Shown here: in pieces, positions 1-64,000 of the stretch | Layout: each line of letters starts with the position of its first letter | How positions within the stretch are numbered: position 1 is the first letter of the stretch | Assembly (NCBI GenBank): GCA_905221615.1 | Contig: CAJNDT010006134.1 | Coordinates: 318,501 to 382,500, forward strand | From: Symbiodinium sp. CCMP2592 | Taxonomy: Eukaryota; Sar; Dinophyceae; Suessiales; Symbiodiniaceae | DNA: 64,000 nt | Direction of reading: 5' to 3' | Program-made: the position numbers and the translations under genes | Notes under the pieces: generated by a model | The model's input: only the letters and a program-made list of their open reading frames with translations | The model's database searches: none | Told to the model about the DNA's origin: nothing

Positions 1-58
1 AATGGTAGGGTTTCGGATCCCCAGGAAGACTCTACAACCCATGCCCCGTCACCACAAC

Positions 59-400
59 CCTAAACCCTAAACCCTAACCTTAAACCCTAAACCCAAAGCC
101 CTAAACCCTATAACCAACCCATGCCGACCGAGAGGCTGGGTGAGCGGTTTAAGCCCGCTTGCCTGAGGAAGGGCTTCGAAGGATCACGGGCTTTGGCCCT
201 GGGGTTTAGGGTTTAGGGTTTAGGGGTTAGTGGTTGAGGGTTTAGGGTTTAGGGTTTAGTGGTTTAGGGTTTAGGGTTTGGGGTTCAGGGTTCAGGGTTC
301 AGGGTTCAGGGTTTAGGGTTTAGGGTTTAGGGATAGGGGTTTCGTGGTTTAGGGTTTAGGGCTCAGGGTTCAGGGTTTAGGGGGCTTACTTAAAGGGTCA
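59..400. repeat. Telomere-like arrays (CCCTAAA then TTTAGGG)
   Basis: CCCTAAA words at 59-116 switch to TTTAGGG words at 198-400 with many variants. The two orientations face each other around a short unique stretch. Confidence 0.9.
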
Positions 401-492
401 TGGGGCTTAGTAACCAGGGTTATATTTAGGGTAACAATATTTATAACTACTTATAACCCCAATTAAGGTACTTATAACCATACTTACTAAGC
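386..492. mobile_element. Mini-element family M (copy 1, one end missing)
   Basis: TACTTAAAGGGTCATGGGGC end and the TAACCCCAATTAAGGTAC core. It is reverse-oriented relative to 32957-33079. Confidence 0.72.
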
Positions 493-508
493 TTAAGGCT
501 TTGTGGTA

Positions 509-609
509 CTGTTGATGATATAAATCCTGCATTACCCATAATCAGCAATCTACCATAATTCCCATAGTTTAGGGTTCGTGGGGTAGTGCAGGGTTTATAT
601 CATCAACCG
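509..609. mobile_element. Mini-element family B (copy 1)
   Basis: Inverted repeat CTGTTGATGATATAAATCC at the left and its near-complement at the right, flanked by TA on both sides. Confidence 0.83.
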
Positions 610-1560
610 TATTGATGCTTAGGGTTTAGAGTTTCCCGGGTCTAGGGTCCAGGTTTAGGATTCAGGGCTTGGGTCGATCTGGATGCAGGGTTCAGGGTCT
701 AGTCGTAGGGTTCAGGGTTTAGGAGTGGGACATGGGCCTTTCAACTGTCTTCACACTAGCAGACTCGCATGCCCCTTAACAGTTGAACAGCCTTGGGGTT
801 CCTTATTACAAGTATAGCATAATTCGCGCCAAGACCCTATTCTAATTATCAAGGCTCCGATCTTAGGGGTTAGGGTTTAGGGTTTAGGCCGCCGGGACTT
901 TGGGTGGGCCAGGTACCCTTTGAATCGGGGTCTCATCTTCCAAATGAAGAGGTACTTCAGGCTGCAGCAGTTGGCGGGCTCGGGCTTCGTGATATTTGTC
1001 AACCTAGTCTTACTTAAACTTTCTGAGCTCCGAACCCCTAAGTTAAACCCCAAGGCCCGTAAATCAGGCCGAGCACGCGTTCATAAACCCCATACCCCGA
1101 AACCCGCACACCCCCAACCACCAAAACCCCCCCCCCCCCCCGACAAAATCGCAAATCCTCAGGCGCTAAACCATTTATCCCTGCCATAAAGACACACTGA
1201 TGAAGAAGAACCCCAGAAAAGTGGGGCCTTGGCAGGTTCGGACATGGCTGCCGCTTCGTTGGAGGTGTGGCTGTGAGCCACATTGGCTGCAAACTTTCCG
1301 GTGGGCTCCGACGGGACAGAGGGGATGCATGGGACAGGGTCATGCCTTTTGGAGAGCTGCTGGTGTTTATGCCTAGGTTGAAGGGGTCGGGGGCTTTTGT
1401 AGCAAAGACCCGCTGTTGTGAAAGTGGTTCGGAGCTTGTTGAATCAAGGTAGCCCCGAGGTTCAGGGCTTTCGGGAGGCTTTACTTTCTTAGCTTACCCT
1501 AAACCCTAAACCCCCCCCGAAATCCTCAGCCCTACATCCAAACTTGCTCACTTGTTTTAC
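610..1560. other. Decayed telomere-like words and unique sequence, no gene
   Basis: TTTAGGG and CCCTAAA words at 620-740, 860-890 and 1490-1515 are interspersed in sequence without a convincing frame. A C13-15 run lies near 1128-1141. Frames here mostly translate telomere words. Confidence 0.6.
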
Positions 1561-1587
1561 AGTAGATGAGGCCGTAAATCCCCTCTA

Positions 1588-1677
1588 CCCAGAGGCTCCA
1601 TAGTAGTTCCTCTTTGGGATTACCTTATAGGGTTCTAAATATGAACCCCAAAAAGGAACTACTTTGGAGCCTTAGGG
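1588..1677. mobile_element. Mini-element family H (copy 1)
   Basis: CCCAGAGGCTCC left end and GGAGCCTTAGGG right end, flanked by TA, with internal GTAGTTCC / GGAACTAC arms. Confidence 0.82.
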
Positions 1678-1679
1678 TA

Positions 1680-2600
1680 GAACCTACAAGCTTCAGGCGA
1701 TACGCTTTCTTTTACTCTGGTGTTGAGTAGGTCAATAGGTCAAGGCTTGAAAGCCAAATATTGAAGGTAATAGGTTTTCCTAGACCCCCCAACTACCCTC
1801 TACTGTGCCCGAAATCACTACTTATGATCATAATTAAGGGCTCCATTAAAGGACCATTGGGGGTCCTGGTTGTTTGGGTTTAGTGTTGTTGAGGGTTTGA
1901 AAGTACTTCGGGCCTTAAATTCAAGGTTTCAGTCTGGGAGTTAACGCTTAGGGCCCCCCTTTGAAGCAGAAAGTTTGCCAAGACCCCTCACTGTGCCCTC
2001 AAATGGGGGTATACCCTCCCAAACCATAAACCCTAGAAGCGTCGTCAGGGGCAAAAATGACATAATGGAGACTGTAGGCGACTGAATAATCAGAGCAGGG
2101 TTTGGGTGGTACATTGCAACAGATGCAACAGAAGAACTGATACGGGAACTACACGGGGGATACCATTAAGTAGGTATTCCGACTCCTGTATTTTCGGCTA
2201 GATCCTGAAAGTTTTAGGTTTGCATGGACTCCAGGGTCGAGAAGCTTACACGGGTTTAGGAGTTAGGGATTTGGAGTGCAGGATCCAGGACTTGTCGGTT
2301 TAGGGCTTAGGGCTGAATAAGAAGACTCTTAACCCTAAACCCTAAATCCTAAATCCTAAACCCTAAACCCTGAACCCTAACCCTAAACCCTTCAGCACCC
2401 CTCAACGCCCCGTCCCCATCCTAAGAACCCTAAGCCCGTAAACCCCGACACCCAAGCCCAAAACCCCGAAACCCAAAAACCTAAAGCCTCAAAGCCCTAC
2501 GCCGAAAACCCTTACCTGGGCCCCAAGAGTATGTGGAATAATAGCCTTTTATAGGCATTGGGCCATGATTTTACCTACTTTTGGGCGTTTAGGTAGCATC
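1680..2600. other. No gene seen; scattered telomere-like words
   Basis: CCCTAAA-type words concentrate at 2333-2396. The rest is mixed sequence with no long frame or recognised repeat. Confidence 0.6.
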
Positions 2601-2745
2601 ATAGACAAAAACCCTGAGCATAGGTTTTTTAAAAACATAGGTTTTTAGGCTTCCTAAAAAAATGTTTTTAGGTTTCAAAAAGAAAGGTTTTTAGGTTGTG
2701 TTATAAAAAAATGTTTTTAGGTGTTTAAAAAAAACATAGACAGAC
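2600..2745. repeat. Imperfect tandem repeat, AT-rich
   Basis: About four ~30-bp units built on ATGTTTTTAGG / AGGTTTTTAGG with A runs. Confidence 0.75.
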
Positions 2746-2865
2746 CCGCCGCTCTTTGGGCCCCCGACGTCTCGTTCCTCAGCAGCGCAGACAAGCCGAA
2801 AACGGCTGGAGCCTGGAGGAGGGATGTAGCCACGGCCTCTCCACGGAAAGGGTCTACGGGGGTCT

Positions 2866-2945
2866 CGGGTTTAGGGGCTTAGGGGTTTAGGGGTTTAGGG
2901 GCTTAGGGGTTTAGGGGTTTAGGGGTCAGGGGTTTAGGGTTTAAG
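2866..2945. repeat. TTTAGGGG-variant telomere-like array
   Basis: Runs of GGGGTTTAGGGG and GGGGCTTAGGGG units. Confidence 0.85.
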
Positions 2946-3069
2946 GATTACCGGGCAGGGAGCTTTCCTTGCTGTTTGCTTCTAGATTTCATAGAGTTTT
3001 CAGTTGCGGGGGGTTGGGGTCCATGGACCGAGACTAGACCAAAACATGCTTAGCCCGGGGTTCCTATAC

Positions 3070-3162
3070 GGGAGTTTCCGAAAATAGGGGACCCTAATAT
3101 AGTACCCTCAATAGTAGGATCCTTATTACAAGGACCCGAAAATAAGGTTTTCGGAAACTCCC
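3070..3162. mobile_element. Mini-element family A (copy 1)
   Basis: Terminal inverted repeats GGGAGTTTCCG / CGGAAACTCCC enclose AT-rich DNA. The flanks ATAC and ATAT are near-matching 4-bp duplicates. This is a non-coding MITE-like unit. Confidence 0.8.
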
Positions 3163-3169
3163 ATATGTG

Positions 3170-4340
3170 GACTTTAAAGACGGAAAAAGTGTAATTACGT
3201 GGACCCTGCGTGGCTTCGGGGTATAGGACTTGCATGGGATTGGCTTTCGGATTTTGAAGGCGCTCCTGGTTTTCTTGAGTTTGCTGAGGGTTTGGGGCTT
3301 AGGTTTTAGGTTGAGGGTGTAGGACTCATGGGTTCAGGTAACATTCACTATGGCCTGGATACCCTGTAGTACGGACCGTCGACACGCCATTGTTCAATCG
3401 ACGTCAGCATAGGGTTCGCAACGGGTGCATCGCCGTCGCAAACCCGGTACCTTAGAGTTTGCGCTCTAAGGCTTCATGTCAATTAGGATCTCGGGTTTTG
3501 TGTGCCAAATTTAACCTCATTGAAACCTCTACTGTTTCGACAAGTGAGTTCAAGCACCTATTCTACTGGATCGTAGGTCGAGGTATTCTAATAAGCCTTT
3601 ATGGGTGCTCCGCATCGGAATGCGCTTTTTCCCGCTGTACAGAAGTCGGTGGAAATCGATCGGGTTTGAAGCATGCTCGCTCTTGGGTTGAAGCTTTGTA
3701 AAACCGTACAGACCCCTACCAAACACTTTGAATCAACACTTAACAGGCTTCTGATTATGAGGGGCCTGTCTTAGCTGGACTATCAGATCCGTTCTGAAAA
3801 CCCGAGCACTCAGGTCTGCGACACTTCCCGCGGCAGGTGCTTGCACAGGAAGCCTTTGATGTACCTCAGCACCCAGGTTCAGTGTTCCTGGTTTCGGGTC
3901 TAGGATTTAGGCTCAGAGCCCACGCCCCAAACCCCAACTGAAGCCACGATCTCCAACTGACAAATTTGTTCTTCCTACCTTCCATATTCAGAACTCACGT
4001 CTGCAAACACCGGACTCTGGGTTTAGGCTTAAACGATGGCTCGTGCCTAGGCTACGGTTTCCGATTAGGGTCTGCGGGTTTGTAGAACGTTGTTGTAGCT
4101 GCAATCCTTCAACATCGAGACAGCCGAACATCGCGCACAAATCACTGATTACACCATAACATAATATCGCTGCCTCGATGACTATAATTTTAGCAGGGGT
4201 TTTAGATTAAGACTACGAATCAGGAAACCCCATACCCAATAACTACATTGATCCTTGCGGCCTACAATCCTCAGAATTCTACTCCCAAACCCCGGCGTGC
4301 AGAACCTATAGTGAAACCCAAGACCGCTGAAGATAACAGG
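3170..4340. other. No gene assigned; longest stretch poor in repeats near the left end
   Basis: A plus-strand 80-codon frame at 3459-3701 is open but has no motif. Telomere words are sparse (3290-3320, 3890-3920). Nothing else was recognised. Confidence 0.5.
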
Positions 4341-4341
4341 A

Positions 4342-4359
4342 GACCTATATCTATATATC

Positions 4360-4394
<35 letters not shown>

Positions 4395-4395
4395 T
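4342..4395. repeat. (TA)n-type microsatellite
   Basis: TATATCTATATA followed by pure TA steps. Confidence 0.9.
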
Positions 4396-4663
4396 GCAGC
4401 CTGAAGTACTGCAGCTTCAACTTAAAAATATTTCTGACGACTACCAATGGCATAACTATATTGTTCTTGTTGTTGGTACTGCTATGTTTTGCCTTTGCTG
4501 TTCTTAATCATTGTCAGAGTAACTGCTACCCTTATTTTATTAGGGGCCTTACTTCCAAGAAGCCCTCCGACTGCCTATATACTTCCAAGTTGCTCCATCG
4601 CTCTTGCGACATCGGAGGCCACCTTCGCAAAACGACACCCAGAGCCCGCAACTCAAAGGGTGT

Positions 4664-4768
4664 ACTATAGGGACCATGACAGTTGGAATAGGGTCTTGGG
4701 GTAGACTATACTATCTTTGTAGTAAGGAAACCCCCTAAAACAAGGGTTATTACTAAGGCCCCTGTATG
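4664..4768. mobile_element. Mini-element family E (copy 1)
   Basis: Degenerate E element: CTATAGGGACC left arm, GTTGGAATAGGGT core and AGGCCCCTGTA right arm. Confidence 0.65.
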
Positions 4769-4933
4769 AGTGCCTACTTAGAGTTTATGTCTGGGCTTTA
4801 GGGCTTGTTGAGGGTATCAGGGTTCAGGTTCTCAAGCCTCAAACGGTGAGATGATCCTGCACAAGAGCCCTTGTACCATGAAACCGTAATCCACCCTACT
4901 GCATCACACCTTTTGAAGCTTCCTCCTGCATTT

Positions 4934-5036
4934 GGGTGGTTGTCACGATTATGGTCCCTTTTGGGGTACTTATTATAACAAAGCACCTAATAATTAGGGT
5001 ACCCCAAAAAAGGGGCCACATTTTTGACAACTACCC
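4934..5036. mobile_element. Mini-element family C (copy 1)
   Basis: Ends GGGTGGTTGTC / GACAACTACCC. The left flank is ATTT; the right flank does not match. Confidence 0.78.
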
Positions 5037-5039
5037 CTC

Positions 5040-5600
5040 CGGGCTTTTGGAGGGTCTCTTAGAGCTGTTGGTTGGCTCTTTGGGGGCTTTATTCTACTGG
5101 GGCTGTATAGGGTTCATGGTTGTATTGTTCTTGAGTGTGGAGTGCCGTTTCGGGCTTAGGGTTAACAGTAAATACTAAACTGAAGCCTGGAAAGCCTTCT
5201 GCAAAGAAGCTTCCTCAAAGTCAAGCATGTCAAGAGAACCGCTGTGAACCAGCACAGCACCTAAACCCGAACACACACCCAACAATTCCGAAACTCAACC
5301 GCCAGCCAAAAAATCTCTTTACCTTTAACCCTAAACCCCATATTCTAAAACCCTTTATCCTAAATCCTGTACCCTGAACCCTATACCCTGAACCCTAAAC
5401 CTTATAAACTCTAAACCCCAAACCCTGAAAATCGGCCGTCAGACGGAGCCGCCACCTGGCTGTCCTTGAGATCCCCACGCGGGACGAAGCCGTGGCTCAT
5501 GGAAGGAAACTCCTGTCTTTGGGGCTTTCGCTGAAGAAGGCTTACAGGGGTTTAGAATTTGGGGTTTAGGGGTAACAGGGCTTCTTGACAGAGGAAGAAA
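5040..5600. other. Telomere-like words, no gene
   Basis: CCCTAAA words dominate 5325-5425. Frames here translate these words. Confidence 0.6.
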
Positions 5601-5608
5601 CAAGACAG

Positions 5609-5610
<2 letters not shown>

Positions 5611-5660
<50 letters not shown>

Positions 5661-5672
5661 AGAGAGAGAGGG
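5611..5672. repeat. (GA)n microsatellite
   Basis: An almost uninterrupted GA run, with a C and extra G near 5651-5672. Confidence 0.95.
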
Positions 5673-5679
5673 AGACGGA

Positions 5680-6600
5680 GGGAGCAGGAGCAGGAGACGG
5701 TTTCGGGCGCTCTAGAACTGTAGAAGGCTAGACAAGGTTTAAAACTGTGGTGGCAGTGGGTTTTATGGTCCAGGTTAAGATGCACTGTTAGAGCTATAAT
5801 ATAGCGGTTTGGGGCTTAATTTGTGGCATGAACCCACCAGACCTTGTAAGGTAGTCTTGAGAGGTGTACAAGTTGAGAACGGCTCCTAGACCCTAAACCC
5901 CTCAGCCCTACACACTACACCCCTGAGCCCCTACACTCTAAACCCTAAGCTTTAGAATGGGTGGAGACACTCGTGGGCTAGATCTCAAGGACTATATTCT
6001 TTCGACTTGCTTGCACGGCATGCAACATAAGTCTACAAGGTCTTGAGGGCTGCTTTACATAGAGATGTAGTAAGGCTTGGATAACTTCTTATGGAAAAGA
6101 CTGCTTGGGATTGAAGTCTCTTAGACACTCTTGGGGACTGTCCGAAGAAGTGACAAACTGGCTCAAGATCCAATGGTCAGCTTCCAAGGAGATTTCAAAA
6201 CTTTTTGGGGTTGCAGGGCTGTTTATGGGTGTGGCGTGTTGGGCCTATGGCGGGCCTACGGGGCTTGTGGAGCGTTTTTAATGGTTCCATTGCATAGCGT
6301 TTCCATTGCTTTCGGAGGTTTTGCTTTATATGCTTTGTCTGCGCGGCTTCAGGGGTGTCTGCCACTCTCACGTGCCAAGCTCTGGGTTCTCGCCGCTGGA
6401 GTGGGCCAAGGGGTCTGAGAAAGAAGGCTGTGCCCAGTCCAATGTACTGGCTCATGGTGGGCTCCTGCTGAATGACCACCAGTTGGGCCCCGCTGTGGCG
6501 TGGGATGTATGCACCGCCCTTTACGAAGCTCAATGAGACTCCTTCAAACCAGAAACATCTTGGCAAGACAGTTGAACCCAACACGAAAGCTGCGTGAGAC
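5680..6600. other. No gene assigned
   Basis: Overlapping short frames on both strands at 6131-6584 have no recognised motif. Telomere words occur at 5890-5950. Confidence 0.5.
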
Positions 6601-6609
6601 CCCTAATAT

Positions 6610-7055
6610 AGCCACAAACTCTGAACCTAAATCCAAAACCCTAAACCCTTGCCGTAAACCGTAAAGCCTTTGCAACCCTACGTTTCAGGCCCTTCCACCA
6701 GCCACAAGAACCAGGAGCACCTCCTTGGGTGGGGATTCTTATCCCTATCTCATCAGGATCCTGCTTTGGTGTTCTATCGAAACCCTACACCCAAAAAAAC
6801 AAAACCCAAACCCCTGAACCCCTAAACCCCTAAACCCCAAACCCCCAAACCCCTAAACCCTAAACCCCGAAACCCTAAAGCCCCAAAACCCCCAAAACCC
6901 TTCAACCCTAGACCTAAACCCAAGGCCTAAACCCCCAAAGCCCCCAAAACCCCTGAACCCCAAACCTGAACCCTTAAACCCCCAAAGCCCCCCAAAACCC
7001 TAAACCCCCCAAACCCCTAAACCCTTCAACCCCAAACCCTAAACCCCCAAACCCC
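6610..7055. repeat. CCCTAAA/CCCCAAA-variant array
   Basis: Dense C-rich telomere variants (CCCCTAAA, CCCCCAAA, CCCTGAA), mainly 6780-7055. Confidence 0.9.
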
Positions 7056-7164
7056 CCCTTCCCCCCACCAACACCGGGGCCTTGAAGATGCTAGTCTCAG
7101 ACTTCAGCACCCTCTCCGCACGGCCGCCGGGCTTCCAGGTGTCCGGTTCATCCTTTCGGGCACT

Positions 7165-7390
7165 TATAGGGTATTTAGGGTTTAGGGTTTGGGGGGTTTG
7201 GGGGTTTAGGGGGTATAGGGTTGTAGGGTTTAGGGTCGAGGGGTTTAGGGGTTTAGGGGTTGGGTGTTTAGGGTTTAGGGGTTTAGGGGTTGGGGTTTCG
7301 GGGGGCTTAGGGGTTAGGGGTTTAGGGTTTAGGGGTTTAGGGTTTAGGGGTTAGGGATTTAAGGGTCCTGGGGTTTAGGGGTAAGGGCTT
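7165..7390. repeat. TTTAGGG/TTTAGGGG array
   Basis: About 225 bp of G-rich telomere variants in the opposite orientation to 6780-7055. The two arrays form a head-to-head inverted arrangement. Confidence 0.92.
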
Positions 7391-7639
7391 AGGAACGGGT
7401 GTTCTATGGTTTCCATCGGCTGTCTATATGGTCTCACGGCAGTTTCTCTGTAGGTTCTTTATGTGCGTTATGCTAGTTCAGAGGTTCCTGTAAAGTCGGG
7501 TTCAACTATGATTCAGAAGCTTCTTTCTTTAACGTCCTGTGTACTGGGGTGTGTGGAGCACACCCCAAACCCTAAACTAGCATCCTTACAGAACCCGCAT
7601 AGATAGCTGAACGAAACCCTTTGCAACCTTGAGCTTGCA

Positions 7640-7750
7640 ACCCCCTTAACGGACCCCACAAACCTGACGGGCAAAGCCAAAGCTCAGGCTTAGGCAACGC
7701 CCGTAAAGGACCACAAACCTGACCGGCACAGCCAAAGCTCAGGCTTAGGC
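7640..7750. repeat. Two-copy tandem repeat (~55 bp)
   Basis: The unit ends AAAGCTCAGGCTTAGGC and contains ACAAACCTGACGGGCA; the two copies differ slightly. Confidence 0.8.
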
Positions 7751-8221
7751 CCTGAACTCACTCAGGGTCCTTGCTTGCCAGCACCAGCTGGGGGACGTTG
7801 ATCCCGGACAAGAGCGCCTCCTACAAGATGCCACAGAGTTTGAAGGGTCGAGACAAAAATGAACATGCGAAGCCCTAAACCCAAAACCCTTACCAGCTTT
7901 GGGGCTCAAAGAAATGCTTGGACTTGTATCCTCAGATAGACATCCCGAGGACACCCTCTAATATTTCAACAAACACTGTGCCACTCATTCAACCCAGACT
8001 ATAAACTCTCTCTCTGATATGAATCCTAATGGAGCCCCTGCACAAGCCCGATAAGACTCATGAAACCCATGTAAACACCTATACAGAACCCTCCTACACC
8101 CAACAAGCCCCCTGGAAGCTCTGGAAGACTCTCCCAAAGACCTATGCCAAACAGTCCGCACCCACAAATCCGCCTCGTCTTCGCCCCAGCGCAGCGTCAA
8201 ATTGTGTATGCTGGGGTGCCT

Positions 8222-8352
8222 AGCATTCGGGACATGGGATTCTGAGCCTTAAACCCCCAGAGATATCCTATGAGGGCTCTTTTAAGGGCTCCCATAAGCA
8301 TGCGGGGCATGGGATTCTGAGCCTTAACCCTTCGGAGATGTCCTATGAGGGC
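8222..8352. repeat. Two-copy tandem repeat (~75 bp)
   Basis: Both units carry ATGGGATTCTGAGCCTTAA and ATCCTATGAGGGCT-type sequence. Confidence 0.8.
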
Positions 8353-8703
8353 TTAGGCTCTAATTAGCGCTTTGCCGTGTCAGGTGGATGTGCAGTATGC
8401 ATTCTTCTTGGTAGGTGTTAAGCTTTGAAAGTCCTTGTTCGCTTTGTCATCTGTTCATGTGTGTACGGCATTAACGTTTACAGCAAGACGAATGCTGTGT
8501 GTGAGTAAGCTTGCCCGTCATGCCGAGAAGTCACGAACTGAGGCTTCTTTCGTCCAGACTGATTGGGAAGCTTTCTTCGAGATGTGCCCTGCAAGCACTC
8601 GAGCACCGTAGGCGAAGCTCCTGTCTTTTCAGTCAGTGGGATCTTGGGAAGCTTACCTTTGCTAGAGGTTGATGCATGTTACCCAAGGCTCGAGGCCGCG
8701 TCA

Positions 8704-10321
8704 TCACCGATGCTCCACCCGGCCAGCCAGCACGTGGTCGACAGCCCCGATCTTGGTCTTGTTGTAGATGCCGGAGATCGGCATCCTCAAACTGACGTCC
8801 TGGACAAGGTGTTCCGGGCGCCCAAGCGACCTGTCAACTGCCCAGTTGACAGGTCGCTTGGGCGCTCGGAACACCTTGTCCAGGACGTCATAAACGGTGT
8901 CCACATGGATCTTCTCTGCTGCAGACCTCAACGTCCTCTCACCACCAAAGTCAGCATGACCCCAGGTCACGACGGCTCCATCGCCCAGAATGGCGGCAAA
9001 AGCGCGCTGAGAGGCTTGGATCTGCTGCACATTCTTCAGCTGGCCCTGCGCAGCCCTGCTCTCACCACCAAAGCCAGCATGACCCCAGGTCACGACGGCT
9101 CCATCGCCCGGAATGGCGGCAAAAGCGCTCTGAGACGCTTGGAGCTGGTGCACATTCTTCAGCTGGCCCTGCACAGTGCTGCTCTCACCACCAAACTCAG
9201 CATGACCCCAGGTCACGACGGCTCCATCGCCCAGAATGGCGGCAAAAGCGCCCTGAGACGCTTGGAGCTGCTGCACATTCTTCAGCTGAGCATAACCCCA
9301 GGTCACGACGGATCCATCGCCAAGAATGGCAGCAAAAGCGCGCCGAGACGCTTGGAGCTGCTGCACATTCTTCAGCTGGCCCTGCACAGCGCTGCTCACC
9401 ACCAAACTCAGCATGACCCCAGGTCACGACGGCTCCATCGCCCAGAATGGCGGCAAAAGCGCCCTGAGACGCTTGGAGCTGCTGCACATTCTTCAGCTGG
9501 CCCTGCGCAGCGCTGCTCTCACCACCAAACTCAGCATGACCCCAGGTCACGACGGATCCATCGCCAAGAATGGCAGCAAAAGCGCGCCAAGACGCCTGCA
9601 TCTGCTGCACCTCTTTCAGCTGAGTCTGCACAACATGACTGTCGCCACCGTAGTCGGGTGCACCCCAAGTCACCACGGATCCATCACCAAGAATGGCAGC
9701 AAAAGCGCCGGCAGAGGCCCAGATCTGCTGCACGTTGTTCAGCTGACCCTGCGCAGCCCTACTGTTGCCACCACCAGCAGGATGTCCCCAGGTCAAGACA
9801 GATCCATCGTCAAGAATGGCAGCAAAAGCATGCTGAGAGGCTTGGATCTGCTGCACATTCTTCAACTGACCCTGCACAGCGCGGCTGTCACCACCATAAG
9901 CAGCATTTCCCCAGGTCACCACGGATCCATCGCGAAGAATGGCAGCAAAAGCATAAGCAGAGGCTTGAATCTGCTGTACATTTTTCAGCTGACCCTGCAC
10001 AGCACTACTGTCGCCGCCACCGTCAGCATCACCCCACGCCACCACGGATCCATCGTCAAGAATGGCCGCAAAAGCACTGAAAGAGGCTTGAACTTGAACC
10101 GTCTTGCACAACAAGGTCAGGAAGTCACCATTCTGCACCCTGGCTTTCTTGACCTGCACACATCCTTCCACGACGCATCCGGATGAGTCCACGAGCTGCC
10201 CGGTCCCGACCCCGAGTGCAATCTGTGCCCGTCGCTTCAATGTTGCCACCGTCTCATCCAACGCTGCTTGCACTACGACAGCCTGCCCACTGATCAGTCC
10301 CACTTCCACGTGAATCGACAT
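8704..10321 (-). pseudogene. Ubiquitin-like/RCC1-like repeat protein, copy 1, frameshifted
   Basis: The minus strand encodes an N-terminal ubiquitin-like beta-grasp segment (about residues 1-75, starting MSIHVEVGLISG) followed by about ten 41-residue repeats with the core DGSVVTWG. This period is close to the BLIP-II type of RCC1-like propeller and shorter than classic RCC1 repeats. I chose the MSIH start at 10321 because it is conserved in all four copies. Near 9396 two bases present in sister repeats (gctctcacc against gctcacc) are missing, so the frame breaks. The repeats continue in another frame to about 8940. One repeat near 9284 is shortened. After the last repeat the frame enters an unrelated tail containing a 98-bp palindrome and stops at 8704. 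Sister copies lack that tail. The last repeats are nearly identical in DNA, which suggests recent 123-bp unit expansion. The molecular role is unknown; a protein-interaction propeller is the family-level inference. Confidence 0.8.
8793..8890. repeat. 98-bp near-perfect palindrome
   Basis: Two 48-bp arms (8793-8840 and 8843-8890) are inverted copies with one mismatch and a 2-bp centre. The sequence is GC-rich and contains TGACGTCCTGGACAAGG and its complement. It lies in the tail fused to RCC1-like copy 1 and is not present beside copy 2. It is longer in arm and richer in GC than the AT-rich mini-elements of this window, and I see no second copy. Confidence 0.9.
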
Positions 10322-10499
10322 GTTGCGCACCGGCAATATTCAATCCCTCACCCGTTTACAGGCATTGCGAAAAGGGATTTAAATATGTTGCAAGTTTGGG
10401 TTGGCAGTGCCGGGCTTTAGGCACGCATACCCTGCTTTGCTGCTTGCTTTCACTACTGTCCATCTCTGACGGGAATCATTCCGAGAACGGGGCTGTGGT

Positions 10500-11080
10500 G
10501 CATCAGGGTCCAGGGTTCAGGGTTCCTTTAAAGGTTCCTTTAAAGGTTCCTTTAAGCGATACTATAGGGCGGTTTAGAGCTGTACCGGGAAACCTCGGTT
10601 CCATGTCATGCAAATCACTTGCATAAGCATGTTCATGAGATTCTGGATATTAGTATGTTTTATGTTCCATGTACTATAGGGATCCATTTCCCCATTCCCT
10701 TCTAAGCACCAGACAGGTTTTTACTGCCTGACGGCAGAGAACGCCCACGCAAAAGCGGCGCTCTCGGCAGTTCTGGGCTTAGGGGTGAGTGGAGGGTTTA
10801 GGCATTTTCTCCCCGATCAAATGTCCAGTGCCATGGAGCTAGGGGATCTCAACGTGTACGGCCTGAAAAACGCGGAGGTTTGTCAACCAGGAGTTCACAT
10901 TACCCTGAACAACAAGGAATCGAAACCCTGAACCCAAACCCGAAGCCAAAATACGAACGAAAGTCTAATGCAATAGCAGGCCGTCCAAACCCTACAAGGA
11001 AGCAAGGCCTGCAAGTGGCCTTCTGTCTAAGGCTGACTTCTGAACCCCTGCTAAAAGTTAAACTTTTGGCCTCCTTGTTT
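10500..11080. other. Spacer with short GGTTCCTTTAAA repeats, no gene
   Basis: GGTTCCTTTAAA occurs three times in tandem at 10521-10555. A few telomere words follow near 10920-10945. No frame is convincing. Confidence 0.6.
10668..10716. mobile_element. Family L right-end fragment
   Basis: GGGATCCATTTCCCCATTCC to CTAAGCACCAGACAGG matches the right end of family L. Confidence 0.55.
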
Positions 11081-11084
11081 TTGT

Positions 11085-11407
11085 TTATTTTGAAACCCAA
11101 GAACTTAAAGTCCTAAGAGCCAACCAGAAGTACGCCAAGTCTAACAGGGTTCCACGGTCCGAGGTCGATTCAAGCACCGCCTGCTTGCACGCAACCTCAG
11201 CATCCCCTTTCCAGAGAAGCCGTAGCGATTTGGGAGTTTCCGAAAATAGGGGACCCTTATATAGTACCCTAAATAGTAGGATCCTTATTATGAGGATCCC
11301 AAAATAGGGCACCCCTAATTTTCGGAAACAAGATAGCGAGCACGGAACGAGGATCGAGGATCAACCGGAGATGCTTCCGGCCGGGAAGCTCGTTGGCCAA
11401 GAGCTGG
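11085..11407 (-). pseudogene. Exon remnant split by a family A element
   Basis: Either side of element 11232-11329 the minus strand reads DQLLANELPGRKHLRLILDP then RSVLAIL, and LRLLWKGDAEVACKQAVLES then DRGTLLDLAYFWLAL. The element's right end is damaged, so the junction cannot be restored exactly; one missing base would join the frames. The leucine-rich helical text is protein-like and free of telomere words. The family is not recognised, though helical-repeat proteins look similar. Confidence 0.4.
11232..11329. mobile_element. Mini-element family A (copy 2, damaged right end)
   Basis: The left end GGGAGTTTCCG follows ATTT. The right end stops at CGGAAAC and the target copy is lost. It lies inside an exon-like block (11085-11407). 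Confidence 0.75.
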
Positions 11408-11412
11408 TCTTA

Positions 11413-11543
11413 TATAGGGGAAAAGGAGGGACCCTTAATAAGGAGCCCTAGGTATATACCCCTGATATAGCTGTTATATACCCATTATATAGCCCATTAT
11501 AGGGTAGGGGTTTGCATTAAGGGTCCCTCCTTTTCCCCTTTGA
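11413..11543. mobile_element. Mini-element family F (copy 1)
   Basis: Inverted ends GGGGAAAAGGAGGGACCC / GGGTCCCTCCTTTTCCCC around an AT-rich centre with stepwise ATATACC and TATATAGCCCATTATAGGG motifs. About 130 bp. Confidence 0.82.
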
Positions 11544-11544
11544 T

Positions 11545-11755
11545 ATATAGGGGCCGTGATCATTAGAATAGGGCTTTGGGATGTTTCGGGGCCCACTATA
11601 TACTATACTTGGGTGGTTGTCAAAATTATGGTCCCTTTTTGGGTACCCTAAATATTAGGTGCCGTATCATAATGGGGATCCAAAACGGGACCAGATTTTT
11701 GACAACCACCCACTTATAACAAGGAACTGAACCCCCATTATTGAGGCCCCTATAT
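11545..11755. mobile_element. Mini-element family E (copy 2) carrying a nested family C element
   Basis: The left arm ATATAGGGGCC and right arm GGCCCCTATAT are separated by a complete C element with an ACTT duplication. It abuts a family F element at its left end. Confidence 0.8.
11611..11711. mobile_element. Mini-element family C (copy 2, nested in family E)
   Basis: Inverted ends GGGTGGTTGTC / GACAACCACCC with perfect target duplication ACTT on both sides, within the E element 11545-11755. Confidence 0.87.
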
Positions 11756-11759
11756 TAGC

Positions 11760-12130
11760 CTGCTTCGCAAGGACTTCGCAGCCGCTGGTGCAGCTGTCGA
11801 GCGAGGGCGGTTGATTCTCGCTTTCACTGCTCCTCCAAAATCTCCGAAGCCCCAAAGACACGAAAGCCCCGCTGTCCGAAATTGTTGTAGGAGCTCGTTG
11901 ATGAAGCTTCAAGGGAAATTCAAACGGAACCCTTTCGGAATCCTTTTACCCTACCCCTGAGGCCCTAGACTTTTGGCTCTAAACACTAGATCCGGAAAGC
12001 CCACAAAGCCCGTAAACCCCACAGAAACCCTTTGAGGAACCCTTGCAGAACCCCTTAAAGGAACCCCAACCGGAACCTTATTACGAACCCTGCGAGCCTG
12101 AGCTGGAACATCCCGAAAGCCCAAAACCTC
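11760..12130. other. No gene assigned; short minus-strand frame
   Basis: Minus-strand text near 11765-11900 (DSGAFVSLGLRRFWRSSESE) is protein-like, but the frame enters family C and is not recognised. Confidence 0.35.
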
Positions 12131-12295
12131 TGAACCCTAAACCCCTTTTTAAGGAGTCCTAAACCCTAAACCCCTAACCCGCTAAGGAGCCCTAAATCCC
12201 GAAATCCCTAAACCCCTAAACCCTACCCCCCTAAGGAGTCCTAAACCCTAAACCCCTGCCCTTTTAAGGAGCCCTATATCCCGAAATCACTCAAT
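12130..12295. repeat. Higher-order telomere-like tandem (two ~75-90 bp units)
   Basis: Each unit combines AAGGAGTCCTAAACCC with AAGGAGCCCTAAATCCCG-type sequence. Confidence 0.78.
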
Positions 12296-12492
12296 GCTGC
12301 CGGGGTGACGCCATGGCACCGCAGCGGAAGCCAAAGCGTGCGCAGCCATGAGCTACCACCCAGGCACCTTCGATCGTGTATGGGTGATAAGGCTACCTCC
12401 AGCCCCAGAACAAGGTTTTTGTAAAGGGGTCCTTAAAGGAATCTATAACGGTTCTATAATTATGAGGGAGTTAAGGAGCACTTCTTTTAAAA

Positions 12493-12497
<5 letters not shown>

Positions 12498-12530
<33 letters not shown>
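12498..12530. repeat. (TA)n microsatellite
   Basis: Pure TA run of about 32 bp. Confidence 0.95.
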
Positions 12531-12531
<1 letters not shown>

Positions 12532-12539
12532 AGCTCATA

Positions 12540-12920
12540 ATGAGGAGCCTGGTCCCTGTAGGTTCTAGGCGCTGCAGGTTTGGCTTAGACTTCAGCGCTT
12601 AAGGCTGAAAAACTGGGGGCCTAAAGTCTCTAGGGATAGGGCATTTAGAGAAGGATATACATGTGCTCTATAAGGGGTTCAAAGAGGTTCCATGGATATG
12701 GGTTTCATGAAGCTTCTTGATTACGGAGTTATGGAGTCTCTCAGCGGTTCGAATTCAAGAGCCTGCAGTCATGTTGGGGGATTCGGGTTTAAGGCTCGAA
12801 GAGCTTGGGCTTTCGAGGCTCTTCGGAGTGAGGGAAAGGTTTTAGGTTTTAGTTGCTTTAGGATTCTGGGCTTGTCAAGAATTGACAAGAGCAAGTCCCT
12901 AAACCCCTAACCCTAAACCC
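12540..12920. other. No gene seen
   Basis: A 72-codon plus frame (12692-12910) ends in telomere-derived residues. No motif. Confidence 0.5.
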
Positions 12921-13014
12921 TAAACCGTACCAAAGATCGACCTTCCCGCATGGACCATGAACCCTCGAGCTAAAGTCTACTCCTTGCAGCAAAACCTGAA
13001 CGCTTCTTAGGCTA

Positions 13015-13120
13015 GGATACCCAGTAACCCAAGAATAAAAAGGCCTCTCTTTTTGGTATTGGGTAACTTTATAAGGAACCTAGGACTACAAAAAAGGAAT
13101 AAGGGTACTACTGGGCATCC
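13015..13120. mobile_element. Mini-element family J (copy 1)
   Basis: GGATACCCAGTA / TACTGGGCATCC ends, flanked by TA. The interior (CCTCTCTTTTTGGTATTGGG) is identical to copy 2. Confidence 0.85.
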
Positions 13121-13154
13121 TAGTAGGGTCCATCTATGGCTTGGAGTTTACAGG

Positions 13155-13220
13155 GCTTTGGGGTTTAGGGTTTAGGGTTTGGGGTTTAGGGTTTAGGGTT
13201 TAGGGTTTAGGGTTTTAGGG
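13155..13220. repeat. TTTAGGG array
   Basis: Eight or so near-perfect units. Confidence 0.92.
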
Positions 13221-13224
13221 TTGT

Positions 13225-13890
13225 CTATGCAAGGCACAGGCTCAGGTACCTAAACCGCGAACCCAGGCTCCAAATCCCTAAATGCAAACCCGGAGGCCAT
13301 GCCAAGACAATGTGTGCAAGCAAGACTTTACGTTTCGGAAGATCCCGACAAAAGGAGAGCAAGAATCTCAAAAACGAACTTGAACAAGAACACTGCTGTA
13401 AGAAGAATGGCCAAGAACAAACTTTCATATCTTTCCCTAAACTCTGAACCCCAAAACCCAAAACCCAAGACCCTCAACTCTGAACCCCACGAGCCTCAAC
13501 TCTAAACCCGAAGACCTTCGAAGCACAACGGGAAGCCCCATGACCCAAAACCCAAAGTTTCGCGAACCCGCATGGCAAAGCAATAAAATCTACATCCCAA
13601 GCCCTAGAAACCCAAGACCCTGAACCCTGGACCCCAAGACCCTCCACCCCAAGACCCCAAATCCCTACACTTAAACGGCAAAAGTCTCAACTCCAACGGA
13701 AAAAGGGTCTCAAGCCCACTTCTTCCCTAAACATCCCTAAACAACCCTAAACATCCGATCTGCCAAGGGTCCCCAGCAGAAGCCAAGGACGCCGGCGTTC
13801 TCCGCACACCCTGGGAACTCGCTGACGCTTGGGTGGCCGGGCTGGGAGGGCTTAGCGAACTGTAGGGGCCGGGGCTCCTGGTTGTAATTC
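13225..13890. other. Telomere-like words and unique sequence, no gene
   Basis: CCCTGAACCC, CCCAAAACCC and CATCCCTAAAC words prevail at 13440-13755. No long frame. Confidence 0.55.
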
Positions 13891-13891
13891 T

Positions 13892-14038
13892 AGCATAAAG
13901 GAACCCAAAACCCTATTCTAATTATTGACGCCCCTATATTAATACAGGGGGCCTTCATCAGTTTGGGGCCCAGTATACTATATCTATAACAAAGACCTTC
14001 AAAGAACCCCCAAAATAGTATTGGTAATTCTTTAGCCT
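13892..14038. mobile_element. Family E fragments
   Basis: Two partial E copies: an AACCCTATTCTAATTATTG arm with CCCCTATATTA near 13905-13950, and an AACCCCCAAAATAGTATTGG arm near 14008-14030. Confidence 0.6.
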
Positions 14039-14244
14039 TACATAATATAATTGCATGATGCAACTTCTCCGGAAAGTTCCGCCTTGCTCCTCCAAGAATG
14101 GGAGCACGCTCACCTGCAGCAGATCGGGCACAAGCATCAACTCCAACCTAGAACCCCTTAAGGACCAAACCGCGAGCTGTAAACGTGCACTGCATATAAT
14201 AAGCACTAAAGTTAAAACGCTTACTACAGGTGGCCAATAGTTCC

Positions 14245-14326
14245 CAATACTTTTTGGGGGGTTCCTCATTATAGTTACAGTATAAAGGAGCCCAGAACCC
14301 TATTCGAACTATTGAGGCCCCTATAT
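14245..14326. mobile_element. Family E fragment
   Basis: GGGGGGTTCCTCATTATAG followed by GAACCCTATTCGAACTATTG and GGCCCCTATAT; one arm is missing. Confidence 0.6.
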
Positions 14327-14407
14327 CAAATCAGGCTCACCGTTTAAGGCTTCGGCTTCAGGGCATGCAACAGCCTCAAACTTCCAAATTTCCTCAAGGC
14401 CCCATAC

Positions 14408-14638
14408 CCAGAGACTCCAACATCCTTTAAATTAAGGAATATAGACCTTGGATCCTCCTCACCTACTCTAACTTAACGTAAGTTCCTTACAATTAATTAA
14501 GGGATATTGGTTAGGAGCTGCCCCCACCCTGTAATAGTGACCATAAGGATTATATAGGATTATATTAGGGCCCTATTATATTCCTATTATACCACTATTA
14601 CAGGGTGGGGGCCCCTTTTAAGATTTTGGAGTGTCTGG
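14408..14638. mobile_element. Mini-element family D (copy 1) carrying a nested 8-bp-type element
   Basis: The D ends CCAGAGACTCC and GTGTCTGG enclose a complete TTAG...TTAA element (14511-14621) near the right arm. Confidence 0.8.
14511..14621. mobile_element. Mini-element family I (copy 1, 8-bp duplication)
   Basis: Ends TTAGGAGCTGCCCCCACC and GGTGGGGGCCCCTTTTAA. Flanks GATATTGG (14503-14510) and GATTTTGG (14622-14629) match at 7 of 8 bases. The uninterrupted family D sequence has GATATTGG once at this place. Confidence 0.87.
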
Positions 14639-14685
14639 GCACCCCCTTGGCATCCTCAACTCTGAAAATTGAGCCCTGTAGTCGA

Positions 14686-14965
14686 AACACCCGAACCTGG
14701 AAAACCAAAACTTACTAAGGCCACTATATTACAGGGGCCTTAATGATTTCAATAGGGTTTTGGGTACTTATAAAGGCAACTATGTACAGGGGCCTTATAA
14801 TGATTAGAATAGGGTTTTGGGTTCCTTTATACTACAGTTACAATAAACACCCGAACCTGGAGAACCAAAACTTATTAAGGCAACTATGTACAGGGGCCTT
14901 AGTGATTAGAAGAGGTTTTTGGGCTCCTTTATACTATGATGATAATAAACACCCGAACCTGGAAA
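14686..14965. repeat. Tandem array of a unit containing family E sequence
   Basis: Three copies of a ~90-120 bp unit joining AACACCCGAACCTGGAAAACC to an E-type arm (ACAGGGGCCTTAATGATT). AACTATGTACAGGGGCCTTA is exactly repeated at two positions. Confidence 0.8.
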
Positions 14966-14969
14966 ACCT

Positions 14970-15415
14970 CTTCGAAGCCTGGAGCCTACGGCCTTAAGGA
15001 TCCGACGGCAAATCTGCGAGCCGAAACTAACGAACTCTGAAGTAAGCTCTAACACGTAAGGCTTATTGATGTAGGTTGAAGGGCAGGGCTAAACCCCTAA
15101 ACCCTAAGCCCCTAAACCCCAGGCCCTCAGCCCCGGTATATCAGTCACCACACTTTCCGGTTGCCTCCAGGTCTTGCTCCACATCCGCCCAGGGAGTATT
15201 CAGGGGCGTGAGCACCGTTGGTGCCTGTCAGGAAGGATTTAGGTCCAGGCTTTAGGGCTTTGGGTTTGGGGGTTGAGGGTTTAGGGTTTCGGGGTTGGGT
15301 TTCGAGTTTCGGGGTTTAGGGTTCAGGGTCTGAGTCTAAGGCTTAGGAACACGGATCCCTCCATAAGCTAAGCGATATTAACTGGGCTCGCCTTCGGAGC
15401 CCCTTGAAAAATGTG
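14970..15415. other. Telomere-like words, no gene
   Basis: CCCCTAAACCCTAAGCCCC at 15090-15120 and TTTAGGG/TTTCGGGG variants at 15240-15330. Confidence 0.6.
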
Positions 15416-15416
15416 A

Positions 15417-15420
<4 letters not shown>

Positions 15421-15452
<32 letters not shown>
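15421..15452. repeat. (GT)n/(TA)n microsatellite
   Basis: GTGTGTGTATATAT followed by a TA run. Confidence 0.95.
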
Positions 15453-15780
15453 GTAGGGTCCTTATATAAACCCAATAAGGAAAATATTCCAAGAACCCAA
15501 AGGCCTACCCAGTTAAGTATTGCTGAAGTAACGGAGCCACTCTGGGCTCAATGCCCTTTCGGTCGCAGGGTAAAATGGCTGGGGATCTGTTCGGGAACTA
15601 GTCTACTGAGACGAGCATGATACAGCGTTTACAAAAAGCCTGTTACCATAAACCTTTAACCCGAAATCCTAAACCGGTAAGCCCTAAACCCCTAAATCCT
15701 AAAACCTGAAACTTCACATAAGTTGGAGCCCTGCCCTTTCAGAACGGCTCAACCATGTTATCGGTATGTACAACCCAATA

Positions 15781-15892
15781 ATATAAGGGCCTCAATTATT
15801 AGAATACGGTTTTGGGACATATTATAAATTATACTATGGCTATAATAAAAGAAACCCCACAATAGTCTAGGAAATTATTAAGGCCTCTATAG
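15781..15892. mobile_element. Mini-element family E (copy 3)
   Basis: Arms ATATAAGGGCC / GGCCTCTATAG. TA is on the left; TC on the right is probably a mutated TA. It lies in a minus-strand exon-like block. Confidence 0.75.
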
Positions 15893-15996
15893 TCGGCTTC
15901 GGAGCCTTGCACGACTGCGTGTCTGCACTTGTGGCTTTCACAGGCATGCTTTCGGCTTACGGCAGACAAGTGTTGAATGTTTCTCTGCGTTGGAGC

Positions 15997-16225
15997 CCAG
16001 AGACTCCAACAACCCTTAAGTAAGGAATATTCCTTAAATTATAGAAGGATCCCTAATACGATTTAAGGAATATTCCTTAATTAAGGAATATTCCTTAAAC
16101 TATTTTAGGATCCCTATTATGATTTAAGGAATATTCCTGAAGTAAGGAATATTCCTTAAACTATTTTAGGATCCCTAATATGATTTAAGGAATATTCCTT
16201 AATTAAGGGATATTGGAGTCTCTGG
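15997..16225. mobile_element. Mini-element family D (copy 2, three internal units)
   Basis: Ends CCAGAGACTCC / GGAGTCTCTGG. Flanks GAGC and GAGG are near-matching. The interior holds three ~65-bp units, each with TTCCTTAAA, a TAGGATCCC-like centre and GATTTAAGGAATATTCC. Confidence 0.84.
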
Positions 16226-16262
16226 GAGGGTCCAGCGGTTCAGGGTGCCGAGGTTGCTTTGG

Positions 16263-16363
16263 CTATACTGAACTTAGAGCCCTAGCAAAAATTAGAATTT
16301 TCGCTGTTTCTTAGGGATTATAATCACCAGAAAGTAAATATTATTTCTAAGTACCCCTAAGTT
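16263..16363 (-). repeat. Non-palindromic repeat O (copy 1), GT-AG bounded on the minus strand
   Basis: It shares about 100 bp with 21268-21365 (CTATACTGAACTTAGA, CCCTAGCAAAAATTA, TAAGTACCCCT). On the minus strand it runs GTACTTAGAA to TTCAGTATAG, so it could be an intron. An open frame begins right after its AG. Confidence 0.65.
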
Positions 16364-16734
16364 GAGGATTTTGGGTTCTGGGTGTAGGGTTTTGCGTGCC
16401 AAGATACGGATTTCCTCTCGTGCCGTGAGAGATCGTGCCCGTTAGGCTTTAAGAGTCCCCTCGGGTTCTAAACACTAAACCTAAGCTGCAGTGCTATAGC
16501 ATCGAAAACCTGCACCTTCGGCCGCTTCATTAACTTCCTGCTGCTAGCTGGTATTTCCGGAGCCGAGCACTGACAAACATATTTGCACGCTGCAAACACT
16601 TACAAGCACCATGATCATGACAATCGCGATGACTGTCGCTACCCGTGACACTGGTACCGATGTGCACAAAACTGCTAGCATGCTTGACGGTGTAGTAGTG
16701 ATGATCACGCCATTGGGAAGATAATGGTGAAGAA

Positions 16735-16802
16735 GGCGATGGTAAAGATGAAGGTGCAGATGCAGAAGATACTGATGACGATGACGATGACGATGATGGT
16801 GG
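16735..16802. repeat. GAT/GAC-rich microsatellite
   Basis: GATGACGATGACGATGACG core. The minus strand translates to a Ser run, not a gene. Confidence 0.85.
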
Positions 16803-16805
16803 TGC

Positions 16806-16912
16806 CCAGAGACTCCAATATCCCTTAATCAAGGAATATTCCTTAAATCGTATTAGGGATCCTATTATAATTTAAGGTATGTTCCTTAATTAAGGGATAT
16901 TGGAGTCTCTGG
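16806..16912. mobile_element. Mini-element family D (copy 3, one unit)
   Basis: Perfect CCAGAGACTCCAATATCCC-type ends. It lies between a GAT/GAC-rich and a GGT-rich microsatellite, so the target duplicate cannot be judged. Confidence 0.83.
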
Positions 16913-16985
16913 TGGTGTGGGGGGTGGTGGGGCTGGTGCGGGTGGTTGTGGCAGTGGTAGTCATGGCAACGTAGTAGTAGTGGTG
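16913..16985. repeat. GGT/GTGG-rich microsatellite
   Basis: GGTGGTGTGGGGGGTGG and similar, continuing from the family D element. Confidence 0.85.
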
Positions 16986-17049
16986 CTGGATCCCCACTCC
17001 TGCTGCTATATACTTCGCTATCGCCTTTGACTGCTGCCGCCACAATACT

Positions 17050-17140
17050 TGCTAGGGTTTAGGGTTTAGGAGTTTAGGGTTTAGGGTTTAGGGTTTAGGG
17101 CTTAAGGGTTTAAGGGTTTAGGGTTTAGGGTTTAGGATGA
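17050..17140. repeat. TTTAGGG array
   Basis: Near-perfect units with one TTTAGGAG variant. Confidence 0.92.
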
Positions 17141-17324
17141 CTTGACGACAGCCACCATTAGTAATCTTGTGACAGTTCTTTCTAAGCTAGCGCTGGGTGC
17201 CGAAATGCGTGAACCGATCCAGAGAATCCAATTAGCAATATGTCGCATGCCCTTTTGACCAAGCATCTGCTATATTGGTGCTTCGAGCCATTGTCCTAAG
17301 GCCTAGAAAGCCTGAACCCGGAAA

Positions 17325-17430
17325 CAGAAACCCTAAACCCTATAAACCCTAAACTTCCCTAAACCCTAAACCCTAAACCCCTAAACCCCTAAACCCCTAA
17401 ACCCCTAAACCCCTAAACCCTAAACCCCTG
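17325..17430. repeat. CCCTAAA array
   Basis: Units alternate between CCCTAAA and CCCCTAAA; opposite orientation to 17050-17140. Confidence 0.92.
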
Positions 17431-18040
17431 TGCCGGGCTCCACGAAGACGGCCTGACGCAGCATCTCCCAGAAACCTGGATCGGAGCCCACATCCTCGTA
17501 CCTGAGGGCAAGGCAAGGGTTCCAGGGATTAGAGATTACGGGATCAGGGATTAAGGATTAGGTTTTTTTTTTTTTAAGTGCAACGGGGCCTTCGGGTTTA
17601 GGGTTTAGGGTTAGGGTTTAGGGCTCAGGGTTTAGGGGTTTAAGTGCTTCGGGTTTTGGGATACAGGATGCTGGCTATGGGTCTTGGATCCACTGAACTT
17701 GGCGCTCTTAACCAAGGGGATCCGTACAACATATAGCATGCTTCTTGATGGGAAAACACTTAGCCCTAGACTAAATCCCTAAGAGTAGAGTCTTGGATTT
17801 TAATTTTTCAGCTCGGAGGGGGCTTGGAGGGTGTCGAATTCGGGTTTGGGGTTTCGGATATATCGCAGGGTTTAGGGTATGGTTCACATGGACTAGAGGA
17901 TATTGCTAGTACGATCACATTTCCCACCTACGGTTGCTTTGCATTGAAGGCTCGGTGGGCCTAGTCGAGAATAAGAACCTAGCAGTCGGGAGTATATGAG
18001 TATATGGTACTCGGATTTACCGTTTAAGTGCAGGAATTAG
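17431..18040. other. No gene; T run and telomere words
   Basis: A T13-14 run lies at 17562-17575, then TTTAGGG words at 17597-17645. No frame. Confidence 0.6.
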
Positions 18041-18042
18041 GG

Positions 18043-20123
18043 GCTTTGCTGTGTCAGGTGTATGTGCAGTATGCATTCTTCTTGGTTGGTGTTAAGGATT
18101 GAAAGTTCCTGTGATGCCAAGCGAATCCAAGAAGTGATAAGCCGAGCTTAGCTTTGTCATCTGTTCACCTTTTGAGGGTGTGTGTTAGGAACTAAGGCTT
18201 GCAGCAAGACTAACGCTTTGTGTGAGTAGATTTGCCCGTCATGCCGAGAAGTCACGAACTGAGGCTTCTTTCGTCCAGGCTGATTGGGAAGCTTTCTTCG
18301 AGATGTGTCCTGCAAACGATCGAGCACCGCAGATGAAGCTCACGTTTTCAGTCAGTGGGATCTTGGGAAACGTGACTTGGCCAGAGGTTGATGATTGTGC
18401 CAATCTTGGGTGCTTCTGCGAGCACTGGTAATTGAGAGAGTTGCTATCTATTCCTGAGCTGGTCCTGCACAGCACTGCTGTCGCCGCCGCCGTCGGCATC
18501 ACCCCAGGTCACAACGCTTCCACCCGCAACAATGGCAGCAAAAGCAATCTGAGTCGCTTGGATCTGCTGCACATTCTTGAGCTGAGTCTGCACAGCACTG
18601 CTGTCTGCACCATTGTAAGTGTAACCCCAGGTCACAACAGATCCATCGCCCAGAATGGCGGCAAAAGCGCCCTTAGACGCTTGGAGCTGCTGCACATTCT
18701 TCAGCTGGCCCTGCACAGCGCCGCTCTCACCACCAAAGTCAGCATGACCCCAGGTCACGACGGATCCATCGCCCAGAATGGCGGCAAAAGCGCCCTGAGA
18801 CGCTTGGAGCTGCTTCACATTCTTGAGCTGACCCTGCACAGCACTACTGTCGGCACCGAAATCAGCATCACCCCAAGTCACGACAGATCCATCACCGAGA
18901 ATGGCAGCGAAAGCACTGCTGCTAGCTTCAATCTGCTGCACATGTTTCAAGTGCTGCTGCACAGCGCTACTGTCGCCACCTCGGACAGCATCACCCCACG
19001 TCACGACGGATCCGTCGTCAAGCATTGCAGCAAAAGCCTGTGCAGAGGTCTGAATCTGCTGCACCTTTTTCAGCTGGCTCTGCACAGCACTGCTGCAGCC
19101 ACCTGCCCAGGGAGCACCCCATGTCACAACGGATCCGTCGTCAAGAATGGCAGCAAAAGCCCAGCCAGAGCCTTCGATCTGCTGCACATTCTTCAGCTGA
19201 TCCTGCGCGTCGCTGCTATCACCGCCAGAGAGAGCACAGCCCCAGGTCACCACGGATCCATCTTCAAGAAGGGCGGCAAAAGCATTCTGAGAGGCTTGGA
19301 TCTGATGCACATTCTTCAGCTGATCCTGCACAGCACTACTGTCGCCACCCGTGAAACCATTGCCCCAGGTCACAACCGATCCATCGTGTAGAATAGCAGC
19401 AAAGGCGGCTCCTGACGCTTGTATCTGCCGTACATTTTTCAACTGACCTTGCACAGCACTACTGTCGCCGCCACTTCTAGCATCACCCCAGGTCACCACG
19501 GATCCATCGCCAAGAATGGCCGCAAAAGCCCTGAAAGAGGCTTGAACTTGAACCGTCTTGCACAACAAGGTCAGGAAGTCACCATCCTGCACCCTGGCTT
19601 TCTTGACCTGCACACATCCTTCCACGACGCATCCGGATGAGTCCAAGAGCTGCCCGGTCCCGACCCCGAGTGCAATCTGCGCCCGTCGCTTCAATGTTGC
19701 CACCGTCTCATCCAACGCTGCTTGCACTACGACAGCCTGCCCACTGATCAGTCCCACTTCCAGGTGAATCGACATGTTGCGCACAATATTCAATCCCTCA
19801 CAGGATTACAGGTATTGCGAAAAGGGATTTACATATGTTGCAAGTTTAGATTGGCAGTGCCGCGCTTTAGGCACGCAGACCCTTCTTTGCTGTTTGCTTG
19901 CACTACTGTCCATCTCTGACGGGAATCATGGCGAGAACGGGGCTGCAATAACAAGCGGCGTGTCAGGGTTTAAGGTTTAGGATTCCTCTGCGGGTTCTTA
20001 TAAGTGTTACTTTAATGTAAGGCGGTTTAGAGCTGTACCGGGAAACCTGGGTTCCATGTCATGCAAGTCACTTGCATGAGCATCTTCATGAGTATCTGAA
20101 CGTCAGTATTTTTCATGTTCCCC
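18043..20123. repeat. Segmental duplication, unit 2 (pairs with 8368-10665)
   Basis: This is the second copy of the gene-plus-flank unit, in the same orientation, about 9.7 kb from unit 1. Similarity fades near 20123 after the GGTTCCATGTCATGCAA block. A weaker relative of the 3' flank is visible at about 23230-23520 beside copy 3. Confidence 0.8.
18444..19775 (-). CDS. Ubiquitin-like/RCC1-like repeat protein, copy 2, intact
   Basis: This is a single uninterrupted reading frame of 443 residues from the conserved MSIHLEVG start; an in-frame Met lies six codons upstream. Residues 1 to about 75 look like a ubiquitin-like domain (VQNGD/VQDGDFLTLL near its end). Nine repeats of about 41 residues follow, each with AFAAILxDGSVVTWG and GGDSSAVQxQLKNVQQIQAS. 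The protein ends QDQLRNR. No intron is needed. Such repeats form beta-propellers in RCC1 and BLIP-II. Dinoflagellate proteins of this look are often auto-labelled HERC-like E3 ligases, but no HECT domain is visible, so a ligase role is not supported. The gene and flanks from about 18043 to 20123 are a duplicate of 8368-10665. Transcription would be on the minus strand, like the other copies. Confidence 0.88.
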   Translation of the reverse strand: MSIHLEVGLISGQAVVVQAALDETVATLKRRAQIALGVGTGQLLDSSGCVVEGCVQVKKARVQDGDFLTLLCKTVQVQASFRAFAAILGDGSVVTWGDARSGGDSSAVQGQLKNVRQIQASGAAFAAILHDGSVVTWGNGFTGGDSSAVQDQLKNVHQIQASQNAFAALLEDGSVVTWGCALSGGDSSDAQDQLKNVQQIEGSGWAFAAILDDGSVVTWGAPWAGGCSSAVQSQLKKVQQIQTSAQAFAAMLDDGSVVTWGDAVRGGDSSAVQQHLKHVQQIEASSSAFAAILGDGSVVTWGDADFGADSSAVQGQLKNVKQLQASQGAFAAILGDGSVVTWGHADFGGESGAVQGQLKNVQQLQASKGAFAAILGDGSVVTWGYTYNGADSSAVQTQLKNVQQIQATQIAFAAIVAGGSVVTWGDADGGGDSSAVQDQLRNR

Positions 20124-20344
20124 TCGCACCGCCCTCTCAGCCTGTACGGTGCAATCAATAAGCCTGGACTCAAGCCTCAGCTTTATCGAGGAGCCTGGGA
20201 ACGATGAGATGACAAACACAGCAGCTCCCAACAAGTGTGTTTGTGCGGAACTGGGGACGTGCCCTCAACTCGACCTCCCATGTGAATACAAAATCGCATA
20301 CGTGTTGGGTAGGGGCTCGGCGTGTCTCCTCAGCTACAGACTGT

Positions 20345-20457
20345 TGCTGGGTTCTTGTTAAGGATTTCAATTTGAGTTACCACTACATGGACACCCTTTC
20401 ATAAACTATAGATCCCTTGTAGGGCAACGCAAAACTAATCCTTTAACAAGAACCCAG
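20345..20457. mobile_element. Single-copy inverted-repeat element
   Basis: CTGGGTTCTTGTTAAGGAT and ATCCTTTAACAAGAACCCAG form ends of a ~113-bp unit; flanks TGTTG/TGTTT suggest a 4-5 bp duplicate. Confidence 0.6.
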
Positions 20458-20489
20458 TGTTTGGTTTTGAGTCTTGACCCTGGTCCGGT

Positions 20490-20556
20490 GTATACTATGG
20501 TTACTATAGTGGCCTTAACAATTAGAATGGGTTTTGGGGGCCCATTATACTCTTGG
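20490..20556. mobile_element. Family E half-element
   Basis: The left arm and core (TATAGTGGCCTTAACAATTAG, shortened here to its GGCCTTAACAATTAG part) are present; the right arm is missing. Confidence 0.55.
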
Positions 20557-20559
20557 TTG

Positions 20560-21265
20560 CTGGGTTCGCATGCCCCGAACAAGTGTACACTTTCAGTCCA
20601 ACCGTGGGTGCAACGGCAGAAGCACCCGGGCAATGTTCAACCTAACACTCTAAACTCTAAACCCCAAACACGGCGTAGAGCTCCACACTGGGTGTATTTG
20701 TGGCTGAGTCTTCACAGGGGAAAATGACCCACGGCAATGGAAGAGGCACAGCTTGTTAAACACCTAATTAAACCAACACAGGCACTGTGAATCTCACACC
20801 TAAGCCAAATCGTAATCCAAAACCCAAAACACTAAACCCTGAACCGTAAAACCTAAACCCGAAACCCTGAACCCCATGCCCCGAAACCCTGAAACCCTAA
20901 AAGCCCTACAACCTACAACCCTAAACCCCTAAAACAGTAAAATCCTAAACCCTAAAACCCTAAAATCCTAACTCTACACCTCGAGGCCCCGACGCGCCCC
21001 TAAAGAAGTCCGGCAAAACGACGAGAAAGCCCTCGCTCAAAGCGTGGGACTTTCTTTCTCTTTAAGGTTTTGCCTGTTTTGTATAGGGTTTGTAGGTTTA
21101 TAGGGTTTAGGGTTTTGTATAGTGTTTATGGGCGTATAGGGTTTAGGGTTTCGGGTGTTTTGTACAAGGTTCAGGGTTTTTGCGGCCAGTTTCGTCGTCG
21201 GTTTATAGGGTTTAGGTGTTGCTTGTTTTGCACAACAACTGCATGGGGCTATCAACTCACTCGGG
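20560..21265. repeat. Decayed CCCTAAA then TTTAGGG words
   Basis: CCCTAAA-type text 20640-20975 and TATAGGGTTTAGGG-type text 21080-21215 in opposite orientation. Confidence 0.8.
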
Positions 21266-21267
21266 GC

Positions 21268-21365
21268 AACTATACTGAACTTAGAACCCTAGCAAAAATT
21301 AAGATTTTAGCTGCTTCTTCGGGATTATAATAACCAAAAATTAAAAACAAATAGTTCTAAGTACC
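21268..21365 (-). repeat. Non-palindromic repeat O (copy 2)
   Basis: Second copy with the same minus-strand GTACTTAGAA to TTCAGTATAG borders; sequence upstream on that strand is telomere-like DNA. Confidence 0.65.
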
Positions 21366-21640
21366 CCTGGCCCTAACCATAAACCCTAAACCCTAAACCC
21401 TAAACCCTAAGGCAACGGATAACTGTGCTCGGTGTGCTAAGGTTTGGAGGCGTCAGGATTGACGTTGCAAGTTACATTTGTGAGTTATAGGGTTTGGTCG
21501 AAATTTTATGCTTCGGATTAGAGGTTTAGAGCTTAGGGAAAGTCTTCTGGGTTCAAATTTGTTTTCGATGGTGATGTGCGGGTAGCGTATGAGGATGTAT
21601 GAGTTGTAGGGCTAGGCCCTGAGTTCAGCTTGGTGCCATT
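21366..21640. other. CCCTAAA array (21370-21410) then unique sequence
   Basis: Five clean CCCTAAA units next to repeat O, then no recognised feature. Confidence 0.7.
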
Positions 21641-21641
21641 T

Positions 21642-21742
21642 GGCTGGTTGTCAAAATTATGGTCCCTGTCTGGGTACCCTAAATATTAGGCGCCGTATTA
21701 TACTAGAGACCCAAAAAGGGAACCTAATTTTGACAACCGCCC
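21642..21742. mobile_element. Mini-element family C (copy 3)
   Basis: Ends GGCTGGTTGTC / GACAACCGCCC with perfect duplication ATTT. Confidence 0.87.
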
Positions 21743-21831
21743 ATTTATATTCAGGTCTTCGGTTGGCTTTTATTCCCCTAAACCCTGAACCCTACACGGG
21801 ACCTTCAAACACAGGAGCGCTAAGATGGGTA

Positions 21832-22001
21832 ATATAGGGAGGGGCCTTAATAATTAGAATAGGGTGTTTGGGACCCATAATACTATATCTTTTCGGTTCG
21901 GGGGTCAAAGTCTACCGCTGTGGTAGAGTTCGGCCCCCGAACCATTTTTTCTAAGGAACCCCCAAAATAGTATAGGTAATTCTTTAGGTCCCTATGGTAT
22001 C
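21832..22001. mobile_element. Mini-element family E (copy 4) with a nested 49-bp palindrome
   Basis: TA-flanked E element. The core is split by a GC-rich hairpin (21895-21943). Confidence 0.78.
21895..21943. repeat. 49-bp GC-rich hairpin inside a family E element
   Basis: Arms GGTTCGGGGG / CCCCCGAACC enclose an inner CTACCGC / GTGGTAG pairing. It is unlike the AT-rich elements and occurs once. Confidence 0.7.
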
Positions 22002-22094
22002 TACCCTGACTCTCAAATCTCGCCTCCTCTGCAAGGGAGTCGCAGATCTCCTGCCAAGGCGCAAAAAACAACGGGTCTTCGGTCAAAACGGTTC

Positions 22095-23090
22095 AGGGCC
22101 TTGGGCTGAGGGTTTAGACGGTTTAGAGGGTTTAGGGTTTAGGGTTTAGGGGCTGAGGGTTTAGAGGGTTTAGGGTTGAGGGTCTTCAGTCACAAAGGTT
22201 GAGGGCAATGCTTCCATCTTGCTGTTCACCTCTTGGGATTGTGTAGGGGTTAGACGTCTCTGCGCTACCCCAAAGCTGGTGCAGCTTCCCACTCGACTGC
22301 AAGGTACACCACTGCACAGAAGATGCAAATTGTAACTGACGGTTGCAAATCTGAATCAACAGTCCAAGGTTTGGAGTTTATATATGGTTCTCATGAACCC
22401 CTATAAGAATCCTCAAAACCCCATCAAGAACCGTAAAGCTCTGTAAGGTTTATGTCACCGAAATCACAAGAAGCTGAGGTAGGCAGGATGATACGGGAGT
22501 TCGGAAAACCTGGTCCGCTGATCTAATTGCAGGAACCCCTCACTTTACCCACTACAATTATTATATCGACGCACTAGCAGGCTTCCGGCAGCCAGCTTGT
22601 CCTGTTGGAGCCCGTTGATAAAATCTACACCCTATGCTGCCGAGGTCCTTGTTTCGGCCCATGTGAATGCCGAAGATGTCGCAGGCGACGACCACTGCTC
22701 GCTTGTTTCCTTGGGGCGACATCTGACTGTAAACCCTAAACCCTGAACCCTAAACCTCACACCCCTGAACTTGAAAACGTCAAGGCTCTAAGCTCTAGAA
22801 GCCTTGTTGCAAGCCCACGAATGCCCAAAAAATCATCCTCCGAAGCCAGAATCCCTCAGCAGAGGTTTAATTAGCGTTTGAAGTTAAGGGGTTTAGGGCT
22901 TGCTGAGCTCCTCGTAATTTGATTCCGCAAGATGCCTTAGGAGATAGAGGTGCCCGTAAGATGATTTAGGTTATTCAGGTGTTCACGTAAGCCCTGAACC
23001 CTATCTGCTGCATCATGAGTATTCTGGTTTTGCGTGCTTGCTGACGAACGGGCTCTGGTTCCAGGATTAGGGGCTGTCTCCTGTGATGCT
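22095..23090. other. TTTAGGG words (22105-22190) then unique sequence, no gene
   Basis: GGTTTAGAGGGTTTAGGG-type array. The rest has no recognised frame, apart from CCCTAAA words at 22730-22770. Confidence 0.6.
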
Positions 23091-23538
23091 AGGTGCTAAA
23101 CTTAAACCCCCAACCCTTACATAACCCTAAAGCCTTACGGTCTCCTGTGGTGCTAGGGGCAGCCAAGGCAATAAGCCCTGTTAGTTCTTCGTGTGTTCTC
23201 ATCCGCAGGGCATGGTTTATGGGGCTTTCAGTGAGTTTAGCCCGTCATGCACAGTCTCGAACTCAGGTTTCGCCTGGCCCAAACTAATTGGGAAGGGTTA
23301 TCTTCGAGGATTGTCCTGCAATCTTTGCTGAAACAAGACGGTACTCTTTACTCAGTGCGGATCTTAGGAAGCACGCATTGGCCAGAGGTTCGCCATCTTT
23401 CCGGGTTCAGGCTTGTGCGACTCTGTGAATGTTGCCAAAGCGCCGTGTCATCGATGTGCTTGTGCCGATCTTGGGCGCTGCTGCGAGCACGAACAGGCGA
23501 GTTGCTATCTAGTCCTGAACTGGTCCTCAAAACAAGTA

Positions 23539-23640
23539 ATGTAGCGGCCTTAATGATTAGAATAGGGTTTTTGGGGGTTCCTTATTATGTATATAGTATA
23601 ATTTCCCCCAAACCCTATCTAATCAATAAGGCCCCTATAT
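23539..23640. mobile_element. Mini-element family E (copy 5) at the 3' end of RCC1-like copy 3
   Basis: Arms ATGTAGCGGCC / GGCCCCTATAT, flanked by TA (23537-23538, 23641-23642). The rebuilt empty site TACTGTCACC aligns with TACTGTCGCC of the sister genes. Confidence 0.85.
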
Positions 23641-23645
23641 TACTG

Positions 23646-25176
23646 TCACCACCCATCACCCCAGGTGACAATGGATCCATCGCTCAAAATGGCAGCGAAA
23701 GCTCCGACTGAACCTCCAATCTGCTGCACATTCTTCAGCTGACTCTGCACCTAGTTCATGGTTGGGATAGGATTAAAAATTTACTTACATTTATATTCCT
23801 TATTGGGTTTAAGTACCCATAAAAATGTAAAATGTAACCCAACTCTATGACAAAGGCACAGCACTACTGTCGCCACCCGAGTCAGCATCACCCCAGGTGA
23901 CGACAGATCCATCGCCGAGAATGGCAGCAAACGCGTCGCCACAAGACTGGACCTGCTGCACGTTCTTCAGCTGATGCTGCACAGCAGCACTGTCGCCACC
24001 AACGTCAGTAAGACCCCAGGTCACGACGGATCCATCGTCAAGAATGGCCGCAAAAGAACCGCTAGAGGCTTGAATCTGCTGCACATTCCTCAACTGACCC
24101 TGCACAGCGTGGCTGTCACCACCATGAGCAGCATTTCCCCAGGTCACGACGGATCCATCGCGAAGAATGGCAGCAAAAGCGGCGTCACAGGCTTGAATCT
24201 GCTTGACATTCTTCAGCTGTTTCTGCACAGCACTACTGTCGCCACCAGAGTGCGCAGCACCCCAGGTCACGACTGACCCATCGCCAAGAATGGCAGCAAA
24301 AGCCCGGGTCGAGGCTTGGATCTGCTGCACATTCCTCAGTTGACCTTGCACAGCACTACTGTCACCACCAAAGCCAGCAGCACCCCAGGTCACAACGGAT
24401 CCATCGCAAAGCATGGCAGCAAAAGCACCGCTAGAGGCTTGGATCTGCTGCACATCCTTCAGTCGACCCTGCACAGCGCGACTGTCGCCACCACGGACAA
24501 CACTACCCCAAGTCACAACGGATCCCTCGCCAAGAATAGCGGCAAAAGCAGTGCGAGTGGCTTGAATCTGCTGCACATTCTTCAGCTGACTCTGCACAGC
24601 ACTACTGTCGCCACCCGATTCAGCATCACCCCAGGTCACGACGGATCCATCGTAAAGAATGGCAGCGAAAGCTTCGTCAGAGGCTTGGATCTGCTGCACA
24701 TTCTTCAGCTGAGTCTGCACAGTGCTGCTGTCGGCACCGAATGCAGGATGACCCCAGGTCACGACGGATCCATCGTCAAGAATGGCAGCAAAAGCGCCCA
24801 AACGACAGGCTCGGATCTGCTGCACAGTCTTGAGCTGATCCTGTACAGCAGTACTGTCGCCGCCAGAGTCAGCAGCACCCCAGGTTACAACCGATCCATC
24901 TGCAAGAATAGCAGCAAATGCGGTACAACAGGCTTGAACTTGAACCGTGTTGGTAGTCAAGAACGTCAAGGAGTCACCGTTCTGCATCCTGGCTTTCTTT
25001 ATCGGAGCACATCCTTCCAGGACGCATCCAGAGGTGTCCAAGAGCCGCCCTGGCCCTGCACTGAGCCCGAGTGCAATCTGTGCACGTCGCTTCAATGTTC
25101 CCACCGACTCATCCAGGGCCGCTTGCACAGTGGCTCTCCTCCCACTGATCAGCCCAACTTCCACGTCAATCGACAT
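23646..25176 (-). CDS. Ubiquitin-like/RCC1-like repeat protein, copy 3, with a putative introner
   Basis: The frame starts at MSIDVEVGLISG (25176). Read without splicing it stops at 23845, inside an inserted element. Removing 23751-23859 as an intron joins two exons: 23860-25176 (439 codons) and 23646-23750 (34 codons plus stop). The join is phase 0 and regenerates the repeat text SSAV-QSQLKNVQQI. The predicted protein has 473 residues, with a ubiquitin-like start, nine 41-residue repeats and a tenth ending IVTWGDGW. A TA-flanked palindromic element at 23539-23640 lies just beyond the stop. It occupies the place where copy 2 carries its last repeat end, so the C-terminus is eroded relative to copy 2. 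The gene could be functional with one 109-nt intron, or a pseudogene. The upstream flank keeps partial similarity to the flanks of copies 1 and 2. Confidence 0.75.
23751..23859 (-). other. Putative introner: element-derived GT-AG intron in RCC1-like copy 3
   Basis: A 105-bp element (23751-23855) with imperfect inverted ends splits a conserved RCC1-like repeat. The four bases GCAC (plus strand) occur on both sides, at 23747-23750 and 23856-23859. On the coding strand the upstream GTGC duplicate plus the element runs GTGCCTTTGTC to CATGAACTAG. That is a 109-nt GT-AG segment followed by G, the base often seen after AG in dinoflagellate introns. Removing it restores codons GCT-GTG-CAG exactly as in the sister repeats. 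One duplicate supplies the donor GT, the element supplies the acceptor AG, and the second duplicate remains as exon. I infer splicing; no transcript was seen. Confidence 0.7.
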
Positions 25177-25199
25177 GCGCCGCAACGGCGATATCCTTT

Positions 25200-25630
25200 A
25201 CGATCAGGGCTCGGGACTTCAGTCTATTGCGAGTTTAGGTCGGTAGTGTTGAGCTTTATGCACTGGGACCCTTCTTTCCTGATTGCTTACTAGCGACCTC
25301 AGTAAAGCATGGACCTTCTTTGGCTGAATCATGGCGAGAACCTGAGCCCAATCCAGAGCTTTACGTGTTTAGGGTATGATATCTCGCGTCCCAGTGAGAT
25401 AAACTTTGCAACCATACCCTGTAGACAAAACCCTAAACCCTAAGACCCTGAACCCGAGTCACCAGCAGCTGCTCAGACTGCAAAGCCATATCTAAAGGGC
25501 TTTGAGCTCTCGGTACAGGGTTTGGGACTGGGGCTTTATGGTTCAGGCTCCCTAGTACGGGCGACTTCCCCAAGTAGCTCTGCAACCAGAAATATCTTCT
25601 GACTGACCCCATGTGATCCCCTAAACCCTA
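25200..25630. other. Upstream flank of RCC1-like copy 3
   Basis: 25200-25340 is distantly similar to upstream flanks of copies 1 and 2 (CCCTTCTTTCCTGATTGCTT, GAATCATGGCGAGAACC). The remainder is telomere words and unique DNA. Confidence 0.55.
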
Positions 25631-25745
25631 TAGTAAACCCTGAAAAGTTGGAAACCGGATTAAGGACAAATAGTGCTGGGATTCCCTATATACATTACTC
25701 TTAAGGATTGAGGCTCTGGGGTTTCAAACTTTTAGGCTTCTACCG
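25631..25745. mobile_element. Mini-element family K (copy 1)
   Basis: TAGTAAACCCTGAAAAGTTGG left end and TTTTAGGCTTCTACCG right end (left quoted in part), flanked by TA; the core includes GTGCTGGGATTCCCTATA. Confidence 0.8.
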
Positions 25746-25854
25746 TAAACCCATTCAACCTCTAAAACCCTCTGGGGCAGACAAGCGGCCCCTGCCCACC
25801 ACGTAAGCCTCCAGACCTTCTTATTCAGGGGCCCAGGCACTTAGGATTTTAGGC

Positions 25855-25910
25855 AGTTTAGGGTTTAGGGTTTAGGGTTTAGGGTTTAGGGTTAGGGTTT
25901 AAATCCGTCC
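25855..25910. repeat. TTTAGGG array
   Basis: Seven near-perfect units. Confidence 0.92.
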
Positions 25911-26124
25911 AATATGGTTTTATGGTTAAGGAATTAACGGTGGGAACAAGGCTTTTTTCTTTATCGTGCAAGCACAAGCGAAACTGTAAGGGTACATTTC
26001 TGATAATTAAAAGTTAGTCAGACATCTTGTGCCCATACTGCTTCATGGCTTTGCTGGGCGGCTCTTGGATGCCTTTAAGATATATGATATTTGGTTTTAC
26101 TCCTTACGCGTCTAGAACCACAAA

Positions 26125-26210
26125 CTTCTGAACCCTAAACCCTAAACCCCTGAACCCTAAACCGTAAACCCTAAACCCTGAACCCTACACCCAAAACCCT
26201 GAAACCCCAA
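26125..26210. repeat. CCCTAAA array
   Basis: Units with CCCTGAA and CCCCTGAA variants. Confidence 0.88.
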
Positions 26211-26234
26211 GAGCGGCCCAGCTTTGGGCTTCTA

Positions 26235-26329
26235 CGGTTGATGATATAAATCCTGCATTACCCATAATAAGGAATATACCATGATTCCCATGGGTCCTTA
26301 AGGTAATGCAGGATTTAAACCATCAACCG
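26235..26329. mobile_element. Mini-element family B (copy 2)
   Basis: Ends CGGTTGATGATATAAATCC / CATCAACCG, flanked by TA. Confidence 0.83.
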
Positions 26330-26381
26330 TAGGACTCCAGGGGTTCAAGGTTTCGAGGGTTTTGAAAGCGGATTATAGGGG

Positions 26382-26434
26382 CTTCACGATCAGAAGAAGG
26401 TTTTGGGGTATATGATTATAATATATTCAGGCTT
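26382..26434. mobile_element. Family E half-element
   Basis: TATAGGGGCTTCACGATCAG followed by a GGTTTTGGGGTA core; the right arm is absent. Confidence 0.5.
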
Positions 26435-26542
26435 CTACATTATGCGTGTCACGAATTTAGGACTCCAGGATTTGAACCCTGAACACCCTAAAAAGTGAAT
26501 AGTATTGGCGGTAACGAGGCTGGTATCCATGTTGACACCACC

Positions 26543-26657
26543 TCTAAAGACTCCCTGGCTCTTAGTAGGGAATGGGGGAATGGATCCCTATAGTAGTCTA
26601 TATAATCCCCAATAATAGTCTCCATAATCCATTCCCCCAGTCCCAACTAAGAACCAG
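26543..26657. mobile_element. Mini-element family L (copy 1)
   Basis: GACTCCCTGGCTCTTAGTAG left end and CTAAGAACCAGACAG right end around a TATAATCCCCAATAATAG-type centre. Confidence 0.75.
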
Positions 26658-26974
26658 ACAGAAAACCCATACACCCAGCCACGGTGATGGGAGGCCAAAA
26701 AGGGGGTTAAAGATTCTTGGGGAAGGGGTTCCTTAAAAACGAAACTAATTATGGGAACCCTAATCCCTACTAAACCCCCATAGGCCAAAACCGCTTTTTG
26801 GCGTCCTATGCCACGGGCCTCCAGACAGCGTCACCAGCTCCCCGCACCGCTTCCCGGGCGCGGGGCCTGCGGCCCCAAGAGCTCCACGAGGGCAGCAGCA
26901 CCTCCGAGAGCTGGGTTTAGGGTTTTTTTTTTTTAAGCGCCTCTTTTCCGACTTGCAGGTGCCTGCCGAAAATC

Positions 26975-27035
26975 TCTACTGGGTTTAGGGTTTAGGGCTT
27001 AGGGTTTAGGGTTTAGGGTTTAGGGTTTAGGGGGG
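26975..27035. repeat. TTTAGGG array
   Basis: Seven to eight units immediately left of a family F element. Confidence 0.92.
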
Positions 27036-27044
27036 GCTTCAAGT

Positions 27045-27188
27045 ATCAAAGGGGAAAAGGAGCCTTAATGGGGACCCCTACCCTATACCGCCTATACCCT
27101 ATAATGGGCTATATAATGGGTATATAATGGCTATATTAAGGATATATACCTAGGGGTCCTTATTAAGTGTCTCTCCTTTTACCCTTGG
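27045..27188. mobile_element. Mini-element family F (copy 2)
   Basis: ATCAAAGGGGAAAAGGAG left end, opposite orientation of the core relative to copy 1, and CTCTCCTTTTACCCTTGG right end. Confidence 0.8.
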
Positions 27189-27189
27189 A

Positions 27190-29165
27190 AAGTAAGGGGC
27201 AAGAAGCTAAGGCCTGTATGGGCTTAGTTATGTTTTGGGATCTCTGTCGTTTCGGGTTTTAGGGTTTAGGGGGGACTGAAAGCTTAGGGTTTGGAGTGCA
27301 GGGCATAGGGGGTTGGGGATTAGGCTTTAGGATCTGGGGCTTAGAGCTGACTTGAGGGTTTGGGGCTTCCAGTTTAGTTCTTATAGGATTCTAGATGGGT
27401 TGCACAAGGGCTTTACGAGGGTGATTCCACAAGGACTTGGGAGTCAGGTCATTTAGCATGCACAGGTTCTCTCAAGGGATTTGCAAAGGTGTTGTAGGGG
27501 CTCTAAATACCTGTCTTGTTGGGTTGGGAGTTTGAGCTTCAGGCCGTGGGATTGTAACATGTAAGGCTTGGGTTTTCGGTTTAGGCTTCGGGTGAGAAGG
27601 CAAGCTGAAGCCCAAGCCCTAAATCACTACCCATTCCCTACAACCGGTACAGAGCCCCAACGTGATGTGCGCCAAAACCCTTTTCTACATATCCAGTCCA
27701 GTATGTTAAACTTAAAACGTTAAACCCTGTACTCTCTCATACAAGGCCTGATCTAAACCTGAAACCCCGAACCCTACACGAAAGGGTAGCACTCTTGGCA
27801 TCTTTCTCGGTGTCTGACGGCTTCCGCGGCCGGCGACGCTGCGCTGCAGCCGCCAAAGCCAAACCCCCCAGTCCTCCAAAGGGCGCCCTAAACCCTAAAC
27901 TCAGGGTTGTGTGGCTTAGGGTTTGTAGGGTTGTTAGCCAGTCAGATTCGGTTTTGACTTGGCGGTTTCATGACCTCCGAGACAAGGTGTCTATAAGGCC
28001 TTTGGGCAAGGGCTGAAGCCCGTTACACGTTTCATGAGGCTGCCCGAAATCCCGTAACTTCGACGCCCTTACCCCGACAAAGCACAGCAAATCACACAAA
28101 TTAGCAGGCTACACACTACCGCAAAACCACCCTAAACCTAAATCCTGACCCAGAACCGTAAACCCTAAACCCGGAATCCATAACCCTAAATCCTAACCCT
28201 AAATCCGCCAAAAGAGCGCCTGCAGCCACAAGGGGCGCCTTCTTCGCCGCCCCCTTGCCGGGGGAAAGGCGATCTCCTAGCCGAAGGTGTCGGTGTTTGG
28301 CGCGTAGGGGCTTATAGAGAGGGTTTAGGTTTTGAGCTTTGGGGGTGTAGGGTTGAGTTCTTCGAGGGTTTGCCTGTCGCGTACGACTTGTGGGATGTTC
28401 TCCTGCGGACGTCGGGGTCAGGCTTCTGACAGTCGTTTGCGGGGGCTTCGAGATTGCTTAAATGGTTCTTTGGGTTTGGATGTTCCGTGACAGTTTCGAG
28501 GGTATAGGTGAAATCCAGGGTGGGTGATTGGGATCCAGTCGTTTACAAGTGGTATTATGTTCCTTGCGAAAAGGATATCATATCCACAAACTTACAAACT
28601 CCACAAACGCTTTACGTGCATTCTACATACATACGCTGACATTTGTTTTGGAAAACGTGTCGAAGGCCTTGAACAAGCTTTGCAGAAGGGCCCGTGGAAA
28701 CTGGCCTGTGGGCCTTCAAACACATCCCCAAGCCACCTCACCCCCCAAACTCGAAAACAGAATGCTGTAAACCTCTTCAGACCGAGACACCCTCAAGTTC
28801 CCTCAAACCCCCGCCCTGATCCGTTGATGGACAAAGTCTTATACTATACATAAAATGAACTAACCTGGAAAATGTTTATGGCCATTCAGAGCTTTATCCA
28901 TGCACGGCATTTTGAGCGGGATCGCGCAATTCGTGACATGATAGATATAGATGGTACCAGCACACTATTGCTTCAGTATCCCGATGGAGAGACCCAAATT
29001 TTCAGCATATTTCGACAATATACACCCTACTTTTCCATGCAGACTTTCATCTTCGAATCTTGAAACCCTAAGCCCTAAACCCCAAACCCTAAACCCGAAC
29101 CTATCTCGAGCCTGCAGACGCCGAGGGCCGCCACTCCTCTGAGAGGTAACCTGCGGCCAGCGGGA
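27190..29165. other. No gene assigned; mixed sequence
   Basis: TTTAGGG-type words at 27240-27370 and CCCTAAA words at 28125-28205 are decayed. Plus-strand frames at 28524-28853 and 28872-29063 are open. The latter reads RDMIDIDGTSTLLLQYPDGE but has no recognised domain and no context. Confidence 0.4.
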
Positions 29166-29169
29166 GAAG

Positions 29170-29360
29170 GGTTTGGGGGCTTAACTATGGGTTCAGGGGT
29201 TTAGGGGTTTAGGGTTTAGGGTTTAAGGGTTTATGGGTTTAGGGGTTTAGGGTTTAAGGGTTTAGGGCTTCAGGGTTTACGGGTTTAAGGGTTTAGGGGT
29301 TTAGGGGTTTAGGGTTTAGGGTTTAGGGGTTTAGGGGTTTAGGGTTTAGGGTTTAGCCAG
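29170..29360. repeat. TTTAGGG/TTTAGGGG array
   Basis: About 190 bp, one of the longest arrays, with TTAAGGG and TTATGGG variants. Confidence 0.93.
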
Positions 29361-30300
29361 GGCCTGAGGATGAACGTGATCAGATGATGGGTCGTAATCA
29401 AGGTTCTTCCCAGGGTTCTATCAAGGCTGAAATAGGGGTTCACATGGTTTAGTGCCTGAGCGATACTTAAAGGATTGAGCGACTGGGACCGAAGAATGTA
29501 TGTGAGATTATGGGGCGAGCGGCAGCTACAAAGTGTACACACAAGCCGCAGGTGACCCTTCCACGTCATTGTGCTTTGCTCCGCTTCAGCGATCTCGGTG
29601 CGGATTTTGGAGACGGTCTCGAAGTTTCGCGGATGGTACAGATTACCCGAAATTTCTCTTCAGATCGTCTGTGAACTGTAAACCATTTGCAGCCAGGGTG
29701 AAAGGGTTTAGAGCTAGACGGATAAAGGGTTTAGGGAAGTATGATTTACGCTCGATTTAGGGACAACCCTGAAGTCTTTGAGAGCAAAGGCTGTCAAACC
29801 CAAAATCCCCCTGAACCTCAAGAACCAAAATCAAAAGCCCAAGCGAAAATGGATCCCTTCAGCAATTGAAAGTCCCAACCAGCGTAAACCCAAAACCTAA
29901 AGCCCGAAGCCCCAAGTGCCGGAGATCTCGCACGGCCTGCAATCGAGGTAACCACGTTTGGAGTCAAGTCGGCAGCCATGGCGTCAGTAGGTTAGGGGTT
30001 TCAAGGGGTTGGGGTTTGGGATTGAAGTTTTCGAGGTTTGGGGGCTGAGGGATGTTGGGTATTGAGACTTTGGCTTTAAGTTTAATTGCGTTTTGGCTTA
30101 AGGCTGAGTGGAGTTTAGGGGTGTTGGATGTTGAGGCCTGTGGTGTAGAGGTTCGGGGTTTCGGGTTTGAGGTTTCGGGCTTAGCGGTTTTGGGCTTAGG
30201 GGCTGGGCTCCGAATGGTTTAGGGCTCAAGGTTTCGGGCGTTGGGGCCCGCGGGCGCAGCGGTCCAATTGCTACTTGAATGGGTCTTAGTCTCCAATGCC
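29361..30300. other. No gene assigned; decayed telomere words
   Basis: GGTTTCGGG and GGCTTAGGGG words at 30000-30240. Frames at 29533-29760 and 29866-30048 have no motif. Confidence 0.5.
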
Positions 30301-30312
30301 ATGCTACTTGGA

Positions 30313-30432
30313 GGGTCATGGGACTTAGTAAGTATGGTTGTAAGTACCTTAATTGGGGTTAAAAGTAGTTATAAGTATTGTTACCCTAATTATAATCCTG
30401 GCTACTACGCCGCACGCCCCATGATCCTTTAA
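30313..30432. mobile_element. Mini-element family M (copy 2)
   Basis: TACTTGGAGGGTCATGGGAC left end and CCCCATGATCCTTTAAGTA right end. No clear target duplicate. Confidence 0.78.
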
Positions 30433-30505
30433 GTAAGGTCTTATTGAATCTGGCAAGACACCTTGGCTTCTGCAGTCTCCTGCAGGCCTTCGGGCGTAGG
30501 ATGCT

Positions 30506-30864
30506 TCATGTGTGCATTCGACCTTTAATGCTCTGCGGCGTTGCAAACGCTTCTGCGCGGGTGTCCCAGACATTACAACACAAGTTACAAGGCACAAGGA
30601 ATCCGCACCACCCTAACCCGCACAACCCAAAAGGATAAGCCCTAAAGGCAAGGAAGCCCAATTGCTCGAATGCTTGCTGCCCTGCTAAATGACACCACTC
30701 TACAGCTGATATAGGTTCCTTTATAATTAGAATTGGATTTTGGGGCATATTATATTATAATATATAACAGAAATAAGGAACCCCCACAATAGTACTGGTA
30801 ATTGTTTAGGCCCCTACATTAGTCTGTTGCCTAAGCAGACATCGCCTGAGTCGACGTTTACACG
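30506..30864 (-). pseudogene. ORF remnant split by a TA-type element
   Basis: With element 30710-30819 removed the frame runs RVNVDSGDVCLGNRLAVEW, then CHLAGQQAFEQLGFLAFRAY and on to QSIKGRMHT with a stop at 30506. The left TA target copy appears mutated to TG, so the join relies on the right copy. The middle of the frame includes decayed telomere words (LAFRA), which weakens the case. No domain is recognised. Confidence 0.3.
30710..30819. mobile_element. Mini-element family E (copy 6)
   Basis: Arms ATATAGGTTCC / GGCCCCTACAT; TA on the right, TG on the left. It interrupts a minus-strand frame. Confidence 0.75.
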
Positions 30865-30904
30865 CTACACCCAAAGCCCGAAACAGAAGAACAAGCACAC
30901 TCTA

Positions 30905-30942
30905 CACGGTTTAGGGGTTTAGGGTTTAGGGTTTAGGGTATG
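30905..30942. repeat. Short TTTAGGG array
   Basis: Four to five units between two remnants. Confidence 0.88.
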
Positions 30943-31010
30943 AGGAGCGCCAATAACCTTAACCCTCAGCCCCTGATAAAAGCCTGATTCGTTCCCTACC
31001 CTAAATCCCA

Positions 31011-31330
31011 AACTGACTATGGCCCTTCAGTGATGACGTCTGCACGGTGCCTTGCCTCTGTGTCCGGGCCTGGGCGTAGGGCAAGTAGGGGGATGCTACC
31101 CAGAGACTCCAATATCCCTTAATCAAGGAATATACCTTAAATCATAGTAGGTAACATGATTTAAGGTATATTCCTTAATTAAGGGATATACCTTAAACTA
31201 TAGTAGGATCCCTCATATGATTTAAGGTATATTCCTTAATTAAGGGATATTGGAGTCTCTAGCTATGCTGTACCCTGAGTGAAGGCATCCGAACCCGGGC
31301 CTCGACTCCAAAAAAGCCTCACGCGGCTCT
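31011..31330 (-). pseudogene. ORF remnant split by a family D element
   Basis: Removing 31099-31262 with one copy of the CTAC/CTAT target joins EPREAFLESRPGFGCLHSG to YSIASPYLPYAQARTQRQG, continuing TVQTSSLKGHSQFGI to a stop at 31011. The frame begins at the edge of element 31332-31422. It is about 54 codons without recognised domains. A chance open frame is possible. Confidence 0.3.
31099..31262. mobile_element. Mini-element family D (copy 4, two units)
   Basis: Flanks CTAC and CTAT match at three of four bases. It interrupts a minus-strand open frame (31011-31330). Confidence 0.83.
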
Positions 31331-31331
31331 A

Positions 31332-31422
31332 CCCTAAGGCCCCAAAGTAGTTCCTTTTTGGGATTACCTTATAGGATTCTATATACGAACCCCAAAAAAG
31401 GAACTACTTTGGGGCCTTAGGG
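31332..31422. mobile_element. Mini-element family H (copy 2)
   Basis: Nearly perfect palindrome: CCCTAAGGCCCCAAAGTAG at the left, its complement at the right, flanked by TA. Confidence 0.86.
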
Positions 31423-31429
31423 TAGAGTC

Positions 31430-31820
31430 TAGAGGCTCTAACCCCAAAACTCCTCAAACCTTTAGCCCAAAGCTTTCTCCTGCTGAGCCTGAAGACCCAT
31501 TAAACCCCAAACCCTAGAACCCTAAGATCCCAAAAGCAGCAACACGAACTAAACCCTTCCACATACATTCCGAAACTGCACTCGTACACTTGGAATTGTG
31601 AAAGCTGCGCAACACAGGTAGTCTAAAACAAATTGGTGTCCCCCTGCACAGACGGAGAGCTAACTTACCAACAACAGCACAGCAGAACGGACAATGCTCC
31701 TTGATCTGGACTTTGAAGTAACCAGGGAGAAAAAAGTATAGACTTTTATTTCATAATGGTTCCTTTAAGGAACAGCTACCAAAAGAAGTATTCAAGTATG
31801 GTACTCCAAACCCGGGTGAT
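31430..31820. other. No gene seen
   Basis: CCCTAAA-type words at 31440-31545; the remaining sequence has no motif. Confidence 0.55.
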
Positions 31821-31861
31821 CTCATCCGCCGATCTGGTTGGAGGCGAGTGCCTGGAGGTCC

Positions 31862-32011
31862 CCAGAGACTCCAATATCCCTTAATTAAGGGATATACCTT
31901 AAACTATAGTAGGATCCCTAATATGATTTAAGGTATCTCCCTTAATTAAGGAATCCCTAATATGACTTAAGGTATATTCCTTAATTAATTAAGGGATATT
32001 GGAGCCTCTGG
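31862..32011. mobile_element. Mini-element family D (copy 5, two units)
   Basis: Perfect 4-bp duplication GTCC at 31858-31861 and 32012-32015. It interrupts the coiled-coil exon. Confidence 0.87.
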
Positions 32012-32111
32012 GTCCTGCACCAGCTTGGCGATCCCCTCAGCATCCTTTTGAAGCTGCGCGAGCTGCTGTCCCTGAGCGTTGTACTTGGCCTGCAGCTTCC
32101 TCATCTCCCTA

Positions 32112-32213
32112 AGGGTCCCTGTGCCCAAATAGTATATACTTTGGGCCCAATGTACCTATGTAGTGAGGACTTTAAGGCCAAAGTATATACTATTTGGGCA
32201 CATGGACCCTTAG
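32112..32213. mobile_element. Mini-element family N (single copy, TA-flanked)
   Basis: Long arms AGGGTCCCTGTGCCCAAATA and CTATTTGGGCACATGGACCC; flanks TA on both sides. It splits the coiled-coil exon. Confidence 0.8.
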
Positions 32214-32235
32214 GGTCTTTATGCGGAGCATCGCT

Positions 32236-32700
32236 CTGCACGGCTCACGCTCATCCTGACCCCGGCGTCGCTGGCTTCTGGGCCGGGGTCTTCTTCTGCT
32301 TGGGAGCCGCTCTTGAGGGAGGCAAAATGCCCAACAGTAAGGGGTTCTGTACGGGCTTTCATAGTGCTTTGGCACTTGATAGCGGTGTTAAGGGCACCTT
32401 GGCCCAGAGTGCCCGACGACTAGCTACCTGGTTGCAGCATATCAGTAGTCGTAAGCTAATTACTACTTCGGGGAGTTTAGGCTCATTAGCCACTTGCACC
32501 CCTGGTCCATCGGGAGCCTGCAAGAAGACCTTTCATACGGCCTTAACGGTATGTGGTAGCATAATGATAACAAGGCTACAGAGGATACTACCGCAAACTA
32601 TCTTCCAACAAAATCATAGAACCCTTCTTAGTGGCCTTCTAACACCAGCTACCCTTGGATGTACCCTTCCTTCTAGAAAGCTTCCAAGCGGACGTTATTA
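32236..32700. other. Possible upstream part of the coiled-coil gene
   Basis: On the minus strand near 32255-32340 one frame reads SRAAPKQKKTPAQKPATPGS (Lys/Pro-rich), which could be an upstream exon. Further left no frame stands out. Confidence 0.3.
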
Positions 32701-32704
32701 ACAA

Positions 32705-32850
32705 GTGCTCATACCTCTAAACCCTAAACCCTACACTCTACACTTTATACACATCCCTAAACCCTCAACCCTTACACCGCTAAACCTTAAACTCTCTAAC
32801 CCGCAAACCCTCAACCTTAAACCCTAAACTCTAACCCCTCCTAAACCCTA
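32705..32850. repeat. Decayed CCCTAAA array
   Basis: CCCTAAACCCTACACTCTAC-type text with many substitutions. Confidence 0.85.
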
Positions 32851-32853
32851 TAC

Positions 32854-32956
32854 GGTGGTTTCCGAAAAAAAGGGAACCCTAATATAGTACCCTAAGCGGT
32901 AGGATCCTTATTGTAAGGACCCCCCAACAGAGGTATCCCTAAGTTTCGGCAACTCC
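32854..32956. mobile_element. Mini-element family A (copy 3)
   Basis: Degenerate ends (GGTGGTTTCCG / CGGCAACTCC). It directly abuts a family M element on its right. Confidence 0.7.
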
Positions 32957-33079
32957 TACTTGGAGGATCAGGGGACTCAGTAAGTAAGGTTCTAAGTCCC
33001 CTAATTGAGGTTATAAGTAATTATAAGTATAGTTACCTTATGTATAACCCTAGTTACTAAGTCCCATGATCCTTTAAGT
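32957..33079. mobile_element. Mini-element family M (copy 3)
   Basis: TACTTGGAGGATCAGGGGAC left end and TCCCATGATCCTTTAAGTA right end. It abuts family A at its left. Confidence 0.8.
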
Positions 33080-33261
33080 AGGGTTGAGGGTTTAAAGCCC
33101 TACTAGAGCCCTTTAAGGGTACCCTTATAGTGCCCTTGTAAGAACCCTTTAAAGGAACCCTAAGGTACCTAGCGAAGCCTCGACGCCTGCCAAGCTGCCA
33201 CCCGGCTGTGCGAACACCTGGAAGTTGCCTTCCACCAGGAAGACGACCTGTGATGCTTCTT

Positions 33262-33412
33262 CGGTTGATGATATAAATCCTGCATTACGTTAAGGACCCT
33301 AAACTATGGGAGTGACGGTATATTTCTTATTATGATCCCTTTTTGGGTACCCTAAATATTAGGTGCCGTACCATAATAAGGACCAAAAGGGGCCATAATG
33401 TTGACACTGCTT
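33262..33412. mobile_element. Chimera of family B and family C fragments
   Basis: The left B end (GGTTGATGATATAAATCC and GCATTAC) is followed by the B interior in inverted orientation (TTAAGGACCCTAAACTATGG). Then comes the family C interior (CCCTTTTTGGGTACCC to CATAATGTTGACA). The right B end and left C end are missing, so this is a recombined scar. Confidence 0.65.
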
Positions 33413-33424
33413 CTTAGACCCTTC

Positions 33425-33560
33425 TCTCGAATTGGGGTTTAAGGTTGAGGGGTGTAGGGTTTAGGGTTTGGGGGTGCAGGGGTTTAAGGTTTAGGATTTA
33501 GGGTTTATAAGCTTTAGGGTTTGGGGTCCCCCTCAACCCTAAACCCTAAACCGTAAATTA
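33425..33560. repeat. TTTAGGG then CCCTAAA words
   Basis: Orientation flips at about 33530. Confidence 0.85.
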
Positions 33561-33949
33561 GGGCCCCTTCCAGGATTCCTTAGTGTATGGTAGTCAGGAT
33601 GCAAAAAGGGACGCTACCTGATCTGGACAAGTACACATGGGTACCCGTAGTTCAGGATTTCTGCCTTATGATTTCGGCTTTCTACTTCAGGGTTCAATTT
33701 CATGTCAATTCTTGAACTGCGCCCAATCATCTAGAGCCAGCATGTACCTCCCCGCCCTGCCCCTATAGGTCTTCGAAGTGTACGGCTGAGAGGAAGTAGA
33801 GAAATAAGGTTAGAGAAAGACCTCCGAACAGCCTGAATCCTGCAAATCTTTCCTAAACCGTGTCCCAGGCGTTAAGACTTAAGCAAGCTCCGACCTCAAC
33901 CCTCAAACCCCAAAAAAATCAAAAAGCCTGCAGCCCTGAAGCCTACAAT

Positions 33950-34062
33950 TTAGGTACGGACCCCATACAGTAAGAGTCTATAGTAGGGCTGCTATTAAGG
34001 TCCTACTATATCTATATTATGAATATTATTCAACTATTACTGAGTGGAGGGGGCGTACCTAA
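33950..34062. mobile_element. Mini-element family I relative (8-bp duplication)
   Basis: Ends TTAGGTACG / CGTACCTAA, flanked by a perfect 8-bp duplication CCTACAAT (33942-33949 and 34063-34070). The interior differs from the other two copies, but the termini and length (113 bp) agree. Confidence 0.87.
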
Positions 34063-34069
34063 CCTACAA

Positions 34070-34620
34070 TCCTAAAGCCCCAGTGAGAACCGCGAAACCA
34101 GCACTCCCGCCGCGGCCTCATTGACAGGCTCCCCGAGTTGACAGACCTCAGAGGGGCTCTGAAGCTGGTTTTGTAAACCCTAAGGCTCAAGGGTTCAAGT
34201 ACCGAATTATCATATACTCTTCCAAATAGTATCCTACATAACTACTATCCTAAACCTAAGTACCTAACTATTGGGTGCTTTGGACCCTTAGGGTAATTCT
34301 GCAAGGGCTTTTATCAGGGTGCTGTCAAGGTCTCTGAAGGGTGCAGCAAGGGCTTTGTAAGGGTGCTGTTGTAAAGGGTTGTAATATGAGGGATTAGCGA
34401 TCCTTATAATCCCAATTTTATTCAGCTATAAGACAGGGCTCTGTAAGGGCTGTTCTTTGCAGGGGGTCTGATGAGGCTTTAGGATTCATTCGTTTGCAGC
34501 TATACAGTATACGAATATACTGTACGGTACTATAAGATATGTAAATATGCTGCTTCAAACCAGAACCCAGAAACCCGGAACGGCTGGCCGTGGAGCTGCA
34601 GGTATCTCTACAACTTGTGA
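34070..34620. other. Unique and AT-rich sequence, no gene
   Basis: AGGGCTTTNNAAGGGTGCTGT-type words recur at 34310-34380. A small inverted repeat ATACAGTATACGAATATACTGTA lies near 34503-34526 (quoted as ACAGTATACGAATATACTGT). No frame. Confidence 0.5.
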
Positions 34621-34624
34621 TCCT

Positions 34625-34780
34625 TAACGGTTTAGGGTTTAAGGTTTAGGGTTTAGGGCTCAAGGTTTAGGGTTTAGGGCTCAAGGTTTAGGGTTCAGGG
34701 TTTAGGGTTTACGGTTTAAGGTTCAGGGGTTAGGGTTTAAGGTTTAGGGTTCAGAGTGCAGGGGTGTGGAGTTTAGGGTT
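34625..34780. repeat. TTTAGGG/TTCAGGG array
   Basis: About 20 variable units, including TTAAGG and TCAAGG forms. Confidence 0.9.
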
Positions 34781-36170
34781 TAAGACCTTTTCCTTTCAGG
34801 TCTTAGTGAGTGGACTAAAGCAGAACACACACATATTAAAGGACCACCCTATCGAAACCTTGCAGCCCTCAGAACATAAAAGAAACCTTATAGAACACAC
34901 CAAAGAAAGGCTTCTTGTGCAGGTGGGTTGCTCGCTGGGCTTTCTCCACCTGCCAGAGAATCCGAAACAGGTTTAGGGTCCAGGTCCAGGTGTATGGGGA
35001 TGAGGATGTGTGTAGGTTTTGGGGATGTAGGGGATTTGGTTGTTGGTTATGTGGGTAAGGTTGCAGGGTTGAGGGTTTAGGGGTTTCTGGACTATTGTCG
35101 AAACATTTAGCCTTAAGAGTTTACCGTTTGTCAAGCCGTTACAGCAGAAAGATACCCTTCTGAAATCCTACATAAGCTGTGACAGAACCGCTCTCACACC
35201 AAACAGCCCTCCGAAATCCGATACCACTCCTCAAAAGAGGGAACGCCAACACCCCACGCCCGATCCCATATCCTATGTCCCACTTGTAGCCCGAAATTCT
35301 AAACCGAAGAGCCCTCTGAGCAACAACAGCCATAAAGCTTTGACTTTCCTTGCGGCTGGTGTACAACATGTGGTTTGTTCCCCAAGCCCTGAACCCTAAA
35401 GCCCTAAACGTTAAACTGTTAAGCATGATGCAGGATCTTGTCCGAGCACAAAAAGCGGCTTGTGATGTAGGCTTTAGGGCTCTGGGTGTATATGCTTTCG
35501 CCGCCGCGGAGGGGTTGCAAGTCAACAGCTTAGGGGCGAGCATGAAGGCTGCCAAAGTATAACAGGCTCTTTTGTGGTATATTTGTCGGTTTACACAGAT
35601 CCGAATACATGGGCCTTGATTTAATTAGTCGAACAGAGTTCTCTCCTGCGGTATATTGTCTGTTCCACTCGTCAAACCGCCACATTGTTAAAACCACAAC
35701 CAACAAATGGGATCCCTTTCCCTCCACCCCTCTACACCCTAAACCTTAAACCCTAAACCCCACACCCCGCGCCCAACTGCCCCCCTGCTGCCAGCCTGAA
35801 GTGTCCTGCAGTGCGCCACAAGGCGCACCCGGACCGGCCTTAAACCCATCCGAAGACCGGAAGTTTAGAGTTGAAGCAGCGAGTCTTGCCACAAGGATTT
35901 GGGGTTTATGGTTTGAGTTTCGGGTTTAGGGTTTAGGGTTTCGGATGGCTTTGGGTTTCGGTTTTCGGGTTCATGGTTAGGATCACGTTGACCATTGAAG
36001 AGCAATTGTCGCAGCTACCTCGAAGCTCTTGCGAAGTGGGTGAAGCGTTCCGCGGATGCTCCTCCTTTTTGGGGTAAGATCCTCCGACTGTATGCCAAAT
36101 GGCAAAGGCATCGCTGACGTTCGGAGGCTCGTGCGGCTTACAGGGAATGCGGCCAACAACAGTTTAGGGC
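34781..36170. other. No gene assigned
   Basis: Frames on both strands at 35139-35562 partly translate telomere words. A block at 36000-36165 lacks such words but shows no recognised frame. Confidence 0.4.
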
Positions 36171-36174
36171 TTTC

Positions 36175-36300
36175 CTTTTAAACCCTCAACCCCTAAACCC
36201 TAAACCCCTCAACCCTAAACCCCTAAACCCTAAACCCCTCAACCCTAAACCCCTAAACCCTAAACCCTTAACCCTAAACCCCTAAACCCCTAGTCTCTAG
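36175..36300. repeat. Higher-order CCCTAAA array
   Basis: A ~27-bp period built from CCCTAAACCCTAAACCCCTC repeated about four times. Confidence 0.9.
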
Positions 36301-36389
36301 GGCAGAGGCCGTAGTGCAACTACTCAGTCCCTGCATTAAAGGAAGGAGCCCCCGAACCGCGCAAGAACCTCCTTTAGCGTTTAAGCTTT

Positions 36390-36840
36390 GGGGTTTAGGG
36401 TTTAGGGTTTAGGGCCCAAGGTCCACAGGGTCCAGGGTTTAGGGTCCATTGGTAATACGTCGGGCTGCTATATCAAAGCCAGTCAGCAAGAACGGATGTG
36501 TTGGGATTTATGTGTCGAACTTTCTTCTTCCCTTGAGGTGCGACAACAAACAAAAACACCACTCTTGGCGCGTTCATTCACACAGGTATATTCCTGATGA
36601 CTCGGAACCCTAAAGCATCCGAATCCTGATTCAACCCGATTTGCTAAAGAAAATTAGCGTCCGGGTTTGTATTACCAGTATCTTCGAAATCGCTCACAAA
36701 ACCATGCGCTCAACAATACTCCTCAAGAGCCCGATACGCACTCACCAATACCATGACACAAACCCTCTTTCACATCTTGCTCCAAAGCCCTGAGCCCTAA
36801 ACCCCGGAAGCGATAAAAACCTCACAGCCCTACTTCATAC
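36390..36840. other. No gene; short TTTAGGG block at 36395-36420
   Basis: Mixed sequence with stops in all frames. Confidence 0.55.
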
Positions 36841-36982
36841 AAACCTTCAAAATGGCTACGTGACTCTGGAATAAACCCTAAACCCGAAACCCTAACCCCA
36901 AACCCTGAACCCCTAAACCCCTAAGCCCTAAACCGTAAACCCTCAACCCTGCTGTACCTTCAGAAATGGCCACGTGACATGT

Positions 36983-37084
36983 GGGAGTTTCCTAAAATTA
37001 GGAATACCGTATTTTGGGGTCCTTATAATAAGGATCCTACTATCTGCGGTACTGTATTAGGGTCCCCTATATTCGGAAACTCCC
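36983..37084. mobile_element. Mini-element family A (copy 4)
   Basis: Perfect ends with a perfect 4-bp duplication ATGT on both sides. It is inserted in a tandem-repeat unit (36841-37345). Confidence 0.85.
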
Positions 37085-37204
37085 ATGTGGCTCTGGACCT
37101 CAACCCTGAGCCCGAAACCCTAAACCCTACCTTCAACATGGCCTTGTGACCCTGGAACCCTACACCCTAAACCCCATGGTGGCTCTGGAACCGAAAACCC
37201 AACC

Positions 37205-37290
37205 TTAACCCGGAAGAACCTACCTCTTTAAGGACCTATATAAGGAAATCATAATAGGGAACCCTAAAAAGGTAGGTTCTTCAGGGTTAA
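37205..37290. mobile_element. Single-copy palindromic mini-element (TA-flanked)
   Basis: Ends ACCCGGAAGAACCTACC / GGTAGGTTCTTCAGGGT around an ATATAAGGAAATCATAATAG centre, with TA outside both ends. Confidence 0.75.
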
Positions 37291-37399
37291 GGAAAGCCCT
37301 AAACCCCGACACCCGAACTGCAAAATGGCCATGTGACTCTGGTAGCTCGCGCAACACCGGCGCCGCCGCGGCGAAGGAGCACCAGGCCCGGTGGGAGTC

Positions 37400-37570
37400 T
37401 GCAGGTTCAGGGTTCATAGGGTTTAGGGTTGAAGGGTTTAGGGTTTAGGGTCTGCAGATCAAGGTTTAGTTTAGGGTTGAAGGGTTGAAGGGTTTAGGGT
37501 CTGGGGATCAAGGTTTAGAGTTTAGAGTTCAGGGTTTCGGGGTTCAGGGTTTTGGGTTTACGGTGTCCTG
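37400..37570. repeat. TTTAGGG/TTGAAGGG array
   Basis: GGGTTTAGGGTTGAAGGG-type units. Confidence 0.87.
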
Positions 37571-37689
37571 CTCAGGTTTTGGGAGTCAGAGCTGAGCTGA
37601 AGGTCTTGACCTTAGGGCTTTGAGTTGAGGGTCGAGCGTTTCACTGGCCAGGTTGCGGGAACCCGTACACTTTAGGTTTTAGGGTTTAG

Positions 37690-39110
37690 GGTTGTGGGAA
37701 CCAGGGCCTTATTTGGGCTTGGGGATTGATTATAGCCTACATGTACCGAGAACCCAGCATTGCAAGCAGCGCCACACAGCTCCGCAACTCTACAGACTCT
37801 ACAGTGGCTCTTCAGCGACTCTACAGCAAGAGGTGGCCAGCTGCGTAACCTCAAGGAGAAGTACCTGCATCCTTGTTCTATCTTCAGCTGCTTCCATGGT
37901 CCTGAAAATTTCTGAAAAACCTGAAAGCCCGAATCCTACACCCCGGGCCGCTCGAACCCCAAAGCAACCTTCGTCAGGATGAACCGCTGAAGCGTATCCC
38001 CACAGCAAGCATGAGACAACTGTTTTGGCCTGTGTCGCAGTTCATCAGAACGTCGTGAAAGTCCTGACGCCTGTCAAAGCGACCCACGGATTCGACGCAC
38101 TACGTGCCAACCTGCTTGGAGCCCCCTCAAGCTTGTCACATGTAGAGGGTGAAGGAGGGGTCCGCCGCTTTATCATGTGGGAAGGAGGGGGGGCTCCTGA
38201 ATGCTAGCACAGATATGGGTTGACCCGGGGTTCAGAGTTTAGGATTTAGGGTTTAGGGTTGGAGACTTTTGGGTTTTAGGGTTTAGGCTTTAGGCTTTAG
38301 GGTTTTAGGGCTTAGAGTTTAAGGAAGAAGACGGACATGGAACCAACAAAACGACCACAACCCCAAACAAGCCTGCTCAGCCCCCCCGAAAAGCCAAGTA
38401 GAATCAAGTTGCGGAATTGGCTCACAAACTGATTCCAAAGTATCGGAACACACCGAGAGCATCTCAGTTCAGGGTAACGTGAAGTTCCACGAGTAGTCTA
38501 CATAGTTGAAGGTTCCAAGTACCTTAATTAGGGTTATAAGTAGACATGACTATGACTTTTGGCGCTAGCAGCTATCTTACTTACAACACCACACGTACTT
38601 AAACATATCCTAATTCCAGAAACCCACAACAAATTCGTACAAAAGCCAACCCTCCTGAACCCAAGACATCCTTATAACCTTTCGGCATCCCTCAGAAGGC
38701 CTCAGCACGGCTACCCAGCATTTCTCCTCACAACGCACCGTGGCCTGTCCTGGGAGTTAGCACAAGGCCGAGAGATGTTTTTACTGCTTCTTTGATGTTG
38801 AGAGATTGGGTTTGTGGTTTAGACATTAACCGTAGACCCTATACTTTTTTGGGTTCCCCAAACCCAAACTCTGAATCCTACCCAAATCCTGTCAAGCTTT
38901 TATAAACTTTGAGTTGAGCCTTACGGCTTACGGCTCGATCCTCAGTAGAATGCGACATACTTAGCGAATGCTACTTGGCTGAACACTCCCCAGGGACTTC
39001 ATACCGTACTCTAAGTTTGCATTCCCTGGGGTCGGAGTCTGACCCTACACGCTTGGAGTTTCCTTGGTAAGCACGAGGTTTGAGGCTTAGGGGTTAATGG
39101 CTAGGTCTGA
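37690..39110. other. No gene assigned
   Basis: A TTTAGG-type block lies at 38225-38330. Frames at 37692-37982 and 38559-38795 lack motifs. Confidence 0.4.
38502..38540. mobile_element. Family M internal fragment
   Basis: Only the core AAGTACCTTAATTAGGGTTA is present. Confidence 0.5.
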
Positions 39111-39123
39111 GGTTTTAGCTTAC

Positions 39124-39460
39124 CTGTCCAGGAACGTTGGAGAAAAGGGCTGTGCAACTTTGTCACTTTGAACTCGCAGAGGACGATGTCATCGTCTGCG
39201 AAGTGTAGTGTCCCGTCTGCGCGGCCTCCTTCGATGAGCTCCATCCACCCAGTCGGACGCGAAACTGTCTTCCCGAATAGAGCAATGTGCCTTCGTGCAA
39301 TGCTTACCTTTGGTTAGCAGGGAATGGAGGAATTGGGTGCAATTATAACTACTATTACTACCAGGTTACTACCATTCTTCCACTCCCGACTAACCAAAGG
39401 TAAGAATGGCCACCAGCTGAGACTCGTTGTGAAGGCACAAGCCCCAGAGCCCAAACCCTG
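39124..39460 (-). pseudogene. Unrecognised exon with splice donor, split by a 4-bp-duplication element
   Basis: Removing element 39303-39404 and one AATG gives the frame LCLHNESQLVAIARRHIALF, followed by GKTVSRPTGWMELIEGGR and ADGTLHFADDDIVLCEFK. It ends at TGGACAG followed by GTAAGC, a good 5' splice site on the minus strand at 39124. LHFADDDIV resembles an RT Y/F-A-D-D box with one extra Asp, but the rest does not look like RT, so I leave it unnamed. The upstream side runs into a CCCTAAA-type tandem repeat at 39445-39545. Confidence 0.4.
39303..39404. mobile_element. Mini-element related to family L, 4-bp duplication
   Basis: CTTACCTTTGGTTAG / CTAACCAAAGGTAAG ends with perfect duplication AATG (39299-39302, 39405-39408). 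It splits the exon at 39124-39460. Confidence 0.84.
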
Positions 39461-39545
39461 GGCCCTAAACCCTAAAGCCCAAACCCTGGGCCCTAAACCC
39501 TAAAGCCCAAACCCTAGGCCCTAAACCCTAAATCCCAAACCGTAA
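39445..39545. repeat. 28-29 bp tandem, telomere-derived
   Basis: The unit CCCAAACCCTGGGCCCTAAA is repeated three to four times. Confidence 0.9.
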
Positions 39546-39590
39546 GAGGTGCATCCAATCATCCTGCAGTCTGTCACTGTCCGTCCACAT

Positions 39591-39692
39591 GGGAGTTTCC
39601 GAAACTAGGGGACCCTAGTATAGTACACTAAAGAGTAGGATCCTTATTATAAGGACCCCAAAACAAGGTACCCCCTATTTTCGGAAACTCCC
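39591..39692. mobile_element. Mini-element family A (copy 5)
   Basis: Perfect 10-bp ends with target duplication ACAT on both sides. Confidence 0.87.
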
Positions 39693-39787
39693 ACATGGCC
39701 CAGGCATCGTATCATCTTCGTCTCTCTTGGTGGTTTCGGGCTTTGGTCTTGAGGCTTTGGGCGCAAGGTCTTGAATCAAAAATAGGC

Positions 39788-39987
39788 GCGGTTGTCAATA
39801 TTAGGGTCCATTTTTGGGTCCCTAGTATATTACGGCACCTAATATTTAGGGTACCCATCAAGGGATCGTACTGTTGATGGACAAAATCCTGCATTACCCA
39901 TTATAAGGAATATACCATAATTCCCATAATTTAGGGTTGTTAAGGTCATGCAGGATTTGTCCATCAACAGTATTTTGACAACTTCCC
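39788..39987. mobile_element. Mini-element family C (copy 5) carrying a nested family B element
   Basis: C ends GGTTGTCAATATTA / GACAACTTCCC surround a complete B element (39871-39970). The C copy is therefore older than the B copy. Confidence 0.82.
39871..39970. mobile_element. Mini-element family B (copy 4, nested)
   Basis: Ends CTGTTGATGG / CCATCAACAG, flanked by TA at 39869-39870 and 39971-39972, inside family C. Confidence 0.86.
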
Positions 39988-40147
39988 ATATATGTTCAAG
40001 CCCGGGCTTCGGGTTCGGGGACTTGAGGTTCAGGTTCGGTGGCCGAGAGGTGCGTCTACTTCGCGTTTCGAGCCTCCGGGACGTTCCTTTAAACGCCGAA
40101 CGTACAGACTCCCTGGAAGGGTGGGTAAGGGGCGTAGCGCTGTATAT

Positions 40148-40248
40148 GGGAGTTTCCGAAAATTAGGGGTAGCTTATCTTGCGGTCCTTACATTACGGAT
40201 CCTACTATTTAGGGTACTATCTGAGGCCCCCTGTTTTTGGAAACTCCC
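40148..40248. mobile_element. Mini-element family A (copy 6)
   Basis: Inverted ends GGGAGTTTCC / GGAAACTCCC with target duplication ATAT on both sides. Confidence 0.87.
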
Positions 40249-40259
40249 ATATTGATTTA

Positions 40260-40660
40260 GGGTGAAGAGTTTGAGGCTTTCCGGTATAGGGAACCACCAC
40301 CAGCCTCATCAGACACCAGAAGATCGCATAACGCAGTGGTGGGGCATGTGATTACTATATACTGTAGTCACTCTAATATTCATGACACGCCCACAGAAAA
40401 CATTACCTTCGACCGACGTTGCAGCGCGTGCTGTGCTCCTATAGACTTCTGTAGCTCCGCTGCCCACATTTTACTTTAAAGTAATAGCTGTTGTTGGAGA
40501 TTCCCTAAACCTTTTTCCCTACCAACCCCAGCACCTAACCCTTAAATCCTTACAACAAAACATAACCACGAAAACCAAAGCGTGCCGTGAAGAGTCGCCA
40601 CTCAACAGCGCCCGGCACAAGCCAGTAGAGTAGAACCCCAATAAGGTCCTGAAAAACCCT
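40260..40660. other. No gene seen
   Basis: Unique sequence without motif; TTTACTTTAAAGTAA palindrome near 40470. Confidence 0.5.
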
Positions 40661-40664
40661 GCTG

Positions 40665-41110
40665 ACATAGGGTTTAGGGTTTAGGGCTTATAGGGTTTAG
40701 GGTTTAAGGTTTGGGGTTTAGGGCTTATACGGTTTAGGGTTTAGGACTCCAAAACCCCAAAGCCTCAACCCCTCGACCCTACAACCCGAAGTTAACGCCG
40801 GCGAAGGTGCTGGGCAACCCGGTGTCCAGCGCCGCCTGAACATAGGCCCCTACTCAAAACAAAAGCAAAGTTGGCGAGTTGGTAACCCTACACCCTAAAC
40901 TCCTAATTCACCCTAAACCCTAAATTCTTAACTCACCCTATAAACCCCAAATTCTTAACTCACCCTAAACCCTAAGTTCTTAAATAACCCTAAACCCTAC
41001 ACCCTCAACCCTAAACTCTTGACCCCCAAAGGTCGGCGAAGTTGTTGGGCCTTCGGGTCTAGGGTTCAGGGTTTGGGGTTTAAGGTTTGGGGTTTAGGGT
41101 TTAGGGTCAA
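40665..41110. repeat. TTTAGGG block then ~30-bp CCCTAAA-derived tandem
   Basis: 40665-40750 is TTTAGGG-type. 40885-41035 repeats AACTCACCCTAAACCCTAAA with TTCTT spacers about four times. Confidence 0.85.
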
Positions 41111-41159
41111 GTGCGCGTATCAACAGAGGAGCTGCAGTTCTGGCGAGTTTTGGGCACCT

Positions 41160-41415
41160 TGACCCCAAATCGAAAACCCCAACTTCATACGGTGCCCTTA
41201 TTAAGAGAAGGATCCTACGATTTGGGGTAATTAGGGGACCCCAAATCGAAAACCCCCAACTTCATACGGGGCCCTTTTCAAAAGAAGGATCCTACTATTT
41301 AGGGTAATTAGGGTACCCCAAATCGAAAACCCCCAACTAAATAATAAGGGGCCCTTTTTAAAAGAAGAGTCCTACTATTTAGGGTAAAAAGGGGACCCCA
41401 AATCGAAAACCCGAA
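41160..41415. repeat. Three-copy tandem repeat (~85 bp)
   Basis: The unit begins CCCCAAATCGAAAACCCC and contains GAAGGATCCTACTATTTAGG; three copies plus a fourth start. Confidence 0.9.
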
Positions 41416-41527
41416 AAGAACGAGGTAAAACCAAAACCTAAACCCCAACTCCAGGCACCCCAGTCTGGAAGTCCTACACCCTGCACGCCTGACGCCCTAA
41501 ACATTGGGCTCTAAACCCTGAACTCTA

Positions 41528-41630
41528 CAGTAGAAGCCAGAAAGTTAGAATATCATTATCGTAACCCCTTTAAGGTAAACTATAGGGGATCCTACCAGTA
41601 ATCCATATTCCAACTTTCTGGAGTTCCCTT
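41528..41630. mobile_element. Mini-element family G (copy 1)
   Basis: Starts CAGTAGAAGCCAGAAAG and ends CTTTCTGGAGTTCCCTT, flanked by TA. CAGT-like termini with TA are typical of Tc1/mariner-class elements. Confidence 0.84.
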
Positions 41631-41637
41631 TAAGCCG

Positions 41638-41710
41638 AAGTAGACCCTAAACCCTAAACCCTATAGATCCCTTTAAGGAACCCCTATAGATCCCTCTATA
41701 CCCGAAACCC
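41638..41710. repeat. Telomere-like insert between 39-bp direct repeats
   Basis: 73 bp of CCCTAAA-type and CTATAGATCCC-type sequence separates two identical 39-bp copies (41599-41637 and 41711-41749) of the right end of family G and its flank. Confidence 0.87.
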
Positions 41711-41754
41711 TAATCCATATTCCAACTTTCTGGAGTTCCCTTTAAGCCGTCTCC

Positions 41755-42110
41755 CAAAGCCCCCAAACCCCAAAACCCCAAATCCTAAACCCCTAAATCC
41801 ATAAGCCCCACCTCTGAACCCTAACCCCTATACCTGAAATCCCTGAACGACTCAAGGATCCTCCTGCCTCAGAACAGGGGGGTTTCGGGTGTAGGGGTTT
41901 CAGGACTTTAGCGGTTTAAAGTTTCGGGGTTTAGGAATTTTTAGCGGTTCAGGATATATAGGGTTTAGAGGGTTATTAAGTTTCGGGGTTTAGGAAATGA
42001 GCGGTTTAGGATTTAGGGTTCAGGGTTGTTAGGGTTTAGGGCATAGGAGTTTATAGGGTTTAAGGCACCGAAACCCAAAACCCTGTGCCCCCTTCGCCCC
42101 AAAAGTCGAA
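41755..42110. repeat. CCCTAAA then TTTAGGG words, decayed
   Basis: Orientation switches near 41880; TTTCGGGGTTTAGGAA recurs at 41922 and 41971. Confidence 0.8.
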
Positions 42111-42143
42111 CTTGCAGAAGGTCTAGAGCAAGCTTAGGGGTTA

Positions 42144-42234
42144 CCCTAAGGCCCTAAAGTAGTTCCTTTTGGGGGTTCATATTTAGAATCTTATGAGGTA
42201 ATCCCAAAAAGGAACTACTTTGGGGCCTATGGCT
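42144..42234. mobile_element. Mini-element family H (copy 3)
   Basis: CCCTAAGGCCCTAAAGTAG to TTTGGGGCCTATGGC, flanked by TA; the core is inverted relative to copy 2. Confidence 0.83.
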
Positions 42235-42262
42235 AGGGGCGTGGGACCAGCAAACCCGAAAT

Positions 42263-42341
42263 GGGAGTTTCCGAACATTTGGGGTAGGTCCTTTTAACAA
42301 GGATCCTACTATTCAGGGTACCATATTAGGATCCCCAAATC
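42263..42341. mobile_element. Mini-element family A (copy 7, truncated)
   Basis: The left end and core (GGATCCTACTATT) are present. The right inverted repeat is missing. Confidence 0.7.
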
Positions 42342-42414
42342 TTAAACCCTAAGTCCCCAAACCCTGAGCAGAAAGAGAACGAGTTTTTGCATGGACACTG
42401 GAGGGAAGCCCTCC

Positions 42415-42550
42415 ATAAACCTCCCTAAACCCTAAACCTAAACCCCAAACCCTAAACCCTAAACCCCAAACCCTAAACCCTAAACCCCAAACCCCAAACC
42501 CTAAGGCCCTAAACCCCAAACCCTAAACCCTAAACCCCAAACCCTAAGTG
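42415..42550. repeat. CCCTAAA/CCCCAAA array
   Basis: Nearly regular CCCTAAACCCCAAA alternation. Confidence 0.93.
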
Positions 42551-42649
42551 AAGCCCTCCACGGGCCTCTCCAAAAGAAGAGCCGGCACGCAGCATCGCTG
42601 TGCGCAGCCTGGAGACTTGGAGCTGGGTCTGAGGGTGCTTTTTGTTCGG

Positions 42650-42835
42650 TTTAGGATTTAGGGTTTAGGGTTTATAGGGTTTTGTATTAAGGTTTAGGGT
42701 TTGGGGGTTTAGGGTTTAGGGTTTTAGGGGGGGTTGGGGGCTCGGGAGGGGGTTTAGGGTTTGGGGTTCAGGGTGTAGGGTCTGGGGGTTTAGGGTTAGG
42801 GAGTTCAGGGTGTAGGATTTGGGGGTTTAGGGTGC
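42650..42835. repeat. TTTAGGG array, variable
   Basis: Includes GGGGGTTTAGGG and GTGTAGGG units; faces the preceding CCCTAAA array. Confidence 0.9.
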
Positions 42836-42839
42836 AACG

Positions 42840-43650
42840 AGAAGCTGAAAAGGAAAACCTCAACGCATGCTCTGCAATGAACGTAAAAAACTGGAGAGCC
42901 TAAGCCCCTTGTAGACCCTGATTAGACCATGAAGCCACGGTGGCTCGCAGACTATTGCTAAATCGCGCGATTTCGGAAACCGATCTTCAATTTAGTGGCT
43001 CAGGCTTAGGATTCCAATTGGACACTCCAGGAGGGCAAAAGTAGAATCAAAGACTCGGAATCATCTCCGGGGATCGAAAGTCGGCATTGGCTTTGCTGCG
43101 TTACATAGGATGGTGCCTCTGCATTGGAATGACTCGCAGCGGGAATTCTTTCTGGCCAGCATGTTCAATAGATTGTCCTGCTTGCTTCACGAAACATTGA
43201 ACAAGTTTCGGGTGTGGTTGCTTTCGCGTCTCGGAAACTACGGGGAGAACAAGCGCTTCTGGCTGTCTCCAATCCAGGAAATAGCCTAACCCGAGTTCGT
43301 AAGTCTAAGGCCTAAACCTTAATCAATCCGCGTAATGCTTAAGACACCCCCAAAAGTTGGTGCAATCGTGCTGGCCTGGCCTGCAATCGCGCTGGCTGGG
43401 CTTGAGTCAACAAATCTGGGCTCCGATAGCTATCAATTCAGGAACGTCTCCAGAATCTTTTGGCTTTGACCTAGTCAATTTGGGTAACGGCCACGGCTCC
43501 ATCTTAAGCTTTCCTGGGCAGAGCTCAGTACCAGGTCGGGGCCCTGTCAGATCACGTTCCAGGCCAGCCGGTTGCCCGGCCAGTCACCGACCAGTACGAC
43601 TAGGCGATCTGGAAAATTTGGGTTCGCAGCCCCAACCCCGCCCCCCCGTC
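42840..43650. other. Repeat-poor block, no gene assigned
   Basis: No telomere words from about 42845 to 43320. A plus frame 43357-43941 is open, but it crosses a GGGT microsatellite and has no motif. Confidence 0.4.
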
Positions 43651-43653
43651 CCG

Positions 43654-43693
43654 GGTGGGTGGGTGGTGGGTGGGTGGGTGGGTGAGTGGGTGC
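43654..43693. repeat. (GGGT)n microsatellite, G-quadruplex-prone
   Basis: About ten G3 runs separated by single T or GT, meeting the usual G3-short-loop pattern. Confidence 0.88.
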
Positions 43694-43699
43694 GGGTGG

Positions 43700-44130
43700 G
43701 CCCCAGCGGACTGGTTCAATGGCAATGCGACCCGATTCAACCTACTGTCGGACTTCAATTGCCTTGTCTCAGATCTGTCCATTTCTGCTTCGCAGATACA
43801 CCAATTCCCTATTTCATCACGCCCAAGCCCGACCTGGTGTATCTCCAGACCCAGAACGGCCTCCAGCAAGACCCAACTATTTTATGTTTGGACAAGAAAC
43901 CCAAAACATATCTTAAGCATTACACGGATTATTCAACCTAAACGTCAAGTCCGAAAGCCATCAACCCTACATAGATCCGAAAACCTAAGCCTCAGACCCT
44001 GATCATGAAAACCGAAATCTCAGCCCCAAAGCCAAGATCCCTGATCCCTAAACCTAAACCCTAAACCACAAAGAACGCACTGAGGTGTCGGCATTGGCAT
44101 CTGCTGCTTCCGCGCGGTCTTCCTGGCAAG
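43700..44130. other. No gene seen
   Basis: Mixed sequence with a few CCCTAAA words at 44045-44065. Confidence 0.5.
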
Positions 44131-44138
44131 ATGGAAAA

Positions 44139-44493
44139 GCTGTCTGGCTCTTAGTAGGGAATGGGGATCCTAGTAGTCCCTATATGAGGGTTTAGGGTTG
44201 AGGGTAGAAGGTTTAGGGTTTCGGTATCCCTATAGTAGCCCAGATATAATCCCCATAGTAGTCCCTGTATAGGGTTTAGGGTGTAGGGTATAAGGTTTAG
44301 GGATTCCATTTGTAGCCTCTAGCCTCTATATAATCCCCAAGAATAATCCCCAATATGGGAGTTTCCGAAGATAAGGGACCCTAATATAGTACCCTTAATA
44401 GTAGGAGCCTTCTTATAAGGACTCCAAAATAAGGTACCCCCAATTTTCGGAAACTCCCATATACATTCCCTCATTCCCTACCAGGAACCAGGG
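44139..44493. mobile_element. Family L element with telomere-like and family A insertions
   Basis: CTGTCTGGCTCTTAGTAGGG at the left and CCTACCAGGAACCAGGGAG at the right. The interior is split by two GGTTTAGGG-type patches (about 44186-44232 and 44270-44305) and by a complete family A element. Confidence 0.75.
44357..44458. mobile_element. Mini-element family A (copy 8, nested)
   Basis: Perfect ends with target duplication ATAT. It is inserted inside a larger family L element (44139-44493), so it is younger than that element. Confidence 0.87.
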
Positions 44494-44574
44494 AGTCGGT
44501 AAAGTGGCTCAGGGCTTCAGGGAATCCGCAGGTCGCGAAGAAGCCCCCCAAAAAAGGCAAGTAAGGAAAAAGGG

Positions 44575-44695
44575 TACAGTTTAGGGTTTAGGGGTTGGGG
44601 GTTCAGGGGTTTAGGGTTTAGGGGTTTGGGGGTTTGGGGGTTTAGGGGTTTAGGGGTTGAGGGGTTTTAGGGTTTAGGGTAGGGTTTAGGGCTCA
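44575..44695. repeat. TTTAGGG/TTTGGGGG array
   Basis: About 115 bp of variant units. Confidence 0.92.
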
Positions 44696-44699
44696 TTCG

Positions 44700-45116
44700 G
44701 GGCCAAGAATGTGAAAGCATATGAAACGCGCATCGGGAATAGGTTTTGGGCATCGGGCAGAGGGGTTTTAAGGTTTGTCTCCGGACATAACAGTCAGTAG
44801 AGTAGAAATCGAGTTGTACCCTGGGTATCATATCATTGAAGTGCTGTGAATCCAAACACCTACAATACCAGGCAAGACACTACAGCACACCTCTAAACCC
44901 TCAAGACGATAACAACTAGAATTTGTACGTGTTCACGACCGGCTCATACAATCGTCACCCAGCCCCAATCCCAGCCCCAGCCGAGCCCCCCACCGCTCAA
45001 GCCCCAGCAGCCAAGCCCGTCCTTTTTTCTCCAAACCCTCGCAAAAGGTTCGGTGAAAACGATTCGGTCAAAACTCAGGCATTCAAACCCTGTAAAGTTT
45101 CCATAAATCCTAAACC
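44700..45116. other. No gene seen
   Basis: CCAGCCCCAGCC-type short repeats at 44960-44990; no motif. Confidence 0.5.
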
Positions 45117-45704
45117 CTAAACCCTAAATCCAAGTAGCGTCTGCATTGCAACTTTGACTACCATTGGTTGTGGCATCGGATCCACCGCCCGGTCTCTGCA
45201 TCTGCGAAGGCCAGCCGGGGCGACCCCATTAGGGCCAACCCCTCCACAAGCTGGATCTGGGGACGCTTCAAGCGCTAACAGTAGTGCGCCCTCGTTCTCA
45301 AGCAGCTTGCTGTGCACCGACATCATGGCTACAGACGTGTCGGTCTTCCTTACGCCGAGTGCGCAGATAGCTTGCCGCCGCCGCAACTGCAAAGCCATTG
45401 CAGTCGTGACCCAAAGGCTGGCTTAGTCGGCATCCCAAGCGTTTCAATATGTGAACCGAGCCAGCGACTTTCGACTGGCAACTCAACTTCAGTCATTAGG
45501 GCTGAGACGTATAGTGGACGGATCGTTGCTGTCAGTCCACTCGCGAATGCCACACTGCTCGCTTGCGAGCACAGGTGCGTCGCTGACCCAGCCACAGATT
45601 CGCTGGCATATGTCAGTAGCGGGTTCGACCGTGCTGTAAAATGTTCAGCCACTGCGACCACACCTCCGATTAGAGAGCTCATTGCGGCCAGTCGTACAGT
45701 ATAG
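45117..45704 (-). pseudogene. Possible frameshifted coding remnant, Ala/Ser-rich
   Basis: This block lacks telomere-like words and is open on both strands. On the minus strand one frame (to 45350) reads VAEHFTARSNPLLTYASES. A second frame (45398-45117) reads TDTSVAMMSVHSKLLENEGA and ALLLALEASPDPACGG. A single frameshift near 45390 would join them. Plus-strand frames 45154-45426 and 45312-45704 compete, and I could not decide between strands from motifs. The family is unknown. Confidence 0.3.
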
Positions 45705-45709
45705 TTTTA

Positions 45710-46375
45710 CACACACTTGCGGCTTAGGGCTTGACATCCCTGAGACCCCAAAGCGAATTATAACATGCACTTGAGACCCACAGTCAGAGCAAGAGTCTTG
45801 AAACCCTCGACCGTTATAACAACATCCTCAACCCTACACTTTGCGCCGAAAACGAACACCCTGTCGAGCCCTTACAGGAAACATCCGGAGGAGAGCGCAG
45901 CAAACCCTGGAGGCCTCGAAAGGTGGGATGAAGTTAGGTAGGATTAAGGATCCCTTGAATAAGGACTCTTAAAACCAAAGACCCTAAACCCTACATCCTA
46001 AGACCTTTATAAATTTATAACCCTTAACCCTAAACCCCCCACTTTCATCCCACCATTGGAGCCCTTTAAAGACCGAGGACTAGGCTCCGTGAAGGAGAAT
46101 CGGCGTTTTGGCGCCGCCTGGAGATGCATTCAAGGCTTCACGTAGCTTTACAGGACGTTATTGTGTTTCATATTGTAATTTTGCTTCATACTACAACATT
46201 GCTTCATACTATCATAGTGCTTATTGATAAAGAAAGGTATTGAATTCGCGCCTTGCTGGGTTTTGTGAAGGTTTATAGGGCGGTTATGAGGTTTACTGGT
46301 GGTTTTATGCAGAGGGAGCTTATAGGGTTTATGCAGGTCTCAAGGAATCAAACCGCTCCTTCAAGGTCTCTAACT
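45710..46375. other. No gene seen; short TACTA-rich repeats
   Basis: GCTTCATACTA recurs two to three times at 46180-46215. An inverted-repeat element occupies 45924-46055. Confidence 0.5.
45924..46055. mobile_element. Single-copy inverted-repeat element with telomere-like interior
   Basis: Ends GGTGGGATGAAGTTAGG and CCACTTTCATCCCACC enclose CCCTAAA-type words and CCTTTATAAATTTATAACCC. Confidence 0.55.
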
Positions 46376-46376
46376 A

Positions 46377-46482
46377 GGATACCCAGTAACCTAAGAATAA
46401 AAAGGCCTCTCTTTTTGGTATTGGGTAACTTTATAAGGAACCTAGGACTACAAAACGGGAATAAGGGTACTACTGGGCATCC
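46377..46482. mobile_element. Mini-element family J (copy 2)
   Basis: Flanked by TA and, outside that, by the 17-bp direct repeat TCCTTCAAGGTCTCTAA (46357-46373 and 46486-46502). The interior differs from copy 1 at only a few positions. Confidence 0.85.
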
Positions 46483-46582
46483 TAGTCCTTCAAGGTCTCT
46501 AACGGTTTAGTGCTTCGGGTCTCAGGAGTGCTGGGTCTGGGGGAGTCACATGAGGCCCAGGGCTAAGAGTTGAGGCCGTATA

Positions 46583-46676
46583 CTGTGGGGGGCTTAATAA
46601 TTAGAACAGGGCTTTGGTTTTGGGGGTATTTTATACTATAAGTATAATAAGGAACCATCCAAATGGCATTGGTAAG
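46583..46676. mobile_element. Family E element, degenerate
   Basis: GGCTTAATAATTAGAACAGGG core with an ATTGGTAAGTATA right side; the right arm is eroded. Confidence 0.6.
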
Positions 46677-46703
46677 TATACCCTCAACCCTAAACCCTTT
46701 ACG

Positions 46704-47010
46704 TCAACCATGCACTAGGTCATCCCCTCCTCCCATGACCGTAGTATTGTCGGCGTGTAGGTCCCCCAGAAGACACATTTCGTCTCGAAGGGTTCCAGGT
46801 CCAAGACATGTTTGAATAAGGGAACTCCAGAAAGTTGGAATATGGATTAATGGTAGGATCCCCTATACTTTACCTTAAAGGGGCTACGATAATGATATTC
46901 CAACTTTCTGGCTTCTACTGTATTGAAGACCACCTGCATGGTCTCTTTCCCTGGGTCCTCCTTGGATTGGAAGTCAGTTGTTGACGAACTTCCCTTTGGC
47001 TTCTGTGACC
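46704..47010 (-). pseudogene. DNase I-like endonuclease fragment interrupted by a TA-type element
   Basis: Removing element 46819-46920 and one TA restores a minus-strand frame. It includes ETMQVVFNIQ and RDEMCLLGDLHADNTTVM before stopping at 46704. The string LLGDLHADN matches the GDxNA-type core of endonuclease/exonuclease/phosphatase proteins, here with His for the usual Asn. Upstream codons run through RCWSQKPKGSSSTTDFQSK. It may come from a LINE endonuclease or a cellular DNase I-like gene. The fragment has no start and only one recognisable motif, so it is a remnant or a terminal exon. Confidence 0.5.
46819..46920. mobile_element. Mini-element family G (copy 2)
   Basis: Reverse orientation: AGGGAACTCCAGAAAGTTGG to CAACTTTCTGGCTTCTACTG, flanked by TA. 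It interrupts the DNase I-like fragment. Confidence 0.86.
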
Positions 47011-47224
47011 AGCACCGAACGTCTGGTCACGGCTGCCACGGTGCTGGGGTAGTGGGTCATCAAAGCATGAGTCATTATATAATATGAAAAGCCAGCGGGG
47101 CAGTAAACGACTGGGAGTTTGGAGTGTGCATTCGAGTTTGCAGAAGCTCCCAGTCGAATTGGTTGCCGATCCTTCGATTCATTTGCTTCCAAAATCCAGC
47201 GCAACTTGACAACGACACGCACTT

Positions 47225-48590
47225 GATCTGTCGGACGGCGTTCTACGGGTTCTCAGCACAGCTATAGCTACACTATACTATCCGATTCTGAGCACCCTTT
47301 ATGCCGAACAATACCGATGACCAAAGTCAATATCCAACAGCATTTTAAAGCATCGCACTAATTGGAGAAAAAAACGCTCATAACATCGTAACAAGAAACC
47401 GCCACAGCCGTTGAGGAATATGTTATATAATATCGTCAGGGATACCGCAATTACGGCTCAAGGCTTACCTACAGGGCCTTGCTAAAATCCTCATGATTTC
47501 AAAATCTTCCAAATACGGATCTCTCCAACCCAAGCCTTTTATTCAGGCCCTGGATCAGGCGGAAGGACTCTGGTGGGTTTCTGACTGCACTGAACCTGGC
47601 CATAACGAAACACTCCCCCAAACCGAAAATCCTAATGTGGGTGCCTTAGTAATCAAAATAGGGTTTTGGCCCGACATAGTATTGGAAATTATCTCGGCCC
47701 CTACATTAAACCCTAGTCCCGCAAACCCGATCGAAATCTTTGCCTCGTCTGCTGAAGAGGAGCCACCTAAGCTGGATTAAGGTTTGTGCATTTCGGGTCT
47801 GGGGCTGAGGGCTTCGAAGTAGGATTCAAGATTTTCTGTCTCGGTTTTCTAAAGTCTCGTATTTGGTGTCTTTGGATCTACGGCTGGATGTTAGGAATTT
47901 TTGGCTTAGGGTCGCATTAAGGGTTCATAGGGTATGTGGCTTCAAGGAGTGTTCATGGCGAGCTCAGTTTAACACCCCTGGGAAGTGAGCCATGCCCGCT
48001 AACGAAAGCGTGCAAGCCGTCTTATGGTTATTACAGACTAATGACTGATCCGCCAATCAATCGCCACCAAAAAGCCTAAACCCTAATTAATCCACTTACA
48101 ATGCTGGCTTAGGTACTTGCAAAGCCATGCATAGCTATGAACCTTCAACTGCTGAACCCGCAAACTCAACAGCCTGCGCCCCAAGTCCCGAATAAGAACG
48201 AACAGTATTCCCGGCGTTTTGCCTAATGTACGTAGAGTATACTATCCCCCCAAAGACCCTACTCTGGGTAAGAATTGGAATACTGATTGTGGAGTTTATT
48301 GCAGAATATAGAGCGACTGCAAGGGGATACCATTCCTAGCACCGACCTCTATACTGTCTTTCACAACAAGTATGCACAGACACACACCCATACATGCTTT
48401 AGGAGAACAAGCATAAAGCATAATGGCTAAAGACTACAGGGCCGAGTGCCTGGAGTTTGAAGGTGCCGGGTCAAAGGGTTAGGGCTTGCAGGGTTTAGGG
48501 AGAGGGTTTAGGGGCTTAGAATGTTGGGGCTGGCTCTTACAGTGCCTGTGGGCTTTGGGTTTCGGAGCTGAGTGCGCTAAACTAGAAATA
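47225..48590. other. Repeat-poor block, no gene assigned
   Basis: A plus frame 47493-47633 (KYGSLQPKPFIQALDQAEGL) runs into a short family E element. No domain recognised. Few telomere words. Confidence 0.35.
47635..47706. mobile_element. Mini-element family E (short copy)
   Basis: Arms ATGTGGGTGCC / GGCCCCTACAT, flanked by TA; internally deleted to 72 bp. Confidence 0.75.
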
Positions 48591-48591
48591 T

Positions 48592-48693
48592 GTGAGTTTC
48601 CGAAAATAAAGGGCCCAAATATTGTACCCTGTATAGTAGGATCATTATTATAAGGACCCCAAAGTAAGGTACCCCTAATTTTCGGCAACTCCC
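48592..48693. mobile_element. Mini-element family A (copy 9)
   Basis: Ends GTGAGTTTCCG / CGGCAACTCCC with target duplication ATAT. Confidence 0.85.
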
Positions 48694-49095
48694 ATATGGT
48701 GGGCTGTCGGCTTGCGAAGCGTCCCGAATGTGCGAGAACAAGTGTGCGCTCAGCGGCTATCACTGCTGATGGATGCCACGTCCACGCCGACAGGATACTC
48801 CTGGCACGGGGTGTGGGGTTTGAGAAGGTGTCGGTTCAGGGTTTGAGCTGTAGGCCCTTAGCGCTTTCGTTAGGGTTTGGAGCTTAAAGTTTTATGGATT
48901 TGGGCTTTACGGTTTCGGATGGTTTGCTTGTTTTAAGGCCCGTTCCTCCTGCTTAGTCGAAACACCACTATGCTGAAGCCAGTGGGACAAGCGATTAAAC
49001 AGGGCTCAGCCTTGACCTGTAGGCGTTTGTTGTTAGGGTTTCAGAGTCCTGGGTCTATTGCAAACCAGACAGAAAGAATTGACGGGGCTCAGGGT
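48694..49095. other. No gene assigned
   Basis: A plus frame beside family A (RTSVRSAAITADGCHVHADR) is protein-like for about 40 codons, without a family. Confidence 0.3.
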
Positions 49096-49098
49096 GTA

Positions 49099-49197
49099 CT
49101 ATAGGGGCCTTAATAATAGGAATAGGGTTTTGGTGCCTACTATATTTACAACAAGGAATTCCCAATATAGTATTGGAAAATATTTAGGCCTCTATAG
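49099..49197. mobile_element. Mini-element family E (copy 7)
   Basis: Arms CTATAGGGGCC / GGCCTCTATAG, flanked by TA on both sides. Confidence 0.83.
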
Positions 49198-49380
49198 TAG
49201 GCGGAGAGACTCCCCCCACCCAAAACCCGAACTCACCAAAAAAGACCGTCATAGAAACCTGAACTCACCCACAAAAGACCGTAATTAGAAGCCCTTACAG
49301 AATGAACTCCGTAAACGCGCAACCTTGCAGCTCTTAACTCACACACCCGATGCAAGCAAAACCTGCATTCTCATCATATC

Positions 49381-49503
49381 CAAGGGTAAAAGGAAGGACC
49401 CTTAATAAGGACCCCTAGGTATATACCCTTAATATAGCTGTTATATACCCATTATATAGCCCATTATAGGGTCCCCATTAAGGGTCCCTCCTCTTCCCCT
49501 TTG
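49381..49503. mobile_element. Mini-element family F (copy 3)
   Basis: CAAGGGTAAAAGGAAGGACC left end and TCCCTCCTCTTCCCCTTTG right end; the centre is nearly identical to copy 1. Confidence 0.83.
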
Positions 49504-49926
49504 ATCATAGATTCTACTACAGCCCGGCGCACTTTGTTGCAGGACCCTGCGAATGTAGGTGTCTGTGGAATCAGGATAATTAGTCAGTTATCTTATAGTG
49601 TCGTTTTCACGAGGCAGCCTAGGGAATAGTACCACTTACTACACAGGATACTTGTACCTATACAGGCTTCTATATTGAAGAGCCTGTGCCTTTGATGGGA
49701 GCCCCATTATGTGCCTGCGAACCCAGATGCTACCGTGACGAGGCTGGGAATTCCGAATGCAGGAGCCTGAATCAGTAGAACAGGGATCCTGAGGTATGCT
49801 ATTGTATGATTATGATGATATATGGACTATAGGGCGATGTTTTGAAGAATTTTCCGCTGGCGATGCTAGTGAGAATTAAAAACTGACACCACATTGAAGC
49901 TGAGCGACATACAAGCAAACGCAACT
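49504..49926. other. Downstream flank of RCC1-like copy 4, no gene
   Basis: Unique sequence; no similarity to the flanks of the other copies was noticed. Confidence 0.5.
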
Positions 49927-51261
49927 CTATCGAACAGGCTTTAGCTCGTCCGGGAAAGGAACGGGGTCGCTACCACCGTCAGTACCACCCCAACTCACGA
50001 TCGATCCATCGTCAAGAATGGCAAGAAACGAACTGTCAGAGCCTTGGAGCTCTGGCACATGCTTCAGCTGGCTCTGCACAGCAGTACTGTCGCCTCCGGA
50101 GTCAGGATCACCCCAGGTGACGACAGATCCATCGCCCAAAATGGCGGCAAACGCCCCGCCAGAGGCTTGGATCTGCTGCACGTTCGTTAGCTGACCCTGC
50201 ACAGCACTGCTGTCACCACCATAGACAGCAAGACCCCAGGTCACAACGGATCCATCGCCAAGAATGGCAGCAAAAGCAGCGCAAGAGGCTTGGATCTGCT
50301 GCACATTCTTCAGCCGATCCTGCACAGCACTGCTGTCACCACCAAAGTCAGCAGAGCCCCAGGTCACCACCGATCCATCAACAAGAATGGCGGCAAGAGC
50401 ATTGGCACAGGCTTGGATTTGCTGGACATTCTTCAGCTGGCCACGCACAGCACTGCTGTCCCCACCAAAGTCAGCATGACCCCAGGTCACAACGGATCCA
50501 TCGCCCAAAATGGCAGCAAAAGCGTAGTCAGAGGATTGGATCTGCTGCACTTGCTGCAGCCAAACCTGCACAGCTCTGCTGTCGCCACCGAAGTCATCAC
50601 GACCCCAGGTCACCACGCATCCATCGACAAGAATGGCAGCAAAAGCCCTGCTAGTGGCTTGAATCTGTCGCACATTCTTGAGCTGACCCTGCACAGCACT
50701 ACTGTCGCCACCGCACTCAGCATCACCCCAGGTCACTACACATCCGTCGCCAACAATGGCAGCAAAGGCGCCGCCAGTGGCTTGGATCTGCTGCACATTC
50801 GTCAGCTGACCTTGAACGGCGCTGCTGTCGCTGCCAAAAATGGGAAGACCCCAGGTCACCACGGATCCATCGCCAAGAATGGCAGCAAAAGCCCCGCGAG
50901 AGGCTTGGATCTGCTGCACATCCTTCAACTTTTCCTCCACCTCACTGCTGTCGCCACCTAGGCCAGCAGCACCCCAGGTCACCACGGATCCATCGCCAAG
51001 AATTGCAGCGAAAGAGCTTTCAGTGGATTGAATTTGCACTCTCTTTACATGCAAGGTCAGCACGTCACCGTTTCGAATCTGGCAATCTGCTGTCTCTGCA
51101 CCTCCGTCCAGAACGACTCCAGAGGAGTTTAGCAACCGCCCTTTGCCGACTCCCAGTGCGATCCTTGCCCGTTGTGCCAACGTCTCCACAGTTTCGTCTA
51201 AGCCTGCTTGCACAGTAGCTGTCTTGCCACTGAGAAGTGAAACTTCCACTGCAATCGACAT
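49927..51261 (-). CDS. Ubiquitin-like/RCC1-like repeat protein, copy 4, intact
   Basis: This uninterrupted minus-strand frame has 444 residues from the conserved MSIAVEVSLLSGKTATVQ start. An in-frame Met 14 codons upstream gives a longer but non-conserved start. Residues 1 to about 75 form the ubiquitin-like segment (IRNGDVLTLHV). Nine repeats of about 41 residues follow. The last is divergent (SFLAILDDGSIVSWG), and the C-terminus PFPDELKPVR differs from the other copies. The gene is the most divergent of the four and lacks the duplicated flanks of copies 1 and 2. It is followed upstream (51350 onward) by an AT-rich microsatellite island that may hold its promoter side. A propeller-fold scaffold is the family inference; the partner is unknown. 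Confidence 0.87.
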   Translation of the reverse strand: MSIAVEVSLLSGKTATVQAGLDETVETLAQRARIALGVGKGRLLNSSGVVLDGGAETADCQIRNGDVLTLHVKRVQIQSTESSFAAILGDGSVVTWGAAGLGGDSSEVEEKLKDVQQIQASRGAFAAILGDGSVVTWGLPIFGSDSSAVQGQLTNVQQIQATGGAFAAIVGDGCVVTWGDAECGGDSSAVQGQLKNVRQIQATSRAFAAILVDGCVVTWGRDDFGGDSRAVQVWLQQVQQIQSSDYAFAAILGDGSVVTWGHADFGGDSSAVRGQLKNVQQIQACANALAAILVDGSVVTWGSADFGGDSSAVQDRLKNVQQIQASCAAFAAILGDGSVVTWGLAVYGGDSSAVQGQLTNVQQIQASGGAFAAILGDGSVVTWGDPDSGGDSTAVQSQLKHVPELQGSDSSFLAILDDGSIVSWGGTDGGSDPVPFPDELKPVR

Positions 51262-51349
51262 GACCAAAGAGAAATCTCCAATACCAGTTTTCGATTTAAT
51301 CACAGATTCGGTACTGAGATTGAAGAGTCTAGGATCCAGATGTTGGATT

Positions 51350-52599
51350 TAAGTGTATATATACATGTATATGTGCATATACATATATACTTGTATATAT
51401 GCATATAATACATGTTCATACACACACATATATATATATATGTGAACTATATATATATATGTATATACATATATATATATATATATATATACGTACATGT
51501 CTCTCTCGTTATCTCTCTCTCTCTCTATATATATACATATATATATATATATATACATACATATATGCATACATAGATACATAATCTGGATATACATAAA
51601 CATAGTATCACGACTGCCAGTGTTACTTTCATCATCAGTGTCATTATTGATCGTGCTGCTCCCATATATCATAAATTCTTGACTGCAGACCGAAGATCAT
51701 ATGCTATGAACCAAGTATTACCTGCTTGGTTATGAAGATTTTGTGTTGTATTGTAAGATAGGTGGAATACAGTGTATATTGCGTATTACATATTACGTGT
51801 ACTACTTTATACTTTTACCATACATTAGACCTTAAACACCAAAAACTTTCTAAACAGTATATTACATACCGTACAAATACTTTTTTTGCATACACCATAA
51901 TACTTGATGTCAAGCACAGTATTACATAACAGATGTTAGATGATATCTAATACATCGTATATATAAAAGAGCTGTTTTGTTGTCTGCTATATACTACATA
52001 CTGTAGGCTGTATCCTATATGCTACGTACTATGTACTGGATACTAACTACTGACAACTTTAGAATTACATATATTTTGCCGTGTATGTATGATACATATG
52101 CTATACTGTATGCTATGTACTTTATAATATATACTGTACAGTAGGTATTGTATACGATATGCTTGTTACTTTAGACCGAATATTGTATGTCGCATGTTAT
52201 TTACTTGCAACATATAGATAGACAAAAAACTAAAACAAAATGTTAAATACAGATATATATATATATACACATGTATATATCATCATATCATATTCTACAA
52301 TATATATATATATATATATACAGTATGTTCCGATTTGTTTTTATCTTATGCTATGTATACATATGTGTATGTATATATCTATATATATATATATATATAT
52401 TATTAACCTCATACATAAATATTATGCCATATATTCTACGCATGTGCGTATTGTACATATACTATATACAATGAACACCTACTATGCATGAGTATAATAT
52501 GTATTTACATAATCTAGAAAGAAATATTATATGTTTCATATTATCTGTTGCAGCTTATACCTTACATGCTATGTGTGTATACATAAATATATATGTGTG

Positions 52600-52630
<31 letters not shown>

Positions 52631-52950
52631 CTGCATATGTGTATATATATACACATGTATACATACAATCTAAATTGGATTGATTGTGTACGGTTTCAAC
52701 TTTTTCATTGCAGACTACCTATGTATTATTACATTTTCTATTATCGATGTTAGATGTGATATACTCGATTTAAAACTATGCACATAATGTAAACATTAAG
52801 AATTATGAACTGGACAGTATGGAATGTGTTCTATTTCGTGATATATATATATATATTTATATATATATATATATATGTATGACATGTAAAGTAAGAAATT
52901 AAATATACAAAAATGAAAACCGCTCTTGTTGTTCATTACATACTATCTGT
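51350..52950. repeat. AT-rich microsatellite island
   Basis: About 1.6 kb of TATA, TATG, CATA and ATAC steps, with pure (TA)n runs at 51434-51491, 52253-52320, 52380-52400, 52603-52630 and 52842-52876, and a TCTC run near 51500-51525. No telomere words and no mini-elements lie inside. Frames here encode only Tyr/Ile/His strings. Confidence 0.93.
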
Positions 52951-53035
52951 TGTAAACCGTATGTCATATACTCTTCCCCAACGTGTGTTAACACGGTAAA
53001 GTTCTTGCGTTGAGAGTGAAGAGACATGATTGCTG

Positions 53036-53105
53036 TGCCCGCCCCTAAACCCTAAACCCTCATCCCTCAACCCTAAACCCTCAACCCTCAACCCTAAACC
53101 CACCT
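53036..53105. repeat. CCCTAAA/CCCTCAA array
   Basis: Telomere words resume at once after the AT island. Confidence 0.9.
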
Positions 53106-53157
53106 CAAATAGGAGCTCCCAGGATCCGAGTATAAAGGCCCCTGTACCATGGAACCC

Positions 53158-53205
53158 TTACAGTGGACCCCGTAAAGTTGGAAACCGGATTACAGCTAAC
53201 TCCTT
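53158..53205. mobile_element. Family K left fragment
   Basis: CAGTGGACCCCGTAAAGTTG followed by GAAACCGGATTA; the rest is missing. Confidence 0.65.
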
Positions 53206-53224
53206 AAAGTACACACTTTGGGTT

Positions 53225-53292
53225 GGGTTTAGGGTTTAGGGTTTAGGGTTTAGGGTTTTGGGTTTAGGGTTTTGGGTTTAGGGTTTTTGGAG
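53225..53292. repeat. TTTAGGG array
   Basis: Eight units with TTTTGGG variants, inserted between two family K pieces. Confidence 0.92.
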
Positions 53293-53347
53293 TCTCCAGG
53301 GTTGGGGGTACCTTTACAGGGATCCATAAGGGTCTATAAACACCCTA

Positions 53348-53460
53348 CAGTAGACCCCATACAGTTGGAAACCGGATTAAGGCCAAATAGTGCTGGGATT
53401 CCCTATACACTAGTCTTAAGGATTGAGGCTATTGGTTTTCCAACTTTTGGGCTTCTACTG
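53348..53460. mobile_element. Mini-element family K (copy 2)
   Basis: CAGTAGACCCC left end and GGGCTTCTACTG right end, flanked by TA; the best-preserved copy. Confidence 0.86.
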
Positions 53461-53566
53461 TATATACTTTAGACCCTGAATAATAGTAGCCCTTTTAAAA
53501 GGACCCCTTTGAAGGAACCCTATTCCAATTATTGACAATAGGGGGCTGCAATGGGAGATTTGACTA

Positions 53567-53669
53567 ATATAGAGGCCTTAATAGTTGGAATAGGGTTTGG
53601 GGCCTTTAATACTATAACTATAAGAAGGAACCCCCAAAATAGTATAGGCAATTACTAAGGCCCCTATAT
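53567..53669. mobile_element. Mini-element family E (copy 8)
   Basis: Arms ATATAGAGGCC / GGCCCCTATAT, flanked by TA. Imperfect ~30-bp direct repeats (about 53535-53562 and 53677-53708) lie outside the TA. Confidence 0.82.
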
Positions 53670-53803
53670 TATTTACAACAGGGGCAGCAATAAGAGATAT
53701 GATTAGGGGGACCCTTGGCGAGATAGACCCTCTCAATAAGGTCCCTGTTGAGAGAGCGACAAGCAGGGTTAAGACGGGTCCCCGCTAAAGGGTGTCCCTA
53801 ATA

Positions 53804-54064
53804 CTACTTAGGAAGCAAGTTGGATACTCGCGTCCTATTCTGTAGACACAATGCTCGCGGCGCGCGTCTCCCGCTGTGGTGTGGTGCATAGCTTTCGCTG
53901 ACGGCCTCTTGGCATGCTACGGGTTTCTTGGAGGCGTGATTCATTGCAAATAATACGATATGGACAACTTTTCGCTCTTGAGCATTTGAAGCAAAGCACT
54001 TTGACGCTGGTCCTGGACCTGCTAATACTTGAAGAAAAGAATTCCCGCCGTGCTCCCAAATCAT
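53804..54064 (-). pseudogene. Possible coding remnant beside a family A element
   Basis: Two overlapping minus-strand frames are open here; one is Cys/Arg/Ser-rich (VLCFKCSRAKSCPYRIICNE). The block has no telomere words. It abuts element 54085-54186, beyond which the minus strand reads HSPKYWRIEHHARNAFPK. I could not choose a frame and recognise no domain. Confidence 0.22.
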
Positions 54065-54084
54065 GCTGAATCCCGCCAGTTTTT

Positions 54085-54186
54085 GGTAGTTTCCGAAAAT
54101 TAGGGGTACCTTATTTTGGGGTCCTTATAATAGGGATCCTACTATTTAGGGTACCAAAGAAGGGTCCCCTATTTTCGGAAACTCCC
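54085..54186. mobile_element. Mini-element family A (copy 10)
   Basis: Ends GGTAGTTTCCG / CGGAAACTCCC. The right flank is ATTT and the left flank is TTTT, a near match. Confidence 0.82.
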
Positions 54187-54189
54187 ATT

Positions 54190-55150
54190 TAGGGAAAGCA
54201 TTCCGGGCGTGGTGCTCGATGCGCCAGTACTTGGGGGAATGCATTATCGTGGTCTCCTGGTGGTCTCCTCAGGGCCCGCCAGACTCGTGCTCCTGGCGCA
54301 GAGGCCTCCAAACCGCTATTTTTGAAGACGAACGGAGAAGGCGGACTGCCACCCCAAGGCTTATTGTGTGCCAGATTGTATATTCCATGTACTCTATACC
54401 CTATCTTCCATATTCTGTACTATCAGTGGATGTAGGGTTGAAGTTTCAGATATCTTGCAGTTACAGGCTCAGCAAGAGCTCTGGTTCCACATGTTCGTAG
54501 GATCCTTGAAGAACAATGTAACTCCACTGAAGGCTTAAACATCTATGCTGTGAGCTACTATAGAGGGTATCACTACCGCATCCCCTGAGCCTCAGGCGGA
54601 AAATTTTCAAGAATTGGACGCCCCGTTCGTTCAGTGATGCCCTGCCACTTGCAATGGCTCTAGGATTGTGATGTTATAACACCAAAGTTCACAACCTAAA
54701 CACTCTCAAATCTGAGCATTCACCCTAAATCTAAAACCGTCTTTCCCCAAATCCTGAGCCCCCAAAACCCTAATACCCTTAACCCTGCAAGCTTGAAGGT
54801 TAGCAACCTCGGGATTGGGGTGCTAGCGCAAACACCAGACAAAGGCTGGGCCTCGTATGACGCGTAATTATTTGGTAGACTGAGAGCTTACGCTTTAGGG
54901 GTTTAGGGTTTGGGGTCTATAAGGCAGCATGAGACCAAGAACCCGAATCCTAAACCCACCCTGTAGCTCCGTGCACCTGCGAGCTTTTAGTGCTCCACTG
55001 TTCAACGCAGGGTCATAACCTAGTATTTTGGAGAGTTTCAGATTTCAGGCTAAAGGAAAGCCCAAAACTCACCCAGCACCGGCAAAAACAAATACTAAAG
55101 ACACAATGAAACCATCACCTTAGACCCTAAACCGCACAACCCTGATTACC
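54190..55150. other. No gene assigned
   Basis: A plus frame 54219-54500 is open without a motif. Telomere words are sparse (54890-54915). Confidence 0.4.
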
Positions 55151-55252
55151 TAGATTCCTAGGGTTTAGGGTTTAGGGTTTCTAGATTCCTTACACATCCA
55201 ACAAAACCTAACCCTCGAACAAGGAAGGCTGTACTTCGACCTCAACCCATAT

Positions 55253-55352
55253 TGGTGGTTGTCAAAATTACGGCCTTTTTGGGTACCCCAACTATCAGGT
55301 GCTGTACTGTAATGAGGACCCAAAAAAGGGATCCGAATTTTGACAACCACCC
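55253..55352. mobile_element. Mini-element family C (copy 6)
   Basis: Ends TGGTGGTTGTC / GACAACCACCC; flanks ATAT and ATGT match at three of four bases. Confidence 0.82.
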
Positions 55353-55574
55353 ATGTAGCAGCAAGATGCCCTTTGTGGGTCTGTGGATAGAACCTGGCTT
55401 CTAAATCCTGCCTGAGCTATCAAGCCTACACATGAAGCTCCAAAACCGTAATGCAGGATCCAAAAACCATGCGAACGCGGGTTTCAGGCACATTTTTCTG
55501 GAATTCTTGAAGGACCGTAAGTGGAATTTTTATGATATGTTCCAATATGAACTCTTGTAGCCGGCCCTTCCGTT

Positions 55575-55710
55575 TCAAAAGCCTAAACCCCAAACCCTAA
55601 ACCCTAAACTTCTAAACCGGAAAAACCCTAAACCCCAAACCCTAAACCCCAAACCCTAAACCCCTAAACCCTAAACCCTAAAACCCTAAACCCTAAACCG
55701 ATAAAATCCA
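55575..55710. repeat. CCCTAAA array
   Basis: About 18 units with CCCCAAA variants. Confidence 0.93.
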
Positions 55711-55779
55711 GCGAGCTCTCGCCTTCATCGACGAGGACTGTCTCCGAAAGTCGAGTGAGCCCTTGCAATCGGGACTTTA

Positions 55780-55992
55780 GGGTAGAAGCGAATAAGTTGG
55801 AAACACCCTATTGTCAATAATTGGAATAGGATTCCTTCAAAGGGGTCCTTTTAAAAGGGCTACTATTATTCAGGGTCTAAAGTATATATCCAAAAGTTGG
55901 AAACCCAATAGCCTCAATCCTGAAGAGTAATGTATAGGGAATCCCAGCACTAATTGGCCTTAATCCGGCTTTCAACTTTATGGGGCTTACTG
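55780..55992. mobile_element. Mini-element family K (copy 3, composite, inverted)
   Basis: TA-flanked. From about 55812 it matches the reverse complement of 53348-53547, i.e. a K element plus its ~85-bp right neighbour (GGGCTACTATTATTCAGGG). An extra K end lies at 55780-55811. Confidence 0.75.
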
Positions 55993-55999
55993 TAGGGTT

Positions 56000-56150
56000 T
56001 TAGAGTTATGGGAAGTTGGGGCTTTGGGGTTTAAGGTTTTGGGGTTTGGGGGTTAGGATTTTGGGTCTTTGGGATTTAAGGCTTTGTGGTTTAGGGCTTA
56101 GGGTCTTAGGGTTTAGGGTTTGGGGCTTTTAGGGTTCAGGGTTTACCTTC
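56000..56150. repeat. TTTAGGG/TTTGGGG words
   Basis: Decayed array facing 55575-55710 across a family K composite. Confidence 0.87.
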
Positions 56151-56307
56151 AACTGGAAATGTACCGGGCGTACTCATGAAGTCCCCTGCGAGTCTTGCAC
56201 AGGAAGTTATGCGTCTTGTATAGGGTGTTGAAAGCTTTCCGAGCTTAATGTAGGGGTCATAGAGGCGTTGGGGGGGGGGTGTATTATACACCAATTACAA
56301 TGGGGAC

Positions 56308-56410
56308 CCAGAGACTCCAAAACCCCTTAATTAAGGAATGTACCCTAAAATTATAATAGGAGACCTAATATGATTTGAAGTATATTCCTTAATTAAGGGG
56401 TTTTGGAAGG
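56308..56410. mobile_element. Mini-element family D (copy 6, right end lost)
   Basis: The left end CCAGAGACTCC and one unit are present; the right end stops at GGGGTTTTGGA. Confidence 0.75.
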
Positions 56411-56514
56411 GCTGTGGAGCCCTGAGGAAGACTTGTAGTGTTTTTCAAGCATCTGTAATACTCAGGGGCTCGATCTCTGAAGCCTGGTTCCTGGGTCTGC
56501 TTTGCAGTTTCGGA

Positions 56515-56516
<2 letters not shown>

Positions 56517-56554
<38 letters not shown>
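56517..56554. repeat. (TA)n microsatellite
   Basis: Pure TA run of about 38 bp, directly left of a family A element. Confidence 0.95.
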
Positions 56555-56556
<2 letters not shown>

Positions 56557-56557
<1 letters not shown>

Positions 56558-56657
56558 GGAGTTTTCGAAAATAGGGGTACCTCATTTTGGGGTCCTTATT
56601 ATAAGGATCCTACTATTTAGTGTACTATATTAGGGTCCCCTATTTTCGGAAACCACC
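56557..56657. mobile_element. Mini-element family A (copy 11)
   Basis: Target duplication ATTT on both sides; it sits at the end of a (TA)n microsatellite. Confidence 0.84.
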
Positions 56658-56750
56658 ATTTGGGGCTTCGAACCCAAATCCCAAACCCCAACAACCTCCA
56701 AGTCCATCATGCACCAGATCTCCCGGGCCCTTCCGTTTTCAACCTCTAAA

Positions 56751-56820
56751 ATCAAAGGGGAAAAGGAGGGACCCTTAATGGGGACCCCTACCCTATAATG
56801 GGCTATATAATGGGTATATA
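56751..56820. mobile_element. Family F half-element
   Basis: The left end and half of the centre (GGGCTATATAATGGGTATAT) are present; the right half is missing. Confidence 0.75.
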
Positions 56821-56889
56821 AAGTTAAATCCTAAAACCCCTCTGTGGAACCGCTGTGGGATCCTGATCGAACACTAGCCCTACATTGCC

Positions 56890-57287
56890 CTACATCGGGT
56901 GCGAGGCACCGGACATGTAGCGAGCTCGTCGACGGAGACGCTGAGCCGGCGTTGCAACCCTCGCGGTTTCGACGGTTTGCCGCGAAGAGGCTTCCTCAGT
57001 AGAAGTCAGCAGCAAACTCTTAAGGACATATTCCCTAAACCCAACACTCTGTAACTTTTGAAAGATGTGGACAAAGCCTTGTTTCGTAAACACGAGATCC
57101 TGGGCGTGACTACTGATAGCGGCGAAACAACCCGTTACAAGCAATATAAGGGCCTTAATGATTGCAATAGGGTTTGGGGGTATACTGCACAATGAATGTT
57201 ATAAGGAGCCCCAAAATAGTATTGTAGTTATTGATGCTTCTATAGTACACCAGATAGACCCCTGTTGTGGAAGCTTTCTCTCTCAGA
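56890..57287 (-). pseudogene. Unrecognised ORF split by a TA-type element
   Basis: The minus-strand frame ends HAQDLVFTKQGFVHIFQKLQ, then SLLLTSTEEASSRQTVETA and a basic tail RLRRRARYMSGASHPM. It runs into element 57146-57245. Removing that element with one TA extends the frame upstream through SERESFHNRGLSGVLLVTG. The joined frame is about 97 codons. No family is recognised. The basic, hydrophilic C-terminus is unlike the telomere-derived peptides common in this window, which favours a real remnant. Confidence 0.45.
57146..57245. mobile_element. Mini-element family E (copy 9)
   Basis: TA-flanked; GGCCTTAATGATTGCAATAGG core. It interrupts the minus-strand frame 56890-57287. Confidence 0.8.
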
Positions 57288-57433
57288 TCATCCAAGTCAA
57301 GACCGGAGTGCCGAGCTTTGTAGAGTTTCAGGGTGCAGGCTATTGGGTTTGTAGGCTTTCGGGTTGACTGCTCACGACTTGTAATCGGGCGTCGAAGCTA
57401 ATCCTGAAACACCAAACCCTAGCCCGTAAGGTA

Positions 57434-57531
57434 AAAGCCAGAAAGTTGGAATATGATTATCCTAACCCTTCTATGGTAAACTATAGGGTATCCTACCATG
57501 AAACCATATTCCAACTTTCTGGAGTTCCCTG
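57434..57531. mobile_element. Mini-element family G (copy 3)
   Basis: AAAGCCAGAAAGTTGG to CTTTCTGGAGTTCCCTG, flanked by TA. Confidence 0.85.
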
Positions 57532-57600
57532 TACGTAGTTGCTGGAGCCTTTGATCTTGTCGTGCTTTGGGGTTTCGGCTCTATGGCTCAGGGGCAAAAG

Positions 57601-57711
57601 TTAGAAGCTGCCCCCACCCTGTAATAGTGACTATAAGGATTATATATGAATATATTAGGGCCCTATTATTTTCCTATTATACCACTATTACAGGGTCGGG
57701 GCAGCTTCTAA
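57601..57711. mobile_element. Mini-element family I (copy 2, 8-bp duplication)
   Basis: Ends TTAGAAGCTGCCCC / GGGGCAGCTTCTAA, flanked by the perfect 8-bp duplication GGCAAAAG (57593-57600 and 57712-57719). The interior nearly matches copy 1. Confidence 0.9.
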
Positions 57712-57769
57712 GGCAAAAGGAATAGGAACACCAAGCCGTCACTCGGTGCTCAAAGCCACATTGTCACAT

Positions 57770-57871
57770 GGATGGTTGTCAAAATTATGGTACCTTTTTG
57801 GGGTCCCTAGTACAATACGGCACCAAATATTTAGGGTACCCAAAAAGGGACCCTAATTTTGACAACCACCT
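57770..57871. mobile_element. Mini-element family C (copy 7)
   Basis: Ends GGATGGTTGTC / GACAACCACCT with duplication ACAT on both sides. Minus-strand flanking text MQMELEDAVCFADMQVHDM is protein-like and ends in a stop at the target site. Confidence 0.85.
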
Positions 57872-57947
57872 ACATGTCATGCACCTGCATGTCAGCAAAG
57901 CAAACAGCATCTTCCAGCTCCATCTGCATGGCCTTTTTTTACTGGCG

Positions 57948-58030
57948 TGGTTTAGGGGTTTAGGGTTTAGGGTTTGGGGTTTAGGGTTGAGGGTTTATAG
58001 GGGTTTGGGGGTTTGGGGCTCTAGGGGTTA
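57948..58030. repeat. TTTAGGG array
   Basis: Variant units right of family C. Confidence 0.9.
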
Positions 58031-58169
58031 GGACAGCGCGCAGATCCCGATAGGGTATTGTCGTCATTGGTGCAGCTCCTTATGCCATGGCTCGTTGTCA
58101 TTGGGCATCACATCTTGGGACGATGACGATGAGTTGGAATTTCAGCTAGTCGAACACTCAACGAACCTA

Positions 58170-58367
58170 CTGTTGATGATATAAATCCTGCATTACCCAT
58201 AATAAGGAATATACCATAATTCCCATAGTTTAGGGTCCTTAAGGTAATGCAGGATTTATATCATCACCCTAAACCCTAAAACCCTATAGATCCCTTAAAA
58301 GGAGCCCCTTAAAGGTACCTCTATAGATCCCTTTAAAGGGAACCCTAGGGATTTATATCATCAACCC
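58170..58367. mobile_element. Mini-element family B (copy 5) with a telomere-like insertion
   Basis: TA-flanked B element whose right arm is interrupted by 82 bp (58267-58348) of CCCTAAA-type and CTATAGATCCC-type sequence. The 15-bp end GGATTTATATCATCA is present on both sides of that insert. Confidence 0.8.
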
Positions 58368-58718
58368 TACTTCCACATGGCGCTTCGATCGGGGTCGTTA
58401 CTTGCCACGCCCAACTCAGACTTCACGTTGAGGTTCAGGCTATCGAAGGTAATGTAGGGGCCGTAATACTTAGAATGGGGCTTTGGGGCCGATTATACTA
58501 TAATAAGAATTACTATCATTATTGTAAGGAACCCCCGAAACAGTAAGGCATGATATCCACGGATTCCTTGGGCGTGGGTTATTCAAAGCTTGGGCACATG
58601 CATACACGTGCACTTTGTCAGTCCACGTTCCTCTCGGCGCCACGCCAAGGTGCACCAGCACAATGACAAAGTCGTTCAACAAGGCGCGCAAACTCACGCC
58701 GTCAGTGGGTACTGACAA
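58367..58718 (-). pseudogene. Unrecognised ORF split by a TA-type element
   Basis: The frame LSVPTDGVSLRALLNDF to PRNPWISC is interrupted at 58543 by element 58452-58543. Dropping the element and one TA continues it in frame as LTFDSLNLNVKSELGVASND and then to a stop at 58367. That is about 85 codons in total. The stop lies exactly at the border of the next element (58170-58367). No domain is recognised. An upstream in-frame stop lies a few codons before LSVPT, so this may be a short ORF or a single exon. Confidence 0.45.
58452..58543. mobile_element. Mini-element family E (copy 10)
   Basis: TA-flanked with a shortened right arm. It interrupts the minus-strand frame 58367-58718. Confidence 0.78.
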
Positions 58719-58816
58719 GCCCTTCCTTAATTAACCTTTCTTGGCTAACAACATAGTGCCAACTCAGACGAATCTAAATTCAAACTGACATCGACAATCC
58801 GTGAACGCAACCCCTA

Positions 58817-58835
58817 AACTCACTCACTCACTCAC
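58817..58835 (-). repeat. (GAGT)n tail of the LINE
   Basis: Four to five GAGT units on the minus strand at the presumed 3' end of the LINE; telomere-like text begins just beyond. Confidence 0.6.
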
Positions 58836-58859
58836 GCGCAAGAGGATGTCCTGTGCTAA

Positions 58860-59540
58860 CTAAGGCATGCAAAGGCCAAAAGCGAAGCTGCTATAGCCGC
58901 GCGGCCGGAAACGAACACGGAAAAGGCAGACAAAAGGGCTGTACAAGAGCGGCAAGTCATGCAGCCGGGTAGGCCCAGAAAGCTCGCAACGGAAGCGAGA
59001 CCGGGGCCGAGCAGGCAGGTCGAGCGATGACAGCACGCACAAGGGAGGCCAGGGAGGCAGAGCTTGCGACAAGGAAGACCCGTCCCCTCGGCGAATGAAA
59101 GTCCAAGAAGAAGGCCGCCGGGAGCAAACGGCGCAGCAGGGCAAGACCTTGATTGCTGGGGTGCCCCCAAAGCCAGAGAGCACCGCGGCGGAGGACAGTC
59201 TTGCAGATCATACGGAAGGACACCGTGGCAGCGGCCAACTCCAACAGAGACCACCTGCCAGCAGTGGCATCAGTAAGTGTGGCTGCTGCGCCCAAACCGC
59301 ACGAAGAGGCGGAGCGCAGAGCACCGAAGCGACGGATGGCCCGATTCTCCCAAGGTTCGAAGAACTCGAGCGCAGACCACATAGGCCAGAGCCGGTGCCA
59401 AGAGGAGGGAAGTTGAAAGACCCCTCCGAGGCCAAGAAGCCCAGGCCACCAGGGCGAGGGAAGAGCCCAGTCGTCACAGCCAGCAGCCCCTTCCACAATA
59501 GAGAACCATGGCAAAGGGTGTAGCTCAGGAGAGGCCACAT
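58860..59540 (-). other. LINE 3' part, frame uncertain
   Basis: This stretch is GC-rich like the rest of the LINE. Overlapping open frames run on both strands, including a minus-strand frame 59826-58957, but none has a motif I recognise. It is probably the C-terminal end plus 3' untranslated region of the element. The minus-strand sequence ends with GAGT repeats at 58835-58817. Confidence 0.5.
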
Positions 59541-61075
59541 CAGCGGTGGCCGAGCGGGAATGCTGGGAGACAGAGCGTGGGGGAAGAACCCCGTGCAGCG
59601 GGGATGTGCCAGGTCTGCCGTGCGCCGGAGTCGTCGTCGATAGGCGGCAAGGTAGATGGTCGATGCAGGTTGCCGGGTACAAGGTCCGAGAGTGCAGGGG
59701 AGCGTTGGACAGCGTCCCACTCTGCTTGCAGAGCAGCGTCGTCGGCCGGCACCCCAAGGTCGGCCGCCCGCCTCTGCACCGGGGTGGCATTGCAAGGCCC
59801 GCAGAGGCGCTGCGGAGGGACTCCACGGTGGCTGGCGCGACCTGAGCGTTTTGTGCCCGAACCGTACTGGTAGACAGGTCCGACAGTAACGCGCAGGCCG
59901 TGCAGGCAGGAGCGCTGTGTTTGAAGGTGGTGCTTGAGTCGATCCGAGGATTGGAAGTCTCGCATGCACCAAAGACAAACCGAGCCAGCCATGTAAGCAG
60001 TCACATCAGAAAGGACACCGTGTTTCCGATGCATGTGAGCTCGTACCGCATGTAGGCTCGGGAAAACGCCTTGACAGACCGGGCAGCTGTGGGATTGTGG
60101 CGCACCAAGGATCTTCGTGGTGCGGCGGGTGGCCAGATCCGCCCAAAGCTGTGCGCAGGCAGCATATCTGTGCCCAAATTTGCTCAGAGCCTTGCACGCT
60201 CGTAGGAGAGCGCGTCCGTTCTGCTGAACGAACAGGACAGTGATGGAAGGGGGAGCGGCAGGGTCCCAGGAGTCTAAGGCGGCTCCAACGCGCAAACAAG
60301 CAAGGACGAGGGCCTGACACCAAGGGAGTGCTCGGTTCCACGCAGCATCAACAATGTCCCTGACAGCTGCAGGTGCCTTGCAGAATAGCTGCACACAGAG
60401 GCGGCACTGGCTAACAGTGGTCGCAAGGTCGGGAGGGGTGATATCAGCAAGAAGCCGAAGCAAAGGGGTGGTGAGCTTATGGCCAACTTGCCAGGATGAC
60501 AGCAAAATCCTAGCTGTGCGTTCAAAGAGTCCAGCCAATGGCGCAGCGGCCCGGGCGGAATCAGCGCGCGAGAAGGCCAGGGAGGAGTATGCGGAGGGGA
60601 GGACACGTCCAGTAATCCAGGCTCGTTTCAGCTCCCAAGGCAGACAATTGCTGCAAAGCAGGGTTCGAGCTAGAGACGCCGCCGCCGACCCTCGCTGTGC
60701 CGACAGCTCGCAGTCACGTCTGCCGGTGTCTCGAGGCAGCTGGGCGACACCCAAGTATTTGTACTCAGGGCAGAGTCGAATGCTGTCACCTTCGGAAACT
60801 TCCAAAAGGGCGTCCCCGCTGAGCAAGGCGCCGCGCGCTGCTCGTGCACCTTCTCCCCTAATATCAACAAGGGCCTCGGTCTTGCCTGCCCCAAGGTTGA
60901 CCCGGAACCGCAAGCAGCGGAGAGTGTCAAGAATGACACCGGTGAGGAGGGGAAGTTGTGTTTGGAGCTCGGCAGGACTATCGAAGTCCGCAAGGACGGC
61001 TAGGTCGTCAGCCCAGCCAATCGGCTTGACACCTGGCTCGAGGCCGATCTGGTGTGTGAGATGCCCATGGAACAA
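59540..61075 (-). pseudogene. LINE part 4: RT motif C, thumb and zinc fingers
   Basis: Motif C reads GWADDLAVLADF, so the usual Y/F-A-D-D is W-A-D-D with both catalytic Asp kept. Next come LGAGKTEAL, YKYLGV and a long helical region (thumb/connection). Two Cys/His zinc-finger-like units follow: CPVCQGVFPSLHAVRAHM with HRKH, and CLWCMRDFQSSDRLKHHL with a terminal Cys. Such fingers near the C-terminus are a nucleic-acid binding feature of many LINE ORF2 proteins. The frame is 511 codons with no internal stop. Confidence 0.82.
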
Positions 61076-61505
61076 GCAGTGCGCTGGATGTGTTGCAGCC
61101 CGATAGCAAATAGGGCACCAAACAGGACGTCGGCGAGGCCGTCGCCGGGACGGGAACCTCTAGAGGCCAGGAAGATGTTGTCCGAACCGGAGAGCGACCA
61201 GTGGGACAGGGCAACACAATCCCGTAGGAGCGCGCTGACATCCTCAGCAACTCCCAGAGCGGAGAGGGCCCCCTGACGGTGAAGCTGGAGGACAAGTCCA
61301 GCAAGGTGATGGTGCTCCGGGACGTCAACATCGTCAGGGAAGCCATCGAACAGCAGATCTCTGCTAGCCTCGTAGTAAGCGGCTTGGATGTCGACAAAGA
61401 CAACAGCAACGCACCGTCCCGCAGAGACAGAGAGGTCCCAGGCGCATCGGAAAGCGGCCAAGGCGAAACCAGTGTGGACGCCGCGGCGCCCTCCTAGCTG
61501 CATCG
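61000..61505 (-). pseudogene. LINE part 3: reverse transcriptase motifs A and B
   Basis: Motif A reads VVFVDIQAAYYEASRD, with the catalytic Asp. Motif B reads GSRPGDGLADVLFGALF. This frame then loses the track near 61100, before motif C. It connects two larger RT pieces lying in other frames, which shows that the copy is a dead insertion. Confidence 0.8.
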
Positions 61506-62890
61506 AGACAGAACATGTCCGCCAACCGTGGTGCGGAGGTGAGAATGCCACAACTTAGCAATGCCGTTAAGGAGGGCAATTGAGCGGTAATTGGCTGGCA
61601 CTGATGCCGGGCCCTTTTTGTAGAGGGCGCAGACGATGGCCCTCTTGAAATCGAAGGGTTCGCGGCCCTGAAGCGCGATACGGGTGCAAAGTGGCCACAG
61701 CCACTGACCGGCAAGGGCTCCATGGTCCCGCCAGAGCTCGTTCCGCAGGCCGTCGGGTCCTGGTGCCTTAGCCGGTGCCTGTCGGATGCACATTTGCTCC
61801 ATTTGGAGCAGTGAAGGAACTGCCTCGAGGCACGGGGAGCGAGTGGCGTCGGCAGAGAGCCACCGCTCGGCTGTTTGTGAGAGCTGTGCGGGAGAGACGA
61901 GGCGGGCACCTTCCTGGTCACGAAATTGTGCTTCGAGCTCACGGTCAATGTCGAAACCGCCAGCGGCATGCACCGCCCGGCGGTCATGGGCCTTGCGGGA
62001 GGCCCATCGCAGATGCCGGATAGATTCCAAAGGAATGCCTGTGGATTCCCAGTGCTGGGTGGCGGCAAGAGTAAGGGTGCGGAAATGGGCAAGTTTGTCA
62101 GAACGGGCTAGGTAATGTGCCTTCTGCTGCAGACCCCGGATGTGCAGATTACAGGCCTGCAACAACAACCGGGCATGTTGAAGCCCGGTGGGGTCTGGGC
62201 GAGGGACTGCAGTGTCGGAACGTCCCCTGGCGCAGCTCCATCGCCACACTAGTAGAAGAAAGCGCCGTTTCTGCCATTCGACATTATTGCGGAGGCGCGG
62301 GAGTTGCTCGCGAGCCTGGCGCACAACATCCAGGGCAGCGACAGACGCATCAGTGATGTAGGGCTGGCGGGCAGGCCGCCGAGGGGCCCTCGGGAGGGCC
62401 TTCAAGAGGCGGAGGTGCCTGGCTTTGAGATCCCGGACCTCCTGCCCCACATCAGCGATGCTGCGCACGGGAGACGGAAGCTCACACCAAAGGCTAGCAG
62501 CAATAATCTGCGCTTGCTGAGCGGTGGCTCGGGGGGGTGCTCCGGGGCGTCTCGCCGGTGTCGCCTGTCGTTTAAGACTGCATTCAACGAGGAGAGGCAT
62601 ATGATCTCTGCGGCCGTTGAGGATGTCCAACTCGGGCAGTTGCCGGGCGCGGGTGCATTGCCATGGGCCCGCCTGAAGCAAGAGGTGGTCAAGCCGCTTC
62701 CGAGTACCGCCCGTATGCTCCCAGGACCAGCCCGGGCCCTGTTGGATGTCGGAGAAAGAAGCTGGGGCGAGAAGACCAAAGCGCTGGATGGTGTCAAAAA
62801 GACCTTGCTCACCAGCACCCTCCTCGCTGTTGCCCAAACAGTCGCCTATAGAGGCGTGGTCTTCGTCTGCCCAAAGGCAGGCCGAGAACG
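61494..62890 (-). pseudogene. LINE part 2: endonuclease C-terminal half and RT N-terminal motifs
   Basis: The conserved track resumes in another frame near 62890 with EDHASIGDCLG. The endonuclease end is marked by RKRLDHLLL and RRDHMPLLVE, matching the final Asp-His of this family. After a linker come the RT fingers motifs KAPGPDGLRNELWR, FKRAIVCALYKKG and NYRSIALLNGIAKLWH. The frame breaks at about 61500 just before RT motif A. The open frame itself extends upstream to 63029, but that part is a shadow. Confidence 0.8.
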
Positions 62891-63996
62891 AGAGACAGAG
62901 CCCGAGGTAGCTGGCACAGGGCAGAGTGCAGCGAAGACCAGAAGTGGTGAATCTCAGAAGCAGGCCGCTCAGCGTGGGGGGCATGTGCGGCGATGACAGC
63001 AATGGGAAAGTCATCACGCTTGCTGACAATAACTAGAAGACGAGGATCGGCACTGGCGATGCGCCAGTCATCAAGCCGCAAGGGCGGATTAGCAAGGCCA
63101 GGCCTTATCCAAATTTCGCAGCCATAACTCCCTTTCTGCGCGCCAGAGCGCCACGTGAGGAGACCGGCTGTGTCCCAACGGCCACCCTTGCTGCGAGTTT
63201 CTTGCAGGCACACAATATCGAGGCCTAATGTAGCAACCTGAGAGTAGAGGTACTGGCGCCTCTGACCATGCCCTGAGGGATTGAAAAATGTGGCATTGGA
63301 GTCACGCATCGTTTGTACATTTGCTGTGACCAAGCGAAGAGGGATGGGAGAGGCGGCAGGTGGACGGCACGGTGGGACAGCGGCCTCTGTGGGTGTCAAG
63401 GTATCCTCGGCAGGAGGTAGCGCATCACCAGCCTCAGTAGCAGGGATACATGAGATGGTCTGCGAGACCAGACAGATACACGGCCGACCCTCTATGACAC
63501 GAGCATGCGGGATGACCCAGAGCCACGGAGCTGCGTTTTGCATAAGGGTGGGGAGCGATGGGTCAAGCTGTTTCCACGGTTGCCAGGAGACCCGACCCGA
63601 CCACCCTGCAAGGTAGTCCGCGAAGGTGTTGGGTAGCACACCGACATGGCTATGGACATGCTGGAACCGTGTGGAGAGCCGAGCTTGAACGGCCTGCCAA
63701 ACATAACGAGTGGTGGTGGTGGCGGGTGCTGCGGCTTGGGCCTGTCCTGCCGCTATTTGAAGAGCCGCCGCGTTATCGACAGCAACAGTAACCCTGGTAG
63801 GAGCAGAGGCTGTGAGGAGGGACAGGCGGTCAACCCAGGCAATAAGCCAGAGTCCGGCAGCCTGTAAGGCCGAGAGTTCAGTGTGGAAGGATAAGCCGCC
63901 TGCCGAGGGCGGCAGGTCGGGGGCCCAGGGGAGCTGAGAGCCAGAAGCTCCAAACCAACCGACGCGGTACCAGCGATGACGCCACCAAGCCCACAC
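62809..63996 (-). pseudogene. LINE part 1: RNase H-like plus endonuclease N-terminal half
   Basis: The frame is open at the window edge. RNase H-like features in order are HTEL (E at residue 40), VAVDN (D at 74) and HVHSHVGVLPNTFAD (D at 126); the first catalytic Asp would lie beyond the edge. The DNase I-like endonuclease starts near residue 218 with LVTANVQTMRD, then DIVCLQETRSK, which carries the conserved Asn and Glu, and VIAAHAPH. The frame leaves the conserved track near 62880 and ends at 62809. RNase H ahead of the endonuclease is unusual, because in most LINEs that carry it RNase H lies after the reverse transcriptase. Confidence 0.8.
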
Positions 63997-64000
63997 ACAA

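Follow-up and report, generated by a model that had tools for sequence, protein, structure and literature searches.

A candidate intron in an RCC1-like repeat gene

How new introns originate is an old question, which introners answer for some lineages. The locus described here raises it for a single gene of Symbiodinium sp. CCMP2592: does a short mobile element lying within a tandem-repeat gene serve as an intron of that gene? The gene is part of a 64,000-nucleotide stretch that was analysed as a whole (the window), and its features are as follows (TSD, target-site duplicate; TIR, terminal inverted repeat).

23860-25176, minus strand: upstream exon of the RCC1-like repeat gene, with 41-codon repeats and a possible ATG at 25174-25176 (translation; Pfam RCC1_2 and RCC1-like domain)
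23751-23859, minus strand: predicted GT-AG intron of 109 nt, consisting of the upstream TSD copy and the element (excision brings the RCC1-like repeats back into one frame; a TAG is read if the segment is retained)
23856-23859, minus strand: upstream TSD, GTGC, with the putative 5′ splice donor GT at 23858-23859
23751-23855, minus strand: candidate introner element of 105 nt, non-autonomous and MITE-like (genome search; alignment of 91 copies of 90-110 bp)
23838-23855, minus strand: 5′ TIR CTTTGTCATAGAGTTGGG, family form CTTTGTCATAGTTGGG (comparison of consensus ends)
23751-23766, minus strand: 3′ TIR CCCAACCATGAACTAG, with the putative AG acceptor at 23751-23752
23747-23750, minus strand: downstream TSD, GTGC, which would stay in the exon
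23646-23750, minus strand: downstream coding part of 34 codons, followed by a TGA stop at 23646-23648 (translation)

The original prediction had placed a 105-bp element with a perfect 4-bp target duplicate in an RCC1-like repeat, and this observation is confirmed. The element occupies exactly 23751-23855 on the minus strand, the duplicate reads GCAC on the plus strand at 23747-23750 and 23856-23859, and Pfam identifies the host gene as RCC1-like (RCC1_2, E 1e-24). On the coding (minus) strand the order is exon ..AGTGCT, then GTGC, then CTTTGTCATAG...CATGAACTAG, then GTGCAGAGTCAG.., with the GT coming from the upstream duplicate and the AG from the 3′ end of the element, as had been claimed. 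Removal of 109 nt was also said to restore the frame and the repeat. It does so: ...GGDSSA is then followed by VQSQLKNVQQIGGSVGAFAAILSDGSIVTWGDGW*, a stretch of 34 additional codons that is similar to, and in register with, the neighbouring repeats, and the joined reading after excision is SSAVQSQLKNVQQIGGSVGAFAAILSDGSIVTWGDGW. When the segment is retained, the frame closes with ...SSAVPLS at a TAG that lies 12 nt inside it.

The tandem repeats had been put forward as an internal reference for the ancestral exon, and sister repeats without an interruption are indeed present in the same gene. We searched the genome with a 203-base query made of the two exon parts without the insert. At least 270 matches were obtained, with 77-84% identity, end to end, among the matches listed; the best other match (84%) covers query bases 9-203 of 203 without a large interruption. 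The insertion site itself splits the query into two pieces, 1-102 and 99-203. Because the query is a tandem repeat, these matches are best taken as sister repeats and paralogues and not as orthologous empty sites, and the empty sites expected for an introner do exist at the level of repeats and paralogues. In the window, RCC1-like repeat stretches with similar N-terminal regions are found on one strand at 8707-10339, 18447-19805, 23649-25197 and 49930-51348.

The element itself was compared with a 99-bp consensus derived from 91 copies (90-110 bp), to which the copies are 82-99% identical over aligned bases (median 94%). The window element reaches 98% over aligned bases and carries six inserted bases at two places (AG, and 4 bp around GTAA). 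Given this 98% identity, the window copy is young. Its self-folding beats 200 of 200 shuffles (z -3.4). The TIRs are imperfect, the consensus ends being inverted-identical at 13 of 20 positions, and they place CT at both outer ends, so that each end finishes in AG on its own strand (..CTAG sense, ..CAAAG antisense). We consider it very probable that a non-autonomous TIR transposon (a MITE) present in many copies has inserted here recently and works as an introner.

The 3′ end of the host gene may be decaying, and splicing is perhaps unneeded there, since the downstream part is short, the tail is about 8 nt short of a paralogue before the TGA (compared by eye), that TGA comes 34 codons on, and a second hairpin element lies just downstream in the following partial repeat. 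It is conceivable, if unlikely, that the family is a genuine introner family whose copy in the window is a recent insertion in a decaying gene tail, un- or poorly spliced, with the protein ending 34 codons early (..SSAVPLS*). The youth of the copy fits such a history, as do the short downstream part ending at TGA and the second hairpin, and a repeat protein may lose its last 34 codons without harm. Against it, donor, acceptor and frame are arranged here as in the other donor-type copies described below, and an unselected insertion would be unlikely to combine a TSD starting with GT, GC or GA (a GH copy) with restoration of the repeat frame. We retain the reading of the window copy as a working introner.

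The second hairpin element belongs to another family (AAGTAATGTAGCGGCC...GGCCCCTATATTACT) and lies at 23534-23644 in the final, incomplete repeat of the gene, about 100 bp 3′ of the candidate introner. A genome search with it gave 937 first-look candidates, of which 40 were scored; those other than the window's own are 77-88% identical on the better strand. The paralogue at 18447-19805 has an uninterrupted tail. A reading of 23534-23644 as a further intron of the gene gained no support from the donors tried by eye, none of which kept the frame of the paralogue.

The element family across the genome

Copies of the element elsewhere, on which the original prediction depended, do exist. In the genome searched (1,098,105,373 bases in 5383 contigs), 40 of 2023 first-look candidates were scored, and these comprise the window copy and 39 others at 89-91% identity. 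End-to-end patterns (71-101 bp, intact ends, the same TSD class on both sides) matched 450 copies besides the window copy, which at 105 bp is too long for them; this count (154 + 293 + 3 in the three sense TSD classes) does not extend to copies whose ends or length depart from the pattern or whose TSDs are mutated or mixed. The same patterns, reversed as a control, gave 0 matches. At 36 loci picked regardless of TSD, the window copy included, an exact 4-bp TSD was present in 17, and the TSDs across these loci were varied (ATTA, ATAT, GTGC, TGGC, GTGT and others). The inverted ends and the 4-bp TSD of fixed length are hallmarks of a TIR DNA transposon or MITE, and the family is MITE-like with recent copies. 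Moreover, many similar copies are dispersed in one genome, as an introner requires.

No second copy was found within the window by BLAST with the element, the next element-internal match being 20 bp. Scanning the window with the two 16-base ends at up to three substitutions returned the element's own 3′ end, five weaker look-alikes and 0 5′ ends, a scan that misses even the window copy's own 5′ end, which has a 2-bp insertion. One look-alike end, at 46703, was examined and rejected as a further copy. The best 60 results of an automatic scan of the window for TIRs with TSDs were mostly AT microsatellites, with a few unrelated MITEs. At 31342-31412, 57610-57702 and 58183-58257 the window has other short segments whose ends are almost perfectly inverted and which have direct repeats of 4 bp (GGCC, AGCT and ATAT). 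In addition, an 86-bp segment at 8799-8884, with inverted ends and ACGT flanks, overlaps an open frame (8707-9423) with RCC1-like repeats.

Coding context, orientation and target-site bias

If the TSD acts as the donor, GH copies are expected in exons in the sense orientation and other copies are not. We sampled 106 loci (36 regardless of TSD, 50 from the GH pattern and 20 from the non-G pattern), dropping six flank-sharing duplicates. Among copies with an exact TSD, an open frame of 30 codons or more extended to each side of the joined flanks in 26 of 41 GH copies (window included) vs 5 of 25 non-GH copies (Fisher p = 0.0006). The difference was also found at 40 codons (15/41 vs 2/25; p = 0.009) and at 60 codons, where numbers are small (7/41 vs 0/25; p = 0.03). 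For copies with inexact TSD, the corresponding counts were 9/13 GH and 3/21 non-GH at 30 codons, and 2/13 and 0/21 at 60. When the join was moved by 1 or 2 nt, 19 or 18 of the exact GH joins stayed open at 30 codons, 10 or 10 at 40 and 3 or 4 at 60; exact non-GH joins changed little at 30 codons, from 5 to 6 and 6. Some shifted joins do remain open, those of L061-L065 by 2 nt and that of L071 by both 1 and 2 nt. Copies without a donor in the TSD mostly lack open frames and seem to lie in non-coding DNA, and the family is not restricted to introns.

Among 14 coding copies chosen by eye from the open ones, retention brings an in-frame stop inside the intron in all 14, and the intron length is not a multiple of three in 11. 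Pfam was run on ten GH joins (nine with exact TSD, plus L018), chosen by eye from 35 with open frames of 25 codons or more. A family was matched at E 0.01 or better in six of them, with the other four lacking one, and the best match spans the join in three. In L040, ankyrin repeats cover residues 1-112 with the join after 100, and in L084 an ammonium transporter domain covers residues 1-54 with the join after 36; both matches exceed the curated cut-off. In L052, an RCC1-like match covers residues 9-79 with the join after 55, at E ~0.001 and below the curated cut-off. Elsewhere the match lies beside the join and not across it: RING in L046, LRR in L075, and a weak MFS match below the cut-off in L061. 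Ten control joins, taken from 13 open for at least 25 codons, gave 0 Pfam families. Copies do, then, interrupt the coding sequence of different genes, with the frame restored by their exact removal. The join of L018 is open for 243 codons and has no Pfam family or matching TSD (GAAG / GCCT); it is perhaps an older intron with a changed border.

The TSDs differ with the orientation in which the element is read. Counted with a single, unchanged element pattern, TSDs in the sense orientation begin with GT, GC or GA in 154 copies, with A, C or T in 293 and with GG in 3, and the antisense-read equivalents are 95 for GT/GC/GA and 16 for GG. In a Fisher test, 154:3 differs from 95:16 with p = 0.00012; roughly corrected for genes duplicated in tandem, the comparison is 147:3 vs 93:16 (p = 0.00014). 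The GH counts of 154 and 95 give binomial p = 0.0002. The two orientations share copies (e.g., those with GH-CC TSDs), and the tests are thus not on independent samples. The sense excess of GH and the scarcity of GG are what a donor role of the TSD would predict, and target preference may contribute to the bias. These data speak for preferential use of the element in the sense orientation.

The AG at either end suggested that the element might act as an intron in both orientations, which we regard as improbable. Antisense readings of the exact GH joins are frame-dependent, 10 of 41 being open at 40 codons vs 3 and 3 when shifted, which would favour such dual use; shadow frames of the coding sense exons are probably the explanation. 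Fourteen exact-TSD copies offer an antisense donor; open frames of 40 codons flank the join on each side in only 2 of them, which are donor-type in the sense orientation as well. For copies that are donor-type in antisense only the figure is 0 of 5, a small sample. Taken with fewer antisense GH copies and the greater antisense tolerance of GG, these counts leave antisense splicing unsupported, and a sense-oriented introner is the reading that we follow.

The family could also be an ordinary MITE unrelated to splicing, its exon insertions being due to chance and the GT...AG coincidental. The many copies outside open frames, and the TSDs that offer no donor, are in keeping with this. It is nevertheless very hard to reconcile with coding joins that track the TSD class, with Pfam matches that span joins, and with an avoidance of GG that is stronger in sense than in antisense TSDs. 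Moreover, in the tandem transporter-like copies L061-L065 all five fetched copies have retained the element, and the joined frame around it is open. We judge this explanation highly improbable. By the sequence tests available, introner is supported as the right name: as the original prediction held, there is a dispersed TIR family with a 4-bp TSD, an element-borne AG, a donor in the TSD and other copies that interrupt frames, one of them (L052) in a second RCC1-like gene.

Proposed mechanism, known introners and choice of donor

The following mechanism is proposed. A putative transposase acting in trans would insert the element and duplicate 4 bp of the target. In the sense orientation the element would supply its own acceptor (..CATGAACTAG), and the donor would be recruited from the upstream TSD copy if this starts with GT, GC or GA. 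The spliceosome would then remove TSD and element, giving an mRNA of the original length and frame. Exon copies with other TSDs would break the gene and be lost, and non-coding copies would persist. For the locus in the window, we infer that the host gene is expressed and that its copy is spliced. A comparable arrangement is reportedly found in the Micromonas and Aureococcus introners of Huff et al. 2016, which are said to be non-autonomous DNA transposons that obtain one splice site from their TSD; unlike the 4-bp TSD of the window family, theirs is said to be 8 bp.

The original prediction pointed to the introners of Amoebophrya as a precedent. This holds for the inverted repeats and direct repeats, which are shared, but a closer precedent is Symbiodinium itself (PMC9860276). 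Since Fig. 2B of Gozashti et al. 2022 (PMC9860276) presents introners of Symbiodinium microadriaticum, the mechanism is already known in the genus, and the window family is a further case, large and recently active. As in the window family, the introners of that figure have a 4-bp TSD, TIRs, an element-borne 3′ splice site and a TSD-derived 5′ splice site, and the example intron spans 115 positions, similar to the 109 nt found here. The host species is different, and the likeness is one of mechanism. Introners of dinoflagellates are also the subject of Roy et al. 2023 (Curr Biol 33:189), which we cite as summarised in PMC11453091. According to the latter article, GC and GA donors are in use in Symbiodiniaceae, and PMC11114475 gives introner elements in 3-5% of Symbiodiniaceae genes. 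The Amoebophrya elements, as described by Farhat et al. 2021 (PMC7789003), have inverted repeats, direct repeats of 3-5 nt at the intron borders and a predicted hairpin, but are defined there mainly on very varied non-canonical splice borders, whereas the window family has GT/GC/GA...AG. No description of the window element in S. tridacnidorum was found in a search of open-licence full text.

The 41 exact GH copies have TSDs starting with GT in 21, GA in 12 and GC in 8, counts of TSDs and not of proven introns. Coding-looking copies are found with each donor: GT in L046, L051, L058, L080 and L084, GC in L052 and L039, and GA in L040, L061-L065, L047 and L075. We lean towards the view that one family recruits all three dinoflagellate donors as the TSD offers them, leaving an orientation-specific footprint in the TSDs. 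If this is true, the family is a genome-wide natural experiment on the 5′ splice sites that the dinoflagellate spliceosome accepts. Several hundred insertions of the same element in one genome, each with a donor supplied by the target, would make donor tolerance measurable, and would also let the strength of selection against unspliceable copies be measured. The RCC1-like gene would then hold a very young case beside its own uninterrupted sister repeats, a neat example in which tandem repeats show the ancestral exon next to the insertion.

Finally, the introner occupies an identical site in transporter-like neighbours on two contigs, L061-L065 (C602) and L047-L048 (C280), and GA is the donor in all seven fetched copies. 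Since neighbouring genes share introner, site and donor, the insertion probably predates the gene duplications, and these shared introners offer a possible clock for the decay of the element.
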